Part shown: positions 1 to 64,000 of the stretch, one piece after another
Layout: each line of letters opens with the position of its first letter
Numbering within the stretch: position 1 is the stretch's first letter
Assembly: GCA_902528175.1 (NCBI GenBank)
Contig: CABZRN010000001.1
Span: forward strand, 1-64,000
Length of the DNA: 64,000 nucleotides
Reading direction: 5' to 3'
From: an uncultured Pelagibacteraceae bacterium
Lineage (GTDB): Bacteria > Pseudomonadota > Alphaproteobacteria > Pelagibacterales > Pelagibacteraceae
Notes under the pieces: model-generated
The model's database searches: none
The model's input: only the letters and a program-made list of their open reading frames with translations
Told to the model about the DNA's origin: nothing
Program-made: the position numbers and the translations under genes

Positions 1-2144
1 CAATAACAATAAGAGTGAGATCATCACTAAGATTTTTGTTATTTGCGTTAGCAGCGATTTCTTTGACGATAAGATTTAATTCATCATCAGGGTTTTTATT
101 AAAGTTTCTATTGATAACTTCTTTTGACCCTTCAATGCCAATCTCTTTATTATTTTTATTTAAACTTTCAGATAAACCATCTGTGAAAGCGTAAAATCTG
201 TTTCCATTTAATTTAGATTTATTAACAAAGTAACTAGATTTTGTGCCTTGTTTAATAACTCCTAAAGGAGGAGATTTGCTCTCAAATTCTTCAAAATTAC
301 CTTTGTTATCTCTAATAATAGCTGGTTGATGGCCCGCATTTACCCACGAAATTTCATCTGTAATAATATTATAATTTCCAATAATTGATGTAACAAACAT
401 TCCGCCAGTTTTAGTTAGATGTAAATCATTATTCATATGAAATGCCATTTCATCTACATCAACCTTATCACGAGACATAATCTCAAATAAAGTCGAGGCT
501 TTTGCCATGACCATACCTGCATGAATTCCTTTTCCAGCAACATCAGCAATAACAAAATAAACACTTTCTTTGTGAGGATAAAAACTAAAAAAATCACCCG
601 AGACTTCTCTTGCAGCTAAATTAATTCCGTGAACTGGATAATTATTTAAATTTCTTTTAGGTAAGAAATTTTCTTGTACTTTAACTGCAAGCTTAACTTC
701 TCCAGTTATTCTATCACGCCATTTTTTTTTCTCTATTTCGCTAGTTTCTAATTTGCTCATTAATTTATTATAATATAACCCTATGACACCTCCTGCAGTA
801 AAAGGGTCTTGTGGTCCTCTAATTGTTAAATCACCAGTCTCCGATTGTTTATCTAATATAGAAATTAAATCATGTTCTACTGATGTTGCGTTGTGTTCTG
901 CAATATTAAGACCTAATTCTTCTTGGATAGGACTTACTCGTAAAGGATAAAACGAATTTAAAATTTTTAATATTGTAAAAGATCCAATAAAGGCAAATAA
1001 ACCTATAGCTATAACACCTATAAACTGAACTTTAATTTGTTCTAGTCTACTTAGATCTGTCCCCAGAGTTTCTAAATTACTAAAAAAACCAACAGCTAGA
1101 GTGCCCCAAACACCTGCTGCAAGATGAACTGGGATTGCTCCTACAACATCATCGATTTCATATTTGTTTAATAATTCATTTACGAATATAGCTAATACAG
1201 CGCCAATCACTCCAACAAATATTGAAACTACAGATGTCATCGAATCACATCCTGCGGTAATTGCAACTAGTCCAGCTAGAGGACCAAGTATAATATAATA
1301 CGGGTCTGGTTTTTTAAATAGTAAAAAAGATATTCCTAAACCTGTAAGCAAACCAAAAGATGCGGATAAAAAAAGTGTTGATCAGAATAAGTGGAACAGC
1401 TTCATCCATTGCTCCGTTACTTCCACCATTAAATCCAAACCATCCAAACCAAAGAATTAAAGTACCAAGAACTGCTAAAGGAAAACTTGAACCTGTAAAT
1501 TTACCTTTGTTTGCCTTTGAGTATTTGCCAATTCTAGGCCCTAATATTATAACTGCGGAGAGCGCGATCCAACCTCCAACCGAGTGAACGATTGTACTCC
1601 CAGCAAAGTCTATGAATCCTATAGTACTCAACCAACCTGTAGTATTTATTTGACCAGTAATGTCTAGTAGTTGTCTCTCTGCTTCCATATTATTCAAAAA
1701 ACTTGATGACCAAGTCCAATGACCTACAATGGGATAAATTATTCCTGTCGCTAAAATAGTTATAATTATGTAACCGTTAAATTTCATACGCTCTGCGACA
1801 GCACCAGAAATAATTGTTGCAGCTGTAGCAACAAACATTGCTTGAAATACAAAGTATGTCATGTATTCGGCCACGTCAGTTTTAAAGAAAAACAAGTCTG
1901 TGCCAAATAGACCGTTAAAACTTTTGCCAAACATCAATCCGAAACCAAATATCCAAAAAATTACTACGGATACCCCGAAATCAGCTGCATTTTTTAATGC
2001 AACATTTATACTATTTTTATAACGGGATAGACCTGTTTCCATACACATGAAACCAGCTTGCATAATAAACACAAGTATAGCGCAGTTTATTACCCAAAGT
2101 GTATCTATAAAAGACTTTACTGACTCTAAATTAATAATCTCCAT
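1..2144 (-). CDS. amt: Ammonium transporter (Amt) fused to a C-terminal SpoIIE/PP2C-type phosphatase; frameshifted and cut by the left edge
   Basis: Inner-membrane ammonium channel with a cytoplasmic output domain. The tracked 276-residue ORF covers the N-terminal Amt half, including the pore-histidine segment FAGSTIVHSVGG. It then runs off frame at an A7 run (1368-1374). Dropping one base restores an open frame to the window edge. That frame gives the last Amt helices (second pore histidine in GAIPVHLAAG) and the usual Amt tail (ELGLNIAEH). About 60 linker residues follow, then a full PP2C-like domain with REVSGDFF, IADVAGKG, WVNAGHQP, FTDGLSES and SDDLTLIVI. About 714 residues are visible. 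The ORF track omits the distal part because its frame has no start in the window. By homology the phosphatase would act on a phosphoprotein, perhaps an anti-anti-sigma factor; no partner gene is present here. The slip may be a sequencing error, a real mutation or recoding. Confidence 0.85.
1368..1374 (-). other. Homopolymer A7 (U7 in the mRNA) at the amt frameshift
   Basis: Seven A on the plus strand read as seven T in the coding strand. With seven, the Amt frame continues NTFFIRIF and soon stops. With six, it reads NTFLSASFGLLTG and continues through the rest of Amt and the phosphatase. No other slip is needed to reach the window edge. Both flanking parts look conserved, so the gene is either intact with a base-call error, newly broken, or expressed through slippage. 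Confidence 0.8.
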
Positions 2145-2159
2145 GTCAAAATTTTATTA

Positions 2160-3029
2160 TTATTTAATATTTTTTACATCAAAAATATTCTGATTTGAGT
2201 TTCTATAATTTTCTAAATTTTCTCTTCTAGAAGTTAAAAAAACTAATAAAACGAATATAATAATTAGAAATAGTGGTATTAAAGTAATAACTGAAATTTT
2301 TTTATAAATTAAAAAAAGATATACAAATAAAAATAGTGTTGATCTAATTAAAACATTAATTTTAAAAACAGCCATTATCGCCAAAGAATGCACAATAAGG
2401 TTTTTAAAACTCATTTTAGACGGTCCAACATACCTCATACCTCTCTCTGAGGGTATCCCAATTTTAACTTTTGAAATTTTTGACAGAGCTCCTGAAAAAC
2501 TACTCCATGTAGCCTTTTCATTAGTCATAACTTTCACTACTTCTTTTGGAAGGCATGTAAAATTTCCAAATCTGACAGATTCTCCTGTGAATGTGAATGT
2601 AATTAATTTGTGTAAAAAATAACAAAATTTAAAAAAAAAACCTTCTGATCTTTTAATTCTTTCACAAACTATTGGTAAATCAGATTGTGCTTCTATTTGT
2701 TTTATTAAATCTTTTATTTCCTCAGGTCTATCTTCACCGTCTGAGTCCATGGGTATAATATAATCAAAATCATTGTTTTCTAAAATAAATTTTAAACCAG
2801 TTGCAATAGATCTAGCATGTCCAACGTTTTCTTTTAAATTTATAATTTTAATAGAGTTTATTTTTGAGTAATTAGGAAAATTGTCAGGTGCTTTTTCATT
2901 TGACCCGTCATTTACAACTACAATAGAGATAATTTTATCTATATCTGTAACTTGATGGTTAATATTTTCAAGAAGCTTAAGCAAAGATTGCCAATCGTTA
3001 TAAAGAGGTATTAGTACTTTAAATTTCAT
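2160..3029 (-). CDS. GT2-family glycosyltransferase (dolichol-phosphate-mannose-synthase-like) with C-terminal membrane helices
   Basis: Probably transfers a sugar from a nucleotide donor to a lipid carrier or glycan at the inner face of the membrane. The GT2 fold opens with KVLIPLYNDW. It continues with a VVVNDGS motif near residue 40, ENVGHARSIA near residue 70, and the metal-binding PMDSDGEDRP near residue 95. The last 70 residues hold two hydrophobic helices. The start overlaps the stop of the 42-residue ORF upstream as ATATGA. That ORF in turn overlaps the GT-C gene, so the three form a translationally coupled cassette. It ends 15 bases before the amt start on the same strand, so read-through into amt is possible. 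The exact sugar cannot be told. Confidence 0.85.
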   Translation of the reverse strand: MKFKVLIPLYNDWQSLLKLLENINHQVTDIDKIISIVVVNDGSNEKAPDNFPNYSKINSIKIINLKENVGHARSIATGLKFILENNDFDYIIPMDSDGEDRPEEIKDLIKQIEAQSDLPIVCERIKRSEGFFFKFCYFLHKLITFTFTGESVRFGNFTCLPKEVVKVMTNEKATWSSFSGALSKISKVKIGIPSERGMRYVGPSKMSFKNLIVHSLAIMAVFKINVLIRSTLFLFVYLFLIYKKISVITLIPLFLIIIFVLLVFLTSRRENLENYRNSNQNIFDVKNIK

Positions 3030-3154
3030 ATTGAATTAATTGAACTTAAAAATCTTATTAAGGATGCAAATATTCCATGTCCTGAAAATTCTATTACAGC
3101 AATTATAAAAATTATTAGTATTAGTTTTTTATTTTTTTCTAAAAATTCATTCAT
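3026..3154 (-). CDS. 42-residue single-pass membrane protein in a glycosyltransferase cassette (not in ORF track)
   Basis: The ATG lies in an ATGA overlap with the stop of the upstream GT-C gene. The TGA overlaps the ATG of the downstream GT2 gene in the same way. The product starts MNEFLEKNKK, followed by a hydrophobic helix of about 20 residues (LILIIFIIAVIEF) and a short polar tail. The double overlap is the main argument that it is real. I do not recognise a family. By position it could help anchor or assemble the two neighbouring glycosyltransferases, or be a small flippase-like subunit; that is inference. It falls below the track's length cut-off. Confidence 0.65.
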   Translation of the reverse strand: MNEFLEKNKKLILIIFIIAVIEFSGHGIFASLIRFLSSINSI

Positions 3155-4473
3155 CTGCTACCTAAACATATACTGTCAATACAAATATAAACATTATATG
3201 TATCTAACTTATTTTGATCAACCTCACCATCCCAAACTGGTCTAGTTTTTAAATGATAAGATAAATTTCCTGCATTCCACTCGTTTCCTAAAACTACATT
3301 TATTGGCTCTTTAAATTCGTTATTCCATCTCAGTTGAACTTTGTCTGCAATTTGTTTTCCTGGATAGTCAGTTCTTTTATCAGTTTCAGTAATTGAAATA
3401 TATGCATAAGTAATGGGAGATAAAAGAAATAAAATTAGAAATGATATTATAAAATTTTTGTAATCTTGTTTTAAAATATATTTTTGAAAAATATAAACAA
3501 ATAAGGTTCCAAAGAATAAATAAAAAGGCGTCATCCACATTGTTCTTATTTTTAAACCCAAAATCATAGATGTAAAAAGAATTAAAAAAATTGGTAAAAA
3601 ATTTATTGCTAATAAAAATAAAAGTTTTTTATCTCTTAAATTATATTTAATTTTAATTTTTTTTATGAGAAAATATAACATAACAAAAAATGGAACTAAT
3701 ATTCCAATTTGTTTAAATATAAATATTACCGGATAAGTAAGATGATTTAAAAAAGTTGAACTGTCTACACTAGATCTTGCCAATCCATAAGTTATTGTAA
3801 TAAAATCATTATTAAATAACCAAATAATATGCGGGATTAATAAAACTAAAAAAACTTCAACAGAAATTAAATAATTAATATGGAATTTTCTATCTTTCTT
3901 AAAAAATATTAAATAAATAAAAAGTATATCAATTGCTATTAGTAAATAAATAAATAGATATTTAGATAAAAAACCACCGACAGCAAATGTTCCAACAATA
4001 ATACAATCTTTTAATTTAGGTATTTTTTGATTAAACACTTTCCATGAATAATAGACTGTTAAAACCCAAAAAGGAATTTGACAAACGTTTACATTAAATT
4101 CCGGGGTTGTAAAATTATAGAAATAAATACCTTCTAATAATAAAACAGATATAAGTGCTAAAATTTCATTTTTTAAAATTTCTTTACTAAATTGAAAAAT
4201 TACAAAAAATGAAAAAATAATAAAAATCTGACTAAGTAAGTAATATGCCCAATCATTAGAACCAAAAATACTATAAAAAATTTCTACCATAAATGCGCTC
4301 ATCGGAGGATGTTTATTAAAACCCCAATCTAAATTACTGCCCCAGGCTAAAGCTTCAATTGTATCGAGTGGAAGATTATTATTTGTTAAAGATGGAATCA
4401 GTGTCCATAAAATTAAATGGATTGTCAAAAAAATGTAAAAAAAAATTTTTGTTTGCTTTTTATAAATCACCAT
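3151..4473 (-). CDS. Polytopic GT-C glycosyltransferase, ArnT/PMT (GT39/GT83)-like
   Basis: Integral inner-membrane enzyme expected to transfer a sugar from a polyprenyl-phosphate donor on the periplasmic side. It has 440 residues and about ten hydrophobic helices. A first periplasmic loop carries acidic residues (LPLDTIEALAWGSNLDWG), followed by NKHPPMSAF, the HPP signature of ArnT-like proteins near residue 55. A soluble tail of about 70 residues ends in CIDSICLGSR. It is the first gene of the cassette with the 42-residue protein and the GT2 enzyme, which would plausibly supply the lipid-linked sugar. The target (lipid A, glycan or protein) cannot be told from sequence. It is divergent from dksA with about 80 bases between them. 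Confidence 0.8.
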   Translation of the reverse strand: MVIYKKQTKIFFYIFLTIHLILWTLIPSLTNNNLPLDTIEALAWGSNLDWGFNKHPPMSAFMVEIFYSIFGSNDWAYYLLSQIFIIFSFFVIFQFSKEILKNEILALISVLLLEGIYFYNFTTPEFNVNVCQIPFWVLTVYYSWKVFNQKIPKLKDCIIVGTFAVGGFLSKYLFIYLLIAIDILFIYLIFFKKDRKFHINYLISVEVFLVLLIPHIIWLFNNDFITITYGLARSSVDSSTFLNHLTYPVIFIFKQIGILVPFFVMLYFLIKKIKIKYNLRDKKLLFLLAINFLPIFLILFTSMILGLKIRTMWMTPFYLFFGTLFVYIFQKYILKQDYKNFIISFLILFLLSPITYAYISITETDKRTDYPGKQIADKVQLRWNNEFKEPINVVLGNEWNAGNLSYHLKTRPVWDGEVDQNKLDTYNVYICIDSICLGSR

Positions 4474-4502
4474 TTATTTGAATTTATACAATTAAACCTT
4501 GC

Positions 4503-4530
4503 TTGACACTACCTATTTGCTGAATATACT
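4503..4530 (+). promoter_or_regulatory. Sigma70-type promoter for dksA
   Basis: A perfect TTGACA (4503-4508) and TATACT (4525-4530) are separated by 16 bases, about 20 bases before the dksA ATG. This is the closest match to the consensus seen in the window. The implied leader is only about 15 bases and has no clear Shine-Dalgarno sequence. Confidence 0.75.
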
Positions 4531-4551
4531 TCGAGCGTTTTAAAATAGATA

Positions 4552-4971
4552 ATGGTTAGAATTTCTAAAACTTACATTCCAAAAGAATCAGAAAAGTATA
4601 TGTGCGAAAAACATAAAGTGTTTTTCAAAAATAAACTATTAGCCTGGAAAAAGGATTTAGTTAGATCTAATAATGAAGCTTTATATAATAGTTCTATGGA
4701 TGATAATAGTACTTCTGCAGATATTGTGGACCAAGCCAGCTCTTATACAGATAAAAATGTTGAGATGAGAGCAATCAACAGACAAATAAAACTGATATCA
4801 AAAATAGACTCAGCTTTAAAAAAGATTAAAGATGGGACATACGGGTTTTGCGAAGATACTGGAGAACCAATCGGAATTAAAAGACTTATAGCTAGACCAG
4901 TTGCAACTTTATCTATTGCTGCTCAGGAAAAACACGAAAAAGAGGAAAAAGTTTACGCAGACGATATTTAA
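4552..4971 (+). CDS. dksA: DksA-family RNA polymerase-binding transcription factor
   Basis: Binds the RNA polymerase secondary channel and, with ppGpp, adjusts rRNA and biosynthetic promoters. It is 139 residues, the usual length. The coiled-coil tip keeps the D-x-x-D-x-A pattern (ADIVDQA, residues 56-62). The C-terminal globule reads GFCEDTGEPIGIKRLIARP, so only one of the four zinc cysteines of the E. coli protein remains. As I recall, many alphaproteobacterial DksA proteins also lack the full zinc set, so this is not a defect. It is a single gene from its own strong promoter. It ends tail-to-tail with the GST gene, sharing a 4-bp TTAA. Confidence 0.93.
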   Translation: MVRISKTYIPKESEKYMCEKHKVFFKNKLLAWKKDLVRSNNEALYNSSMDDNSTSADIVDQASSYTDKNVEMRAINRQIKLISKIDSALKKIKDGTYGFCEDTGEPIGIKRLIARPVATLSIAAQEKHEKEEKVYADDI

Positions 4972-5588
4972 GGTTTTGGAATTTTTTCTCCTTTATTTAA
5001 ATAATCATAGCCCTTTATAACAGCATCTCTCTCTGATATTTCTAAATACCATCTAGAAAGGTTTTTGTAATTTATAAGTCCTATATCGTGCCAATCGTGT
5101 CTTGCAATCCATGGGAAGGTTGCAATATCTGCTATTGTGTAATTTTCCCCTGCAAGATATTTTGAATCCGATAGTCTTTCATCCAAATTTTTATATATTG
5201 AAGTTGATATTTTAAAATATCTTTCTTCTCCAAATTCACTTTTGCCTGGATTATAATGATGGAACTGATGGTGTTGACCAAGAATTGGTCCAACATATCC
5301 CATTTGAGCCATCAACCATTGGGTAATAATATTTTTATTATCAAAGTATTTTCCACTCTTTTCAGCTAGATAGATAAGTATAGCTCCAGATTCAAAAATT
5401 ACATTATTATTATCGTTATCTTTAATAACAGGTATTTTGCTAAATGGACTAATCTTTTTAAACTCAGGTTTAAATTGATCACCATTATTTAAATCGATTG
5501 TGTTTACATTATATTCATATCCAATTTCCTCTAGCATAATCGATATTTTTTTGCCGTTGGGAGTATTGGCGGTATATAACTCAATCAC
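4968..5588 (-). CDS. Glutathione S-transferase family protein (YfcG/YghU-like)
   Basis: Cytosolic GST-fold protein of 206 residues. The N-terminal thioredoxin-like domain starts MIELYTANTPNGKKISIMLEE, has the cis-proline segment SPFSKIPVI near residue 50 and the glutathione-binding FESGAILIYLAEK near residue 65. An all-helical domain follows with YTIADIATFPWIARH near residue 150. The TANTPNG start resembles the YfcG/YghU disulfide-bond oxidoreductase group more than detoxifying GSTs. It is last of three co-directional genes (ferredoxin, reductase, GST) with overlapping ends, so a redox role linked to that pair is plausible but unproven. Confidence 0.85.
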   Translation of the reverse strand: MIELYTANTPNGKKISIMLEEIGYEYNVNTIDLNNGDQFKPEFKKISPFSKIPVIKDNDNNNVIFESGAILIYLAEKSGKYFDNKNIITQWLMAQMGYVGPILGQHHQFHHYNPGKSEFGEERYFKISTSIYKNLDERLSDSKYLAGENYTIADIATFPWIARHDWHDIGLINYKNLSRWYLEISERDAVIKGYDYLNKGEKIPKP

Positions 5589-6600
5589 TTTTTACACCAA
5601 GCCTATCTTTTATAGTTTTGGAAGATGTAGTGAATTCAAATCTATATTTTTCATTTGGTCTTGCTAATTTAAAACAAGCTCTTGCAGCTAAAGCGCCTTC
5701 ATGAAAACCCGATAAAATAAGTTTTAATTTACCAGGGTACGTACATATATCTCCAACAGCGTATATGCCTTTTTGATTTGTTTCAAATTTTTCTGTATCA
5801 ACTTCAATAGTTTTTTTATTAAGATTTAGTCCCCAGTTTGCGATTGGCCCAAGCCGCATAATCAATCCAAAAAAACCTAGTATGTAATCTGTTTTTAATG
5901 TTTTAACTTCTTTGTTTTCGTGTGTAATTTCTACACTTTCTAAATAACTTGTTCCCTTTATTTCACTTATTTGAAACTTGGTGAATAAATTTATTTTGCC
6001 TGATTTTGTTAATTCATGAACTTTATCAACTGTAGAATTGGCGCCTCTAAATTCATCTCTTCTATGAATTAGGTTAACTTTTGAAGTTTTTGAAAGTTCT
6101 ACTGCCCAATCAAGTGCACTATCTCCACCCCCAAAAATAGTAACAGTTTTTCCTTCAAATATTTTTTTATCTTTTATAGAATAAAATATAGACTTATTTT
6201 CAAACTGCTCACATTCCTTTAAAGAAAATTTTCTTGGTTCGAAAGAACCTACACCGCCAGCAATAATAACATTTGGAGTACTAAATTTTGTGCCGTTGCT
6301 TGTTTTAACTTCCCAATTATTATTATTTTTTTTTACCTCATTGACTCGTTCATTTAAATGAAATTTTATTTTGAAAGGTTTTAGTTGTTTAATTAAATTT
6401 TGAGTTAATTCTTCCCCAGTACATTCAGGTATTGCAGGAATATCATAAATAGGTTTATCCGGATAAAGTTCTATACACTGACCACCAATTTTATCTAGGT
6501 TGTCAACAATCTGACAATCTAGCCCAATTATTTTTAATTGATGTGCTGTAAATAAACCTGTTGGGCCTGCTCCTATTATTAAAGCATCTGTTTTTATCAT
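5581..6600 (-). CDS. Ferredoxin-NADP+ reductase, thioredoxin-reductase-like type
   Basis: FAD-dependent enzyme passing electrons between NADPH and ferredoxin. It is 339 residues with an FAD-binding GAGPTGLFTAHQL near residue 10, IGGQCIELYPDKPIYDIPA near residue 38, an NADPH-binding GGGDSALDWA near residue 157 and the C-terminal FAD motif AVGDICTYPGK near residue 280. No redox CxxC is present, which separates it from true thioredoxin reductase and matches the YumC-like FNR2 class. Its ATG overlaps the ferredoxin stop by one base, so the two are probably co-translated partners. Older annotations call it thioredoxin disulfide reductase. Confidence 0.88.
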   Translation of the reverse strand: MIKTDALIIGAGPTGLFTAHQLKIIGLDCQIVDNLDKIGGQCIELYPDKPIYDIPAIPECTGEELTQNLIKQLKPFKIKFHLNERVNEVKKNNNNWEVKTSNGTKFSTPNVIIAGGVGSFEPRKFSLKECEQFENKSIFYSIKDKKIFEGKTVTIFGGGDSALDWAVELSKTSKVNLIHRRDEFRGANSTVDKVHELTKSGKINLFTKFQISEIKGTSYLESVEITHENKEVKTLKTDYILGFFGLIMRLGPIANWGLNLNKKTIEVDTEKFETNQKGIYAVGDICTYPGKLKLILSGFHEGALAARACFKLARPNEKYRFEFTTSSKTIKDRLGVKSD

Positions 6601-6920
6601 TAAACTTGTTTCTCAGGTAAGTGAACTACTAGACCATCTATTTTATCAGAGACTGTTAATTGACAACTAAGTCTACTATTTTTTTTTGGTTCATAAGCCT
6701 GATCTATCATATCGTCTTCGCCTTCACTTTTTTCATCTAACTTATCATACCAGTCATCTTTGACATAAACGTGACAAGTAGCGCAAGCCATACTACCTCC
6801 ACAATCGGCATCTATTCCAGGAATGTCATTCTGAACTGCACCTTCCATCACTGTTAATCCATTTTGTACATCTATAGTATGTTCTTTACCATTGTGTTCT
6901 ATATAAGTAATTTTTGTCAT
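6600..6920 (-). CDS. 2Fe-2S ferredoxin, adrenodoxin-like
   Basis: Small soluble electron carrier of 106 residues. The cluster ligands are visible as [17 protein letters not shown] (C-x5-C-x2-C near residues 40-49) and a final RLSCQLTV near residue 86. This is the adrenodoxin/FdxB pattern used in Fe-S assembly, oxygenases or P450 systems, rather than the plant type. It is first gene of the ferredoxin-reductase-GST operon. It starts just downstream of the proteorhodopsin terminator, so it needs its own promoter or some read-through. Confidence 0.9.
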
Positions 6921-6940
6921 TTATTTATATATAAGTATAA

Positions 6941-6976
6941 AAAAAAATAGGGCAAGTATTTCTACTTGCCCTATTT
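6941..6976 (-). terminator. Intrinsic terminator of the proteorhodopsin gene
   Basis: A perfect 14-bp stem (AAATAGGGCAAGTA with its complement) and a 4-base loop is followed on the minus strand by a run of at least seven T. It lies 24 bases after the proteorhodopsin stop and before the ferredoxin gene on the same strand. It is the stronger of only two clear intrinsic terminators in the window. Confidence 0.9.
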
Positions 6977-7000
6977 AAAATTTCTCTCAGTCGAAGTTTG

Positions 7001-7768
7001 TTATGCTCTACTTCTACCAGAGTTTGCAACGGCGCAAGACCAGATAATAATACCAAAAGCGATCTTATTAACGAAGTCTGCTAAGTTGTAAATTACGTTT
7101 AATGAGTTAGCGTCTACACCACCTGTTAAGTATCCGAAGATATAACCTAGTGGGTAAATAGCCCAACCTACAGTAACGATCATTCTTAAAGCGCTGAATG
7201 CTGTTACTAATGATTTGTTACCAGACTTAGCAGCAACTTTACCTGCTTCACCAGAAAAGATTTCATATAAGATGTAAATCCATCCAGCCATTCCGATTAC
7301 AAAACCAAGAGTAGCGTTTATCATCCCTGCTTCTCCAAGATAACCACCAACTAACATCACTAAAGAACCGATTAAAATTCTCCAGAATATTCCTGTTGGT
7401 ACTTTTTTAACTGCAGATAGAATTAAATAAAATTCTACTAACTGTAGCGGTACAGTAATTAACCAATCGATATATCTGTAAACAGTTGGAGTGTCACCTG
7501 TTTCAACCCAAACCGCTCTCATGTACATATAGTGGATAAATGCAATACCTGTTACTAATCCAGCTACGTTGACTGATTTTCTCCACTGAGTGCTTACGTT
7601 TGCTTGCTCCATAAAGAAAAATGCTGTAGCTGCCAACATACCCATTGAAATTAGCCAAAATGAAATACCTACGAAATCATCTGTAGCTAAGAAGGCTGTT
7701 GCTGAGTTAGCTGCTGTAGTAGCTCCGAAAAGAACTAGCACTAAAGCTAACATTTTTATTGTTTTCAT
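7001..7768 (-). CDS. Proteorhodopsin, light-driven proton pump, predicted blue-absorbing
   Basis: Seven-helix retinal protein of the inner membrane that pumps protons outward in light. It has 255 residues with a signal-like N-terminus. Visible functional residues are H79, the proton acceptor D101 in RYIDWLITVP, the donor E112 in QLVEFYLI, and the retinal Schiff-base K235 in DFVNKIAFG. These match D97, E108 and K231 of the green reference protein. The tuning position (105 in that reference) is Gln109 here, the residue known for blue absorption. Retinal-synthesis genes are not in the window. It has its own leader with a strong Shine-Dalgarno site and its own terminator, so it is likely a monocistronic, highly expressed unit. 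Confidence 0.97.
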   Translation of the reverse strand: MKTIKMLALVLVLFGATTAANSATAFLATDDFVGISFWLISMGMLAATAFFFMEQANVSTQWRKSVNVAGLVTGIAFIHYMYMRAVWVETGDTPTVYRYIDWLITVPLQLVEFYLILSAVKKVPTGIFWRILIGSLVMLVGGYLGEAGMINATLGFVIGMAGWIYILYEIFSGEAGKVAAKSGNKSLVTAFSALRMIVTVGWAIYPLGYIFGYLTGGVDANSLNVIYNLADFVNKIAFGIIIWSCAVANSGRSRA

Positions 7769-7774
7769 TAAAAA

Positions 7775-7782
7775 CTCCCTCT
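7775..7782 (-). promoter_or_regulatory. Strong Shine-Dalgarno site of proteorhodopsin
   Basis: The minus strand reads AGAGGGAG six bases before the ATG. Most genes in this window lack such a site, so this one suggests high translation and fixes the start. Confidence 0.75.
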
Positions 7783-7797
7783 TTAGTTAGTTTTTTT

Positions 7798-7832
7798 AGT
7801 TTAAATTTAAACTACGGCTTTTATTCAAAGCC
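7798..7832 (-). repeat. Two inverted repeats in the proteorhodopsin leader
   Basis: AGTTTAAATTTAAACT (7798-7813) is a perfect 16-bp palindrome. It is followed by a small hairpin GGCTTT-TATTC-AAAGCC (7816-7832). Both sit between the likely promoter area and the Shine-Dalgarno site. The palindrome could be a dimeric regulator site, and the hairpin a leader structure. No function is demonstrated. The rest of the 215-base divergent spacer (7769-7983) is AT-rich; it must hold promoters for proteorhodopsin and prpE, but no promoter stands out. Confidence 0.5.
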
Positions 7833-7983
7833 AAAGTTGGGGTTTAATTATCAAATATAAAAGGTTATTAGAAGTATAAATTTGACGCAATTTTTGTTGA
7901 TTTTGCTACCTTTTTGAAATTTAATACAACTTATAGATACATAAAGCTCAATTTTAATTAATTATGAATCAATTTTAATAAAA

Positions 7984-9876
7984 ATGGATTTTAAGGACTT
8001 ATACCAAAAATCTATTAACAAACCTGAGGAATTTTGGAAAGAAATTTCAGATGATATCTTCTGGTATAAGAAACCTACTAAAATATTAAATAAAAAAAAC
8101 CCTCCTTTCTATAAATGGTTTGAGGATGGAGTTACAAATAGCTGTTACAACGCTTTAGACATTCACATTGATGAAGGTAGAGGCGATAAAACAGCCTTAA
8201 TATATGACAGTCCTATAACAGGTAACAAAGCTAAATTCTCTTTTAAACAATTAAAAGATAAAGTTTCTAAGTTTGCAGGTGCATTGTCAAATCAAGGTGT
8301 AAAAAAGGGCGATAGAGTTATCATTTATATGCCAATGGTACCAGAGGCGGTAGTTGCGATGCTAGCTTGTGGAAGAATTGGTGCTATTCACTCAGTTGTT
8401 TTTGGTGGTTTTGCTTCAAATGAGCTTGCAAGCAGAATAGATGATAGTAAGGCAAAAGTATTAGTAACTGCCTCATGTGGTTTTGAACCTGGTCGAACAG
8501 TAGAATACAGACCTCTTGTAGATGGTGCATTAAAGCTTGCTAAGCATAAAGTAGAAAAGGTAATTTTTTTTCAAAGACAAGGTCAAGAAATTAAACTTAA
8601 TGCACCATTAGAAATAAGTTGGGAAGAGTCCTTATCGAATGCAAAAGATACAGATTGTGTAGAGATGGATTCAAATGAATTTGCATATATTTTGTATACC
8701 TCAGGCACGACTGGGGTGCCAAAAGGAATTGTAAGAGATATTGGAGGTCACATAGTTGCTCTAAAATGGACTATGAAAAATATTTATAATATTGATACTG
8801 ACGACGTTTGGTGGTCAGCAAGTGACATTGGTTGGATCGTTGGTCATTCCTATATTGTTTATGCTCCTCTATTTAAGGGGTGTACAACAGTATTGTTTGA
8901 GGGAAAACCTGTGGGTACCCCTGACGCTGGAGTATTCTGGAGAGTAATATCTGAATATAAAATTAAATCTCTTTTTACAGCTCCAACTGCATTTAGAGCA
9001 ATTAAAAAAGAAGACCCAGAAGGTAAATTTTTTTCTAAATATGATTTAAGCTCCTTTGAGTCTTTATTTCTAGCTGGTGAGAGAGCAGATCCTGATACTA
9101 TAAAATGGGCTGAGAACCTTTTAAAAGTTCCTGTTATTGATCATTGGTGGCAAACTGAAACTAGTTGGGCTATTAGTTCGAATTGCACAGGTATAGAAAT
9201 GCAAAAAACAAAATATGGTTCTGCTTGTAAGGCTGTCCCTGGTTATGATGTAAAAATTATTAAACCAGATCAATCTTTAGCTAAATTTAATGAGATGGGA
9301 GACATTGTTGTTAAATTACCTTTACCTCCAGGAACATTTCCAACATTATGGAACGCGGATAAAAGATACGAGCAAAATTATATGTCAAATTATAAAGGTT
9401 ATTACCAAACATATGATGCAGGACATATTGATGATGATGGTTATATTTGGATTATGTCAAGAACTGATGACATAATCAATGTTGCAGGTCACAGATTATC
9501 TACAGGCCAAATAGAGGAGGTTTTATCTGAACATCAATCCGTTGCTGAATGTGCTGTAATTGGAATAAAAGATCAACTTAAAGGTCAGTTACCTATAGGT
9601 TTGATCGCTTTAAAAGCAGGAGTTACAAAAGATAATGATACTATTTCTAAAGAGTGTATTCAAATGGTCAGAGATAAAGTTGGGCCTGTTGCCGCTTTCA
9701 AAATTGCGATTGTGGTAAAAAGACTTCCAAAGACCAGGTCGGGAAAAGTACTTAGAGGGACTATTAGAAAAATTGCTGATCAAGAAGAATATAAAATGCC
9801 AGCTACTATCGATGATCCAGCAATTTTAACAGAGATAACTGAGGATTTGAAGAAAAGTAATATTCTCAAAAAGTGA
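7984..9876 (+). CDS. prpE: Propionyl-CoA synthetase (AMP-forming, acetyl-CoA-synthetase family)
   Basis: Activates propionate, and perhaps acetate, to the CoA thioester through an acyl-adenylate. It has 630 residues, typical for PrpE. Features in order are the N-terminal ACS domain (FWKEISDDIFWYKKP), the P-loop-like YTSGTTGVPKGIVRD near residue 240, WWSASDIGWIVGHSY near residue 280, WWQTETSW near residue 390, and the C-terminal lysine motif TRSGKVLRGTIRKIAD near residue 590. The VRDIGGH stretch after the P-loop points to PrpE over Acs. It is divergent from proteorhodopsin. Its stop overlaps the GTG of the next gene (GTGA). No methylcitrate or methylmalonyl genes are seen nearby. Confidence 0.88.
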   Translation: MDFKDLYQKSINKPEEFWKEISDDIFWYKKPTKILNKKNPPFYKWFEDGVTNSCYNALDIHIDEGRGDKTALIYDSPITGNKAKFSFKQLKDKVSKFAGALSNQGVKKGDRVIIYMPMVPEAVVAMLACGRIGAIHSVVFGGFASNELASRIDDSKAKVLVTASCGFEPGRTVEYRPLVDGALKLAKHKVEKVIFFQRQGQEIKLNAPLEISWEESLSNAKDTDCVEMDSNEFAYILYTSGTTGVPKGIVRDIGGHIVALKWTMKNIYNIDTDDVWWSASDIGWIVGHSYIVYAPLFKGCTTVLFEGKPVGTPDAGVFWRVISEYKIKSLFTAPTAFRAIKKEDPEGKFFSKYDLSSFESLFLAGERADPDTIKWAENLLKVPVIDHWWQTETSWAISSNCTGIEMQKTKYGSACKAVPGYDVKIIKPDQSLAKFNEMGDIVVKLPLPPGTFPTLWNADKRYEQNYMSNYKGYYQTYDAGHIDDDGYIWIMSRTDDIINVAGHRLSTGQIEEVLSEHQSVAECAVIGIKDQLKGQLPIGLIALKAGVTKDNDTISKECIQMVRDKVGPVAAFKIAIVVKRLPKTRSGKVLRGTIRKIADQEEYKMPATIDDPAILTEITEDLKKSNILKK

Positions 9877-10820
9877 GAACTAAATTATTAATAACTGGAG
9901 GTTTAGGATATATAGGATCCTTTACAGCTAGATCCTTTTTAAAAAATAAAAGTATTAAAGCACTCTCTATAGATAATCTTTCAAGGGGTAACAATTTTGC
10001 TAATAAATTTTCTAATAATTATAAATTAGACATATCTGATAATCGTGTAAGAAAGATTGTAATTAAAAAAAATATCAATACTGTTTTGCATCTAGCGGCT
10101 TATACTTGTGTAAGAGAAAGTGAAAAAAAAAAACAAAAATATTTAAATAATAATTTCAAAAAACAAATAAAATTCATTGATAATCTAAAAAATACTTCGG
10201 TAAAGTATTTTATTTTTTCAAGTTCATTATCAATTTTTGAAAAAAATAAATTTAAAAAAAATGCTTCACCGTATTCTAAATACAAACTAAAAATTGAAGA
10301 ATATCTTAAAAAAATCTCATCCAATGATTTTAAAGTTTTAATCTTAAGATATTCAAATGTAATTGGTTCTGACCAGAACGGGGAGATCGGTGAAAAAAAT
10401 AATTATATAAGTCGAATTGTACCATCATTCTATAAGAATTTATTAGATAAGAAAAAAAATACTCTTTTTTTTGATTATAAGAAAAAAATTTTTCCATCAA
10501 GAAATTATATACATGTTTTAGATGTGGCTAATGTTAACTTAAAAATAATTCTTAATCACCAAAAAATAAAAAAAAAATTTTTGGTACTAAACGTATATAA
10601 TGTTAATTTTCACTCTAATTTTGAAGTTTTAAAGACGCTATCTAAAATTTTGAAAATTAAATATATTTTTAAACTCAAGCAAATAAGTAAACTGGAAAGC
10701 ATAAAACCAGTTTACAAATCTGGAAAAAATATATTTAAATATTTAAAGTATAAACCTAAGTTTAAAAATTTAAATCAAATGTTAAAATCGAATATTAAAT
10801 GGTTCAAAAAAATATATTAG
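9873..10820 (+). CDS. NAD-dependent epimerase/dehydratase (GalE-like SDR)
   Basis: Probable nucleotide-sugar epimerase of 315 residues. The Rossmann motif TGGLGYIGS is near residue 8, LHLAAYTCVRES near residue 72, FSSSLSIF near residue 113 and a YSKYKLKIE catalytic Y-x3-K near residue 133. The GTG start overlaps the prpE stop by four bases. The body is unusually rich in Lys, Asn and poly-A compared with prpE, and it is followed by a GT2 gene of the same composition. The two look like an inserted surface-sugar islet. The substrate (UDP-glucose or another nucleotide sugar) cannot be told. Confidence 0.75.
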   Translation: MRTKLLITGGLGYIGSFTARSFLKNKSIKALSIDNLSRGNNFANKFSNNYKLDISDNRVRKIVIKKNINTVLHLAAYTCVRESEKKKQKYLNNNFKKQIKFIDNLKNTSVKYFIFSSSLSIFEKNKFKKNASPYSKYKLKIEEYLKKISSNDFKVLILRYSNVIGSDQNGEIGEKNNYISRIVPSFYKNLLDKKKNTLFFDYKKKIFPSRNYIHVLDVANVNLKIILNHQKIKKKFLVLNVYNVNFHSNFEVLKTLSKILKIKYIFKLKQISKLESIKPVYKSGKNIFKYLKYKPKFKNLNQMLKSNIKWFKKIY

Positions 10821-11614
10821 TTTCAATCTTAATAAATAATTACAATAATAAGTTTTATATAAAAAAATGTATTCAAAGTTGCTTGGTACAATCATACGAA
10901 AATTTAGAAATAGTTATATATGATGACAATTCTAACGATGGTTCTAAAAAAATAATAGAAAAAATCAAAGATAAGAGGATAAAAAAAATATTTAATAAAA
11001 AAAAATTATATAAAACTGGGGCTTTAAACCAATTAGAAGGTATTTACAAATCTATTAAAAAATCAAAAGGTGAAATAATTTTTTTACTTGATGGTGATGA
11101 TTTTTTTTTAAAAAAAAAAATTAGTTGTATTACAAATTTATTTAATAAAGATAAGAATTTAAATTTTATACAAGATAGTCCCTATTATTTTTTTCCTGAT
11201 CAAAATGTCAAAATTAAAAAAAAATTAAGACATAAATTTTTTACGATACATACATGGCCATATTTTTTCCCAACAAGCACAATGTCATTTAAAAGAAAGT
11301 TTCTTGTTAAAATTCTTAAAGAAATAAGTTTTTCAAAAAGGAAATATCCAAGAATGTTTTTTGATGCTAGAGCATTTATTTATATGTATTTTTTTGAAAA
11401 TAATATTCTAAGAACGGATGCATATCTAACTATGTATAACCAAAATATCAAAGGTGATACTATTAGAAATTATAGTCGAAAAAATTTAGACTGGTGGAAA
11501 AGACGATATGAATATCACATGTTTGTTAATTTACTTTTTAAGAAAAAAGATAAATTACATTTCAAATTTTTGGATTATTATGTGACAGTTTTAATAAATA
11601 CCTTATTCAAATAA
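10799..11614 (+). CDS. GT2-family glycosyltransferase
   Basis: 271 residues with a GT-A fold. It begins VSILINNYNN, then IVIYDDNSNDGS near residue 42 and the metal-binding IIFLLDGDDFF (DGDD) near residue 97. The C-terminal half is rich in aromatic residues and lysine with no membrane helix. It overlaps the epimerase gene by 22 bases and the convergent dihydroorotase gene by 12. Poly-A and poly-T runs are extreme even for this genome. It probably builds a surface glycan together with the epimerase; donor and acceptor are unknown. Confidence 0.8.
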   Translation: MVQKNILVSILINNYNNKFYIKKCIQSCLVQSYENLEIVIYDDNSNDGSKKIIEKIKDKRIKKIFNKKKLYKTGALNQLEGIYKSIKKSKGEIIFLLDGDDFFLKKKISCITNLFNKDKNLNFIQDSPYYFFPDQNVKIKKKLRHKFFTIHTWPYFFPTSTMSFKRKFLVKILKEISFSKRKYPRMFFDARAFIYMYFFENNILRTDAYLTMYNQNIKGDTIRNYSRKNLDWWKRRYEYHMFVNLLFKKKDKLHFKFLDYYVTVLINTLFK

Positions 11615-12907
11615 TAATGGTTGACCAGTTGGATCGCCAATTATTTTATCATCTTTCATCTTTATCTCGCCATTAATAATTGTTCCAACTGGCTTACCTT
11701 TAAAAGAATATCCATGATATGGAGTCCATTTACATTTGCTTTGCATATCTTTATCATCAATGGTGATTTTTCTTTTTAAATCTACAATTGTAAAATCAGC
11801 ATCAAAATCTTTTTTTATGTATCCTTTGTTTTTAATTCCAAATATTTTAACAGGGTTTTCACAAATAAATCTCATTAATTGGTCTAATTTTAGCTTTCCG
11901 TTGTTTATATGATTTAACATTACAGGTAACAATGTTTGTACACCAGGCATACCTGAAGGTGAGTCTGGGTAAGGTTTGTCTTTATTAGCTTTTAAGTGTG
12001 GTGCATGATCTGAACCAATTGTATCATTATAATTATTTTTTATTGCATACCACAAACGATCTTGATGAGTTTTGTCTCTTATGGGTGGATTCATTTGAGC
12101 GTAAGTGCCAATTTTATCATAACAATCAGGAGCATGAAAAGTTAGATGTTGAGGCGTTATTTCAAAAGTTATATTGCCCTTATTTTGAGATAAAAAATCT
12201 ATTTCTTCTTTTGTAGTAATATGAAGTATATGTGCTTTTTTATTAAATCTCTTTGCAATTTTGACAATTTTTCTAGTAGAGGAAATAGCCACTTCTTCAT
12301 TTCTCCAAACAGGATGTGTTTTAACATTACCCTTTTCAATTAATTTTTTTCTTAGTTTTAAAATTTCTTCATCTTCCGAATGCACGGCAACTACTTTCGA
12401 TGCGTGTTTAAAAACTTTTTCTATATCATCTTCTTTATTTACTAACAAATTTCCTGTTGAGGATCCTGCGAAAAGTTTAATTCCACAACATCCTTTTAAA
12501 TCTTTTAATTTTTCTAGGGTTTCATAATTTTCAGCTGTAGCTCCAAAAAAAAATGCGTGATTACAGAACATTTTTTTTGCAATGTTTATTTTTTTTTCAA
12601 ATTCCTCAAAATTTGTAGTAGGCGGTTTTGTATTTGGCATCTCAAAAACCGATGTTATGCCTCCCATAACAGCCGCTTTACTCCCAGAATTAAGATCTTC
12701 AGTATCTGTTGAGCCCGGCTCTCTAAAATGAACCTGTGTATCAATGCAACCAGGAAGCACTGTTAAATTTTCCGCTTCAAAAGTTTCTTTCGACTCTTCT
12801 TTTGAACTACCAATATCAACTATTTTGCCTTTTTTGATGCCAATATCCTGTTTTTCTAATTTTCCATCAATAAAACAAATACCGTTTATAATTTTTAAAT
12901 CTAACAT
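11603..12907 (-). CDS. pyrC: Dihydroorotase (PyrC-like amidohydrolase)
   Basis: Third step of pyrimidine synthesis, closing carbamoyl-aspartate to dihydroorotate. It has 434 residues, typical of class I enzymes. It shows LPGCIDTQVHFREPG near residue 55, MPNTKPPT near residue 93, GIKLFAGSSTG near residue 140, VAVHSED and HILHITT for metal ligands, and TIGSDHAPH near residue 300. The usual H-x-H zinc pair reads Q-V-H here. I recall this form from alphaproteobacterial dihydroorotase-like proteins, so it may be a subclass rather than damage. It is divergent from ygfZ and overlaps the convergent GT2 gene by 12 bases. Confidence 0.83.
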   Translation of the reverse strand: MLDLKIINGICFIDGKLEKQDIGIKKGKIVDIGSSKEESKETFEAENLTVLPGCIDTQVHFREPGSTDTEDLNSGSKAAVMGGITSVFEMPNTKPPTTNFEEFEKKINIAKKMFCNHAFFFGATAENYETLEKLKDLKGCCGIKLFAGSSTGNLLVNKEDDIEKVFKHASKVVAVHSEDEEILKLRKKLIEKGNVKTHPVWRNEEVAISSTRKIVKIAKRFNKKAHILHITTKEEIDFLSQNKGNITFEITPQHLTFHAPDCYDKIGTYAQMNPPIRDKTHQDRLWYAIKNNYNDTIGSDHAPHLKANKDKPYPDSPSGMPGVQTLLPVMLNHINNGKLKLDQLMRFICENPVKIFGIKNKGYIKKDFDADFTIVDLKRKITIDDKDMQSKCKWTPYHGYSFKGKPVGTIINGEIKMKDDKIIGDPTGQPLLFE

Positions 12908-12951
12908 TATTTCAAAAATCTTATTATATTATAAAATATAAGTTATCAATT

Positions 12952-13845
12952 ATGATTAATGAAAAATTTGTATTTATTCTAGAGGACAGAGGTGTTTTAT
13001 ACATAAGTGGATCTGATACAAATGAGTTTCTTCAAAATTTAATAACTAACGACATATATAAAGTTAATGACAAAAACAGTTGTTACGCCTCATTATTAAC
13101 ACCTCAGGGTAAGTTTTTGTATGACTTCATAGTTGTAAAACATAAAAACGGTTTTTTTTTAGATTGCGAAAAAAGTATTTCAGAAGAACTATATAAAAAA
13201 ATTGTTTCTTATAAATTGAGATCTAAAGTAGAGATTTTAAATTTGAGTAACGAATTTGTGGTTGCCGCTTTTTCTCGCTCTAAATTTTTAGAAATTGAAG
13301 GAACACAAGACTTGACTGGTTTCACCTCTAAATATAGGGAGGATCCTGTTTTTTTAGATCCCAGAAATAAACAATTAGGTGGAAGATTAATAATTAATTT
13401 AGAGAAATTATATTTATCTTTAAAAAAATTAAATCTCAAATCAGAGGATCCTAAGATATATTATGATTATAGTTTCAATCTGGGAATTCCTCAATCACAA
13501 ACAAATTTTTTAAAAGAAAAATTATTTGGAATTGAATGTAATTTTGAGGAGTTAAATGCAATAGATTTTAAAAAAGGGTGTTATATAGGACAAGAAAATA
13601 CCTCAAGAATAAAACTTAAAAACAAATTAAATAAAAGACTTCTACCTTTTAAAATTTTAAATGGCTCATTATCAAAAGATGATAAAATTACCTACGAAAA
13701 AAAAGAGATTGGAAAGGCTTTGATACCAAATAAATATAATTTTGGTCTAGTTAAATTAAATAACGATATTTTTAGCTTTGATAAAATTTTTAAATGCGGA
13801 AATGCAGAAATTAAATTCTTTAAACCTGATTGGCTTAATTTATGA
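12952..13845 (+). CDS. ygfZ: Folate-binding YgfZ/GcvT-like protein
   Basis: Folate-dependent helper in the assembly or repair of some Fe-S enzymes. It has 297 residues with the GcvT-like fold. The signature KGCYIGQENTSR is near residue 207 and contains the conserved cysteine. The N-terminus has the usual VLYISGSDTNEFLQNLITNDI. It is divergent from pyrC, a familiar alphaproteobacterial arrangement, and its stop overlaps the ATG of the cupin gene. The tail after the signature is short. Confidence 0.9.
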   Translation: MINEKFVFILEDRGVLYISGSDTNEFLQNLITNDIYKVNDKNSCYASLLTPQGKFLYDFIVVKHKNGFFLDCEKSISEELYKKIVSYKLRSKVEILNLSNEFVVAAFSRSKFLEIEGTQDLTGFTSKYREDPVFLDPRNKQLGGRLIINLEKLYLSLKKLNLKSEDPKIYYDYSFNLGIPQSQTNFLKEKLFGIECNFEELNAIDFKKGCYIGQENTSRIKLKNKLNKRLLPFKILNGSLSKDDKITYEKKEIGKALIPNKYNFGLVKLNNDIFSFDKIFKCGNAEIKFFKPDWLNL

Positions 13846-14186
13846 AAAAAAGGCTAATAACAAAAAATTCTAAAATTAAATTTAAACAATTTGATAATTG
13901 TGGAAATGTTTTTAAAGGTATGGATTGGCACAAAGCAACTTATGACAAAAAAATAGGCCAAGGAAGTTATATACTAAAATTAAAACCTAATACTAGAACT
14001 CCTTATTACAAACATAGTAATTACGAAAAGTTTTATATTTTAGATGGACAATTAATTGATAAAGATAATACTAAGTTAAATAAGGGAGACTTTGTAAGTT
14101 ATAAACCTGGCTCTCATCATTCATCTTATACAAAAACAGGTTGTAAACTTTTAGTTTATATAAGAAAAAAAAATAAAGTATTATAA
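13842..14186 (+). CDS. Small cupin-domain protein
   Basis: 114 residues forming one beta-barrel cupin. GMDWHKATYDKKIGQGSY leads into the barrel. The two cupin motifs are visible as PNTRTPYYKHSNYEKFYILDG near residue 50 and KGDFVSYKPGSHHS near residue 85, with possible metal-binding His/Glu. It resembles ChrR-type cupins. The ATG overlaps the ygfZ stop (ATGA), so the two are translated together. No reaction can be assigned. It ends five bases from the 3' end of a convergent tRNA. Confidence 0.75.
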   Translation: MKKRLITKNSKIKFKQFDNCGNVFKGMDWHKATYDKKIGQGSYILKLKPNTRTPYYKHSNYEKFYILDGQLIDKDNTKLNKGDFVSYKPGSHHSSYTKTGCKLLVYIRKKNKVL

Positions 14187-14191
14187 ATTTT

Positions 14192-14277
14192 TGGTGCGGC
14201 CGGAGAGACTCGAACTCTCATGGGGAAGCCCCACTTGGCCCTCAACCAAGCCTGTCTACCAGTTTCAGCACGGCCGC
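14192..14277 (-). tRNA. tRNA-Leu (anticodon GAG)
   Basis: The minus strand folds as a class II tRNA. The acceptor stem GCGGCCG pairs with CGGCCGC. The anticodon stem is CTTGG/CCAAG with loop TTGAGGG, giving anticodon GAG. A long variable arm (GTGGGGCTTCCCCAT) and the T arm GAGAGTTCGAGTCTCTC follow. The 3' CCA is encoded. Its 3' end lies five bases from the end of the convergent cupin gene, leaving no room for a separate terminator. Confidence 0.95.
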
Positions 14278-14331
14278 ATATGCGTCACATTAATTGAATG
14301 ACAATCTTCTTTCAAGTTGATAGGATTAAGT

Positions 14332-15321
14332 ATGGAATTTAACTCAGAAGTAAAAAAAGCAACTAATCTAATTTACGAAAAAATATCCGACATAATGCCA
14401 GAAATAGAGTGGTCTACTCATGCTCCATATATTTATGAAATTAACAAACTAAAAAAAGAAAAAAATGCTGTAATACTTGCTCATAATTATCAGACTCCAG
14501 AAATTTATCACGGTATCTCAGACTTTTCTGCTGACTCTTTGGCGCTTGCAGTTGAAGCAGCAAAAACAAAAGCTGACATTATTGTTATGTGTGGAGTACA
14601 CTTCATGGCTGAAACAGCAAAGTTAATGAGTCCAAACAAAAAAGTTTTGTTACCTGATATGCGTGCTGGCTGCTCATTATCTTCCTCAATAACAGGAGCA
14701 GATGTTAGAAAATTAAAAAAACAATATCCAGGTGTTCCGGTTGTTTCATATGTAAATACCTCTGCAGATGTTAAAGCAGAGACTGATGTCTGCTGTACTT
14801 CTGCCAACGCTGTAAAGATAGTAAATTCCCTAGGTGTTAAAAAAGTTATTTTTTTACCTGATGATTATCTTGCTAAATATGTGGCAACTCAGACAGATGT
14901 TGAGATAATTTCTTGGAAAGGTACTTGTGAGGTACATGAACAATTCAACGATCAAGAAATAAATGAAATTAGAAAAAATAATCCTGGCATTAAAGTAATC
15001 GCTCACCCTGAATGTCCACCAGATGTTATTAACGCAAGTGATTTTACTGGCTCAACTAGTGGTATGATAAAGTATGTAAAGGAAAACCAGCCAGAGAAGG
15101 TTATGATGGTTACGGAATGCTCAATGAGTGACAATGTCCAAGTTGATAACCCTAATGTAAAATTTATAAAACCTTGTAACTTATGTCCACATATGAAGAG
15201 AATAACTCTTCCAAAAATTTTAGATTGTTTAAAAAACGAAACGAACGAAATTTTAATGTCCAAAGAGACAATAGAAAAAGCTAGAAAATCTGTTGAAAGA
15301 ATGACTGAAATTGGTCGTTAG
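14332..15321 (+). CDS. nadA: Quinolinate synthase A
   Basis: 4Fe-4S enzyme condensing iminoaspartate with dihydroxyacetone phosphate to quinolinate in NAD synthesis. About 329 residues from the ATG at 14332. That ATG is preceded six bases away by AGGA and is preferred to the tracked TTG at 14317. Cluster cysteines are visible in IVMCGVHFMAETAK, GTCEVHEQF and CNLCPHMKR. NYQTPEIYH and SYVNTSADVKA are further family motifs. It overlaps or abuts nadC. An L-aspartate oxidase gene (nadB) is not in the window. Confidence 0.94.
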   Translation: MEFNSEVKKATNLIYEKISDIMPEIEWSTHAPYIYEINKLKKEKNAVILAHNYQTPEIYHGISDFSADSLALAVEAAKTKADIIVMCGVHFMAETAKLMSPNKKVLLPDMRAGCSLSSSITGADVRKLKKQYPGVPVVSYVNTSADVKAETDVCCTSANAVKIVNSLGVKKVIFLPDDYLAKYVATQTDVEIISWKGTCEVHEQFNDQEINEIRKNNPGIKVIAHPECPPDVINASDFTGSTSGMIKYVKENQPEKVMMVTECSMSDNVQVDNPNVKFIKPCNLCPHMKRITLPKILDCLKNETNEILMSKETIEKARKSVERMTEIGR

Positions 15322-15325
15322 TTCA

Positions 15326-16156
15326 GTGCAAAAAATTAACCAAAAATATATAAATAATTTAGTTCTTAAAGCTCTTGAAGAAGATTTAAAACCAAATGGT
15401 GACATAACAACAAAACTTTTAAATTCGAAGAATAAAATAGTTCAAGCTAAAATAATATCAAAACAGAGTGGAATAATATCTGGTACTAATTTTTGCAAGG
15501 CAGCTTTCAAACTTTTGGAAAGAAAAAGTAAATTTTTACAGAGAATTAAAGATGGTAAAAAAGTTAAAAGAAATCAAATTATTGCTGAAATAACTGCAAA
15601 AACAAAAACGATTTTGATTGCTGAGAGAACCGCTCTTAATTTTCTTAATCATGCCTCAGGTATTTCAACCATCACAAATAAATATGTTAGCAAAGTTAAA
15701 AATAAAACGAAAATTTGTTGCACAAGAAAAACAACACCAAATTTAAGATTGTTAGAAAAATACGCTGTTAGAAAAGGTGGTGGGTATAATCATAGATATA
15801 ATCTAAGTGATGAAGTGCTTATAAAAGAAAATCATTTTAAATCAGAGACATCATTAAGAAATATCATAAAAAAATCTTTAAAAAATAAAAAAAAAGTAAC
15901 AGTTGAAATCGAAAATTCGAGACAATTAAATAATGTTTTGGGTCTAAAATTTGATAGGATTTTATTTGATAATGTAAGTCTTACTCAATTAAAAAAATAT
16001 TTAAAAATTTGCAAGGGTAAATATGAAACTGAGTATTCTGGAAACGCTAACTTAAAAAATATAACAAAAATTAGTAAAACTGGCGTAAACAGAATCTCAG
16101 TTGGTTCAATTACACATAGTGCAAAAAGTTTCGATAGTAGTTTGCTTATTTTTTAA
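15326..16156 (+). CDS. nadC: Nicotinate-nucleotide pyrophosphorylase (quinolinate phosphoribosyltransferase)
   Basis: Converts quinolinate and PRPP to nicotinate mononucleotide, the step after NadA. About 276 residues. EEDLKPNGDITT near the N-terminus, AERTALNFLNHASGI near residue 98, CTRKTTPNLR near residue 130 and VRKGGGYNHRYNL near residue 145 are diagnostic. The start is unsure: the track uses a TTG at 15311 that overlaps the nadA stop, but a GTG at 15326 fits the family N-terminus equally well and is chosen here. Neither has a Shine-Dalgarno site. It overlaps the convergent ppdK by 11 bases. Confidence 0.92.
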   Translation: MQKINQKYINNLVLKALEEDLKPNGDITTKLLNSKNKIVQAKIISKQSGIISGTNFCKAAFKLLERKSKFLQRIKDGKKVKRNQIIAEITAKTKTILIAERTALNFLNHASGISTITNKYVSKVKNKTKICCTRKTTPNLRLLEKYAVRKGGGYNHRYNLSDEVLIKENHFKSETSLRNIIKKSLKNKKKVTVEIENSRQLNNVLGLKFDRILFDNVSLTQLKKYLKICKGKYETEYSGNANLKNITKISKTGVNRISVGSITHSAKSFDSSLLIF

Positions 16157-18809
16157 TTAACTCAGCTTGTGCTGCAGCCAATCTTGCAACAGGAACTCTG
16201 TAAGGTGAACAAGAAACATAATTTAATCCAGTTCTAGAACAGAAATTAATACTTTTTGGATCTCCCCCATGCTCACCACAAATACCAAGTTTAATATTTT
16301 TATTTTGTTTTTTTCCTTTTAAAGTTGCAATTTCAATTAAGTCACCAACACCGTCATCAATCGAAATAAAAGGATCAATATCAAATATTTTATTTTCTAT
16401 ATAATCGTTCAAAAACTTTCCACTGTCGTCTCTGCTGATACCAAAAGTTGTTTGCGTTAAGTCATTTGTTCCAAAACTAAAAAATTCAGCATGTTTTGCT
16501 ATATCCTTTGCTTTTATTGCTGCTCTTGGTAATTCAATCATTGTTCCAACCAAAAAATTTACTTTTGTTTTGTGCTCGTCTTGAACTTTTTTTGCTACCC
16601 TAATTACTAAGTCTTTCATGATTTTTATTTCTGCCTCTGTTGAGACAAGAGGGATCATTATTTCTGGCATAGTGGACTTAAGTTTTCTTTTTTTGCAATC
16701 TATTAGAGCCTCAAAAATTGCTCTGCACTGCATTTCATAAATTTCTGGAAAAGATATTCCTAATCTACATCCTCTGTGTCCAAGCATTGGGTTGTGTTCA
16801 TGTAATTCTTCTGTTCTAGATTTTATTTCGTTTACATGTAGACCTGTAACATTACTGAGATCGCTTATCTCTTTATCGTTCTTAGGTAAGAACTCATGTA
16901 AAGGTGGATCTAATAACCTTACAGTTACTGGTAAGCCACTCATTATTTCAAAAATTTCAGTAAAATCCTTCTTTTGATGAGGAAGAAGTTTAGCCAAAGC
17001 TTTATTTCTGTCATCAATAGTTTTAGATAAAATCATCTCTCTTACTGAAAGAATTCTATCTTCATCAAAAAACATATGCTCAGTTCTACATAAACCAATT
17101 CCTTCAGCTCCGAAGTCTCTAGCAGTTTTTGTATCTAGAGGAGTTTCAGAATTAGTTCTAACTTTTAATTTCCTAAATTTATCTGCCCAATTCATCAATT
17201 TTGAAAAATCTCCTGAAATCTCTGGTTTTATAGTTGGAACTTCTCCTAAGATTACTCTTCCTGTAGATCCATCGATTGTAATTATATCACCTTCTTTTAT
17301 TTCAACATTTGAGGAAGTTTTAAAAAGTTTATCATCATAATTAATATCGATTTCACTTGATCCAGAAACACATGGTCTACCCATGCCTCTTGCAACAACA
17401 GCGGCATGGCTTGTCATGCCTCCTCTTGCTGTTAAAATTCCTTTTGCTGCATGCATACCATGAATATCTTCAGGGGATGTTTCTACACGAACTAGTATTG
17501 TATCTTGCATCATGCCATTTAATCTTTCTGCTTCGTCTGATGTAAAAACTACCTTTCCACTTGTTGCACCTGGTGATGCTGGTAAACCTTTTGCAATAGT
17601 TTTTATATCTTTTGTTTCATCAAGTGTTGGATGGAGCAATGTGTCTAGTGAATTTGCATCCACTCTTAACACAGCCTCTTTTTTTGAAATTAATTTTTCA
17701 TTAACCATGTCCACAGCTATCTTCACAGCTGACTTTGCTGTTCTTTTTCCTGATCTTGTTTGAAGCATCCAAAGTTTTGAGTTTTCAACAGTGAATTCTA
17801 CATCTTGCATATCTTTATAATGTTTCTCCAAAAGTAGTAGAATTTTTTTTAATTTAGAAAATACTTTTGGCATAGCTTCTTCCATTGATTTTCCATTTGA
17901 TTTAGATTCTTTGTGTGCTTTTTTCGTAATGTAATTTGGAGTTCGAGTACCTGCTACAACATCTTCACCTTGTGCATTTATTAAATATTCACCATAAATT
18001 TCATTCTTTCCATCGGATGGATTTCTTGTGAAAACAACTCCAGTTGCACAATCTTCTCCCATATTTCCAAAAACCATTGATTGAACATTAACAGCTGTTC
18101 CCCATTCAGACGGTATTTGATTTAACTTTCTGTAAACTTTTGCTCTATTGCTTTCCCAAGACAAAAATACAGCAGAAATTGCTCCGTATAATTGTTCATA
18201 TACATCTTGGGGAAATTGATTATTTGTTTTTTCTTTAACAACATTTTTGAAATCTTTAATCAAACCATCCCAATCACTCTCGTCTAGATCAGTGTCCATT
18301 AAAACACCCTTTGTTAACTTATAGTTTTCGATCAGTTCCTCAAAATTGTAACTTTCTATACCTAAAACAACGTTAGAATACATCTGAATAAATCTTCTAT
18401 AGCTATCTTTTGCAAACCTCATGTTAGAGGTTTTTTTGGCTAATGCGTTTACGGTTTTATCATTTAATCCAAGATTTAAAATGGTATCCATCATTCCTGG
18501 CATAGAGACTCTTGCTCCGGATCTAACTGAAACCAAAAGTGGATTGTTCAAGTCACCAAATTTTTTACCACACTCTTTCTCAACTTGTTTTAATTCAAGA
18601 TTAATAGATTTAATCAGTTTTGAATTTAATTTTTTGTTATTTTTGTAAAAAATTTCACAAACCTCTGTGGAAATTGTGAAGCCAGGGGGAACTGGTAATC
18701 CTAGTTTTCTCATTTGAGCCAAGTTCGCACCTTTGCCACCTAAGATAAATTTTGGGTTTTTTAAATTCTTTGACTTTTTAGAATTAAAATTAAAAACTAA
18801 ATTACTCAT
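16146..18809 (-). CDS. ppdK: Pyruvate, phosphate dikinase
   Basis: Interconverts pyruvate/ATP/Pi and phosphoenolpyruvate/AMP/PPi. It is reversible, so it serves both glycolysis and gluconeogenesis. It has 887 residues, the full three-domain length. The N-terminal nucleotide-binding domain has KFILGGKGANLAQM and SVRSGARVSMPGMMDT. The phosphohistidine domain has GGMTSHAAVVARGMGRPCVSG near residue 455. The C-terminal PEP/pyruvate barrel has the catalytic cysteine in LGICGEHGGDP near residue 835. The ATG overlaps the end of glyS by one base, so ppdK lies at the end of a glyQ-glyS-ppdK unit. Confidence 0.97.
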   Translation of the reverse strand: MSNLVFNFNSKKSKNLKNPKFILGGKGANLAQMRKLGLPVPPGFTISTEVCEIFYKNNKKLNSKLIKSINLELKQVEKECGKKFGDLNNPLLVSVRSGARVSMPGMMDTILNLGLNDKTVNALAKKTSNMRFAKDSYRRFIQMYSNVVLGIESYNFEELIENYKLTKGVLMDTDLDESDWDGLIKDFKNVVKEKTNNQFPQDVYEQLYGAISAVFLSWESNRAKVYRKLNQIPSEWGTAVNVQSMVFGNMGEDCATGVVFTRNPSDGKNEIYGEYLINAQGEDVVAGTRTPNYITKKAHKESKSNGKSMEEAMPKVFSKLKKILLLLEKHYKDMQDVEFTVENSKLWMLQTRSGKRTAKSAVKIAVDMVNEKLISKKEAVLRVDANSLDTLLHPTLDETKDIKTIAKGLPASPGATSGKVVFTSDEAERLNGMMQDTILVRVETSPEDIHGMHAAKGILTARGGMTSHAAVVARGMGRPCVSGSSEIDINYDDKLFKTSSNVEIKEGDIITIDGSTGRVILGEVPTIKPEISGDFSKLMNWADKFRKLKVRTNSETPLDTKTARDFGAEGIGLCRTEHMFFDEDRILSVREMILSKTIDDRNKALAKLLPHQKKDFTEIFEIMSGLPVTVRLLDPPLHEFLPKNDKEISDLSNVTGLHVNEIKSRTEELHEHNPMLGHRGCRLGISFPEIYEMQCRAIFEALIDCKKRKLKSTMPEIMIPLVSTEAEIKIMKDLVIRVAKKVQDEHKTKVNFLVGTMIELPRAAIKAKDIAKHAEFFSFGTNDLTQTTFGISRDDSGKFLNDYIENKIFDIDPFISIDDGVGDLIEIATLKGKKQNKNIKLGICGEHGGDPKSINFCSRTGLNYVSCSPYRVPVARLAAAQAELIKK

Positions 18810-20878
18810 TAAGCGCTCTCTATATTTGAAAAATTTATATAATTATTGAAGGTTTTACATAACAATTGTAAAAGTTCCAAACGATTTTTTTTTAAAGCCT
18901 CATCATGATCGTTGACAATTACTTCTTCAAAGAAGTTTGATACTTCTATTTTTGCTTCTGCCAACACTTCAAGAGTTTTCTCGCAATTCTCTCCACTACC
19001 TAGACTTGTAAAATATTTTCTTATTTCCTGTATCTTTTTATACAATTTTTTTTCAGATTCATTTTTAAACAATCCTGGATCAGTAGTTTCGGATAATTCC
19101 AGTTTGTTTTTTTTGAACTCGTCACTTAAAATATTTGAAGCTCTTTTATATGAGAAAATAATATCTTGACCTATATTTTTATCGATTAGTTTATTTAAAA
19201 TAAATGCTTTATTAAATATTTTATAAATTTGATCTATATTGTAATTGGTCATAGAACATTCAATAATATCTGGTCTAATATTTTTTTCTTTCATGTAAAA
19301 TCTTAGTCTATCTGATATAAATCTATATAAATCTTGTTGAGCTAGTTTAATATCAAAATTCACATCTTGTTCACTAAAAAGTAAAAATGAATAATTTATT
19401 ATATCTTTTAATTTAATTTCTAATTTATTTTCTACTATTAGCCTAATAAGACCAATAGCAGATCTTCTCAATGCAAATGGGTCTTTTGAACTAGTGGGTT
19501 TTAAATTAATTGCAAAGAAACCTGAAAGAGTATCTAATTTATCGCTTATAGCTAATGTAACAGAGTAAGGTTTTTTTGGAGTTTTAGTTTCTGGACCTAT
19601 AGGTAGATAATGTTCTCTTATAGCTAAGCATATATCGTTGTCAAAACCTTGTGATTTTGCAAAATGACCGCCCATTACACCTTGAAGTTCCGGGTACTCA
19701 TTTACTAAATCTGATATCAAATCTACTTTACAAATTGAACTGGCTATCTCAACTTTTTCTTTGCTTATTAGTAATTCGTCAGAAATTAAGGCACCTAATT
19801 TTCTAAGTCTTTGAATTTTTTCAAAATAAGATCCTAATCCCTCAAAATAACTTAGTTTTTTTAAATTTGATATGCCCTTAACCAAGTTTTGAGTTTTATT
19901 TTTATCCCAAAAAAATTTGGCATCATTTAAACGGGCCTCGACTACATTTTCATTTCCTATTTTTATTAAACCTTTACTGTCTTTATTATCTGCAACTAGA
20001 AAAAAATTATTTGTTAAATTATCTCTGCTATCAAATGTCGGAAAATACTTTTGATGAACTTGCATTGTGGTCACCAATATGTCATCTGGGATCTCAAGAA
20101 ATCTTTTATTAAATCTACATTTAATTATATTTGGTTTTTCAACTATGTTGGTGACTTCATTCAAAAGAGTAGTGTTGAAATAAATTTTTAAATTTTCTTT
20201 GTTTGCTTCTCTATTCAATTGATCTACAATAAATTGCTCTCTTTTTTTATTATCTAAAATGATATTTTGTGACCTAAAAAAAGCTAAGTAATCTTTAAAT
20301 CTAAAGAACTTTGTGGTTTTTTGCTCAAAATCTTTATCGATGAAAGTGATATTTGATGAAACTAGGTGATGGTATTCAAATTCCAAAGGCCTATTGTCAA
20401 AACAACATAGTATAGATTTAAGTGGCCTTCCCCAATATAGTTCATGGTCAGCCCAGCGCATAGATTTCTTCCAAGATATCTTATCTAAAATTTTTGGTAA
20501 ATTTTTTTGCAAAACAAACTTTGTTTCAATACTTTCAGAGGGTTTTTTGAAGAAATAAAATTCTCCTTTATCAGTTTTTTTTTTATAAGTTTTATCTATG
20601 GATATCTTGTATGATTTTAAAAAACCATTTAAAGCATCCTCTGGAGCATTAATATTAGGGCCCCTAATTTCATTTTCTTTTTTAGTAATCTTTTTTGATA
20701 TATTTTGAAAATAAATGATTAATCTATTTGGTATTGAAAAAGCTGTAGCTTCACCACTATATTTTATGTCTTCTTTTTCTAAAAATTCTTTTAAATTTTG
20801 AAAAAAATCTTGTCTTGTCTTATTCTGTAAATTTGCAGGAATTTCTTCACTAAAAAGTTCTATAAAAAATTCTGACAT
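18809..20878 (-). CDS. glyS: Glycyl-tRNA synthetase beta subunit
   Basis: 689-residue tRNA-binding subunit of the bacterial alpha2-beta2 glycyl-tRNA synthetase. It begins SEFFIELFSEEIPA, the family hallmark, and carries RWADHELYWGRPL near residue 145 and FALRRSAIGLIRLI near residue 465. The C-terminal part resembles the anticodon-binding domain shared with ArgRS. It lies eight bases downstream of glyQ and overlaps the ppdK start. No internal break was seen. Confidence 0.96.
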   Translation of the reverse strand: MSEFFIELFSEEIPANLQNKTRQDFFQNLKEFLEKEDIKYSGEATAFSIPNRLIIYFQNISKKITKKENEIRGPNINAPEDALNGFLKSYKISIDKTYKKKTDKGEFYFFKKPSESIETKFVLQKNLPKILDKISWKKSMRWADHELYWGRPLKSILCCFDNRPLEFEYHHLVSSNITFIDKDFEQKTTKFFRFKDYLAFFRSQNIILDNKKREQFIVDQLNREANKENLKIYFNTTLLNEVTNIVEKPNIIKCRFNKRFLEIPDDILVTTMQVHQKYFPTFDSRDNLTNNFFLVADNKDSKGLIKIGNENVVEARLNDAKFFWDKNKTQNLVKGISNLKKLSYFEGLGSYFEKIQRLRKLGALISDELLISKEKVEIASSICKVDLISDLVNEYPELQGVMGGHFAKSQGFDNDICLAIREHYLPIGPETKTPKKPYSVTLAISDKLDTLSGFFAINLKPTSSKDPFALRRSAIGLIRLIVENKLEIKLKDIINYSFLLFSEQDVNFDIKLAQQDLYRFISDRLRFYMKEKNIRPDIIECSMTNYNIDQIYKIFNKAFILNKLIDKNIGQDIIFSYKRASNILSDEFKKNKLELSETTDPGLFKNESEKKLYKKIQEIRKYFTSLGSGENCEKTLEVLAEAKIEVSNFFEEVIVNDHDEALKKNRLELLQLLCKTFNNYINFSNIESA

Positions 20879-20886
20879 TTTATTTT

Positions 20887-21759
20887 TTATTTTTGGTTAT
20901 CTACCCAAACTTGCCCTACGCTTTTTGTCATATCTCTTATCTTTGCAATATACTCTGCTCTTTGAGCAACACTAATCGCTCCTCTTGCATCTAAAACATT
21001 AAAAACATGACTTGCCTTTAAACATTGATCGTAGGCGGGTAATGGCAGTTTTTTTTCTAGTAATAATTTTGTTTCTAGTTCAACCATATCAAAAATTTTG
21101 AACAGATTATCTACATTTGCAAATTCAAAATTATAAGCTGAAAATTCTTTTTCTGATTGTAAAAAAACATCCCTATAAAGAATACCTTCGTTATTCCAAA
21201 CTAAATCAAACACGTTTTTTTTCTGTTGGGTAAACATGCAAAGTCTTTCTAGTCCATATGTAAGTTCAACTGAAATAGGTTTACAATCCATGCCAGCCAT
21301 TTTTTGAAAATAAGTAAATTGAGTTACTTCCATGCCATCACACCAAACCTCCCAGCCCAATCCAGCAGCACCTAGGGTTGGACTTTCCCAATCATCTTCT
21401 ACAAATCTAATATCATGTTCACTATGTTTAATGCCTAGGTTTTCTAAGCTATTCAAATATAATTTTTTTATATTTTTGGGTGATGGTTTTATTATTACTT
21501 GGAATTGATAGTAGTGTTGTAATCTATTTGGATTTTCTCCGTATCTTCCATCAGTTGGTCTTCTAGATGGTTGAACATAAGCAGATTTCCAAGGTTTTGG
21601 TCCAAGTGATCTCAGAGTTGTAGCCGGATGAAAAGTTCCAGCCCCTACTTCCAAATCATATGGTTGTAAAATTACACACCCATGATTTGCCCAAAATTTT
21701 TGTAGAGTAAAAATTGTATCTTGAAAAGTTTGTATCTTAGTTTTTTTTTTAGAAGCCAT
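20887..21759 (-). CDS. glyQ: Glycyl-tRNA synthetase alpha subunit
   Basis: 290-residue class II catalytic subunit charging tRNA-Gly. It shows [22 protein letters not shown] at the N-terminus, [21 protein letters not shown] near residue 42, [20 protein letters not shown] near residue 63 and [11 protein letters not shown] near residue 167. The start overlaps the end of the S49 peptidase gene by 11 bases. It forms an operon with glyS. Confidence 0.97.
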
Positions 21760-22555
21760 ACCTTTGCCAAATAGATTTTTCTTCGATTACATTTGACAAA
21801 CTATCAATATAATTTTCTGAGGATAATCTTTTAGCAAGCCACCCTTTGCTCTTCTCAAATTTTTTAATTACAACATCTTCACCATAAATTTCTTTTAAAA
21901 TGTGGTTTGCATCACCTATTCCGTCAATTAATCCCAATTCTTTTGATTTGCTACCAGACCAAAACTCCCCAGAAAATAATTCTATTCCTAAATCCTTTTT
22001 TAGTTTTGATCCTCTGCTAGTTTCAACAACATTTATAAAATCTTTATGAAGATCCAATTGAATACTTTTAAGTCTATCAATATCCTCTTTTTTTTCATCC
22101 ATAAATGGATCTAAAGTGCTTTTATTCTTTCCAGCTGTATAAACTCTTCTTTGTACTCCAATTTTTTGAATTAAATCTTTAAATCCGAATGATGAATAAA
22201 TAACTCCTATAGATCCAATTATAGAACTTGAATTGGCATAAATTTCATCACCAGCACAGGCTATAAGATATCCACCTGATGCAGCAAGATCCTCAGCAAA
22301 AACAATAACTTTCTTTTTTTCTTTTTTAGCAAGTCTTCTAATGAAACTATAAATTAAATGGGATTGTACTGGTGATCCCCCAGGTGAATTAATAGATATA
22401 GCTACTGCAGATGACTTTTTTATTGCGAAGGCTTTTTTAATAATTTCTTCTTGACCATTAAAATCAATTCCTTGTTTAAATTTTCCTACGCCTCCTATAA
22501 CTCCAGTTAATCTTATATGAGGAATAATTTTTTTTTTTTTGAAAAAAGAGAACAT
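21749..22555 (-). CDS. S49-family peptidase (SohB/SppA-like signal peptide peptidase)
   Basis: 268-residue membrane-associated serine protease with a Ser-Lys dyad. [19 protein letters not shown] is near residue 55. The nucleophile serine is in [18 protein letters not shown] near residue 92 and the lysine in [14 protein letters not shown] near residue 145. [11 protein letters not shown] is the usual substrate-groove segment. The N-terminus is short and basic ([12 protein letters not shown]) with no strong signal anchor, unlike full SppA, so it may sit on the cytosolic face. It is first gene before glyQ, behind a good minus-strand promoter. Confidence 0.87.
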
Positions 22556-22595
22556 TGTTAATGCTTATAAAATTTTTTTAATAATATAAAGTCTA

Positions 22596-22623
22596 CTTAT
22601 AGTTGAAGTTTAGGGTGCGTCAA
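22596..22623 (-). promoter_or_regulatory. Probable sigma70 promoter for the S49 peptidase-glyQ-glyS-ppdK unit
   Basis: On the minus strand TTGACG (22618-22623) and TATAAG (22596-22601) are 16 bases apart, giving a leader of about 34 bases. A plus-strand TATAAT at 22632-22637 may serve ispB, but no good -35 is paired with it. Confidence 0.5.
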
Positions 22624-22665
22624 TTGATAAGTATAATTAATGCGCAATTATATTAACTTAAGTTA

Positions 22666-23679
22666 ATGGGTTCGGTAATACAACTTAAAACAAAAATTAA
22701 TAATGCTTATTTAGATCTAAGAAATTCTGTAGAGCATAAATTAGAGCTTGTTGAAGATAAGATCAAAAATAAGTTAAAAAGTGACGTCTCTTTGGTAGAA
22801 AAGATGACAACTTACAACTTAAGCACAGGTGGAAAAAGACTTAGGGCTTTAATAACTTTAGGATCTGCAAAATTGTGTGGTTATTCAAAAGGTGGGAGAG
22901 ACGTAAATCTTGCTGCATGTGTCGAGTTAATTCATGCGGCTACACTAATGCACGATGATGTGCTTGATAATGGAGAAATTAGAAGAGGAAAAAAAACTCC
23001 TAGATCAATTTGGGGAAATAACGCTTCAATTCTGGTTGGGGATTATCTTTTAAGTAGATGTTTTGAAATGATGGTGGAAGATGGAAATATTGAAGTTTTA
23101 AAATTATTATCATCAACTTCAGCACAAATTGCACAGGGTGAAGTACTACAATTACAACATAAGTCTGAGTTAGATATTATAGAAGAAACATATTTAAAAA
23201 TAATAACATCTAAAACAGCTTCCTTATTTTCAGCTTCTAGCAGAGTTGGTGCAATACTTGGTAAGCAAGAGGAGAAAATTAAGGATGCCTTAGACTCATA
23301 TGGCAAAAATCTAGGTATAACATTTCAAATTGCTGATGATACTTTAGACTACAACTCTCAAATACAAAAATTTGGGAAAAAAATTGGAAATGACTTTTTT
23401 GAGGGTAAAATTACACTTCCTGTAATCATATTAAACCAAAAATGTAATTCAGATGAAAAAATAAAATTAAAAAAATTGTTTACAAAAGAATATCGTAATG
23501 AAAATGAATTTAAGTTTGTGTTAGATCTGATAACAAAATATAATGTGATATCAGAGTGTTACCAAAAAGCGGATTATTTTATTTCGCTAGCGTCAAATTC
23601 TTTAAATGTTATTAAAGATTGTGAAGAAAAGAATATTCTAAAAAAGTTAACATCTTTTAGTATCGAGAGATCTTTTTAA
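22666..23679 (+). CDS. ispB: Long-chain polyprenyl diphosphate synthase (octaprenyl/decaprenyl type)
   Basis: Makes the ubiquinone side chain by adding isopentenyl units. It has 337 residues. The first aspartate-rich motif is LMHDDVLDNGEIRRGK near residue 93, and the second is FQIADDTLDY near residue 223. GGKRLRALITL near residue 55 is the usual substrate-binding start. The chain-length region before the first motif (VELIHAATL) has no bulky stop, fitting a long product. It is divergent from the S49 peptidase and shares a 4-bp TTAA stop junction with pdxH. Confidence 0.92.
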   Translation: MGSVIQLKTKINNAYLDLRNSVEHKLELVEDKIKNKLKSDVSLVEKMTTYNLSTGGKRLRALITLGSAKLCGYSKGGRDVNLAACVELIHAATLMHDDVLDNGEIRRGKKTPRSIWGNNASILVGDYLLSRCFEMMVEDGNIEVLKLLSSTSAQIAQGEVLQLQHKSELDIIEETYLKIITSKTASLFSASSRVGAILGKQEEKIKDALDSYGKNLGITFQIADDTLDYNSQIQKFGKKIGNDFFEGKITLPVIILNQKCNSDEKIKLKKLFTKEYRNENEFKFVLDLITKYNVISECYQKADYFISLASNSLNVIKDCEEKNILKKLTSFSIERSF

Positions 23680-24299
23680 GGACTAAGTAAAAACTTATCC
23701 CATTTATTTTGCTCAAATTTGTATTTTAATCTTTCATGAATTCTATTTTCACCGTCTAACCAAAATTCTATTTCATTTGGAATTAATCTCCATCCTGACC
23801 AATGTTCAGGTCTTGGCACTTCATTTGTGTCTGGATATTTTTTTTTGTATTTTTCTATAGATGATAATAGCTCATCTCTATTTTTTAAAGTTGTACTTTG
23901 TTTTGATGCCCAGGCTCCTATTCTGCTACCATATTTTCTTGAATTATAATAATCATTAGCTTCTTTATCTGAGACATTTTCTATTGATCCAAAAATTCTT
24001 ATTTGTCTTAATAAACTTTTCCAATGAAAGCACATTGAGGCTTTAGGGTTAGCAAACAAAGCTTTACTTTTTGGACTGTTTAAATTTGTATAAAACACAA
24101 AACCTTTCTCGCTGAAGCCTTTCAATAAAACCATTCGTACATTAGGATTTCCCTCTTTATCAGAAGTTGCCAATGCTAAGGCATTTGGGTCATTTGGCTC
24201 TTTTTCTTTGGCCAAATCAAACCATTCTTCAAATAATTTAAAAGGATTATCCTCATCCTTAAAGCAAATATCTAGTCCAAGAGAGTTTTTTTGATTCAT
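23676..24299 (-). CDS. pdxH: Pyridoxamine 5'-phosphate oxidase
   Basis: FMN enzyme oxidising pyridoxine or pyridoxamine phosphate to pyridoxal phosphate. It has 207 residues, the normal size. NVRMVLLKGFSEKGFVFYTN near residue 53, FHWKSLLRQIRIFG near residue 90, SRIGAWASKQST near residue 125 and the C-terminal GWRLIPNEIEFW near residue 168 are family signatures. It stands alone between ispB and aroC, convergent with the first and divergent from the second. Confidence 0.95.
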   Translation of the reverse strand: MNQKNSLGLDICFKDEDNPFKLFEEWFDLAKEKEPNDPNALALATSDKEGNPNVRMVLLKGFSEKGFVFYTNLNSPKSKALFANPKASMCFHWKSLLRQIRIFGSIENVSDKEANDYYNSRKYGSRIGAWASKQSTTLKNRDELLSSIEKYKKKYPDTNEVPRPEHWSGWRLIPNEIEFWLDGENRIHERLKYKFEQNKWDKFLLSP

Positions 24300-24331
24300 A
24301 ATTTAAACAAAATAATTTATATAATACAATA

Positions 24332-25417
24332 ATGTCATTTAATACTTTTGGAAAGTTTTTTCGTTTTACTACATGGGGAGAGTCACACGGGCCAGCTATA
24401 GGATGTGTTGTTGATGGTTGTCCGCCAAATGTAGCTTTAAAGCAGGAAGATATTCAAAAAGAACTAAATAAAAGAAAACCAGGGCAATCAAAGTTTACTA
24501 CGCAAAGAAAAGAAGATGATAAAGTTGAGATATTGTCAGGAGTTTTTGAAGGAAAAACGACAGGGACCCCTATATCACTAATTATTTATAACAAGGATAT
24601 GAGGTCAAGAGACTACGAAACAATAAAAAATAAATTTAGACCTGGTCACGCAGATTTTACATATTTTAAAAAATATGGGATTAGAGATTACCGAGGAGGT
24701 GGTAGACAGTCAGCACGAGAAACTGCCTCTAGAGTAGCTGCCGGAGCAATAGCAAAAAAAGTTTTAGAAAAAAAAATAGGGAAAAAATATAAAGTTGTAG
24801 GAGCGGTTACCCAACTTGGAATATTAGGTTGTGATGTAACTAGATGGAATGATAAAGAAATAGGGAAAAATCCATTTTTTTGTCCAGATAAAAAAATTAT
24901 AAAATTATGGGAAAAATATTTGTTGGCTATCAGAAAATCAGGTTCATCATGTGGCGCAATTATAGAAGTCAGAGCAAGAGGTTTGCCGGTTGGGCTAGGA
25001 GCACCTATCTATGCAAAGCTTGATATGGATTTAGCATCAGCAATGATGAGTATTAATGCAGTTAAAGGAGTAAATATAGGATCTGGTATGAATTCAGCTC
25101 AGTTAACTGGTGAAGAAAATTCTGATGAGATTATTTCAAAAGGAAAAAATATCAAATTTAAATCAAATAAAGCTGGAGGTATACTTGGAGGTATATCTAG
25201 TGGACAAGAAATAATAGTGTCTTTTGCTGTAAAACCAACTTCATCGATTCTATCCTCTAGAAAAACTATTGATAAATTCGGAAAAAATACTTCTATTTCG
25301 GTCAAAGGTCGTCACGACCCATGTGTTGGAATAAGAGCAGTCCCTATTGGTGAAGCAATGATGCATTGCGTATTACTCGATCATTATTTAATGAATAAAG
25401 CTCAGTGCGGTAACTAA
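24332..25417 (+). CDS. aroC: Chorismate synthase
   Basis: Last step of the shikimate pathway, using reduced FMN without net redox change. It has 361 residues. [23 protein letters not shown] at the N-terminus, [30 protein letters not shown] near residue 105 and [20 protein letters not shown] near residue 325 are diagnostic. It is a single gene whose stop interlocks with that of dxs in a 4-bp CTAA. Confidence 0.97.
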
Positions 25418-27321
25418 TTCTGCTTTTGAGCTAGAATTTTAGAGTCAATTATTTCGTAAATTTTGTTTTCTATTGCCTGGCTATCTAAACCAGCCTCTTC
25501 ATACATTTTTTTTGGATCATTATGCTCTATAAATCTATCAGGCAAAATCATAGATCTGAATTTTATTTTTTCTAATAAAGATTTATCAGATAAAAACTTA
25601 CTCAAGTGAGAGCCAAATCCACCTATTGAGCCCTCCTCAATTGAAATTAATATTTCGTGATTTCTAGCAACTTGCCACATTAAATTTTCATCAAGTGGCT
25701 TACAAAATCTTGCATCTACAATGGTTATGCTTAAACCTTTTTTCTCCAAATTTTGTGCTGCAATTTTGCACTCATTTAATCGTGCTCCAAAATTAATTAA
25801 AGCTATTTTTTTTCCCTCTTGAATTATTCTGCCTTTTCCAATTTCAATTTTTTCACTTATATCTGGAAGCATAATTCCAAACCCATTACCTCTTGGGTAT
25901 CTAAAGGCACTTGGTCTGTCATTTATATCAACCGAGGTATTAATCATCTTAACTAACTCTGACTCATCACTAGCTGCCATCACAACGAAATTTGGCAATG
26001 TCGATAAAAATGTAATATCAAATGAACCTGCGTGCGTTGGGCCGTCAGCTCCAACTAATCCAGCTCTATCAATTGCAAACCTAACTGGTAAGCTTTGAAT
26101 TGCAATATCATGTACAACTTGATCATAAGCCCTTTGTAAAAAAGTAGAATATATAGCAGCATAAGGTTTGTATCCCTCGGTTGCTAATCCCCCGGAAAAT
26201 GTGACCGCGTGCTGTTCAGCTATTCCAACATCACACATTCTATCGGGAAATTTTTTTCCAAATAAATCCATCCCAGTACCAGATGGCATAGCTGCTGTAA
26301 CTCCAATTATTTTACTATCTCTCTCTGCATGTTTAATTAATGTTTCAGCAAAAACTTTAGTATAAGAAGGTACAGTTGCTTTTGACTTTTGCTGAACTCC
26401 TGTTTTGACATTAAATTTTGAAACTCCGTGAAACTTATCATTTGACTTCTCTGCAAATTGATAGCCTTTCCCTTTTTCAGTTTTGATATGTATCATTATA
26501 GGTCCATTAAAATTACTGTTTTTTGCGTTTTTTAAAACTGAAACAAGTGTTTCTATATCATGACCATCTATTGGACCTACATAATAAAATCCTAATGAAT
26601 TAAATAAGGTACCTCCCGTGACAGCACTTCTAAAAAAATCTTCAGCTTGTCCAGCTTTTTTACTAAATCTTTTAGAAAACGATGAAATAATTAATTTTAC
26701 AGTTTCCCTAAAACTAAAATACATCTTACCTGTAAATAATTTTGCTAGATATGTTCTCATTGCTCCAACAGGTTTTGCAATTGACATATCATTGTCGTTT
26801 AAAATAACTATCATTTTTGTTTTTGAAGTTCCGGCATTATTCATTGCCTCATAAGCCATGCCGGCACTAATTGCTCCATCTCCAATTACTGCAACTACGT
26901 TATCATTTTTTTTTGATAGTTTATTAGCTGTTGCTATACCAAGTGCTGCAGAAATTGATGTGGAACTATGAGCTGCACCAAAAGGATCATATTCGCTCTC
27001 TGATCTTTTTGTGAAACCGGATAAGCCATTTCCTTGTCTTAAAGTTCTAATTTTTTCTTTACGTCCAGTTAGAATCTTGTGCGGATAGGATTGATGTCCC
27101 ACATCCCAAACTAATTTATCATTTGGAGTATCAAAAACATAATGTAAAGCAACGCTGAGTTCAACCACACCTAATCCAGCTCCTAGGTGACCTCCAGTGA
27201 CAGAAACAGCATCAATCAGTTCCTCTCTTACTTCATTAGAAAGTACTTTAAGTTCACTTAATTTTAATTTTCTAACATCAGATGGAAATTTTACTTTATC
27301 TAAAAACTTATATTTTTTCAT
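25414..27321 (-). CDS. dxs: 1-deoxy-D-xylulose-5-phosphate synthase
   Basis: Thiamine-diphosphate enzyme that starts the non-mevalonate isoprenoid pathway from pyruvate and glyceraldehyde 3-phosphate. It has 635 residues. [20 protein letters not shown] near residue 42, [16 protein letters not shown] near residue 73, the ThDP motif [17 protein letters not shown] near residue 148 and [15 protein letters not shown] near residue 390 identify it. It overlaps ispA by four bases in the order xseB-ispA-dxs, the same as in E. coli. It feeds quinone, undecaprenyl and retinal supply. Confidence 0.97.
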
Positions 27322-28184
27322 TTTTCTCTATTAACAATAAATTCAATTGTATCTTTTAAATCATTGCTTTTTTTTAAGCTTTTTAAATCTTTAAATATTT
27401 TATCTTTTTTAATATTACAGTACTTAACAGTATTTTTGTATCCGAGTAAACTTATTAAAGTTGCTTTACCTTTTTTCTTATCTTTGTGAATTTTTTTACC
27501 TAATTTTTTTGCATTTCCCTTAAAATCTAACAAATCGTCAATTACTTGAAATAATAAACCTATTTCTAGACCTAAATTAGAAAATTTTTTAAATATGTTT
27601 TTCTTGTTACTCAAAATCACTGGAGCTAAAGTTGAGAACATAAACAACTTACCAGTTTTATTTAATTGCATTTCTAATATTTTATTTTTTCCTATTTTCT
27701 GTCTTTCAAAACTCAAATCAAGAAACTGCCCACCTGCTATTCCGGTATGACCTGAGCTAGCTGCAAGAATATGAATAAGCTGATTTTTCTTTTTATCTTG
27801 TATAGGGAATTTTTTTTCACTAATTATTTCAAAAGCCATTGTCAAAAGTGAATTGCCTGCCAAAACAGCTGTTGACTCTCCATATTTTTTATGAACAGTA
27901 AACTTTCCTCTTCTTATATCATCATCATCCATACATGGTAAATCATCATGAATTAATGAATATGCATGAATACACTCTACTGCAGCTCCGATTCTAATTA
28001 AATGTCTATAAGGAACCGATAAAATCTTACCTATATCAACTAAAATTTTTACCCTTATTTTTTTTCCACCAGGAAACAATCCATATTTGATTGGATCTAT
28101 TAATTTTGTTTGTTTCTGATTTCTGAGGTAATTTTTTAAGAAAGTATTAGTGTCTCTTGCAACTTTATTTAGTTTTTTTTGCAT
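27318..28184 (-). CDS. ispA: Farnesyl (short-chain) diphosphate synthase
   Basis: Condenses IPP with DMAPP and GPP to farnesyl diphosphate. It has 288 residues. [19 protein letters not shown] near residue 78 is the first aspartate-rich motif, and [13 protein letters not shown] near residue 210 the second. [14 protein letters not shown] near residue 40 is also typical. It sits between xseB (20-base overlap) and dxs (4-base overlap), a widely conserved order. The C-terminal part is rich in lysine. Confidence 0.93.
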
Positions 28185-28416
28185 TTTTTTTTATAATTTC
28201 ATAAATTTTTGATTTTGAATTATTACTAATTTCTTTTGATATAGATTGAAATTTTTTTTCTATTAAATTGTTAACTTTAATCAATTTTTTGTAATCATCA
28301 GCAGAATTTTCCAAATTTGGAGATGTTTCGATTTTAGTTAATAAACTATTGAGAATTTCTCTTAATTCATCTAGTGACTTTGCTTTAATATCATCTGGTA
28401 AATTTTTATCTTTCAT
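28165..28416 (-). CDS. xseB: Exodeoxyribonuclease VII small subunit
   Basis: 83-residue helical subunit that wraps the catalytic XseA in single-strand DNA degradation. SLDELREILNSLLTKIE followed by a second helix (KKLIKVNNLIEKKFQSISKEI) fits the family helix pair, although sequence conservation is weak. Position is the strongest argument: xseB-ispA-dxs is a common arrangement. The lysine-rich tail is longer than usual. xseA is not in the window. Confidence 0.8.
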   Translation of the reverse strand: MKDKNLPDDIKAKSLDELREILNSLLTKIETSPNLENSADDYKKLIKVNNLIEKKFQSISKEISNNSKSKIYEIIKKNAKKTK

Positions 28417-28435
28417 ATATTAGTTTTATTATTAC

Positions 28436-29368
28436 ATGAATAATAATCTTTCAAATATTAAAAAAAGTAAATATTTCCTCGATAAACACGATTGTATAGG
28501 TATGCCAACAGAAACTGTTTATGGACTTGCTGCTAACGCTTACTCTAGTAAGGCTATATTGAAAATATTCAAATTAAAAAAAAGGCCAAAAAATAATCCC
28601 TTAATAGTTCATTATAGCAGTCTTGAAATGTTAAAAAGAGATTGTATTTTAAACAAAAATTTTACCAATCTTTATAAAAAATTTTGCCCAGGTCCACTAA
28701 CTTTTATTTTAAAATTAAAAAAGAATAGTAAAATTTCAAAATTTGTAACTAATAAGAAAAAAACACTTGCTGTTAGATTTCCTTCACATTCTAAAGCTAA
28801 AGATCTTTTGAAAATACTAAATTATCCATTGGCTGCCCCTAGCGCAAATATTTCATCAAGAGTAAGTCCGGTAACAAGAAACCATGTAAAAGAAGAGTTT
28901 GGTAAAAGAATAAAATATATTATTGAAGGAGGTCCTTCTAAGATTGGATTAGAGTCTACAATTATAAATTTAATAGGTAAGCCTGAAATCCTTCGTATTG
29001 GCAGTATAGACATTAATAAATTAAGTAAAGCTTTAAAAAAAAAAATACTTTACAGAAAAAAAACTTACATGAAAGTACCGGGTCAAAATCGATTACATTA
29101 TTCTCCAGGCATACCATTAAGAATGAACTGTAAAGAAACAAATCTAGATGAGGCATTTATACTAGTGAAAAAAAGAAATAATAGTAATAAGAATTTTTTT
29201 TATCTTAGTAAAAACAATAATTTAAAAGAGGCGGCAAGAAATCTGTATTCGGTTTTAAGAATAATTAAAAAAAAAGGATATAAAAAAGCTGCTGTTGAAA
29301 AAATAGAAAATAAAGGGATCGGATTGGCAATAAATGACAGGCTACAAAAAGCTTCGAAAAAAAAATAA
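28436..29368 (+). CDS. L-threonylcarbamoyladenylate synthase (Sua5/TsaC family)
   Basis: Makes threonylcarbamoyl-AMP for the t6A modification of ANN-decoding tRNAs. It has 310 residues, so it is the longer Sua5 form with a C-terminal domain. The YrdC domain shows CIGMPTETVYGLAANA near residue 20, KRPKNNPLIVHY near residue 47, LAVRFPSH and PLAAPSANISSRVSPV near residue 135. The link GQNRLHYSPGIPLRM near residue 218 and the end GIGLAINDRLQKAS fit the Sua5 domain. It abuts the ABC-transporter ATPase gene with no gap. Confidence 0.92.
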   Translation: MNNNLSNIKKSKYFLDKHDCIGMPTETVYGLAANAYSSKAILKIFKLKKRPKNNPLIVHYSSLEMLKRDCILNKNFTNLYKKFCPGPLTFILKLKKNSKISKFVTNKKKTLAVRFPSHSKAKDLLKILNYPLAAPSANISSRVSPVTRNHVKEEFGKRIKYIIEGGPSKIGLESTIINLIGKPEILRIGSIDINKLSKALKKKILYRKKTYMKVPGQNRLHYSPGIPLRMNCKETNLDEAFILVKKRNNSNKNFFYLSKNNNLKEAARNLYSVLRIIKKKGYKKAAVEKIENKGIGLAINDRLQKASKKK

Positions 29369-30103
29369 ATGAATACTTTGGTGAGTGTAAATAATCTATC
29401 TAAAAATTTCTCAAGCTTTGAAGCAGTAAAAGAAATTAGTTTTAGTATAAACGAAAGTGAAATTCTCGGTTTACTAGGTCCAAATGGTTGTGGCAAAACT
29501 ACAACGATTGGAATGATGTTAGGCTTATTAAAACCAACAAGTGGTGAGGTTATAATAAATGGCCTTAATGTTGAGAAGAACAGAATAAATCTTCTAAAAA
29601 AAATGAATTTTATTTCTCCTTATATTGAGTTACCAAAAAAACTTACTGTAAAAGAAAATCTAATGGTTTATGGTAAATTATATTCTGTTGATGATATAAA
29701 TAATCGTATTGAGTATCTTACCGAAACATTAAGGTTGAGTGAATTTATAAATAAAAAAACTGGTGAACTTTCTTCAGGCCAAAAAAATAGAGTTAGTCTT
29801 GCAAAAGCAGTAGTTAATGATCCAGACATTTTATTATTAGATGAGCCAACAGCTTCATTAGATCCAGAAACAGGAGATTTTGTGAGAACTTTCATAGAAA
29901 AAATTTCATCAGAAAAAAAAATGTCAATCTTACTTGCTTCCCATAACATGAATGAAGTAAAAAGACTTTGTAAAAGTATTTTAATGATGAAAGACGGAAA
30001 AATTATAGATAGAGGCACGCCGTCAGAAATTATTAATAAACACGGTAAAAAAAACTTGGAAGAAGTTTTTTTAAAACTTAATAGAACTAAAAATGAGTTA
30101 TAA
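29369..30103 (+). CDS. ABC-2 type transporter, ATP-binding protein
   Basis: 244-residue cytosolic ATPase of an exporter. Walker A is LLGPNGCGKTTTIGMMLG near residue 35. The signature is LSSGQKNRVSLAKAV near residue 132. Walker B is ILLLDEPTASLDPETG near residue 153, with the switch histidine in ASHNMNEVKRL near residue 192. It starts directly after the Sua5 stop and overlaps the permease gene by 11 bases. The CcmA/NodI-like form suits drug, lipid or polysaccharide export; the substrate is unknown. Confidence 0.9.
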   Translation: MNTLVSVNNLSKNFSSFEAVKEISFSINESEILGLLGPNGCGKTTTIGMMLGLLKPTSGEVIINGLNVEKNRINLLKKMNFISPYIELPKKLTVKENLMVYGKLYSVDDINNRIEYLTETLRLSEFINKKTGELSSGQKNRVSLAKAVVNDPDILLLDEPTASLDPETGDFVRTFIEKISSEKKMSILLASHNMNEVKRLCKSILMMKDGKIIDRGTPSEIINKHGKKNLEEVFLKLNRTKNEL

Positions 30104-30884
30104 TAGAATTTTAGGACTTTTTTTAAGACACTTTTTTTTAATAAAAGGTTCTCTACCAAGAATTTTAGACTTAATTTATTGGCCTACAATTCAAATAATT
30201 CTTTGGGGTTTTATTTCAAAGTTTTTTACGGTGTATAGTGATTACTATAATAATACTGTTGGGGTCATACTAAGTTGCGCAATTCTTTACGATTTTTTAT
30301 TTAGATCGAGCATAAGTTTCAATATGTTATTTTTAGAGGAGATTTGGAGTCGAAATTTTACAAATTTATTTATTGCCCCTCTTCGTATAAGTGAAATAAT
30401 TTTATCATTAGTTTTAACCGCTCTTTTAAGAACCTTGATAGGTTTGGTGCCCGCAATATTAATAACATCACCATTATTTGGTATTTCAATTTTAGATCTT
30501 GGCACACCTCTTTTTTTATTATTTTTTAGTTTATATGCATTTGGAATTACGTTAGGCTTATTTGTTTCATCAGGTCTACTAAGATATGGGCCAGCGTTTG
30601 AAAACATTGCATGGTCATCACTTTTTTTATTAGCACCTTTAGGATGTATTTATTATCCAATTGAAATATTGCCTGAATTTTTTCAAATTGTAGCAAAGTT
30701 GTTGCCTTTGGTTTATATTTTTGAGGAAGCAAGATCAATTTTAGTGAATAATACTGTGAACTATTCAAATATAATGTCTGCAATATATTTGAACATTTTT
30801 TATCTATTTTTAGGGATTTCCTTATTTTACTATTCTTTTAATAAGGCACGTGATAAAGGGACATTAATTAATATAGGTGAATAA
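30093..30884 (+). CDS. ABC-2 type transporter, permease
   Basis: 263-residue inner-membrane protein with about six hydrophobic helices. FLLAPLGCIYYPIEILPEFFQIVAKLLPLVYIFEEARSIL (in part) near residue 185 resembles the P-x-x-LP-x-W loop of ABC-2 permeases. LRTLIGLVPAILITSPLFG is a central helix. It is partner of the preceding ATPase by overlap. It ends four bases before the 3' end of a convergent tRNA. The substrate cannot be inferred. Confidence 0.87.
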   Translation: MSYNRILGLFLRHFFLIKGSLPRILDLIYWPTIQIILWGFISKFFTVYSDYYNNTVGVILSCAILYDFLFRSSISFNMLFLEEIWSRNFTNLFIAPLRISEIILSLVLTALLRTLIGLVPAILITSPLFGISILDLGTPLFLLFFSLYAFGITLGLFVSSGLLRYGPAFENIAWSSLFLLAPLGCIYYPIEILPEFFQIVAKLLPLVYIFEEARSILVNNTVNYSNIMSAIYLNIFYLFLGISLFYYSFNKARDKGTLINIGE

Positions 30885-30888
30885 TTAT

Positions 30889-30965
30889 TGGCGCGCTCGC
30901 AAGGAGTCGAACCCTGAACCTCCAGAGCCGAAATCTGGCGCTCTATCCAGTTGAGCTACGAGCGC
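30889..30965 (-). tRNA. tRNA-Arg (anticodon TCG)
   Basis: The minus strand folds as a standard 77-base tRNA. The acceptor stem GCGCTCG pairs with CGAGCGC. The D arm is AGCTCAACTGGATAGAGCG. The anticodon stem CCAGA/TCTGG has loop TTTCGGC, giving anticodon TCG. The T arm is CAGGGTTCGACTCCTTG and CCA is encoded. It is tail-to-tail with the ABC permease gene with four bases between. Confidence 0.94.
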
Positions 30966-30988
30966 ATAAAGTATTAATATAGTAATTT

Positions 30989-31960
30989 ATGAAAAAAATC
31001 ATTAATTTATTAGTGGAGCCAAAGGATGAGTTTCTTAGGGTAGATCAATTCATAAATAAATATGAAAAAGATTTAAGTAGATCTAAAATTAAGAATTTAA
31101 TACTTAAAAAAAATTTAAGTATAAACAATAAACTTAATGATGATCCCTCTAAAAAAATCAAAATAAACGACAAAATTAGCTTAAAAATTCCTGAGCCTGA
31201 GGATGTAAACCTTAAACCATTTGAATATAAAATTGAGATAATTTATGAGGACAATGATTTGCTCGTATTAAATAAAAAAGCAGACATTTCAATGCATCCA
31301 GGTGCAGGAAACAAGGACAGAACACTTGTTAATGCATTAATTAATTATAAAAAAAAATTGTCAAATATTAATGGTGAATTAAGACCGGGTATCGTTCATA
31401 GAATTGACAAATATACTTCGGGATTAGTGGTAATTGCAAAAAATAATTTTACACATGAAAATCTGTCAAATCAATTCAGTGGTCACTCAATAGATAGAAA
31501 ATATCAAACTTTGGTTTGGGGAAAACTTAGACCCAGTAATGGTAAAATAGAAACTTTAATAACAAGAAGTTCCAAAAATAGACAATTAATGTCTGTTAGC
31601 TTATCGAAAGGAAAAAATTCAATTACAAATTATAAAACGCTTGAAATATTCGAAAAAGAAACAATTCCAACTTTTAGTTTAATTGAGTGTAAATTAGAAA
31701 CTGGAAGAACCCATCAAATAAGAGTTCATATGAGTTATAAAGGTAATAACATAGTTGGTGATCAAAAATATAAAAAAAAATTTAAAAAAATAAAAAATAT
31801 AAATAAAAACTTGGAAAAAAAAATCATGAATTTAGACAGACAATTTTTACATGCCGTCAGCTTGGGATTCACTCATCCAGCTAAAAATAAAAGAATGAAT
31901 TTTAAATCTAATTTACCAAATGATCTTGAAAATATTCTAAAAAGCCTAAGAAATGCATAA
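30989..31960 (+). CDS. rluD: Ribosomal large subunit pseudouridine synthase D
   Basis: Modifies uridines of 23S rRNA helix 69. It has 323 residues. The N-terminal S4-like domain (FLRVDQFINKYEKDLSRSKIKNLI) is followed by the catalytic domain with RPGIVHRIDKYTSGLVVIAK near residue 130, where the aspartate is catalytic, and GRTHQIRVHMSYKG near residue 237. It lies just upstream of rpoH, as in many Alphaproteobacteria. A perfect palindrome covers its stop codon. Confidence 0.94.
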   Translation: MKKIINLLVEPKDEFLRVDQFINKYEKDLSRSKIKNLILKKNLSINNKLNDDPSKKIKINDKISLKIPEPEDVNLKPFEYKIEIIYEDNDLLVLNKKADISMHPGAGNKDRTLVNALINYKKKLSNINGELRPGIVHRIDKYTSGLVVIAKNNFTHENLSNQFSGHSIDRKYQTLVWGKLRPSNGKIETLITRSSKNRQLMSVSLSKGKNSITNYKTLEIFEKETIPTFSLIECKLETGRTHQIRVHMSYKGNNIVGDQKYKKKFKKIKNINKNLEKKIMNLDRQFLHAVSLGFTHPAKNKRMNFKSNLPNDLENILKSLRNA

Positions 31961-31973
31961 AATTTTATGCATT
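31952..31973. repeat. Perfect 22-bp palindrome at the rluD stop
   Basis: AATGCATAAAATTTTATGCATT is an uninterrupted palindrome with only two GC pairs per arm. It spans the rluD stop codon and lies 37 bases before the rpoH ATG. There is no T-run after it on either strand, so it is a poor terminator. It could be an RNA hairpin or a regulator site for rpoH; no function is shown. Confidence 0.45.
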
Positions 31974-32009
31974 GAAAATTTAAAAAAATTAATTAAATAA
32001 GTCTTATAA

Positions 32010-32900
32010 ATGAATAGTTCAACATTCAAATATCCAGCTTTGACCAACGAAGGTGGTTTGTCACTATATTTAGAGCAAATCAAAAAGTTTCCTATGCTTG
32101 ATGCAGAAGAAGAGTATATGTTGGCAAAGAATTGGAAAAATACGGGTAATGTCAAATCTGCAGAAAAATTAGTTACAAGTCACTTAAGATTAGTTGCTAA
32201 AATTGCAATGGGCTATAAGGGATATGGTTTACCCTTAAATGAAATAATATCAGAAGGTAATGTGGGTCTAATGCAAGCTGTTAAGAAATTTGAACCCGAA
32301 AAAGGTTTTAGACTTGCAACATATGCTATGTGGTGGATAAGGGCAGCTATACAAGAATATATTTTGAGATCTTGGAGTTTAGTTAAGATAGGTACTACCA
32401 CGGCTCAAAAAAAATTATTTTTCAATTTAAAAAAATTAAAAAATCGAATTGCTCCTAAAAATGAAGGAGATTTGAAAGATGAAGATGTTAAAAAAATTGC
32501 TTCGACTTTAGATGTAAGTGAAGATGAAGTTGTTTCAATGAATAGACGATTGTCTGGTAAAGAACAATCCTTGAATGCACCAATTGGTGAAGATGGGGAT
32601 GAATGGCAAGATTGGGTAGTCGACAAAACAATGGACCATGATCTAAAAATTGCTCATCAAGAAGAAATGGAGCAAAGAAAAGATCTATTAAAAGATTCAA
32701 TAAAAATTCTTAACGAAAGAGAGAAAGAAATCTTGTATTCAAGACGTTTGACTGATAGTCCAAAAACTTTAGAGGACTTGAGTAAAAAATTTAAAATCAG
32801 TAGAGAAAGAATACGACAAATTGAGAATAAAGCATTTGAAAAACTTCAAAAACATATGCTTAACTCTGCTAACTCTAAAAATTTATTACCTGTTAATTAA
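32010..32900 (+). CDS. rpoH: RNA polymerase sigma-32 (heat-shock) factor
   Basis: Directs RNA polymerase to heat-shock promoters. It has 296 residues. Region 2 shows [41 protein letters not shown] (in part) near residue 55 and [24 protein letters not shown] near residue 107. The RpoH-specific segment follows region 2. Region 4 is [26 protein letters not shown] near residue 245. It is a single gene after rluD. Its stop interlocks with that of purA in a 4-bp TTAA. Confidence 0.96.
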
Positions 32901-34189
32901 TTTTTAAAAGGATCTTCAATTAAGATAGTATCATTTCTTTCGGGGCTAGTTGAAATACTTGATACTTTAGTTTCTATAAATTGCTCTAACTCACGAATAT
33001 ATTTTTTTGCATTTTGAGGCAAGTCTTTAAAATTCTTTATTCCTTTTGTAGAAGTTTTCCAGCCTTCAAAAGTTTTATAAACTGGCTTTACTTTTAATTG
33101 ATCGTCAACTGCAGCTGGCAAATAATCAATTTTATTTCCATTTAATTCATATGCAATACACATTTTAACATTATCTAAATCGTCTAAAACATCAAGTTTA
33201 GTTAGAGCTATTCCATTAATTCCTGAAATTTTAATTGTTTGTCTAACTAAAACCCCATCAAACCAACCACAACGTCTTTTTCTGCTGGTTACTGTTCCAA
33301 ACTCTTTACCTTTAGTACCAAGTTCTTCACCAATTTTATCTTTCAACTCTGTGGGAAAAGGTCCTTCACCAACTCGAGTTGTGTAAGCTTTTGTTATACC
33401 TAAAACATAATTTATAGAATTTGGCCCACAACCTGAGCCAGTGGCCGCAGAAGATGCAACAGTATTTGAGGAAGTTACAAATGGATAGGTGCCGTGATCA
33501 ACATCCAAAAGAACACCTTGTGCACCTTCAAATAAGATTTTTTTATTTTGAGATTTAAATTCATCTATTTTTTTCCATACTGGTTTTGAGTATTTTAAAA
33601 TTTCCGACGCAATTTTTAACAAATCCTTTTTTAACTTATCTTTTTTGTAGACCTTTTTACCAAGTCCTTTTCTTATGGCATTATGATGCAACAATACAGT
33701 TTCAAGCCTATGGTCTAAATTTTTCTCAGATACTAAGTCCATAACCCTTATAGATCTTCTACCAACTTTGTCTTCATATGCCGGTCCTATGCCTCTTCTG
33801 GTAGTTCCAATTTTAGCATTTCCTGCAGCGTCCTCTCTAATTTCATCCATTTCTTTATGAAATGGTAGTATTAAATTTGCAGACTCAGATATTATTAAAT
33901 TTTCTGGACTAACTTTAACACCCTTAGATTTAATCTCATCAATTTCATCTAATAAAGCCCAAGGGTCAACCACCACACCATTTCCAATTATTGAAATTTT
34001 GTCTTTTCTTACTATTCCTGATGGTAGAAGTCTTAACTTGTATGTAATACCATCTATTACTAGTGTGTGCCCAGCGTTATGGCCTCCTTGAAATCTAACT
34101 ACAATGTCAGCCTCACTAGACAACCAATCTACGATTTTTCCTTTTCCTTCGTCACCCCATTGAGATCCAACTACTGCAACATTTTTCAT
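32897..34189 (-). CDS. purA: Adenylosuccinate synthetase
   Basis: GTP-dependent first step from IMP to AMP. It has 430 residues. [19 protein letters not shown] at the N-terminus, [12 protein letters not shown] near residue 34, [17 protein letters not shown] near residue 128 and [18 protein letters not shown] near residue 217 are diagnostic. It overlaps thiD by four bases and closes the long minus-strand block. Read-through from glmM-thiD is likely. Confidence 0.97.
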
Positions 34190-34995
34190 TTAATTGTTTT
34201 TATTTCTATATTATTTATATGATTAATTGGTCCATGGCCTTTACCATAATTTGGTCCTAACATTATAGCACGGTTAACATAATTTATTCCTAGCTCACAA
34301 GATTTCTTTAGAGTTTTTCCACATGAATAAAACGTAGCGATTGCACTTGAAAGCGTACAACCAGTTCCATGAGTATTTTTTGTTATTATTTTTTTGCTAT
34401 TGAATATCTCTACTTTATTATTACTTAAAAGTACGTTGTGAATTTTCTTTGTGCTTAGATGACCACCTTTTATTAAAACATTTTTTACACCTAAAATATT
34501 TATTTTTTTCGCGGCATAGACCATGTCTTCAACTGTTTTTATAGAAATACCTGAGAGAACTTCTGCCTCAGGAACATTGGGAGTAACCAATGTAACTTTT
34601 TTTAATAAATTATTTTTCAATAATTTGATTGATTTTTTATTAACTAATCTTTGACCTCCTTTTGCTACCATTACAGGATCAAGTATAATTTTTTTAATAT
34701 TTAATTTATTTAATGATTTTAGAACTGCCTTGATCACACTTTCAGAATGCAGCATCCCTATTTTAATCACATCTGGTTTTATATCTTTTGAGGTGAATTC
34801 AATTTGTTTTGAAATTACATTTATTGGGATTGGAATTATAGCATTTATTCCTACAGTATTTTGAGACGTGACCGCTGTAATTGCTGTCATTGCATAAGAT
34901 CCGAGTGCTGTAATAGTTTTAATATCTGCTTGAATGCCCGCTCCACCAGACGAATCCGATCCTGCAATTACTAGTACTTTAGATTTTATTTTCAA
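34186..34995 (-). CDS. thiD: Hydroxymethylpyrimidine/phosphomethylpyrimidine kinase
   Basis: Phosphorylates HMP and HMP-phosphate for thiamine synthesis. It has 269 residues of the ribokinase fold. [20 protein letters not shown] near residue 8, [14 protein letters not shown] near residue 105, [12 protein letters not shown] near residue 135 and [15 protein letters not shown] near residue 205 with the catalytic aspartate position filled by G-T-G-C. It sits between glmM and purA. As I recall, SAR11 bacteria lack thiC and take up an HMP-like precursor, which makes this kinase important. No TPP riboswitch is seen here. Confidence 0.93.
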
Positions 34996-34996
34996 A

Positions 34997-36328
34997 TTAA
35001 TTCAAAGATCTTTTAACAATATTTATACAATTTAATAACAATTTTTTATTATCTGTTTCAGCCATTATTCTGATCTTAGGTTCTGTGCCAGATTTTCTTA
35101 CTAAGATTCTTCCCTGATTTTTAATTATTTTAGTGGCTTTTTTAATAGCATTTTTGCACTTAATAGTATCTATGATAGATTTATCTTTTACAGTAACGTT
35201 TTCCAATAATTGTTTGGTTGGTTTAAATACATTAAAAATTTCGCTAGCTTTTTTGCCTTTTCTCATTGCAAACAATACTTCCAAAGCAACCAATAAGCCA
35301 TCCCCTGTAGTTGCAAATTTTCCTAAAATAATATGTCCTGATTGCTCACCTCCTAAATTAAATTTATTTTTTTGCATTTTTTCTTTTACATATCTGTCAC
35401 CAACTTTTGCCCTTAAGAATTTTATTTTTTCATCTTTAAAATATTTTTGTAGTCCATAATTTGACATCAAGGTTCCGACCACACCACCTTTCAATATTTT
35501 TTTTCTCCTCCATCTTGTAGCTAACATTCCAATAATTTGGTCTCCATCTATTATTTTACCTCTTTCATCAGCTAATATTACCCTGTCTGCATCACCGTCT
35601 AAAGCTATACCAATGTGTGCTTTATTTTTTCTTACGAATGATTGTATTTTTTGTGGAAAAGTTGATCCACATTTTGAGTTTATATTAAATCCATTAGGTG
35701 AGGTTCCGGTTTCATAAATTTTTGCACCCAGTGATTTTAAAAGATTTGGGGCTGATTTATATCCAGCACCATTTGCACAATCTATTGCAATTCTCATTTT
35801 TTTAAGATTAAAATTACTAGGGAAATTTTTTTTTAAAATTTTAATATAGTCATCATTTGCATTTTCTAACCTTTTAACTCTACCCAATTTTTTAGGGTTA
35901 GATAAATTTTCTATTATTTTAGAGTCTATTAGTTTTTCAATTCTCATCTCAATTTTATCTGATAATTTTAATCCATCAGGACCAAAAAGTTTTAAACCAT
36001 TGTCGTAATAGTGGTTGTGAGATGCAGTTATCATGATTCCCATATTTGCTCTCATTTTTTTTGTTAACATTGCAAGTCCGTTTGTTGGTAAAGGTCCCAA
36101 TAAAAATACATGCATTCCGGCTGATGCAAGGCCAGAGACAAGTGCAGGCTCTAATGTATAACCTGATAATCTTGTATCTTTTGCAATAATTGCCACTTGT
36201 TTAGATTTTGTAAGATTTTTAAAATAAGTTCCGGCTGCTAAACCAAATTTAAAAAACATTTCACCATTTATATTTCCTTGATTAACCTTTCCTCGAATTC
36301 CGTCAGTACCAAAATATTTTTTAGACAT
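34997..36328 (-). CDS. glmM: Phosphoglucosamine mutase
   Basis: Converts glucosamine 6-phosphate to the 1-phosphate for peptidoglycan and LPS. It has 443 residues. YFGTDGIRGKVN at the start, the phosphoserine loop IMITASHNHYYDNGLKLFG near residue 97, the metal loop ALDGDADRVILAD near residue 243, the sugar loop GGEQSGHII near residue 322 and the phosphate loop VRKSGTEPKIRIM near residue 410 are all present. It lies between folP and thiD with one-base gaps, in the alphaproteobacterial order ftsH-folP-glmM. Confidence 0.96.
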   Translation of the reverse strand: MSKKYFGTDGIRGKVNQGNINGEMFFKFGLAAGTYFKNLTKSKQVAIIAKDTRLSGYTLEPALVSGLASAGMHVFLLGPLPTNGLAMLTKKMRANMGIMITASHNHYYDNGLKLFGPDGLKLSDKIEMRIEKLIDSKIIENLSNPKKLGRVKRLENANDDYIKILKKNFPSNFNLKKMRIAIDCANGAGYKSAPNLLKSLGAKIYETGTSPNGFNINSKCGSTFPQKIQSFVRKNKAHIGIALDGDADRVILADERGKIIDGDQIIGMLATRWRRKKILKGGVVGTLMSNYGLQKYFKDEKIKFLRAKVGDRYVKEKMQKNKFNLGGEQSGHIILGKFATTGDGLLVALEVLFAMRKGKKASEIFNVFKPTKQLLENVTVKDKSIIDTIKCKNAIKKATKIIKNQGRILVRKSGTEPKIRIMAETDNKKLLLNCINIVKRSLN

Positions 36329-36329
36329 T

Positions 36330-37376
36330 TTATTTGTTAATAAATTTAAACACCTTTAATCCTTGGGAAATTTCATTAAAGTCATGAACTCTCATTATTT
36401 GAACTCCATTCATCATAGCATGAATGGATGATGCTAATGTGCCTCCAAGTCTAATATTGCTATCATTCTTACCAGAAATATATTTTATAAATCTTTTTCT
36501 GGACGAGCCTAACATTATAGGAAAACCTAAAGAGTGGAAGATAGAAATATTGTTCATTATGGTAATATTATGTTTCAGGTTTTTTCCAAAACCTATTCCT
36601 GGATCTAAAACAATATTGTTATGCTTTATTCCACTTTTTCTTAAAAGTTCGATTTTTTTTTCAAAAAAATCATATATTTCGAGAAGAACATTCTTGTAAA
36701 AAGGGTTTCTTTGCATCGTCCTTGGTTCTCCTCTTGAATGATTAATGATCAAAGGAAGTTTTGTATATTTAAGGAAATCGATAGTTTTGTTATCATATGA
36801 AAAACTTGAAACATCATTAACAATATTTAGTTTATAACGTAAAGCTTTATGCATAACAAAAGTTTTTCTAGTATCTAAAGACAACAGAAATTTGTAATTT
36901 CTTATTTTTTTAAGTAAATTCCTAATTCTTTTCCATTCAACATTTTCATCTATATCTTTAGACCCTGGGCGAGTTGACTCTCCTCCTACATCAATAATCT
37001 TACAACCAGACTTTATTAGTGACTTCACTCTTTTTAATGCTGAGCCAATTTGATAGAATTGTCCTCCATCCGAAAAACTATCGGGTGTGAGATTTAATAT
37101 TCCAATCAATAATGGTTCTTTTAAGCTAATCTTACAAAATGATTTTTTTTTTGTAATTTTCTTTAAGTCTTCTTTTATTTTTTTTTTTAGATCAAAACTT
37201 AACGAATTGATAATATTAATATTTATTTTTCTTTTTTTTTTTCTGGATAAAATTTCAACTGTATCAAAAGATATTTTATTAAAACCATTCAATGGAAGTG
37301 CTTTTTTTTTCCTAAGCATTTCTAATGATGATTTGCCGTAATAAAAATTACACGCTCTTGTGTAATATTTTGACAT
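36330..37376 (-). CDS. folP: Dihydropteroate synthase
   Basis: Joins pterin pyrophosphate with p-aminobenzoate in folate synthesis. It has 348 residues. The TIM-barrel core starts with LIGILNLTPDSFSDGGQF near residue 90, then IIDVGGESTRPGSKDI near residue 120, and PLIINHSRGEP and LDPGIGFGK later. About 85 residues precede the core; similar N-terminal extensions occur in other alphaproteobacterial FolP proteins as I recall. It lies five bases after ftsH on the same strand. Confidence 0.94.
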   Translation of the reverse strand: MSKYYTRACNFYYGKSSLEMLRKKKALPLNGFNKISFDTVEILSRKKKRKININIINSLSFDLKKKIKEDLKKITKKKSFCKISLKEPLLIGILNLTPDSFSDGGQFYQIGSALKRVKSLIKSGCKIIDVGGESTRPGSKDIDENVEWKRIRNLLKKIRNYKFLLSLDTRKTFVMHKALRYKLNIVNDVSSFSYDNKTIDFLKYTKLPLIINHSRGEPRTMQRNPFYKNVLLEIYDFFEKKIELLRKSGIKHNNIVLDPGIGFGKNLKHNITIMNNISIFHSLGFPIMLGSSRKRFIKYISGKNDSNIRLGGTLASSIHAMMNGVQIMRVHDFNEISQGLKVFKFINK

Positions 37377-37381
37377 TAATT

Positions 37382-39277
37382 TTAATGAACTATTTTAGGT
37401 TTTAAACCAATAGATCCTAATGCTGAACCCGAATTATCTTCCTCAACTTTTAAGTCATCTTTATTAGGCGGATACACGTTTTTGTTAATTAAGTCCTCTA
37501 TTTCTGTACCAGTTAGAGTTTCATACACAAGAAGTGCTTTCGCCAATTTATGTAAATCCTCTATCTTTTCTTTAAGAATCTTTTTAGCTTTTTCATATCC
37601 CATGTCCACAAATCTTTTAATCTCAGCATCTACTTTTCTAGCTGTTTCTTCAGACATATTTTGTTGTCTAGCAACTGATCTACCAAGAAAAACCTCTTCT
37701 TCATTTTCTCCATAAAGTATTGGACCTAATTCTTTACTTAGTCCAGCTCTCATCACCATAGCTCTGGCTCTCTTTGTAGCTTGTTCAATATCACTAGAAG
37801 CTCCGGTTGTAACCTTGTCATCTCCAAAAATGATTTCCTCAGCTACCCTTCCTCCCATCGCAATTGCCATTTGAGCATGCAGTTGTTCTCTTGTTTGAGA
37901 TACTTCATCCCTCTCTGGTAGTTGCATCACCATTCCTAAAGCTCTTCCTCGCGGTATGATTGTTGCCTTGTGTATAGGATAGGCTGCTTTTTCATAAAGG
38001 GTTACAATAGCATGACCTGCTTCATGATAAGCGGTTAATTTTTTTTCTTCTTCTGTCATTACCATTGATCTTCTCTCAGCGCCCATCATAACTTTATCTT
38101 TTGCTTCTTCGAATTCTTGCGAAGTAACAATTCTTTTATTTTTACGTGCTGCTAAAAGAGCTGCTTCATTAACAAGATTTGCTAAATCTGCACCAGAAAA
38201 ACCCGGTGTCCCTCTCGCAACAGTCCTTAAATTTACATCAGGAGACATCGATATTTTTTTTGCATGTACTTTTAGAATTTTTTCTCTTCCAATGATATCT
38301 GGGTTAGAAACAACAACTTGTCTATCAAATCTTCCTGGCCTCAATAAAGCTGGGTCTAAAACGTCTGGTCTATTAGTAGCAGCAATAATTATTACTCCTT
38401 CATTTGTATCAAATCCATCCATCTCAACTAATAATTGGTTAAGTGTCTGTTCTCTTTCATCGTTACCACCACCTAAACCTGCTCCTCGACTTCTACCGAC
38501 TGCATCAATTTCATCTATAAAAATAATACAAGGAGAATGTTTTTTTCCTTGCTCAAACATATCTCTTACTCTTGACGCTCCAACTCCAACGAACATTTCG
38601 ACAAAATCTGATCCTGAAATTGTAAAAAACGGCACACCTGCTTCTCCAGCAATTGCTCTTGCAAGAAGAGTTTTACCGGTCCCCGGGGGTCCTACTAAAA
38701 GACATCCTCTAGGTATTTTACCTCCTAGTCTGCTAAATTTTTTTGGGTCCCTTAAAAATTCGACCACTTCCTCAACTTCTTCCTTTGCTTCTTCTACACC
38801 AGCAACGTCATTAAATGTAACTTTTCCCTTAACTTCATTCATCATTTTTGCCTTTGATCTCCCAAAACCCATTGCTCCACCTTTGCCACCTTGCATTTGT
38901 CTCATAAAGAAAATCCACACTGCTATTAAAAGTAACATTGGGAACCATGACAGAAGAACACCAAGAAGTGAGGGCATCTTTTCGTCTGTGGGAACGGCTG
39001 AAATACTGACTCCACTTTCAGATAACTTTTCTACTAAATTTGGATAATTTGCCGAGTATGTAGTAAAGCTTTTTCCATTTGCCATTACTCCCTTAATGTT
39101 ATTCCCTTGTATCTGGACCTCTACAACTCTTCCATTATCTACTTCCTTTAGAAATTCTGAAAAAATAATTTTCTCTTGTTTAACTGATTTTATGTTTTGC
39201 GGGTTCTTAAACATGTTATATAGCCCTATCGTCAAGACGACTATAATTGCCCACATTGCTAAGTTTTTAAAATTCAT
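37382..39277 (-). CDS. ftsH: ATP-dependent zinc metalloprotease FtsH
   Basis: Hexameric inner-membrane AAA protease that degrades RpoH and damaged membrane proteins in other bacteria. It has 631 residues. Two N-terminal membrane helices flank a periplasmic domain. Walker A is [21 protein letters not shown] near residue 193, Walker [14 protein letters not shown] near residue 253, the SRH follows with [18 protein letters not shown], and the zinc site is [10 protein letters not shown] near residue 415. The gene lies 64 bases after tilS and starts the folP-glmM-thiD-purA run. Confidence 0.97.
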
Positions 39278-39341
39278 AATAAGATTATAAAATAAGAATT
39301 ATTATTAATTAAACAAGTGTTAAATTGTAACATAATTTGTT

Positions 39342-40376
39342 TTATTTTGTGTTTTCAGGGTAAATTAGTGTTGTATTATTTACTCTTTCTATAATACAGC
39401 CACCAACTGTGGTTTTTTTGAAAGAATTACCTCTCATTTCTTTAATTTTTTTTAACATTATTTTACCTCTTGGAGGATAGTATTTTCTGTTTGTTTTTGA
39501 AATTAAGCTTGAGAGTGATCTTAAAACAATTTCATTAGGTTGTTTAAAAAATTTAAAATTTATGACTATCGTATTTTTTTTATTACTAAAACAGTTTGTA
39601 TTTTTCAGAATATTTTGATCAGAGTAATATTTTAATGTCTCGTTAGCAGAATGTAAATTACAATAGGTTAAATCAAATTTTTCCTTTCCAAAACCCTCAT
39701 GTTTTAGATTATTTAATAAATTTCTAATTCTAATCCTTAAAAATTCATTGTTAAAGTTAGATGGATCTTCAATAAAATAACCAAATACTTTATTTGTAAC
39801 TTTTAACAAAGTTTCTTTTTTTATGTCTAGAAAGGGTCTGTAACCCTTTAAATTTTTGTTAATATACGTTTCTTTTGATGAAAAAGATGTTAAACCTTTA
39901 ATCCCTGAGCCTCTTAACATTCTAATAAAGAAATTTTCATATACATCATCTTGATGATGGGCTAATAACAAGGCATTAATTTTCTTCTTTTTACAAAATT
40001 TTTCCAGCAAACCATATCTGGCTATTCTTGCATTTTTTTGAGTAGTCCTAATTTTCTTAGTTTTTTTCCAAGTAAATATTTTACAATTAATTTGAAATTT
40101 TTTAATGAAATATTTTAAATCTTTGGCTTCCGCGGTTGAGTTTTTTCTAATTTTATGATCGATATGAACATAGTAAACCTTTTTATTATTTATTAATTGA
40201 AAACATTTTGAAAAATATGCTAATGCAAGGCTATCGGGACCACCCGATAAAGAAACTGTAAAAGAATTAATTCCTCTGTCTTTGAGGAATTTTTCAAAAT
40301 TTTTATAAATTTTGTTTAATTCTTTATCTTTAAGGTGGCTAAGAATTTTATTATTAACTTTGTTTTTGGCAGTCAA
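39342..40376 (-). CDS. tilS: tRNA(Ile)-lysidine synthase
   Basis: Adds lysine to the wobble cytidine of the AUA-reading tRNA-Ile. It has 344 residues, the short form. The PP-loop SLSGGPDSLALAYF is near residue 43, HIDHKIRKNSTAEA near residue 72, LLAHHQDDVYENFFIRMLRGSG near residue 137. The C-terminal tRNA-binding domain is short and ends in FKKTTVGGCIIERVNNTTL. It overlaps cpoB by 23 bases. The order cpoB-tilS-ftsH is typical of Alphaproteobacteria. Confidence 0.93.
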   Translation of the reverse strand: MTAKNKVNNKILSHLKDKELNKIYKNFEKFLKDRGINSFTVSLSGGPDSLALAYFSKCFQLINNKKVYYVHIDHKIRKNSTAEAKDLKYFIKKFQINCKIFTWKKTKKIRTTQKNARIARYGLLEKFCKKKKINALLLAHHQDDVYENFFIRMLRGSGIKGLTSFSSKETYINKNLKGYRPFLDIKKETLLKVTNKVFGYFIEDPSNFNNEFLRIRIRNLLNNLKHEGFGKEKFDLTYCNLHSANETLKYYSDQNILKNTNCFSNKKNTIVINFKFFKQPNEIVLRSLSSLISKTNRKYYPPRGKIMLKKIKEMRGNSFKKTTVGGCIIERVNNTTLIYPENTK

Positions 40377-41313
40377 ACTTTTTCTCTTCGTATTTAGCTT
40401 TTTGAAGGACTGATTGTTTAGCTTTTGGATATTCTTTTTTTACTCCTTTAATCATTAAACAACCTTGATTTTTTTCTCCAATTTGAACTAATGATACCCC
40501 AAGCTTAAGTAAATTTATAGCTGCCTTTTCACTTTTCGGATATTTCTGATAACCTTCTAAATATGCTGACGCAGCATCTGTATATAATTGTCTAATTCTA
40601 AATGTTTCTGCATACCAATATTGAGCATTACCAGCTAAGCTGTGTTCGGGGTTATCAATCACAAATTCTCTTAAAGCTCTTTCAGCTGTAGTGTAATCAC
40701 CTTGTTTTAAAAGACTGGTTGCGAAATTATATTGCTCTTTTGGGTTTGTTTTAGGTAAGATTTTTTCTTCAGTCACAAAGCTTTCTGTAACAACACTGCT
40801 TGTTGTTTCTATTGACTGAGTCTTTTGTACTAAATCTTTGGTTTCAGTATCTTTGTAAGTAATTGAGCCTAAATCTTGAGGTTGTGATGAGCCAGGTAGA
40901 CTTTTTTCTGAGTTTGTGATGGCAATGTTATTTGTATTACCAACTTCAAATTCTTGGAATCTTAGTTGATTGTCAGCCTGAACTTTAGACAATCTACTTG
41001 ATAATTTGTCAATTTTAAAATTAATTTCCTCAAACTTATTTGTTAGTTGCTGAAATTGTTGTTCAATTTCTGAAAGTTTTAATAAATGTCTAGTGAGTAC
41101 ATCTTCATCATTATTACTTAATACTGAACTTGTATTTATTGTATTTTTTGAGGACTGGGAATAAACAGCTTTCTCTAGAGTGCTAACATCCTTTTTTAAT
41201 TTTTCTAAGATAGCAAGAGTTTCCTCATCTGCACTTAATGGAGAAATAAAAACGGCTATTGTGATTAGAAAATAAAAAAATCTTTTATAGTTATAAATTT
41301 TATCAAATAACAT
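40354..41313 (-). CDS. cpoB: Tol-Pal system protein CpoB (YbgF)
   Basis: Periplasmic protein linking Tol-Pal to peptidoglycan synthesis at the division site. It has 319 residues. An N-terminal signal helix (FFYFLITIAVFISPLSA) is followed by a coiled coil (roughly 30-115), a Ser/Thr-rich linker and C-terminal TPR-like repeats starting YNFATSLLKQGDYTTAERALREFV near residue 193. It is downstream of pal, with a terminator-like hairpin between them, and overlaps tilS. Confidence 0.9.
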   Translation of the reverse strand: MLFDKIYNYKRFFYFLITIAVFISPLSADEETLAILEKLKKDVSTLEKAVYSQSSKNTINTSSVLSNNDEDVLTRHLLKLSEIEQQFQQLTNKFEEINFKIDKLSSRLSKVQADNQLRFQEFEVGNTNNIAITNSEKSLPGSSQPQDLGSITYKDTETKDLVQKTQSIETTSSVVTESFVTEEKILPKTNPKEQYNFATSLLKQGDYTTAERALREFVIDNPEHSLAGNAQYWYAETFRIRQLYTDAASAYLEGYQKYPKSEKAAINLLKLGVSLVQIGEKNQGCLMIKGVKKEYPKAKQSVLQKAKYEEKKFDCQKQS

Positions 41314-41340
41314 AATATGATTAATATTTATAATGATGGC

Positions 41341-41377
41341 AAAAAAAAGACCCCGGTTTTTTTAAAACTAGGGTCTT
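41341..41377 (-). terminator. Intrinsic terminator between pal and cpoB
   Basis: On the minus strand AAGACCC(TAG)TTTT pairs with AAAA(CCG)GGGTCTT. It has one wobble and one mismatch, a short A-rich loop, and ends in eight T. It starts 12 bases after the pal stop. It would trim most transcripts after pal while letting some read-through into cpoB-tilS-ftsH. Confidence 0.8.
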
Positions 41378-41388
41378 GATTTAATTAG

Positions 41389-41865
41389 TTAATTCGCTTT
41401 AACTGATACTGATCTTCTATTTTTTGACCATGCTAATGGATTTGATCCAGAGTCTACTGGTCTCTCTTTACCATAACTTATTACTGAAATTCTGTTTCCA
41501 GATATACCATAAGTCATTAAATAATCTTTTGCAGCATTAGCTCTTCTTTCACCTAAAGCAAGGTTATATTCTCTTGTTCCTCTTTCATCTGCATGACCTT
41601 CTAATACAACATTAATCTTTGAATTTTTTCTTAACCAAGCAGCTTGTTTTCTTAAAGTTTCTCTAGAAGCAGTTGTTAAGACTGACTCATTAGTTGCAAA
41701 GAAAACTCTGTCTGGAACTCCTGATGCTAGATATTCAACTGTATCTTTACCAGTGTAAACATCCCCTTGCATTTGGTTTGTTACTTTTTTTGTCGCACAT
41801 GCGGAAAGTATCAGTCCTGCAAATACAACTAAAAGGATGTTTTTAAAAATTTTGTTTAATTTCAT
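41389..41865 (-). CDS. pal: Peptidoglycan-associated lipoprotein
   Basis: Outer-membrane lipoprotein that binds peptidoglycan and the Tol complex. It has 158 residues. The lipobox is LILSACATKK with the lipidated cysteine near residue 23. The OmpA-like domain has FFATNESVLTTASRETLRKQAAWL near residue 54, VVLEGHADERGTREYNLALGERRA near residue 85 and SYGKERPVD near residue 130. A strong AAGGAG site precedes the ATG, and a terminator follows. The 98-base gap from tolB may hold its own promoter (a weak TTGATT/TATTTA pair). Confidence 0.96.
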   Translation of the reverse strand: MKLNKIFKNILLVVFAGLILSACATKKVTNQMQGDVYTGKDTVEYLASGVPDRVFFATNESVLTTASRETLRKQAAWLRKNSKINVVLEGHADERGTREYNLALGERRANAAKDYLMTYGISGNRISVISYGKERPVDSGSNPLAWSKNRRSVSVKAN

Positions 41866-41963
41866 TACTGCTCCTTAAATAAATTAATGTACTTTTTCAC
41901 AACTAAATAGATCTTTCAAGCTTAAAAATCAAGAATTTAGTAATTTTAGTAAATTTTTTATTA

Positions 41964-43313
41964 TTATTCACTTAATAATGATGACCAGGATGGGTCTGAA
42001 GCGTCGGTTTCAGTATCAACTAATCTCTCATTATATCCAGTTAAATCTATTGACCATAATTTTGCAGAAAACCCTTTTCCCTCAGAATCTGACTTTGTTT
42101 CCCTATAGAATATCAAAACTCGACCGTTGGGAGACCAAGATGGTGCCTCTTGGTAATAATTTTCTGTTAGCAGTCTTTCACCGCTTCCATCTACTCTCAT
42201 AACCCCAATGTAAAACTTGCCTTTATGAAGTTTAGTAAATGCTATTAAATCTCCTCTTGGAGACCAAACAGGAGTTCCATAAAGACCTTTGCCAAATGAA
42301 ATCCTTTTAACTTTAGTGCCATCACTTTTCATTACATAAATTTGTTGGTAACCGCTTCTATCGGAATTAAAACATATGTATTTGCCGTCTGGCGAAAATG
42401 AAGGTGAAGTATCTATTGAGGGATGATTGGTAATTTTTTCAACAATTCTATTTTCAAGATCCATGGTATATATTTCTGAGTTACCATCTTTTGCAAAACT
42501 CATAATTATTTTTTTTCCATCTGGAGAAAATCTCGGAGCAAAAGTCATTCCTGGAAAATCACCAACAACCTCTTGGACACCAGTTTCAATATCTAACAAA
42601 TATACTCTTGGTAAGTTTTTAAAATATGATAAGTAGGTAACCATTTGATTAGTTGGATTAAATCTTGGAGTTAATACTAACTCATTGCCTAATGTTAAAT
42701 ACTTTGCGTTATATCCGTCTTGATCCATTATTGCCAATTTCTTAACCCTATTAGTCTTTGGACCTTTCTCAGATACATAAATGATCCTAGTATCAAAATA
42801 ACCTTTTTCACCAGTTAATCTTTGGTAAACTTTATCTGTAATGATATGACCTACTCTTCTCCAGTTATCTGGTACTGTTGTAAAAGCTAAAGCCATCATT
42901 TCCTTGCCAGCAAGGACGTCCCATAATCTAAACTCAACTCTCAATTTTTCATTCTCATATTTAACTTCACCAGTAATTAAGGCTTGAGCTTTTATTAAAG
43001 TCCAATCCTCAAATCTAGGCTTCAAATGAGCTATGTCTGGGTTTTGAAGAAATGCTTCTCTTTTAAGAGGATTAAAAAGTCCAGAGGACTTTAAATTGTT
43101 TTCAACAACTGCAGAGATATCTTCCCCAATATTATCTATTTTTAATAAATTTTGGAAATCTTTAACTGACTTTGACTCAACAAATAAAGGTGATACTGCT
43201 ATTGGGAGTGGATTAAGGTTACCTCTAGTAATGTCAACCTCAATTAATCCAAATGAGGTTTTTGGTAGCAAAATTAATAATAATACAAATAAGTAAAATT
43301 TAGTTTTTTTCAT
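41964..43313 (-). CDS. tolB: Tol-Pal system beta-propeller protein TolB
   Basis: Periplasmic protein that contacts Pal and TolA. It has 449 residues. A signal peptide ([17 protein letters not shown]) is followed by a small N-terminal domain and a six-bladed propeller with repeats such as [36 protein letters not shown] and [14 protein letters not shown]. It overlaps tolA by four bases. Length and layout are normal. Confidence 0.96.
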
Positions 43314-44155
43314 CCTTTTAACATCTCTCTAGCATCAAAATTTAATTGAAGATCTTTCCATCTTTCGTATCCAGTTGAAGGCACTCTCAAAGGCTGGCAA
43401 AGCCTAATTGCCCTTAGAGCACTCTCAGCGAGCACTTTATAAAAACCTTGTCCAGGCTTATTCATTCTTGCGTGGTCTAAAATTTCAGAATTTATTACTG
43501 TTCCATCAGGCTTTAAACTTAATTTTATTCTTACTAATAAATTTTCATTATAAGGTAATCCAAGTGGGATACTCCAACATCCAAAAATCTGTGCTTTAAG
43601 TGCATCTTCCTCGCTTAGGGTTAAAGCGTTTAAAGTAATATTTTTTTGATTTGATTGAGTAATTTTATCAGTTTTGTTAATTGTTTCAGCTGATTCCTCT
43701 TTGGATTTATCAATTAACGCAGCAATATTGTTTGGGTCAAATAATTCATCTTTTTCAAATTCAGATACTTGTTTTACATTATCATCAATTTTTTCAGGAT
43801 TTTGAAAATCCTTTTCAGGTTTTTTGACTATATCTTGGTTTTGATCTGGTAATGGTATCGCATCAGGTTTTTCTTTTTTAACCTGTTTTGGTGGTGCTTG
43901 CTCTGATACTATTTTTTCTTTCTCTTTCACTTTCTCAATAATTTTTTTTGCTTTGGGTGCGAAAGGTATATTTGTTTTATCGGTAATTTGAATAAGCTCT
44001 ATAGATATTAGAGGAGGCAAATCTAAGGGTTTTTTTGCTATGAAAGGAAAAGTAAAAGCAGTTATAACAACTAAAAAAATATGCAATGCTGATGAAATCA
44101 CAATATTTTTTATCATTAACCTATCATCTTTATGTAAAAGAGTAATTAATTTCAT
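43310..44155 (-). CDS. tolA: TolA-like protein
   Basis: Inner-membrane anchored energy transducer reaching across the periplasm. It has 281 residues. One helix near the N-terminus ([20 protein letters not shown]) is followed by a Lys/Glu/Pro-rich middle ([23 protein letters not shown]) and a C-terminal TonB/TolA-like domain with [22 protein letters not shown] near residue 193. It is shorter than the E. coli protein and lacks its long Ala-rich helix. It lies between tolR and tolB with 4-base overlaps. Confidence 0.88.
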
Positions 44156-44568
44156 CTCTCTTTATAAGGTTCTGAAATTAAAGCTACTTTTGTAAAACCA
44201 GAACCTGACAACATGCCCATGACCTCAAGAACTCTTCCATAATTAATTGTTTTATCACCTCTAACGTAAATTCTTGTGTCTGTTCTATTTTTTGAAACTG
44301 CAAGTATTTTTGCAATCACATTATCATAATCAACTTTTGCTTCTTGAATAAAAATTTCACCTTTTGAATTAATTGTTAAAGTTAAAGGTTCTTGTTCCTC
44401 TGGTAATGAGTCTGCAGAGCTTTCTGGTAGATCAACCTGTACTCCAACTGTCAACAATGGAGCTGTAACCATAAACACAATTAATAAAACAAGCATAACA
44501 TCCACAAAGGGTGTAACATTTATTTCACTGATTGGTTCTTTAGAATTTTTTTTTAAACCAAAAGCCAT
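44152..44568 (-). CDS. tolR: Tol-Pal proton-channel protein TolR
   Basis: ExbD/TolR protein of 138 residues. A single helix carries the proton-conducting aspartate in INVTPFVDVMLVLLIVFMVTAPLL near residue 18. A periplasmic domain follows with VDLPESSADSLPEEQEPLTLTI. The gene is four bases after tolQ and overlaps tolA. It works with TolQ as the proton-driven motor. Confidence 0.95.
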   Translation of the reverse strand: MAFGLKKNSKEPISEINVTPFVDVMLVLLIVFMVTAPLLTVGVQVDLPESSADSLPEEQEPLTLTINSKGEIFIQEAKVDYDNVIAKILAVSKNRTDTRIYVRGDKTINYGRVLEVMGMLSGSGFTKVALISEPYKER

Positions 44569-44572
44569 AATT

Positions 44573-45247
44573 TCAAATTATAGATAAAAATCTTTTAGCA
44601 AAGTTTTCTAATCTTTGAGAATATTTTTTAGATTCGTTATTGAATTTATTATAAGCTACAACTGCAGGAATAGCAGCCAATAAACCTAATGCTGTTGCAA
44701 ATAATGCTTCGGCAATTCCTGGGGCAACAATCGCTAAACTAGTATTTCTTGAAACGGCTATCGATTGAAATGAATTCATTATACCCCAGACAGTTCCGAA
44801 TAAACCTATAAAGGGAGCTGTAGAGCCTACCGTAGCAAGAAATGAAAAATTTTTTTCTAAAAAATTTACTTCCGACTCTATATTTGACTCTAATAAACCA
44901 GTTAATTTTTCGTTTAGATTACTCCTAGATCTAGATTTTAGAACAACTTGCATAGTTTTTCTAAAAACATTAGACATGGGATCATCTTTATTTACTGGAA
45001 GATTGTTATAAAAACTTTCAGCAGATTTAGATTTCCAAAATTTTTCTTCAAATTCAACAGTGCTTTGATTTATTTTTTTAAACATTTTAAATTTTTCTAT
45101 AATTATTGCCCATGAGTATATTGATGCAACTATTAGTAAGATAATAACTGATTTAACCACGATGTCCGCTCTTAAGAACAAACTCATTAAAGAAAAATCA
45201 ACTGCGCTACCTAAGCCAACTGCTTGAGAAGTAATATCTGCTTCCAT
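44573..45247 (-). CDS. tolQ: Tol-Pal proton-channel protein TolQ
   Basis: ExbB/TolQ protein of 224 residues with three membrane helices. FLRADIVVKSVIILLIVASIYSWAIIIEK is the first. LATVGSTAPFIGLFGTVWGIMNSF near residue 135 and GIAEALFATALGLLAAIPAVVAYNKF near residue 178 are the family signature. It is first gene of tolQRAB-pal. The ybgC gene usually found upstream is absent here and a RuvC-like gene is next instead. Confidence 0.95.
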   Translation of the reverse strand: MEADITSQAVGLGSAVDFSLMSLFLRADIVVKSVIILLIVASIYSWAIIIEKFKMFKKINQSTVEFEEKFWKSKSAESFYNNLPVNKDDPMSNVFRKTMQVVLKSRSRSNLNEKLTGLLESNIESEVNFLEKNFSFLATVGSTAPFIGLFGTVWGIMNSFQSIAVSRNTSLAIVAPGIAEALFATALGLLAAIPAVVAYNKFNNESKKYSQRLENFAKRFLSII

Positions 45248-45285
45248 GAAAAATCTTTCACACTAAAATGTGTCATCAATTTGTC

Positions 45286-45774
45286 TTAATTTTTTTGGTT
45301 TTGGTAGTAAAAGCTAGCAATTAATATTGCATCAGCTTTATTGGCATCTTTCTTTCTTGATAATTTTGTTGATATGTAAGGAAAAAACTCTATTGCTTTA
45401 GTTCTACTGGAATCTTTCTGAGTATTTATAAGATTATAATATTTTTTCCATTTTACTGGCGAAATGAAGTCCATTGGTATTTGCATCGCAGAAAATATAC
45501 CCTTTAGTACACCAAAAGATTGACCAAAATTAAACATACTTGTAACTCCTTGACCAGGCATTGCGGAAACTTGCTCTATTACAACTTTTATATCTTTTTT
45601 GTCTTCATTAATTATCGCTTTTTGGATTTCATTATAGATCTGTGAGCCATTAACTTGGGACTTATTTTTTTTTCCAACAGGCATTATTGGCATATCAAAT
45701 ACATCTAAAATTTTTCCATCTCTAAAAATGCATATAGCTCCTTTTATTCCTGGATCTATTCCTATAATTAACAT
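45286..45774 (-). CDS. RuvC-like Holliday-junction resolvase of the phage-related type
   Basis: 162-residue RNase H-fold nuclease expected to cut four-way DNA junctions. Acidic catalytic residues are visible as D7 (IIGIDPGI), E67 (VVIEQVSAMPGQG) and D143/D148 (KKDANKADAILIAS). The block EQVSAMPGQGVTSMFNFGQSFGV is typical of phage-type RuvC-like proteins rather than E. coli RuvC. It sits between tolQ and yebC, where Alphaproteobacteria have ruvC-ruvA-ruvB-ybgC, but ruvA, ruvB and ybgC are missing from this spot. It may have replaced the standard ruvC. Confidence 0.75.
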   Translation of the reverse strand: MLIIGIDPGIKGAICIFRDGKILDVFDMPIMPVGKKNKSQVNGSQIYNEIQKAIINEDKKDIKVVIEQVSAMPGQGVTSMFNFGQSFGVLKGIFSAMQIPMDFISPVKWKKYYNLINTQKDSSRTKAIEFFPYISTKLSRKKDANKADAILIASFYYQNQKN

Positions 45775-45777
45775 CTT

Positions 45778-46500
45778 CTATTCCAACATTTCTATGTTTG
45801 AGTAAACTTTTTGGACATCATCTTGATCCTCTAAAGTTTCTAAGAATTTCTGAGATTCTAAAAATTGCTCTTTACTTAGATTAACTTTATTAAAAGGATA
45901 CCATTCTATATTTGTCGACAAAAAATTAGTAATTTTTTTTTCCATAATTTTTTTCACATCATAGATATGTTCTTTATTGCAATGTATTTCATGAAAAGTC
46001 TTATTTGAAAAACACTCGTCCGCTCCAGAATTTATTGCAATTTCTAGTACATTCTCATCATCTATTTGTTCAGAGTCCACTCTTATAATTCCAACCTGTT
46101 TAAAATTATGTGCGGCTGAACCTTGGGTTCCTAAGTTTCCACCACTTTTTTGAAAAATTTCTCTTATTTTTGACGCTGTTCTGTTTTTATTATCTGTTAA
46201 TGCCTCTACAATTACAGCAATTTTATAATTTCCAAATCCCTCGTATCTTATCTCATCAAAGTTGGACTGATCATTAAATTTTGATTTATCAATAGCTCTA
46301 TCAATATTATCTTTAGGCATATTTGCTGATCTTGCAGCTTGAATAGCAGATCTTAATCTATGGTTCATATCAGGATCTTTATCGCCTAACTTAGCTGCAA
46401 CAGTAATTTCTCTAGACAACTTTGAAAAAATTTTTGACCTCTCTTTATCTGCTCTCCCTTTTTTATGTTTAATTCCGGCCCAGTGTGAATGTCCCGCCAT
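45778..46500 (-). CDS. yebC: YebC/PmpR (TACO1) family protein
   Basis: Family members act as transcription regulators or, in mitochondria and some bacteria, help translation through proline stretches. About 240 residues from MAGHSHWAGIKHKKGRADKERSKIF, the universal N-terminus. The tracked ORF starts eight codons earlier, inside the ymdB-like gene, and is rejected. Other motifs are RSAIQAARSANMPKDNIDRAI near residue 55 and GGNLGTQGSAAHNF near residue 120. It lies just upstream of the RuvC-like gene, as yebC-ruvC commonly do. Confidence 0.94.
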   Translation of the reverse strand: MAGHSHWAGIKHKKGRADKERSKIFSKLSREITVAAKLGDKDPDMNHRLRSAIQAARSANMPKDNIDRAIDKSKFNDQSNFDEIRYEGFGNYKIAVIVEALTDNKNRTASKIREIFQKSGGNLGTQGSAAHNFKQVGIIRVDSEQIDDENVLEIAINSGADECFSNKTFHEIHCNKEHIYDVKKIMEKKITNFLSTNIEWYPFNKVNLSKEQFLESQKFLETLEDQDDVQKVYSNIEMLE

Positions 46501-46501
46501 A

Positions 46502-47308
46502 TCAATTAGTGTTTTGGAGAACACCTCCCATTATAAAACTATTTATTTTCTTAGCTAAACCTGTTTCTTTACAACAATCAACTATTACTCCTGATAAAGT
46601 TCCTTCTCCTAAAGACGGAAAATGTTTTTCAGTTTTTTTTTTGAAAAATTTATTTATAGAATTATCTTTATTCATGCCTATTACAGAGTCGTAATCGCCA
46701 CACATTCCAGAATCTGTTATATATGCAGAACCTTTTTTTAAAATTCTTGCATCATTTGTTGGAACATGTGTATGAGTACCTGTTATCAATGTTGCCTTAC
46801 CATCAAATAAATGACCAATTGCCATTTTCTCACTTGTTATTTCACCATGAAAGTCAACTACTAAAAAATCATAATTTTTTTTTAAATCGTAATTGTTTAA
46901 AAATTTTTCTATATCTATAAAAACATCATCACATTTCTTCATAAAAACATTTCCCATCAAATTTAATACGCCGATTTTGAAATTGTTTTTACTAGAAAAA
47001 ATTTCAAAACCTTTCCCAGGAGAAGGACCAGTAAGGTTATAAGGTCTTAAAAGTTTTTTTTCTTTCTCAATATGTTCGGCAGTTTCTTTTTGGTCCCATA
47101 CATGGTTTCCAGTAGTCAAAACATCAATTCCACAACTAAATAATTCTTTAGAAATTTTTTCAGTTATACCTAATCCACTATCTGCTGCATTTTCGCCATT
47201 GGCAACTACAAAATCTAAATGTCTTTTTTTAATTATATCCGGTAAAAACTTTTTAACAACATTACAGCCAGAAGGTCCAACGATATCTCCAAGAAAAAGT
47301 ATTCTCAT
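46502..47308 (-). CDS. YmdB-family metallophosphoesterase
   Basis: 268-residue calcineurin-like phosphoesterase; Bacillus YmdB cleaves 2',3'-cyclic nucleotides. Metal-binding motifs are ILFLGDIVGPSG at residue 3, VANGENAADSGLGIT near residue 35, TTGNHVWDQKE near residue 66, DFHGEITSEK near residue 152 and GTHTHVPTNDARIL near residue 176. It is one base from yebC and overlaps the cyclo-ligase gene by four. Its biological role here is unknown. Confidence 0.88.
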   Translation of the reverse strand: MRILFLGDIVGPSGCNVVKKFLPDIIKKRHLDFVVANGENAADSGLGITEKISKELFSCGIDVLTTGNHVWDQKETAEHIEKEKKLLRPYNLTGPSPGKGFEIFSSKNNFKIGVLNLMGNVFMKKCDDVFIDIEKFLNNYDLKKNYDFLVVDFHGEITSEKMAIGHLFDGKATLITGTHTHVPTNDARILKKGSAYITDSGMCGDYDSVIGMNKDNSINKFFKKKTEKHFPSLGEGTLSGVIVDCCKETGLAKKINSFIMGGVLQNTN

Positions 47309-47847
47309 TTATAAATTTTACTTTCAGTAAATATATAATTCATTTTTTTATCAAATTTATCAGTTGGGACTTTATTTATTTTTTGACAAGAAAGAGCAAG
47401 ACCAATTTTAAGTATTTTTTTTGATTTTTCTAATTTATTAATAAATCTGTCATAAAATCCTCCACCATATCCAAGCCTGTTTAAATTTATATCAAATGCT
47501 AAAAGTGGTATTACCAAAGTTGAGGGTATAATTTTTTTTGATCTTAAAGGTTCTGGAATTCCAAATTTATTAATATTAAGAGGGTTATTTTTAGCCCATT
47601 CATAAAATGACATTTTTAAGTTTTTATCTATAACAGGTAATGAAATAATATATTTCTTTTTTCTCAGATTTTCAATTAGATCAATTGTACATACCTCAGA
47701 TCCAATTGGAAAGTAGAGACCTATTTTCTTATTTAAAGATTTATGATTTAATAACTTTAATAAATTTTTAAAGTTTATTTTTTTATTTTTTTTATTAAAT
47801 AAATCTCTTTTTTTTAATACTATTTTTCTTACATGAGATTTTTTCAC
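47305..47847 (-). CDS. 5-formyltetrahydrofolate cyclo-ligase
   Basis: ATP-dependent recycling of 5-formyl-THF to 5,10-methenyl-THF. It has 180 residues, normal for the family. KKSHVRKIVLKKRDLF at the start, IGLYFPIGSEVCT near residue 43, FGIPEP near residue 96 and the hallmark LNRLGYGGGFYDRFI near residue 125 identify it. It lies ten bases from zapA, a widely conserved pairing; the 6S RNA often found between them elsewhere does not fit in this gap. Confidence 0.92.
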   Translation of the reverse strand: MKKSHVRKIVLKKRDLFNKKNKKINFKNLLKLLNHKSLNKKIGLYFPIGSEVCTIDLIENLRKKKYIISLPVIDKNLKMSFYEWAKNNPLNINKFGIPEPLRSKKIIPSTLVIPLLAFDINLNRLGYGGGFYDRFINKLEKSKKILKIGLALSCQKINKVPTDKFDKKMNYIFTESKIYK

Positions 47848-47856
47848 GACAAAAAA

Positions 47857-48294
47857 CTAATTTTCTAAATTTGCTTTTTGAACAAATTCCTCAATTTGTT
47901 GAGTTGTATTTGAAATTATTTTGTCGTATTCATTTTTTAAGTTTTGTATTTCATTTTCTAAATTAGAGATATCGTCAGAAAGTTTTTTTGCCTCATTTTC
48001 TTTATCATCTTTGTAATCATAAGCTAAAGACTTAAGTTCTTTAAATTTTTTAGTAATATTTTTTATCTCTTTATTGTTAATGTCTACTTTTTTTTTGGTT
48101 TCAAAATATTCATCCATTATTTTTATTGATGTAATCAGTAATAACTTGTTTTCCCCAATATTTCCTAGCTCTGATTTTAATTTATCAAATTTATTACCAA
48201 GATGATTAGCTAAATCTTCTAAGTGTTCCTCTTGGCCATCATCACAAGAAAGAAGGAAATCTTTGCCATTAAATTTAATATTTACATTTGCCAT
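47857..48294 (-). CDS. zapA: Cell-division protein ZapA
   Basis: Cross-links FtsZ filaments at midcell. It has 145 residues, somewhat longer than usual. The globular N-terminus shows VNIKFNGKDFLLSCDDGQEEHLEDLA, then a helix with LLLITSIKIMDEYFETKKKV near residue 50. The C-terminal half is a long coiled coil. The N-terminus overlaps the upstream coiled-coil gene by 13 bases. Confidence 0.87.
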   Translation of the reverse strand: MANVNIKFNGKDFLLSCDDGQEEHLEDLANHLGNKFDKLKSELGNIGENKLLLITSIKIMDEYFETKKKVDINNKEIKNITKKFKELKSLAYDYKDDKENEAKKLSDDISNLENEIQNLKNEYDKIISNTTQQIEEFVQKANLEN

Positions 48295-48605
48295 TTATCA
48301 ATTTCATCTAATAGAATATCTGTTTCTTGATTTAATTCATCAATTTTCTCATTGAATTTTAATTGATCTAGTTTGTGTTTAGAATTTTTATCTTTAATAA
48401 TCTTTAATTGATCCTTTAATTTCTGATGTTCCCTAATTAAGTCTGAATGTTTATTTTGAAGTTCTTTTTTTTCAATTTCTAATTGATTTTTTTGATTAGA
48501 TAAAAATTCTAGATTTTTTTGACCTTCTTCATCTAACAAATTTAGTTTTTTTAATTTGTCCAGAGCTAATTCCAGCTTTTTTTCTTTCTCACTGAAGTAT
48601 TTCAT
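48282..48605 (-). CDS. Coiled-coil protein upstream of zapA (DUF4164-like)
   Basis: 107 residues that are almost wholly heptad-like and charged (KKLELALDKLKKLN, then several Lys/Glu-rich stretches), with no signal peptide or membrane helix. It overlaps the zapA start, so the two are probably co-translated. Alphaproteobacteria often carry a small coiled-coil gene at this spot and I place it in that group by position. A role in the division ring is inference. Confidence 0.7.
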   Translation of the reverse strand: MKYFSEKEKKLELALDKLKKLNLLDEEGQKNLEFLSNQKNQLEIEKKELQNKHSDLIREHQKLKDQLKIIKDKNSKHKLDQLKFNEKIDELNQETDILLDEIDKWQM

Positions 48606-48655
48606 ATATATAATATGTTATAAATTGAGTCATCTTACTCTAAATAGGTCAACAA

Positions 48656-50596
48656 TTGAAAGTAGAACACAAACAATTAGCTAACGCAATTAGATTTTTA
48701 TCAATTGATGCAGTAGAAGCAGCAAATTCTGGCCATCCAGGAATGCCTATGGGTATGGCTGATGTTGCAACAGTTTTATTTAAGAGTTTTTTAAGATTTA
48801 ATCCAAAAAATCCAAGCTGGGTAAACAGAGACAGATTCATTTTATCAGCAGGACATGGATCAATGCTATTATACTCTTTGCTTTATCTTACGGGATATAA
48901 AAGTGTTTCTTTAGAAGATATTAAAAATTTTAGAAAACTAGACTCTATATGTGCCGGCCATCCCGAGTATCATTCTAACTCAGGAATTGAAACTACTACA
49001 GGACCACTTGGTCAAGGAATTTCAAATGCAGTTGGTTTTGCAATTGCAGAAGAAGTTTTAAAAACTAAAATTGGAAAGAAACACATAGATCACAAAACTT
49101 ATGTTTTGGCTGGTGATGGATGCTTAATGGAAGGTATAAGTCATGAGGCTTTGAGTCTAGCAGGCCATTTAAAATTAAAGAATCTTGTTTTGTTGTTTGA
49201 TAATAACTCTGTATCGATAGATGGCCCGACGAACTTAGCAGTATCAGATAATACCAAGAAAAGATTTGAAAGTTACGGTTGGAATTATTTAGATATAAAT
49301 GGACACAACGAAAAACAAATTTTCACTGCATTAAAAAAAAGCCAAAATTCAAACAAACCTATTGCTATATCTTGCAAAACAACAATAGGTTTTGGATCGC
49401 CTAACAAAGGTGGCAAGGCATTATCTCATGGAAGCCCTTTGGGCCAAGATGAAATAAAACTTGTAAGGAAAAAATTAAATTGGAATTATGAACCTTTTAA
49501 AATTCCTGACAGAATATTAAATGCATGGAGAGATATTGGAAATAAAGCATCTGTCGCAGCCGAGAAAAGCAATTCCAAAGAAAACGGAGAGAGAAAAAAT
49601 ATAATTCCATTAAATTTAAGTGAAGAGATTGAAGAATTAAAGAAAAATTATTTAAAAACAATGGAGCCAATAGCTACTAGAAAATCGTCAGAGAAATTTC
49701 TCGAGATTGCATCAAAATTACCAAATCTTATCGGGGGATCTGCTGATCTGGCTGGTTCAAATAACACAAAAACTAAAGATCATAAAATAATAAAACCTGG
49801 GAAATTCGATGGAAATTATATTCATTATGGGGTTAGAGAACATGCTATGTGTGGAATAATGAATGGTATATCATTACATAGTAATTTAATTCCTTATGGA
49901 GGGACATTTCTAATATTCAGTGACTACTGTAAGCCCTCTATAAGGCTATCTGCTATGATGGGTCAAAAAGTGATTTTTGTTTTTACTCACGACTCTATAG
50001 GTCTTGGTGAAGATGGTCCAACTCACCAACCAATTGAGCAATTATCAGCTCTTAGATCTATACCAAATTTAAATGTCTTTAGACCAACAGATACGATAGA
50101 AACATTTGAATGTTGGCAGTTAGCTCTTGAAAGTAAAAACACACCTAGTGTAATTGCCTTAACAAGACAAAAAACAAATCCAATTAGGAAAGATTATTCA
50201 AATATTAATCAATGTTCTAGAGGTGCCTACGAAATTATGAGGACTGGTGAAGACATAAATATAATATTAATCTCAAGTGGTTCTGAATTAGATCTGGCAT
50301 GCAAAATTAGTCATAAATTAGCCACAGAAAATATTTACTCAAAAGTTATATCAATGCCTTGTCATGAAATTTTTGATTCACAGAATGACAATTATAAATC
50401 AGAAATTTTAACAAAAAACGTATTGAAAGTTTCAATAGAAGCATCTGAGACTGGCTACTGGAAAAAGTATACCGGAACCGATGGTCTAAATTTTGGAATT
50501 GACGGCTTTGGCAAAAGTGCGCCATATAAAGATATCTACGATCATTTTAGATTAAATGAGGAGAACATAGTAAATAAAATTAAGGTAAAATTGTGA
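48656..50596 (+). CDS. tkt: Transketolase
   Basis: Thiamine-diphosphate enzyme moving two-carbon units between sugar phosphates. It has 646 residues. [20 protein letters not shown] near residue 18, [15 protein letters not shown] near residue 63, the ThDP motif [23 protein letters not shown] near residue 150 and [17 protein letters not shown] near residue 440 are diagnostic. The start is TTG; no ATG or GTG lies nearby in frame, and the N-terminus fits. First of a plus-strand run tkt-gap-pgk-fba, and divergent from the ZapA pair with 50 bases between. Confidence 0.96.
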
Positions 50597-51600
50597 AAGC
50601 AAAAATTGGAATAAACGGATTAGGTAGAATTGGTAGGATGGTTGTGCGATCCATTTTTGAAGAAAATCATAAAAATCTAAAAATTAATCACATTAATAAT
50701 AGAGCAGATATTAGAACCGCTTGTGAACTTATAAAGAGAGATAGCATACATGGAAAATTTGAAGGAAAAATATCTGTAAAGAATAATAAGTTAATAATTA
50801 ATGGAAATAAAATTAGTTACTCACAGGAAATTAATTTAAATAATATTTCTTGGAAAAAGAATAATGTTGATATAGTGCTTGAATGCACAGGTAAATTTAA
50901 TTCAAAAGAAAAATTAATTTCCCACATAAAAAATGGTGCTAAAAAGGTAATTGTCTCAGCACCATGTATAGGCGCTGATAAAACAATAGTTTATGGGGTT
51001 AATCATAAACATATTTTAAATAAAGACAAAATAATTTCTGCTGCATCATGTACAACTAATTGCTTAGCTCCAGTTGTTTATGTTTTAAATAATAATTTTG
51101 GAATTGAAAAAGGTTTTATGACAACTATCCATTCTTATACAACAGATCAAAGAATGCTTGATAATTCCCATACAGATCTAAGAAGAGCAAGATCTGCAGG
51201 TCAGTCTATAGTGCCAACCTCAACCGGAGCTTCAAAAGCAATTGGTCAAATCATACCATCATTGAAAGGGAAACTTGAAGGCATTGCCATGAGAGTGCCT
51301 ACTCCCAATGTTTCATTAGTTGAACTGGTCTTTCAAACAAAAAAGGATTTAAGTATAGAAAAAATAAATTCGTCTTTTAATAAATTTATCAAAAAAAATA
51401 AAAATAAGGTTATAAAGATAACTCAGGAAAAGCTTGTCTCAGTAGATTTTAATCATGATCCTGCATCGTCAATTATTGATGCAAAATTAACAAATGTAGT
51501 TGGTAAAAATATGGGTAAAATTTCAGCATGGTATGATAACGAGTGGGGTTTTTCTAATAGAATGTGTGATATAGCAGAGTACCTTCGTAAGATTTCTTAA
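50593..51600 (+). CDS. gap: Glyceraldehyde-3-phosphate dehydrogenase (type I)
   Basis: Interconverts glyceraldehyde 3-phosphate and 1,3-bisphosphoglycerate. It has 335 residues. The N-terminal Rossmann motif is [15 protein letters not shown], the catalytic cysteine lies in [14 protein letters not shown] near residue 153, and the C-terminus has [14 protein letters not shown]. The GTG start overlaps the tkt stop (GTGA). Cofactor preference is not clear from sequence alone. Confidence 0.96.
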
Positions 51601-52778
51601 TGAAATATATTAAAGATCATGAAAATTTGAGTCAAAAAAGCGTTTTATTAAGATTAGATTTAAATGTTCCTTTAAAAAATGGGTTGATCACCGACAAAAC
51701 AAGAATTGATAAAATCTTGCCAATAATTAATTTTTTACTTAGTAAAAATTCAAGAATTATAGTGGTTTCTCATGTAGGACGTCCTAATGGGAAGAAAAAT
51801 AGCGATCTATCTATGAGGCCAATTTGTGAATATTTAGAAAAAAAAATTAAAAAAAAAATTAAACTCGTCAGTGATAACATTTTTCGATTAGAAAAAGATG
51901 ATTTGTTTAAAGAAAAATTTGATGAAATTATATGTTTGGAAAATATTAGATTTTATGAGAAAGAGGAAAAAAATGATACTTCTCTAGCAAAACAATTAGC
52001 TGGTTTGGCAGATTTGTTTGTGAATGATGCGTTTTCTTGTTCTCATAGGGCCCACACATCTATATGTAAAATCACAGAGTTTTTGCCCTCTTTTGCCGGA
52101 CTTCAATTAGAGGCAGAATTAAGTGCTTTAAAAAAAGTTACATCTGAAATTGTAAAACCTATTACTTGTATTATTGGAGGGTCTAAAATTTCCACAAAAA
52201 TAGGAATAATTAAAAATTTAATTCCGAAATTTAACAATATTATTATCGTGGGTGGTATGGCAAATAATGTTCTTAATTATAAAGGAAATCAAATAGGAAA
52301 ATCAGTTAAAGAGAAAAATTGTGAAAAGATAATTGAAGAAATATTTGAAACTTCAAAACAATATTCTTGCTCAATTATATATCCAGTAGATGTTTTAGTA
52401 GGAAAAACTGTGAATAGTGTATCTAAGGTCAAGGTGCTTGATGAAATAGACAATGATGATTTAATCTTAGATATTGGACCAAAAACTATCGATACAATTA
52501 AAAAAGTAATTGAAAATAGTGAAACGGTTTTATGGAATGGACCAGCGGGATATTTTGAAAATCCTAACTTTGCAAATGGTAGTCACGAAATTGCAAAAGC
52601 AATTATTAAAAAAAACAAAAAAAAATCAATTTACTCAGTTGTAGGTGGAGGGGATACAATAGCATTAATCAATGGAATTGGAGCAATTAGAGATTTCAAT
52701 TTTGTTTCAACTGCTGGTGGTGCATTTTTAGAATATCTTGAAGGTAAAGATCTTCCTGGTATAAAAGCTTTAGGTTAA
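51600..52778 (+). CDS. pgk: Phosphoglycerate kinase
   Basis: Transfers phosphate between 1,3-bisphosphoglycerate and ADP. It has 392 residues. SVLLRLDLNVPLKNG near residue 14, VVSHVGRPNGKKNSDLSM near residue 56, FVNDAFSCSHRAHTS near residue 140, IIGGSKISTKI near residue 190 and VVGGGDTIALI near residue 345 are all present. The ATG overlaps the gap stop by one base. Confidence 0.97.
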   Translation: MKYIKDHENLSQKSVLLRLDLNVPLKNGLITDKTRIDKILPIINFLLSKNSRIIVVSHVGRPNGKKNSDLSMRPICEYLEKKIKKKIKLVSDNIFRLEKDDLFKEKFDEIICLENIRFYEKEEKNDTSLAKQLAGLADLFVNDAFSCSHRAHTSICKITEFLPSFAGLQLEAELSALKKVTSEIVKPITCIIGGSKISTKIGIIKNLIPKFNNIIIVGGMANNVLNYKGNQIGKSVKEKNCEKIIEEIFETSKQYSCSIIYPVDVLVGKTVNSVSKVKVLDEIDNDDLILDIGPKTIDTIKKVIENSETVLWNGPAGYFENPNFANGSHEIAKAIIKKNKKKSIYSVVGGGDTIALINGIGAIRDFNFVSTAGGAFLEYLEGKDLPGIKALG

Positions 52779-52779
52779 A

Positions 52780-53787
52780 ATGTCTGAGCTAAATAACATC
52801 GCACTTAAAATTTTAAAAAAAGGTAAAGGTATTCTTGCCGCAGATGAGAGTACTGGTACTATGACTAAAAGACTGGATAGCGTAGACGTGCCGTCAACTC
52901 CAGAAAATAGATTATTATTTAGAGAAATACTATTCAGTGCTTCAGGTATGACTGAATGTATAGGTGGAGTAATATTGTATGACGAAACAATAAAACAACA
53001 AACTTCCAAAAAAAAACTAATTCCAGATTTAATTTTAAAAATGGGCTCCTCTCCAGGAATAAAAGTCGACACGGGTGCTAAAGTTTTGGCAGGATCTCCA
53101 GATGAAAAGATTACTGAAGGCTTAGATGGATTAAGAGAGAGATTAAAAGAGTATTATAAACTTGGTGCAAAATTCACAAAATGGAGAGGTGTTTACAATA
53201 TATCTAAAAATTATCCTAGCAAGCTTTCTATTCAATCAAATGCTCATGCGCTAGCCAGATATTCTGCTTTAGTTCAAGAATGTAATATGGTTCCAATAGT
53301 CGAGCCAGAGGTATTAATGGATGGTGATCATTCAGCTAAAGATTGTTTTTCAAAAACATCTGAGGTTATTAAAAAATGTTTTGAAGAGCTAATTTTACAC
53401 AAAATCGATCTAACTGGAATAATACTTAAACCTAACATGATTTTGGCTGGAAATAAGTGTAAAGATAAAATAACAAATGAGGAGGTTGCAAAATTAACTT
53501 TAGAGTGTCTAAAGAATTCTGTACCTTCAGAGGTTCCAGGAATAGCTTTTTTATCTGGAGGCCAATCTGAAATAGAAGCAACAGAAAACTTAGATCTAAT
53601 AAATAAAAATAATAATACTAATTTTATTATGAGTTTTTCATATGGTAGAGCTCTACAACAAGGTGCCTTAAAATTTTGGTCAAAAGACGTACAAAATATA
53701 GAGGGAACACAAAAGATTTTTAACCACCGGGCTAAAATGAATACATTAGCAGCTCAAGGAAAATGGTCAAAAAATCTTGAAAATTAA
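52780..53787 (+). CDS. fba: Fructose-bisphosphate aldolase, class I
   Basis: Schiff-base aldolase joining the triose phosphates. It has 335 residues. GKGILAADESTGTMTKRLD near residue 14, FTKWRGVYNIS near residue 131, the Schiff-base lysine in GIILKPNMILAG near residue 215 and FLSGGQSEIEATENL near residue 258 identify the class I form. It lies one base after pgk. No phosphofructokinase is in the window; with PPDK elsewhere this suits a gluconeogenic direction. Confidence 0.95.
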   Translation: MSELNNIALKILKKGKGILAADESTGTMTKRLDSVDVPSTPENRLLFREILFSASGMTECIGGVILYDETIKQQTSKKKLIPDLILKMGSSPGIKVDTGAKVLAGSPDEKITEGLDGLRERLKEYYKLGAKFTKWRGVYNISKNYPSKLSIQSNAHALARYSALVQECNMVPIVEPEVLMDGDHSAKDCFSKTSEVIKKCFEELILHKIDLTGIILKPNMILAGNKCKDKITNEEVAKLTLECLKNSVPSEVPGIAFLSGGQSEIEATENLDLINKNNNTNFIMSFSYGRALQQGALKFWSKDVQNIEGTQKIFNHRAKMNTLAAQGKWSKNLEN

Positions 53788-54391
53788 TAAAAAAAAATTT
53801 ATTTATTTAATCTCTCCACTAAAGATTAGAAAATCTTTTTACAGTGATTTAATTAAAGTATTTAAGACTAATAAAGTTAGTTTTTTTCAACTAAGACTTA
53901 AAAAGGAAAGTTTAAAACAAAAAGTGATTATTGGAAAAAAAATAAAAAGAATCTGTAAAAATTATAATGTTAAGTTTCTTATAAATGACGACGTTTTTTT
54001 AACAAAAAAATTAAATGCAGATGGTTGTCACTTAGGTCAAAAAGATATGAATGTCTCAGATGCAAGAAAAATAATTGGAAATAAAATAATAGGCGTTACA
54101 TGTCACAATTCAATCAAGTTAGCTAAAGATGCTTTGCTAAAAAAAGCCGATTACTTAGCATTTGGGGCTTTTAATTTATCAAAAACAAAAAAAGTAAAAT
54201 ACAAAGCATCGATCAATATACTTAAAAAAGCTAAAAAAATCACAAATAAACCAATTGTTGTTATTGGGGGTATTAACTCTGATAATTATCGAAAACTTCT
54301 ATTGAATAAAGCAAACTTTTTAGCTATCTCAGGCTACATTTGGAAAAACAAAAAAAAGAGGCCAATAGAGGCTATAAATAAAATTATATGA
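53777..54391 (+). CDS. thiE: Thiamine-phosphate synthase
   Basis: Joins HMP-diphosphate with thiazole phosphate. It has 204 residues, TIM barrel. FFQLRLKKESLKQK near residue 36, FLINDDVFLTKKLNADGCHLGQKDM near residue 67, IIGVTCHN near residue 103, ADYLAFGAFNLSKTK near residue 123 and VVIGGINSDNY near residue 160 fit. The TTG start overlaps the fba stop and the end overlaps efp. A regulatory TenI paralogue cannot be fully excluded. thiD is 19 kb away on the other strand. Confidence 0.82.
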   Translation: MKINKKKFIYLISPLKIRKSFYSDLIKVFKTNKVSFFQLRLKKESLKQKVIIGKKIKRICKNYNVKFLINDDVFLTKKLNADGCHLGQKDMNVSDARKIIGNKIIGVTCHNSIKLAKDALLKKADYLAFGAFNLSKTKKVKYKASINILKKAKKITNKPIVVIGGINSDNYRKLLLNKANFLAISGYIWKNKKKRPIEAINKII

Positions 54392-54948
54392 AAATAAACG
54401 CAGGTGAGATTAGAGTTGGTATGCTTTTAGAGTACAAAAATGATTTGTGGCAGGTGCTAAAAACACAAAATGTAAAACCTGGTAAAGGCGGTGCATTTGC
54501 ACAAGTAGAAATGAAAAGTATTAATAAAAATACTAAATTAAATGAGAGATTCAGATCCAGTGAGACAGTTGAAAAAGCGTCATTAGAGGAAACAAAATAT
54601 AATTATCTTTACGAGGATGAGAAAGATTACTTTTTTATTGAGCCTAAATCATTTGAGCAAGTCGAAATTAAAAAAGATATTGTCGGTGAAAAAGGGAGAT
54701 TATTGGTTGAAAATCTAGAGGTTACAATTAGTTTTTACAACGATACTGCTATATCTGTCGAATTGCCAAATCAACTAAATTGTAAGATTAAACTAACAGA
54801 TGCAACTTTAAAAGGACAAACTATTTCCTCTTCTTATAAACCTGCAACTCTTGAAAATGGTTTAAATATTCAAGTTCCACCTTTTATTGAAGCGAGTGAT
54901 GAAATTGTTATAGATACAAGAACTTTGAAATATATAAAAAAAATTTAA
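54388..54948 (+). CDS. efp: Translation elongation factor P
   Basis: Relieves ribosome stalling at proline runs. It has 186 residues, three domains. The tip lysine is in VKPGKGGAFAQVEMKS, about residue 33. The OB-fold domain follows with IEPKSFEQVEI. The C-terminus shows KPATLENGLNIQVPPFIEASDEIVIDTRT. Whether the lysine is beta-lysylated (EpmAB) is unknown; no modification gene is near. It overlaps thiE by four bases and sits one base before suhB. Confidence 0.96.
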   Translation: MKINAGEIRVGMLLEYKNDLWQVLKTQNVKPGKGGAFAQVEMKSINKNTKLNERFRSSETVEKASLEETKYNYLYEDEKDYFFIEPKSFEQVEIKKDIVGEKGRLLVENLEVTISFYNDTAISVELPNQLNCKIKLTDATLKGQTISSSYKPATLENGLNIQVPPFIEASDEIVIDTRTLKYIKKI

Positions 54949-54949
54949 C

Positions 54950-55690
54950 ATGAATTCTATTTCCCCTAATTTAAATTTAATGATTAAAGCCTCTGAAAAA
55001 GCATCAAAAATTTTAATAAGAGATTTTGGTGAGTTAGAAAAGTTACAAGTTTCTTTAAAAGGGCCTAATAATTTTGTGACAAATGCAGATAAAAAAGTAG
55101 AGAAAATAATTATAGAAGAACTTGAAAAATCAAAGAAAAATTTTTCAATTTTAACTGAAGAAAGTGGATTTATTAAAAATAAGGATAAAGACAACTTTTG
55201 GATAATCGATCCAATTGATGGAACAACTAATTTTTTAAATGGTGTTCCACATTTTTGTATTTCGATTGCTCTTCTATTTGAAAAAGAAATTATCGCTGGT
55301 GTTATATATGATCCTATAAAAGATGAAATATTTTATGCTGAAAAAAACGGTGGCTCTTTTTTAAACAATAAAAGTATAAGAGTTTCCAAAAAAAATAATA
55401 TTTCTGGTTGCTTATATGGAGTAAATTTTAGAAAAAATCTTCCCGAAAATTTAATTATTAGAAATACTGGAAGTGCTGCATTAGATTTAGCATATGTTTC
55501 ATGTGGAAGATTTGATGGTTGTTTGCAAAAAAATGTAAACCTATGGGATATAGCAGCAGGCACTGTATTGATAAAAGAAGCAGGAGGCATAGTTGACAAT
55601 TTTGAATTCAAAGAATTTAATAAAATTAGTATAAAAGCATCAAATGAGAGAATAAGCGTTGATTTAAACAAAAAATTTAATAACTTTTAA
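54950..55690 (+). CDS. suhB: Inositol monophosphatase family protein (SuhB-like)
   Basis: Mg-dependent phosphatase of 246 residues; SuhB in other bacteria also binds RNA polymerase. [18 protein letters not shown] near residue 42, ILTEESG near residue 66, the metal motif [22 protein letters not shown] near residue 84 and [19 protein letters not shown] near residue 195 are typical. The efp-suhB order is common in Alphaproteobacteria. Confidence 0.91.
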
Positions 55691-55718
55691 TTGTTTTATA
55701 ATTTTCTTTTGCTATAAA
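55691..55718 (+). promoter_or_regulatory. Candidate promoter giving a leaderless rpmE mRNA
   Basis: TTGTTT (55691-55696) and TATAAA (55713-55718) are 16 bases apart, and the rpmE ATG begins seven bases after the -10 box. Transcription would therefore start at or next to the A of the ATG. No Shine-Dalgarno site lies before the start. Confidence 0.45.
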
Positions 55719-55724
55719 TTCGCT

Positions 55725-55955
55725 ATGAAAAAAAATATCCATCCAAGCTATCACAAAATAAAAGTTGAGATGACTGATGGTAGTCAATTTGAGACAAAAT
55801 CTACTTGGGGTAATGAGGGTGATGTACTTAAACTTGAAATTGACCCTAAGTCACATTCTGCATGGACTGGTGGAAAACAAAAAATCTTAGATAAAGGTAG
55901 AGTAAGTAAATTTAATAAAAAATTTCAAAACTTTAAATCTGAAACAAAAAAATAA
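55725..55955 (+). CDS. rpmE: 50S ribosomal protein L31
   Basis: 76-residue protein of the large subunit. [21 protein letters not shown] at the start and [24 protein letters not shown] near residue 45 identify it. The zinc-binding cysteines of some L31 proteins are absent, as in other alphaproteobacterial forms. It precedes trcR by eight bases. Confidence 0.95.
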
Positions 55956-55963
55956 ATTAAATT

Positions 55964-56545
55964 ATGTCTATCACACCTCTTATGCCAATGGCCACAGCAG
56001 TATGGCTAGTTGAAAATACAACTTTAACATTCAAACAAATTGCAAATTTCTGTAATTTACATGAAATAGAAGTTCAAGGTATTGCTGATGGAGAAGTTGC
56101 AAAAGGAATAAAGGCATATAATCCAATTACATCGGGACAGCTAACTAAGGAAGAAATTGATTTATCTAGTAAAGATCAGGAAAGACCACTTAATATAACA
56201 AATTACAATGTAGATGTAAAAGAAACAGAAAAAAAATTGAAAAAATACGTTCCTTTATCAAAAAGACAAGATAAACCAGATTCAGTTTTGTGGTTAATCA
56301 AAAATCATTCTCTATTGAAAGACTCCCAAATAGCTAAACTTGTGGGTATAACAAAAAATTCTGTCATTGCAATTAGAAATAAAAGTTATTGGAATTTTAA
56401 CAATTTAAATGCTAAAGACCCTGTTGCCATAAATCTGTTTTCACAAAAAGATTTATCAGATGCGCTGGGGAAGGCTGAAAGACGTATAAAGAGAGAGAGA
56501 AAACTTAAAGAAAAAGCCCAAAAACAGAATCTACAAACTAGTTAA
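55964..56545 (+). CDS. trcR: DUF1013 protein, TrcR-like cell-cycle regulator
   Basis: 193-residue alphaproteobacterial protein, known as TrcR or DUF1013. TPLMPMATAVWLVENTTLTFKQIANFCNLHEIEV (in part) near residue 4 forms a helix-turn-helix-like unit. A second, similar unit begins LWLIKNHSLLKDSQIAKLVGITKNSVIAIR near residue 108. The two repeats suggest a double DNA-binding protein. The charged C-terminal helix is KAERRIKRERKLKEKAQK. It is just downstream of rpmE. Confidence 0.83.
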   Translation: MSITPLMPMATAVWLVENTTLTFKQIANFCNLHEIEVQGIADGEVAKGIKAYNPITSGQLTKEEIDLSSKDQERPLNITNYNVDVKETEKKLKKYVPLSKRQDKPDSVLWLIKNHSLLKDSQIAKLVGITKNSVIAIRNKSYWNFNNLNAKDPVAINLFSQKDLSDALGKAERRIKRERKLKEKAQKQNLQTS

Positions 56546-56583
56546 AAAAATAATAGACATAATTTTCTTTAGATGTTAATTAC

Positions 56584-56799
56584 ATGCTTTTTTTGGAGGA
56601 TGTTATTAAAATTGATGTAAAAGATAATAATGTAGAGCAAGCTTTGAGGGTTTTAAAAAGAAAACTTCAAAGAGATGGTTTTTTTAAGATTGTAAAACTT
56701 AAATCTAATTATGAGAAGCCATCGGAGAAAAAGAAAAGAATTCTTCAAGAAAACATTAAAAGAGTAAAAAAACTAAACAAGTTAAAAAATAGAATTTAA
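56584..56799 (+). CDS. rpsU: 30S ribosomal protein S21
   Basis: Small basic protein of the 30S subunit that helps initiation. The track gives 71 residues from ATG 56584. The conserved part is IDVKDNNVEQALRVLKRKLQRDG, then YEKPSEKKKRILQENIKR. A perfect GGAGG lies inside the tracked reading frame, five codons in. This suggests that the true start may be ATT at 56605 (or GTT 56602), which would also bring the N-terminus close to the usual S21 start. The longer form is listed because it has a normal start codon. It lies just before the initiator tRNA. Confidence 0.9.
   Translation: MLFLEDVIKIDVKDNNVEQALRVLKRKLQRDGFFKIVKLKSNYEKPSEKKKRILQENIKRVKKLNKLKNRI
56595..56599 (+). promoter_or_regulatory. 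Internal Shine-Dalgarno site of rpsU
   Basis: GGAGG followed five bases later by an in-frame ATT at 56605. It is one of the few strong sites in the window and decides between the long ATG start and a short, rare-codon start. Confidence 0.5.
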
Positions 56800-56802
56800 T
56801 AT

Positions 56803-56879
<77 letters not shown>

Positions 56880-56880
56880 A

Positions 56881-57579
56881 TCAATTAATTTTAAATTTTG
56901 ATTTTCTACTATCATTCAAGAAAGCTTTAACAGTATCATTAGTTAAATTTTTGAATGATTTGCCAAATTTTTCAATTTTTGTGATGATGGTTGGTGGTAT
57001 TGTTATTATATGACAACCAATTTGAGAAGCTTGTAAGTAATTATATGGTTCTCTTACACTTGCCCATAAAATTTTCACATTTTTATGTTTTTTTGCCATA
57101 TTAAGACTTTTTTTTATTTCTGGTAATGGATCTTTTCCAACATCACCAGCTCTTCCAGCAAATATTGATATAATAGCTTCAGTTTTTCCCTTAATTTTAC
57201 TTAATATTCTTGCGGTTTGATCATGCGTATAAACAGCCGTAATATTCATTTTAATATTATTTTTACTTAATTCATTTATAACTTTCCCCATAAATATTCC
57301 TTTTGAATTTTCAACAGGTATTTTTACATAAACATTTCTACCCCAAGATTTAATTTTCAAAGCTTGTTTCAAAATATTTTTATAATCATCCGCAAAAACT
57401 TCAAATGACACAGGTTTATTCTTACAAACTTTTAAAATTTCTCTTGAATAAAGCTCGTAATTTTTAGCACCTGCTTTTCTCATTAAACTAGGATTAGTTG
57501 TAAATCCTTTGACGATTTTTTTTTTTGAGTACTTTTTAATCGTTCTTATATCAGCTATATCGCAATAGATTTGGGTCAT
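56881..57579 (-). CDS. tal: Transaldolase (TalC/FSA-like short form)
   Basis: Moves the dihydroxyacetone unit between sugar phosphates in the non-oxidative pentose pathway. It has 232 residues, the short subfamily. IYCDIADIRTIKKY at the start, VKGFTTNPSLMRKAG near residue 23, the Schiff-base lysine in NVYVKIPVE near residue 86 and SIFAGRAGDVGKDP near residue 135 are visible. It could be a fructose-6-phosphate aldolase, but the size and motifs also suit transaldolase, with transketolase at 48656. It lies two bases after pntB. Confidence 0.85.
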   Translation of the reverse strand: MTQIYCDIADIRTIKKYSKKKIVKGFTTNPSLMRKAGAKNYELYSREILKVCKNKPVSFEVFADDYKNILKQALKIKSWGRNVYVKIPVENSKGIFMGKVINELSKNNIKMNITAVYTHDQTARILSKIKGKTEAIISIFAGRAGDVGKDPLPEIKKSLNMAKKHKNVKILWASVREPYNYLQASQIGCHIITIPPTIITKIEKFGKSFKNLTNDTVKAFLNDSRKSKFKIN

Positions 57580-57581
57580 AG

Positions 57582-58979
57582 CTAGAAACTCTTGATTATA
57601 TCCTCAGTCATTTTTTTTGCATCAGCAAACAACATTAGAGTGTTTTCCCTATAAAATAGATCATTATCTACCCCTGCATAACCGGGTGAAAGACTTCTTT
57701 TCACAAACAATACTGACTTTGCTTTTTCAACATCTAAAATAGGCATGCCGTAAATTGGACTTTGTGGATCTGTTTTAGCTACAGGATTCGTAACATCATT
57801 TGCACCTATTACATATGCAACATCGCAATTAGCAAAATCGTTATTTATTTCCTCTAATTCATATACTTCATCATATGGAACATTCGCCTCAGCAAGTAAC
57901 ACATTCATATGCCCAGGCATTCTTCCAGCTACTGGATGAATTGCGTAAGAAACTTTAATCCCATTTTTTTTTAAAGTGTCTACCATCTCTCTAAGCGCGT
58001 GTTGGGCCTGTGCAACAGCCATTCCATAACCTGGTACAATAATTACAGAGGAGGCATTCTTCATCAAAAATGCTGCATCATCTGAATTTCCACTTTTAAC
58101 AGGTTTTTGTTCTTTGTTATTAGATTTAGATACTTGATCAGTGCCGCCAAATCCTCCTAGTATTACACTAAAAAATGACCGATTCATACCCTTGCACATT
58201 ATATAAGATAAAATTGCTCCAGAAGAACCAACTAAAGCACCAGTAATAATTAAAGCTGTGTTTTCTAAAGTGAAACCTATTCCCGCTGCTGCCCAACCTG
58301 AATAAGAATTCAACATTGATATTACAACAGGCATATCAGCCCCACCAATTGGTATGATTAAGAGCACGCCTACTAAAAAAGAGATTAATATTAAGGTCCA
58401 GAATAAATTAGAAGACTGTGTAGTGCACAGAAAATAAGTTAAACCTATAATAGATATTAAAATTATTAAATTCAAAATATGTTGACCTGGAAATGTGATA
58501 GGTGCTCCAGACATTACTCCTCTTAATTTTAAAAATGCAATTATTGATCCAGAAAATGTTATTGCACCAACAGCTGCACCAATTGACATCTCAATCAAGC
58601 TTGCTAGTTTAATATTACCTGACTTACCAAGATTGAAAGCTTCAGGATTTAAAAATGCTGAAATTGCGACAAAAACAGCTGCTAAACCAACCAAACTATG
58701 AAAGCCCGCTACCAATTCAGGCATTGCTGTCATTGGTATTTTAAACGCTATCATGGCACCAATACTTCCACCAATTAATAGGAAAACTATTACATAAACA
58801 AAGCTAGTAGAAAAATTACCTATTGATAAAAATGTAACCACCACTGCAATTAACATTCCTAAAATACCAAAAAAATTTCCTTGTCTAGAAGTTTCAGGTG
58901 AAGATAGCCCTCTAAGGGCTAAAATAAATAACACCCCAGAAATTAAATAAAATAGTGCAAGTAAATTTGTTGAAATCAT
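57582..58979 (-). CDS. pntB: NAD(P) transhydrogenase beta subunit
   Basis: Uses the proton gradient to make NADPH from NADH. It has 465 residues. About nine helices occupy the first 260 residues (for example IGAMIAFKIPMTAMPELVAGFHSLVGLAAV in part). The C-terminal NADP domain has IVPGYGMAVAQAQHALREM near residue 315, AIHPVAGRMPGHMNVLLAEANVPYD near residue 343 and VKRSLSPGYAGVDN near residue 429. It overlaps pntAB by four bases. Confidence 0.97.
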   Translation of the reverse strand: MISTNLLALFYLISGVLFILALRGLSSPETSRQGNFFGILGMLIAVVVTFLSIGNFSTSFVYVIVFLLIGGSIGAMIAFKIPMTAMPELVAGFHSLVGLAAVFVAISAFLNPEAFNLGKSGNIKLASLIEMSIGAAVGAITFSGSIIAFLKLRGVMSGAPITFPGQHILNLIILISIIGLTYFLCTTQSSNLFWTLILISFLVGVLLIIPIGGADMPVVISMLNSYSGWAAAGIGFTLENTALIITGALVGSSGAILSYIMCKGMNRSFFSVILGGFGGTDQVSKSNNKEQKPVKSGNSDDAAFLMKNASSVIIVPGYGMAVAQAQHALREMVDTLKKNGIKVSYAIHPVAGRMPGHMNVLLAEANVPYDEVYELEEINNDFANCDVAYVIGANDVTNPVAKTDPQSPIYGMPILDVEKAKSVLFVKRSLSPGYAGVDNDLFYRENTLMLFADAKKMTEDIIKSF

Positions 58980-59278
58980 TTTTTCTTCTTTTTATACATT
59001 GCTAACATCCTTTGCGTCACCAGAAACCCTCCAAAAATATTTACTGCCGCTAATATTATAGCTAAAAAGCCAAATACACTTGACTCATTAAAAATATTAT
59101 TATCATTTCCAGCTAGAGCTGCGATTATTGCACCTACTATAATCACTGATGAAATAGCGTTAGTCACAGACATTAAAGGTGTATGAAGAGATGGAGTAAC
59201 GCTCCAAACAACATAATACCCAACGAATATTGACAATATAAATATACTCAATCTAAATACAAAAGGATCTATTTCCAT
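58976..59278 (-). CDS. pntAB: NAD(P) transhydrogenase alpha subunit, membrane part
   Basis: 100-residue protein with three to four helices. VFRLSIFILSIFVGYYVVWSVTPSLHTPLMSVTNAISSVIIVGAII (in part) is the conserved helix pair, with the TPLMSVTNAIS signature. FLVTQRMLAMYKKKKK closes it. The split alpha1/alpha2 arrangement is usual in Alphaproteobacteria. It overlaps pntB and lies one base after pntAA. Confidence 0.95.
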   Translation of the reverse strand: MEIDPFVFRLSIFILSIFVGYYVVWSVTPSLHTPLMSVTNAISSVIIVGAIIAALAGNDNNIFNESSVFGFLAIILAAVNIFGGFLVTQRMLAMYKKKKK

Positions 59279-59279
59279 A

Positions 59280-60368
59280 CTATTTTACCAAAGTTTTTTT
59301 AATAATTTCATCTTCTAAGTTTATGTTAATTCTATTGTTTTTTTTATCATATAAATTAATAACAAAGTTAAGTAAATTTTTAGAATACAAATTAGATGCA
59401 GATATTGGAAGTTTGTTGAGCAAATTACTGTCACCCAAAATTTTGACACCATTTACGTCAACAATTTCATCAGCTTTAGTAAATTCTGTATTGCCTCCTT
59501 GTGATGCTGCTAGATCATAAATAATTGAGCCTTTTGGCATTTCTTTAATCATATCATCCTTTATAATTACAGGTGCTTTTTTTCCTGGTATTAAAGCTGT
59601 ACAAACTACAATATCGATTTTTTTAAGTGTATCTTTTAGAAGGCCCTCTTGTTTTTTTTTAAATTCATCTGAGGCTTCCTTTGCATATCCTCCTGATGTT
59701 TCTAAATTCTCTGAACCCTCAACAACTAAAAATTTACCACCTAGACTCTCAACTTGCTCTTTAGAAGCCATCCTAACATCAGTTGCAAAAACAATTGCTC
59801 CCATTCTTTTTGCTGTAGCAATAGCTTGTAATCCTGCAACTCCAGCTCCTACGACAAGAACTTTTGCGGCTGGAATAGTGCCTGCGGCTGTCATCATCAT
59901 GGGAATTGCTTTATTAAAATAAGAAAATGCATCAACAACTGCTTTATAACCAGCAAGATTGGCTTGTGAAGATAAAATATCCATTGACTGTGCGCGAGTA
60001 ATTCGTGGAAGCAGTTCTAACGAGAAAACGTTAATATTATTACCAGAAAGTTTAGAGATGCGATCTTTATTATTTATAGGATCAAAAACTCCTATTAAAT
60101 TTTTATTTGGGGATAAATTTTTTAAATCTTTTTCATCTGGTAAGTTTAATTGTAACAAGATATCAGAATCTTTAATTATTTTTTCTTTTTCACTAAAAAA
60201 CTTAGCACCATTTTGTGAAAATTTTTCATCGTCTATATCAAGATGCTGACCATAATTTTTTTCAAGATAAACTTCAAAGCCATTTGAAATAAACTTTTTC
60301 ACATTATCTGGTGTAACTGAAATTCTTTTTTCAGTATCTTTATTTTCACTAACAGAACCAATAATCAT
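59280..60368 (-). CDS. pntAA: NAD(P) transhydrogenase alpha subunit, NAD-binding part
   Basis: 362-residue soluble NAD(H)-binding subunit related to alanine dehydrogenase. ENKDTEKRISVTPDNVKKF near residue 8, MDILSSQANLAGYKAVVDAF near residue 128, the nucleotide fold VVGAGVAGLQAIATAKRMGA near residue 170, TALIPGKKAPVII near residue 257 and DLAASQGGNTEFT near residue 282. It begins the pntAA-pntAB-pntB-tal run, after the oxidase-like small gene. Confidence 0.96.
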   Translation of the reverse strand: MIIGSVSENKDTEKRISVTPDNVKKFISNGFEVYLEKNYGQHLDIDDEKFSQNGAKFFSEKEKIIKDSDILLQLNLPDEKDLKNLSPNKNLIGVFDPINNKDRISKLSGNNINVFSLELLPRITRAQSMDILSSQANLAGYKAVVDAFSYFNKAIPMMMTAAGTIPAAKVLVVGAGVAGLQAIATAKRMGAIVFATDVRMASKEQVESLGGKFLVVEGSENLETSGGYAKEASDEFKKKQEGLLKDTLKKIDIVVCTALIPGKKAPVIIKDDMIKEMPKGSIIYDLAASQGGNTEFTKADEIVDVNGVKILGDSNLLNKLPISASNLYSKNLLNFVINLYDKKNNRININLEDEIIKKTLVK

Positions 60369-60383
60369 TAATTTTTTTAGAAT

Positions 60384-60494
60384 TTACAATAAAACAATAG
60401 CTAAGACTACTAATATAGCAATAACTGATATTGTCCCCCAAAGAACAAATTTTGTAAAATTTTCCCAAGTTTTTTTGTGACTATCATTTTCCAT
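60384..60494 (-). CDS. aa3-type cytochrome c oxidase subunit IV-like protein, 36 residues (not in ORF track)
   Basis: Minus-strand ATG 60494 to TAA 60384. It starts MENDSHKKTWENFTKFVLWG and continues in one hydrophobic helix (TISVIAILVVLAIVLL). The H-K-x-TW-x-x-FTKF pattern before a single helix is that of the bacterial aa3 oxidase small subunit (COX4_pro_2 type). It lies four bases downstream of rpmJ and 15 bases upstream of pntAA on the same strand, so it is probably co-transcribed with pnt. Too short for the track. Confidence 0.75.
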   Translation of the reverse strand: MENDSHKKTWENFTKFVLWGTISVIAILVVLAIVLL

Positions 60495-60498
60495 GAAT

Positions 60499-60624
60499 TT
60501 ATTTTTGTCTTGCTTTAAATTTTGGATTTTTTTTATTAATTATGTAAACTCTTCCTCTTCTTTTCACCATTTTTGAATTGAGGTCTCTTTTTTTTAATGA
60601 CTTGAGCGAACTTTTGATTTTCAT
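60499..60624 (-). CDS. rpmJ: 50S ribosomal protein L36 (not in ORF track)
   Basis: 41-residue basic protein. It reads [20 protein letters not shown] and then [21 protein letters not shown], which matches the long, cysteine-free L36 of Alphaproteobacteria. Its ATG lies only about nine bases after the 3' end of the 5S rRNA on the same strand. The only purine-rich stretch before it (CCAGG) is part of the 5S rRNA 3' strand. The TAA lies four bases before the next small gene. Confidence 0.93.
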
Positions 60625-60633
60625 AATAATTTA

Positions 60634-60750
60634 GCCTGGCAACGTCCTACTCTCCCATGCCTTAAGACAAAGTACCATTGGCGCAGAAGGGCTTGACTTC
60701 CGAGTTCGGAATGGGATCGGGTATTACACCTTCGCAATAATCACCAGGCT
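60634..60750 (-). rRNA. rrf: 5S ribosomal RNA
   Basis: About 117 bases on the minus strand. The ends GCCTGGTGA and TTGCCAGGC pair. CCCGATCCCATTCCGAACTC and the loop GAAGTCAAGCCCTTCTGCGCC are the universally conserved 5S core, and GCATGGGAGAGTAGGACG closes it. It stands alone: no 23S or 16S gene lies in the adjoining 3.2 kb to the right, and no terminator is seen before rpmJ to the left. Confidence 0.96.
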
Positions 60751-60755
60751 CGGGT

Positions 60756-60783
60756 GTTATACCTTAATTTTAATGTTTGTAAA
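60756..60783 (-). promoter_or_regulatory. Probable own promoter of the 5S rRNA
   Basis: On the minus strand TTTACA (60778-60783) and TATAAC (60756-60761) are 16 bases apart. The predicted start falls at about 60749-60750, the mature 5' end of the 5S RNA. Confidence 0.6.
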
Positions 60784-60849
60784 CTTTAAAAAAACAACAA
60801 ATTATATTTAAAATTGAATTAACTTTAATGGATATTAATATGTTGGTGA

Positions 60850-61533
60850 ATGAAAGAGATTACTTTAATTATTCCTGCAAAAAAAGAGCCGAATGCTCTT
60901 CCAATCGTTTTAGAAGAATTAAAACAAAATCATCCTGAAATAAATATTTTAATAGTAATGCAAAAAAATGATAAAGAAACTATTGAAGCAATAAAGAATT
61001 ATGATTGTAAAGTGATTTTTCAAACTGGCATGGGATATGGAAATGCTATAATAGAAGGTATCAAAAATTCTAAAACAACTTACTCTTGTATATTTTATGC
61101 TGATGGTTCTACTGACCCAAGGTATATTTCATTAATGTTAAAAAAAAGTCAAATAGAAAATTTAGATTTAGTTTTTGGTTCTAGATACGAAAAAGGCGCA
61201 ACTAGTCTTGATGATAATTTCATTACACGAATTGGGAATTTTGCTTTCTCTCTTTTCGGAAATTTATTTATGAAATTAAATTTAAGTGACTTACTTTTTA
61301 CATACATTTTTGCAAAAACTAAAAAGCTAAATGAAATGAATTTATGTCAAAATGATTACTGTTTATGTGTAGAAATTCCTTTTAAAGCTAAAGTACTAAA
61401 ATTTAAATATTCTTCAATCCCTTGCATAGAAAGAAAAAGAGTTGCAGATAAAAAAAAAGTCAAAGCATTTAGTGATGGACTAAAAATATTGATTTATATG
61501 ATTAAAAAATATTTACAAACTATCAATCGATAG
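60850..61533 (+). CDS. GT2-family glycosyltransferase
   Basis: 227 residues with a DPM1-like GT-A fold. ITLIIPAKKEPNALPIVLEEL at the start, GMGYGNAIIEGI near residue 63, the metal-binding area FYADGSTDP near residue 83, FGSRYEKGA near residue 112 and a C-terminal PCIERKRVADKKKVKAFSDGL. A hydrophobic segment lies near residue 135. A possible promoter (TTGAAT 60814, TAATAT 60836, 16 apart) precedes it. It is the first gene of the variable region right of the 5S gene and overlaps the next gene tail-to-tail by 21 bases. The donor is unknown. Confidence 0.82.
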   Translation: MKEITLIIPAKKEPNALPIVLEELKQNHPEINILIVMQKNDKETIEAIKNYDCKVIFQTGMGYGNAIIEGIKNSKTTYSCIFYADGSTDPRYISLMLKKSQIENLDLVFGSRYEKGATSLDDNFITRIGNFAFSLFGNLFMKLNLSDLLFTYIFAKTKKLNEMNLCQNDYCLCVEIPFKAKVLKFKYSSIPCIERKRVADKKKVKAFSDGLKILIYMIKKYLQTINR

Positions 61534-62748
61534 AAGTGTTTCTGACAAAAACTTCAATTTGCTACTAGAAATATTTTTTGTATGTAATCCAATCACAAAA
61601 CCCAATTCTTGAACTATATCTGCACCAGGGAACTTAGTTTTCCTAGGATTAAGTTTAAATAATTTACTTGATGGCTGTTTTACAAAAGATCCACTAATTA
61701 TTGGCCTAGTTTCAAGACCTCTCGATTCAATATAATTTATAAATTGAGTTTTTTTTTTTCTAAATTTTTTGTTTAAAAAAATTGGGAAAACCATATAACT
61801 TGGTGAAATTTTTTTTGGCACTTCTAAAAAAGAAAATTGGTCTGACCAATTTTTATGCATTTTTAAAGACTTAATAATTTTGTTCCTATTGCTAATTCTT
61901 ATTTTCATAAATTTCTTAAGCTTTTTAAATTGACTTAATCCTATTGATGCTTGAATATCTGTAGGTCTAAGATTAAAACCTGAATTAACAAATATATATC
62001 GTGGATCTAGATAAGGATACTTAATTGCAGTTTTTTTTTCTCTAGACCATCCGTGAGATCTTAATGATTTTAATATTTCATAATCTTTTTTATCTTTACA
62101 TACAATCATGCCACCTTCTCCTGAAGTTATTTGATGGGAGTAAAAAAAAGAAAATGTTCCAAAATCTCCAAAGGTTCCTAAAAATTTTCTGCCATATTTT
62201 GTACCTAACGACTCGCAATTATCCTCTATTAAAATAATATTTTTTTTATTACAAAAATCTCTTATCTTTTTTATTTCTGTTGAGAGACCTAAAACATTGA
62301 TTATCAAAATTACTTTAGTTTTTCTGGAAATACTTTTTATTAAATTGTCAGCATTTACATTTAAAGTTTTTGGATTAACATCAACGAATTTAATTTTTAA
62401 TCCACATTGTACTAGTGGCCACAATGAAGTAGGCCAACATAAAGATTGAATTATAGCTTCATCACCCCTTTTAAATTTCTTTTTTCTCATAGGATTACAA
62501 GAGGCAAAAGTTGCTAGCAAATTTGCTGAAGATCCTGAATTAACCATTAATGCATATTTTGAACCAAGAAAATTTTTAAATTTGTTTTCAAAATTTTGTG
62601 TTTTTTGCCCCATGGTAATTCTTCCAGATTTTAATACTTTTATACCTTCGTTTAAATCTTTTCTTGAAAGCCCATGATCTAGTAACGGGTAGATATTTTT
62701 TCTTTTTTTAGACAATAATATTCGATGTAAAAATTTTTTTTTTGACAT
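61513..62748 (-). CDS. DegT/DnrJ/EryC1-family PLP enzyme with His in place of the Schiff-base Lys (ColD/RfbH-like sugar 3-dehydratase candidate)
   Basis: 411 residues, fold type I PLP enzyme. NSGSSANLLATFA near residue 70, WPTSLWPLVQCGLKIKFVDV near residue 105, VLGLSTEI and EDNCESLGTKYGRKFLGTFGDFGTFSFFYSHQITSGEGGMIV near residues 175-215 (quoted in parts), and the NSGFNLRPTDIQASIG segment near residue 257. The usual lysine of S-F-x-x-K-x-x-T-x-GEGG is a histidine (SHQIT). This is known in GDP-4-keto-6-deoxymannose 3-dehydratase (ColD) and CDP-4-keto-6-deoxyglucose 3-dehydrase (RfbH). The later cysteines binding Fe-S in RfbH are absent, so ColD chemistry is the better guess. It would make a 3-deoxy sugar for surface glycans. 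Confidence 0.8.
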   Translation of the reverse strand: MSKKKFLHRILLSKKRKNIYPLLDHGLSRKDLNEGIKVLKSGRITMGQKTQNFENKFKNFLGSKYALMVNSGSSANLLATFASCNPMRKKKFKRGDEAIIQSLCWPTSLWPLVQCGLKIKFVDVNPKTLNVNADNLIKSISRKTKVILIINVLGLSTEIKKIRDFCNKKNIILIEDNCESLGTKYGRKFLGTFGDFGTFSFFYSHQITSGEGGMIVCKDKKDYEILKSLRSHGWSREKKTAIKYPYLDPRYIFVNSGFNLRPTDIQASIGLSQFKKLKKFMKIRISNRNKIIKSLKMHKNWSDQFSFLEVPKKISPSYMVFPIFLNKKFRKKKTQFINYIESRGLETRPIISGSFVKQPSSKLFKLNPRKTKFPGADIVQELGFVIGLHTKNISSSKLKFLSETLLSIDSL

Positions 62749-62785
62749 GATTAAAACTTTTTCGTATGCACTAATTTATAAATAT

Positions 62786-64000
62786 ATGTTTAATCATTAT
62801 ATATTAAATAAAAAAATTATATTTACGTTTTTATTTATAACTTTATTTATCGGTTTTTTCCTTAACGAAAATAGCTCTGGAGGTGCAATTGCAGATTTTC
62901 TTATGCGCTTAGAAATAATTAATTCTTTTAATGATGATTTTTTTGAGACATTTTTAAACTACGACCAATATCCAGATAGACATTCTCCTATAATTCTTAT
63001 TTTTATAACAATTTTATTAAAAATTGGTTTTGATCTTAACAGCATAAGATTTCTCCATTTATTTACGGTCCCATTGATAATTTTAATAACTCATAAGTGT
63101 TTATTATCTAAGTATGGAAAAAAATATAGCAATATATTTTTTTTAATTTCCACGACCATTTTTTTTCTCTCTCCAATAATAAGATCAATATCTATTTGGC
63201 CTGATAGTAGACTTATCGGTCTTTTATTCTTTCTTTTAAGTTTGTTTTTTTTTTTAGAATTTAATAAAAAGCCCAAATTTAAATATGCGATTTATAATAC
63301 TTTATCTTTAATATTAGCTTCATACATAAGTCCTAATTTCTCAATATTTTTTTTGTATTTTTTTTATATTTTTTTCAAACACTATTCATTTTCAAATAAG
63401 ATTTTTAAATTACTTTTTTTAAACTTATTTTTTTCATTACCGATGATATTTTACTTATTTATTCTTGATGTAAACTTTCTCAAAATCACTGCAGTACCGA
63501 ATATTAGTACTATAGATAGAATTAATCCGTCTAATAAAGTTTTGATAATATCTAGTTTAATATTATTTTACTCATTTCCATTATTTTTAAATAAGTCTAT
63601 TGTAGCAGCTTGTAGAAATTCGTCTTTTTTTAATAGATTTATAATTTTTTCATTACTTTTTTTTGTATTAGCTACTTTTTTTAATTATTCTATAAATTAT
63701 ACAGGTGGAGGTATATTTTTTAAATTTTCTTATTTATTATTTAAAAGTGAGTACTTTTTTTTGTTTATCTCATTTATTTCATTTTTATACATTGCTTTCT
63801 TTTTTAAGATAAATTTTAATAATTTGTTATTATTTATAATTTTGATATTATCTAATCCTCAACTAACAATTTATCATAAATATTATGACCCATTGTTAAT
63901 AATTTTATTTTTAACTCTTTACGAATTTAATTTTGATATAAAAAAAATTTTAAATAAAAATATAGTATTTAATTTATACTTATTTTACTCTATCTTTTTA
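62786..64000 (+). CDS. Polytopic membrane protein, GT-C glycosyltransferase-like (partial, runs off right edge; not in ORF track)
   Basis: An open frame from ATG 62786 to the last base, at least 405 residues, is missing from the track because no stop is reached. It starts MFNHYILNKKII, with a first helix. A periplasmic-type loop follows with YDQYPDRHSPIILIFI near residue 55, the acidic/His-x-P pattern of ArnT/PMT-like enzymes. At least eight further hydrophobic helices follow, rich in Phe and Leu. Poly-T runs are extreme. It is divergent from the DegT-like gene. The function is inferred from topology only. Confidence 0.65.
   Translation, partial: MFNHYILNKKIIFTFLFITLFIGFFLNENSSGGAIADFLMRLEIINSFNDDFFETFLNYDQYPDRHSPIILIFITILLKIGFDLNSIRFLHLFTVPLIILITHKCLLSKYGKKYSNIFFLISTTIFFLSPIIRSISIWPDSRLIGLLFFLLSLFFFLEFNKKPKFKYAIYNTLSLILASYISPNFSIFFLYFFYIFFKHYSFSNKIFKLLFLNLFFSLPMIFYLFILDVNFLKITAVPNISTIDRINPSNKVLIISSLILFYSFPLFLNKSIVAACRNSSFFNRFIIFSLLFFVLATFFNYSINYTGGGIFFKFSYLLFKSEYFFLFISFISFLYIAFFFKINFNNLLLFIILILSNPQLTIYHKYYDPLLIILFLTLYEFNFDIKKILNKNIVFNLYLFYSIFL

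Follow-up and report, generated by a model that had tools for sequence, protein, structure and literature searches.

A candidate ammonium-receptor phosphatase of SAR11 bacteria and its linkage to a putative partner switch among type IV pilus genes

The stretch of DNA analysed here (the window, 64,000 nucleotides from a 763 kb SAR11 assembly that is 62% complete) opens with two overlapping minus-strand reading frames, at 1314-2144 and 2-1372, which are offset by one base and correspond to the two halves of an Amt-linker-SpoIIE protein. They raise the question of whether an Amt domain and a serine phosphatase truly form one protein in these bacteria and, if so, what such a protein might sense and on what it might act. 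The features of the gene are as follows.

1314..2144, minus strand: N-terminal part of the Amt domain (first frame), with the start codon at 2144; PF00909 positions 2-228, E=4.4e-68
884..1372, minus strand: C-terminal part of the Amt domain (second frame); PF00909 positions 228-397
1368..1374, minus strand: run of A (T on the gene strand), one base longer than in relatives, breaking the frame
734..895, minus strand: HAMP-like linker with the DPFTxxGxIxxxYN motif, about residues 417-470 of the related fusion L004
665..739, minus strand: helix leading on to the phosphatase (approximately L004 residues 469-493), as predicted by AlphaFold2 secondary structure
2..568, minus strand: SpoIIE/PP2C phosphatase domain (PF07228), cut at the contig end

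The Amt portion in the first frame is 94% identical to residues 1-269 of L004, and the second frame supplies the C-terminal Amt part, the linker and the SpoIIE domain, which scores E=4.5e-34 against PF07228 there. The window has seven A at 1368-1374; in a junction alignment, the run is one base shorter in eight close relatives (83-95% nucleotide identity to the window) and the frame continues through it, so that only this assembly, or this cell, has the break. Base 1 of the window is also base 1 of its contig (C1), the phosphatase runs off the contig, and this copy lacks the stop and the final two residues that L004 has. Two genes immediately upstream of the fusion and on its strand (2160-4473) by eye resemble a glycosyltransferase and a membrane glycosyltransferase.

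The first-pass annotation had joined Amt and SpoIIE/PP2C into a single frame by restoring one base, and the relatives bear this out: all 80 loci fetched from named Pelagibacteraceae genomes encode the fusion as one open frame of 705-720 aa. An order-wide search of an even sample found it in 71 of 347 Pelagibacterales genomes, the window's own counted, and it is intact in nearly all of the roughly 70 others, with in-frame stops in one and a contig-end cut in another. The bearers, some of them closed genomes in a single contig, belong to two genera of the family, the window's own and a second one. When 399 genomes from across the phylum were sampled, matches outside SAR11 never reached into the phosphatase, and a plasmid search gave no match covering 80% of the query. 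Thus confirmed, the Amt-phosphatase fusion is genuine and common to many SAR11 ocean bacteria. Searches of the open-licence literature found no published description of it, and that searchable literature describes no phosphatase output for Amt receptors. About 25 of the 80 loci carry a second Amt-SpoIIE fusion in tandem (745 aa, about 55% identical to the first; for example at 7800-10037 of L018, and likewise in L019, L021, L029 and others), and a small gene (about 110-120 aa) separates the two.

What the Amt part does is best approached through its nearest relatives. It matches PF00909 with E=5.9e-111, and the structures 8qj3/8qpf (E~1e-115) and 6eu6 (E~1e-83) resemble it far more than E. coli AmtB does (E~1e-26); Foldseek names these nearest structures as the receptor Sd-Amt1 in its ON and OFF states and the sensor Amt protein Ks-Amt5. 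In Ks-Amt5, residues Q24, E31, N47, D50, T51, T109 and T112 are the ligands of two ammonium ions (PMC5764959). At these positions the fusion has Q29, E36, N52, D55, F56, T110 and S113, the same set as Sd-Amt1: five of seven are identical to Ks-Amt5, T112 is conservatively replaced by S, and the T51 position holds an F, which Sd-Amt1 has too. Among SAR11 Amts that are not fused, those examined, including the one encoded separately in the window's own genome, show A, E, N, L, S and S at the ion-site places. Two proteobacterial Amts without a fusion partner (G246 and G321) have the receptor set as well, so the ion-site pattern is supportive of a receptor, not diagnostic of one.

The first-pass annotation had envisaged a transceptor that reports ammonium flux; on such a reading the Amt part would still transport ammonium efficiently. 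That annotation had rightly recorded both pore histidines (H187, H340), which are invariant in a 42-row alignment together with W145 and F104, and the retention of the Phe gate, W145, D179 and the twin histidines does speak for transport. The same pore residues are present in Ks-Amt5, however, which is reported not to translocate efficiently (PMC5764959), and receptors are the closest relatives of the fusion's Amt part, in a genome that has a separate unfused Amt. We therefore consider a flux reporter unlikely. The idea of a phosphatase that reports on ammonium is retained, and a receptor is the more likely form of it, judging from the grouping with Sd-Amt1 and Ks-Amt5, the possession of most receptor ion-site residues, the separate Amt and the linker that follows.

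This linker, about 50 residues long with the motif DPFTxxGxIxxxYN, recurs in Sd-Amt1 and in the Amt-PAS-GGDEF(-EAL) proteins found in other proteobacteria, and is absent from unfused Amts. It looks like a HAMP unit, with a HAMP match that is weak and sub-threshold (E=0.079, in a homologue) and a full-length AlphaFold2 model with two helices at 421-436 and 447-465, which is of low confidence (pLDDT 33-55 in the linker) and whose geometry we do not build on. The phosphatase matches PF07228 with E=1.6e-35 to 2.7e-33, and its fold is nearest to RssB, Rv1364c and SpoIIE by Foldseek. The metal motifs, which the first reading had already called complete, are SGDF, DVAGKG, TDG and DD and are invariant in the 42 aligned sequences; a degenerate phosphatase was rejected on account of these conserved metal-binding residues. 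In RsbU-type phosphatases, N-terminal sensors order crossing linker helices, upon which the catalytic domains dimerise and become active, and these enzymes exchange their N-terminal sensor domains with kinases and GGDEF proteins in a shared logic (PMC12143880). A PP2C domain taking the place of a GGDEF output on the same sensor and linker would fit that logic.

As to partners of the fusion, the window's genome is a poor guide. No STAS, HATPase_c_2 or PilB was found in it, which agrees with the earlier remark that no STAS or anti-sigma partner lies nearby, and this absence follows from the 62% completeness and the contig end; relatives show it to be an artefact of the assembly. The contig that carries the fusion in G016 (98% identity across the second frame) has, about 20 kb further downstream, two STAS genes along with an RsbW-like one. 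In the clade to which the window belongs, 20-25 kb separate the pair from the fusion, which sits near recA/tolC; 53 of the 80 loci have the HATPase much closer, 1.6-2.1 kb away, with pilin genes in the interval. The STAS protein (99 aa; PF01740) resembles RsbV (6m36_B), and the HATPase (143 aa; PF13581) resembles RsbW (6m36_A). An MDSSG motif occurs in 56 of 56 STAS sequences and an N-box in 53 of 53 HATPases, both motifs being part of the search patterns; G2 is present in 53 of 53 HATPases and G1 in 52. Some genomes have tandem STAS genes ahead of the HATPase (94 and 99 aa, at 10821-11102 and 11102-11398 of L171), and the second of these may be an output protein. The target had been left open in the first-pass annotation, and that no longer holds: relatives have, beside the fusion and among type IV pilus genes, a STAS/HATPase pair that looks cognate, and we infer that this pair is a strong candidate target of the phosphatase.

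A trio of STAS, HATPase and SpoIIE proteins matches RsbV/RsbW/RsbU, and one could imagine a classical anti-sigma partner switch in which the HATPase holds RpoH or RpoD and the fusion leads to release of the sigma factor. We think this improbable. A search of the genus for sigma-70 region 2 returned RpoD- and RpoH-sized proteins, and no factor tracking the switch; an extra short sigma-70 region 2 protein of 175 aa (G018:C4:10051-10230) occurs in that genome only. Moreover, the Hmp switch of Nostoc is reported to act via its STAS protein instead of a sigma factor (PMC6495340). Since no dedicated sigma factor co-occurs, and by analogy with the Nostoc proposal, a sigma-independent output is favoured over a dedicated anti-sigma circuit.

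The setting of the pair suggests what that output may be. The HATPase gene abuts pilC in 72 of 81 HATPase loci. The pilus cluster encodes PilB, PilC, a secretin, PilM/PilN, PilT, pilins and a prepilin peptidase, and in many cases has two more SpoIIE sensors, GAF-SpoIIE and CHASE2-SpoIIE, along with a FecR-domain protein. These further SpoIIE phosphatases with GAF and CHASE2 sensor domains (for example at 4883-6163 of L172 and 4396-6450 of L171), of which the CHASE2 one adjoins the FecR-domain protein, are probably extra inputs to the same switch. The PilB of L171 (13095-14840) has an MshEN domain. In some other bacteria MshEN binds c-di-GMP. An autotransporter-domain protein lies beside the pilus cluster at 2030-4390 of L171; a 2025 study of SAR11 described a coastal autotransporter adhesin that always adjoins T4P/T2SS genes (PMC12636525).

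Co-occurrence points in the same direction. We used a PilB protein query as the pilus marker, because PF04350 (PilO) is too divergent and matched only 3 of 61 genomes. Among 40 near-complete genomes (each at least 94% complete), the RsbW-like HATPase whose search the first reading had called for is present in 20 of 20 fusion bearers (p=6e-6), and HATPase and pilB occur together in 25, HATPase only in 2, pilB only in none and neither in 13 (p=9e-9), although both p-values ignore relatedness and thereby overstate the evidence, related genomes not being independent. That fusion, HATPase and pilB are found on one contig within 9 kb in G473, a member of the second genus, helps against this problem. 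In 37 genomes of the window's genus, both HATPase and pilB are present in 14, pilB only in 2 and neither in 21, and in both exceptions the pilB match lies beside a contig break. Seven of the 27 HATPase-bearing near-complete genomes are without the fusion, which makes it one optional input.

It might still be that the fusion acts on some unrelated phosphoprotein and is linked to the pilus switch by coincidence, as the position near recA/tolC, at least 20 kb from the pair, in the window's clade and the fusions lying away from the cluster in some genomes (G464) would allow. The adjacency in 53 of 80 loci, the 20 of 20 co-occurrence, the retention in a second genus and the tandem paralogue beside the switch weigh against this, and we regard it as a slim chance, less probable than either alternative above. 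That the two frames of the window's assembly reflect two separate genes or an assembly chimera is next to impossible given 80 of 80 loci in one frame from independent single-cell and metagenome assemblies, with closed genomes besides, and the separate-genes reading was rejected, as no relative had Amt and phosphatase as separate genes.

Starting from what is directly established (the fusion architecture, the conserved catalytic and ion-site residues, the linker homology, the gene linkage and the co-occurrence), we propose, with a probability of roughly 0.6, that the fusion is an ammonium receptor phosphatase whose action on the STAS protein toggles a pilus-linked partner switch. In the gene product, a receptor-type Amt trimer would be followed by a HAMP-like transmitter and then by a serine phosphatase of the SpoIIE/PP2C type. 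As in Ks-Amt5 and Sd-Amt1, ammonium from outside would enter the Amt vestibule and occupy a binding site within the membrane, and the resulting change would pass via paired HAMP-like linkers and let the PP2C domains meet in an active dimer. The active phosphatase would then dephosphorylate a serine of the RsbV-like STAS protein (99 aa), which would sequester the RsbW-like HATPase kinase (143 aa) or itself be the output. GAF-SpoIIE and CHASE2-SpoIIE would probably feed the same switch, and the output would most likely be pilus expression, assembly or activity. In this scheme we infer the control by ammonium and the sign of the response, the substrate and the output, that is, pilus control, for which we draw on gene linkage alone, co-location being no proof. 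The fuller proposal, that the type IV pilus of SAR11 is under the direct control of a multi-input, sigma-independent partner switch for which the Amt-HAMP-like-PP2C receptor phosphatase reads external ammonium, is more tentative and in our estimate falls somewhat short of even odds.

SAR11 bacteria are known for small genomes and little regulation. If the proposal is true, some of the ocean's most abundant bacteria would possess a dedicated circuit from nutrient to surface behaviour, and ammonium may steer the surface filaments of very simple cells. Amt receptors, whose earlier outputs were kinase and cyclase, would also gain a protein-phosphatase output, and the fusion together with the switch offers a concrete entry point to SAR11 pilus function.

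Among known systems, the Shewanella denitrificans protein Sd-Amt1 (PDB 8qj3/8qj4/8qpf) is, like the fusion, a receptor-type Amt, with 46% identity in the Foldseek alignment. Its ion-site residues are identical to those of the fusion and its linker is homologous. The output is where they differ: that of Sd-Amt1 was reportedly a diguanylate cyclase in the 2024 paper on it, and the fusion has a SpoIIE/PP2C phosphatase instead. In Kuenenia stuttgartiensis, Ks-Amt5 (PDB 6eu6, PMC5764959) is likewise an Amt sensor with a fused signalling output, but this output is a histidine kinase, and the residues that block its pore, Y30 and F34, are replaced in the fusion by M and L, as T51 is by F. The RsbU/RsbV/RsbW and SpoIIE/SpoIIAA/SpoIIAB switches share with the SAR11 set a PP2C phosphatase, a STAS protein with DSSG and a HATPase with N-box and G2, whereas the SAR11 set has an Amt sensor, a pair placed within pilus genes and no dedicated sigma factor that we could find. 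HmpU-W of Nostoc punctiforme, from an unrelated lineage and with no Amt sensor described in that account, is a partner switch implicated there in the development of hormogonia, the stage motile by type IV pili, and its STAS protein, as may hold for SAR11, is proposed to be the output (PMC6495340).

Follow-up and report, generated by a model that had tools for sequence, protein, structure and literature searches.

The window is a stretch of 64,000 nucleotides from an uncultured Pelagibacteraceae bacterium (contig CABZRN010000001.1). It carries the gene order zapA-fthC-ymdB-yebC-resolvase-tolQ-tolR-tolA-tolB-pal-cpoB, in which the interval between yebC and tolQ holds a single 162-aa ORF that begins with ATG; a gap of 3 nt divides it from yebC upstream and one of 38 nt from tolQ downstream. 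The genes ruvA, ruvB and ybgC are absent from this interval, and inspection of the ORFs agrees with an original prediction, made from the sequence alone, that only one RuvC-like protein of 162 residues lies there. The features of the locus are:

45286–45774, minus strand: predicted MOC1/phage-type RuvC-like Holliday-junction resolvase, 162 aa, in the ruvCAB slot (ORF, phrog_1770, MOC1 match, AF2/Foldseek)
45778–46524, minus strand: yebC, upstream flank of the slot (TIGR01033, 276 bits), with a probable start at the ATG at 46500 (MAGHS)
44573–45247, minus strand: tolQ, downstream flank of the slot (ORF list and locus comparison)
41389–44568, minus strand: tolR-tolA-tolB-pal, conserved operon downstream (ORF list and locus comparison)

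A Pfam scan of the 162-aa protein gave no match to PF02075 (RuvC), and its score against the NCBIfam RuvC model NF000711 was 16.6 bits (cut-off 163). PHROG 1770, a family of phage Holliday junction resolvases, matched over its full length (E 1e-36, positions 4–151 of 158). Among proteins of solved structure, MOC1 was the best relative by sequence (E 1e-13 with the single sequence, E 1e-31 with a profile), and bacterial RuvC structures were at the edge of detection in the same comparison. The record of one phage relative is itself annotated as cd22992 MOC1. The protein belongs to the MOC1-type resolvases of phages and chloroplasts, an already known family, and is not a canonical RuvC; its earlier description as a phage-type RuvC is borne out by the PHROG 1770 match and by a tree (below) that groups it with phage and MOC1 proteins.

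An AlphaFold2 model was built from 44 family sequences (pLDDT 90.9) and compared with solved structures using Foldseek. TM-scores to MOC1 structures were 0.79–0.88, with an rmsd of about 2 Å, and those to RuvC structures were 0.5–0.66 (maximum 0.66, query-normalised; E 1e-7 to 1e-5). The modelled fold is RNase H-like, a fold common to RuvC. Equivalents were predicted for the catalytic tetrad of NtMOC1 (D116, E175, D253 and E258; PMC7078210) and for the catalytic lysine of ZmMOC1 (K229; PMC11183143). Conservation was counted across 68 distinct Pelagibacteraceae family sequences, wherever a position was covered:

45754–45756, minus strand: codon of predicted catalytic Asp7 (NtMOC1 D116), from the MOC1 alignment, invariant wherever covered
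45574–45576, minus strand: codon of predicted catalytic Glu67 (NtMOC1 E175), invariant in 68/68
45415–45417, minus strand: codon of predicted catalytic Lys120 (ZmMOC1 K229), invariant in 68/68
45346–45348, minus strand: codon of predicted catalytic Asp143 (NtMOC1 D253), invariant in 67/67
45331–45333, minus strand: codon of predicted catalytic Asp148 (NtMOC1 E258), invariant in 67/67

The third-metal ligand ZmMOC1 H253 is not essential in MOC1, and its replacement (H253A) lowers activity less than K229A or D115N (PMC11183143). It is unmatched in the resolvase, being A144 in the window and S, V, T, G or N elsewhere in the family (mostly A, S or V overall), and NtMOC1 D183, a BR-loop residue involved in cytosine recognition, aligns with Q75. 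Going by these two substitutions, the third-metal chemistry and catalysis, as well as the sequence preference, may differ from those of MOC1. The gene is under strong purifying selection, with dN/dS values between the window and close relatives of 0.01–0.04 (about 0.02).

The resolvase is encoded in 136 of the 197 Pelagibacterales genomes, which include members of all six genera of Pelagibacteraceae and none of the sister family within the order (f2), and a search with the PHROG 1770 profile gives the same picture. It is single-copy in Pelagibacteraceae, and in every contiguous locus examined it occupies the same yebC-(ybgC-)tolQ slot. True absence of the gene from a few Pelagibacteraceae genomes was ruled out: six of these also lack yebC and two (G123 and G097) have yebC at a contig end, so the absences are assembly gaps. 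A broken copy in G137 was similarly rejected as an assembly error, since tolQ, tolR and tolB next to it are likewise disrupted. Between the resolvase and tolQ, ybgC is kept in three genera (g2, g3 and g4; loci L114, L115, L116 and L124 carry it) and lost in the other three (g1, g5 and g6; L117–L120, L123 and L125 are without it), so that the loss of ybgC noted in the original prediction holds for the window and for some genera but does not extend to g2, g3 and g4. The occurrence of the ORF in 136 genomes, together with its low dN/dS, marks it as a real gene and not a chance reading frame. The presence of the resolvase is a family-wide and ancient trait, not one special to the window's genome.

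The assembly containing the window (G000; 763 kb, 28 contigs) is 62% complete, so that gene absences rest on complete relatives; the nearest named relatives of this genome are single-cell genomes of uncultured Pelagibacteraceae. None of 197 Pelagibacterales genomes, a set in which 149 are ≥90% complete, has RuvB above the cut-off, and RuvA was found in none of 42; the RuvA search was positive in all six control alphaproteobacteria. The canonical RuvC model TIGR00228 matched 8 of 14 control genomes and none of 30 Pelagibacterales genomes, complete ones included, and so a standard ruvABC set was not found elsewhere either. With scores below all curated cut-offs and no RuvA or RuvB partner genes, the 162-aa protein falls outside canonical RuvC. 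It had also been supposed that relatives keep ruvC-ruvA-ruvB-ybgC at this position, which is correct for distant alphaproteobacteria such as control genome G316, where these four genes make up the yebC-tolQ interval, but for no Pelagibacterales genome tested.

Weak RuvB matches (about 20–35 bits, for example at 38594–38707 of the window) fall within AAA+ reading frames whose lengths differ from that of RuvB and were rejected; these frames appear to be FtsH-, DnaX- and ClpX-sized. Weak RuvA matches (18 bits, positions 109–137, frames of about 200 aa) were also discarded, and fit the helix-hairpin-helix of RecR, an identity suggested by their position and size; one of them adjoins a dnaX-like match on contig 5 of G000. 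RecG is present in nearly all Pelagibacterales genomes searched, and a search of the window's own genome, as had been proposed, located it on contig 15 (3942–5795, 634 bits). In f2 genomes an Mfd-like helicase adjoins recG (>370 bits; e.g., G006, contig 11, 3367–4587). The recG search gave no comparable second match in the Pelagibacteraceae genomes searched, and mfd may be absent from this family.

RuvB scores above the cut-off in 299 of 337 alphaproteobacteria, and several families without it were inspected at yebC. In f2, a protein of 123–127 aa lies between yebC and tolQ in all six loci examined (L108–L113, L108 being that of G002). Two of these proteins were scanned and matched Pfam PDDEXK_15 (33.7 and 32.0 bits, cut-off 27), and comparison with PHROG 244 gave E 2e-20, which indicates a predicted PD-(D/E)XK-type phage resolvase and no RuvC at this position. 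Of 23 f2 genomes tested, 20 encode the protein and the remaining three are 54–74% complete; no Pelagibacteraceae genome tested has it. Outside the Pelagibacterales, the RuvAB-less family f119 (G313, L357) carries a second, divergent MOC1-type protein followed by ybgC-tolQ, with 30% identity to the Pelagibacteraceae resolvase and a PHROG 1770 match (E 8e-22). The slot of families f25, f32 and f142 (L345, L346 and L349–L353) holds a protein of 97–122 aa that has no meaningful Pfam match and matches PHROG 2002, another Holliday junction resolvase family (E 2e-6, 8.5e-8 and 2.5e-10); one of these proteins is 47% identical to a DNA endonuclease of a Bacteroides phage. In f51 (L347 and L348), the gene after yebC encodes a 168-aa PDDEXK_15 protein (77 bits), tilS and ftsH (named by eye) come next, and the tol-pal operon is missing from the locus. 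Canonical RuvC is retained in f109 (G303, L361), where it stands alone in the slot, and in G213 (L359), with no RuvB (or RuvA) above the cut-off in either genome; these two genomes possibly represent an intermediate stage. At the f108 locus (G406, L355:1645–3799), yebC and ybgC are separated by 2.15 kb of 25% GC with no ORF longer than 80 aa on the coding strand, a gap about as long as ruvCAB in which no trace of a Ruv gene could be detected.

The slot proteins of f2 show remote similarity to those of f25/f32/f142 (hhalign E 5e-5, probability 66%), and both groups may descend from a single PD-(D/E)XK ancestor. A tree of the flanking genes joins Pelagibacteraceae with f2 (100/100), f32 with f142 (100/100) and f25 with f119 (99/99), and thus unlike resolvases occupy sister families. 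Judged by the predicted folds, which are MOC1-type RNase H in Pelagibacteraceae and f119 and PD-(D/E)XK in f2, f25/f32/f142 and f51, one chromosomal slot houses at least two resolvase folds. We think it likely that yebC-X-(ybgC)-tolQ is a fixed resolvase slot, and that in alphaproteobacteria lacking RuvAB the native ruvCAB gave way there, more than once, to stand-alone resolvases of phage type that represent two or more unrelated folds.

In the resolvase tree, from which the loci L136–L139 of other alphaproteobacteria were left out in the final version because they yielded no usable proteins, the Pelagibacteraceae proteins group in a single clade (100/97), and the branching inside it largely tracks the genera; the gene has probably been inherited vertically within the family, and the replacement is old and common to the whole family. 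A branch with 100/100 support parts the Pelagibacteraceae, phage and MOC1 proteins from canonical alphaproteobacterial RuvC, so that the protein is not placed within ordinary bacterial RuvC. Approximately unbiased (AU) tests rejected none of the groupings of the Pelagibacteraceae proteins with f119, with canonical RuvC (p 0.29) or with plant MOC1, and the root is not fixed; origin and order of events are accordingly not claimed from the tree. The nearest relatives outside the family, at 36–48% identity, are proteins of environmental viruses and of phages infecting hosts as different as Salmonella, Microcystis, Pseudomonas and Stenotrophomonas; Caulobacter phages and others carry more distant ones. 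No cultured pelagiphage was seen among the phage relatives listed. A viral scan with the single sequence found no relative, and a profile-based scan found the phage proteins. This distribution makes transfer from phage to host the likeliest reading of the origin. The suggestion that a viral gene had replaced the native one is thereby upheld as far as a phage-type enzyme in the ruv slot is concerned, while the direction of transfer comes from the distribution, the AU tests leaving the root unfixed.

It is highly probable, in our judgment, that the product of this gene serves Pelagibacteraceae as their chromosomal Holliday-junction resolvase, a RuvAB-independent enzyme of the MOC1/phage-RuvC family that replaced ruvC-ruvA-ruvB in or before the family ancestor. 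The enzyme would be a metal-dependent endonuclease of RNase H fold, probably acting as a dimer on the junction, and would by itself nick two opposing strands of the four-way junction with no RuvAB motor, branch migration being supplied by RecG. It would have taken the place of ruvC-ruvA-ruvB, from yebC to ybgC-tolQ, in or before the common ancestor and then descended vertically. Once the RuvAB motor was lost, RuvC would no longer be tied to a partner, and any RecG-compatible phage resolvase could take the slot. The dimer, junction cleavage, independence of RuvAB, cooperation with RecG and phage origin are proposed by analogy with the biochemistry of MOC1 and phage RuvC; for example, an E. coli ruvABC deletion strain becomes UV-resistant again when given the RuvC of phage bIL67 (PMC3864405). 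Should a further, as yet unrecognised enzyme process the junctions, the part played by this resolvase could be a subsidiary one.

An alternative is that the native alphaproteobacterial RuvC stayed in place and diverged quickly once RuvAB was lost, its phage likeness reflecting capture by phages from the host, or convergence. Position and orientation do match those of native ruvC, G303 and G213 offer a possible intermediate in keeping canonical RuvC without RuvAB, and the AU test leaves a grouping with RuvC unrejected (p 0.29). We nevertheless regard this as improbable, given the 36–48% identity to proteins of phages with very diverse hosts, a score of just 16.6 bits to canonical RuvC (cut-off 163) with no TIGR00228 match, and a TM-score of the model of 0.88 to MOC1 as against 0.5–0.66 to RuvC; in addition, the slot of f2 holds a non-homologous nuclease, indicating that replacement does happen there. 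A second alternative, that the gene is left over from a phage or travels as a selfish passenger while RecG alone or YqgF handles the Holliday junctions of SAR11, seems very unlikely. The relatives of the resolvase are mostly phage genes, RecG is present, and some genera have weak secondary matches in a YqgF-sized protein, presumably YqgF, but no phage genes lie nearby and the housekeeping neighbors are conserved in all genera. Strong purifying selection and near-universal presence also speak against a passenger, which would leave unexplained the other resolvase families at the same spot in sister families. A resolvase role for YqgF was undemonstrated as of a 2005 survey (PMC1193525).

Several known systems resemble the replacement enzyme that we favor. 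MOC1 of plant chloroplasts is closest in both sequence (E 1e-31, profile) and structure (TM 0.88) and shares the catalytic tetrad and the K229 equivalent, but identity is about 25%, ZmMOC1 D117 corresponds to G9, D183 to Q75 and H253 mostly to A, S or V, and MOC1 is a chloroplast enzyme whereas the Pelagibacteraceae resolvase is encoded on a bacterial chromosome. MOC1 works in a compartment for which we know of no RuvAB partner. The phage resolvases of PHROG 1770 (epsilon15, PaV-LD and Microcystis phage Mwe-JY08) share 36–48% identity over most of their length and an AMPGQG motif; their genes occur in varied phage contexts, and that of Pelagibacteraceae is vertically inherited at a housekeeping locus. 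The RuvC of Lactococcus phage bIL67 (4ktw) has an RNase H fold like that modelled here and acts in E. coli without RuvABC (PMC3864405), but belongs to a separate phage RuvC branch (E 0.62 by sequence, TM 0.58–0.62). Canonical RuvC of the RuvABC complex shares the fold, the acidic active site and the position adjoining yebC with the resolvase, which differs in scoring below the curated cut-offs and in having no RuvA or RuvB partner.

SAR11 ranks with the most abundant groups of bacteria. In 2012, Viklund et al. reportedly described Ca. Pelagibacter ubique as having lost mutLS, recFN and ruvABC. The loss in SAR11 of ruvABC, which encodes the usual machinery for completing DNA recombination, was thus previously known, and it left junction resolution unexplained. 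RuvAB is near universal in bacteria; a conserved, stand-alone enzyme of phage/chloroplast type at the ruv position supplies an answer for SAR11. Neither the replacement gene nor the slot was described in the papers searchable for this analysis, and the repeated replacement in place appears to be new. Very high homologous recombination in SAR11 is reported in work cited in PMC4298764, and the takeover of the slot, if true, would explain how this heavy recombination proceeds without RuvABC. Different folds at the same position in sister families would be a clear example of a core repair complex being replaced at its own locus more than once, and the resolvases would probably have come from phages. 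In the 2005 survey, just two of the genomes that contain RecA lacked RuvAB; both had RecG, and the authors remarked that prophage-encoded proteins might perform resolution (PMC1193525). Aquifex aeolicus and Wigglesworthia (PMC1193525) contain RecA, lack RuvAB and keep RecG, as does SAR11; in the present case, however, a whole free-living order is RuvAB-less and replacement resolvases sit in the ruv slot.
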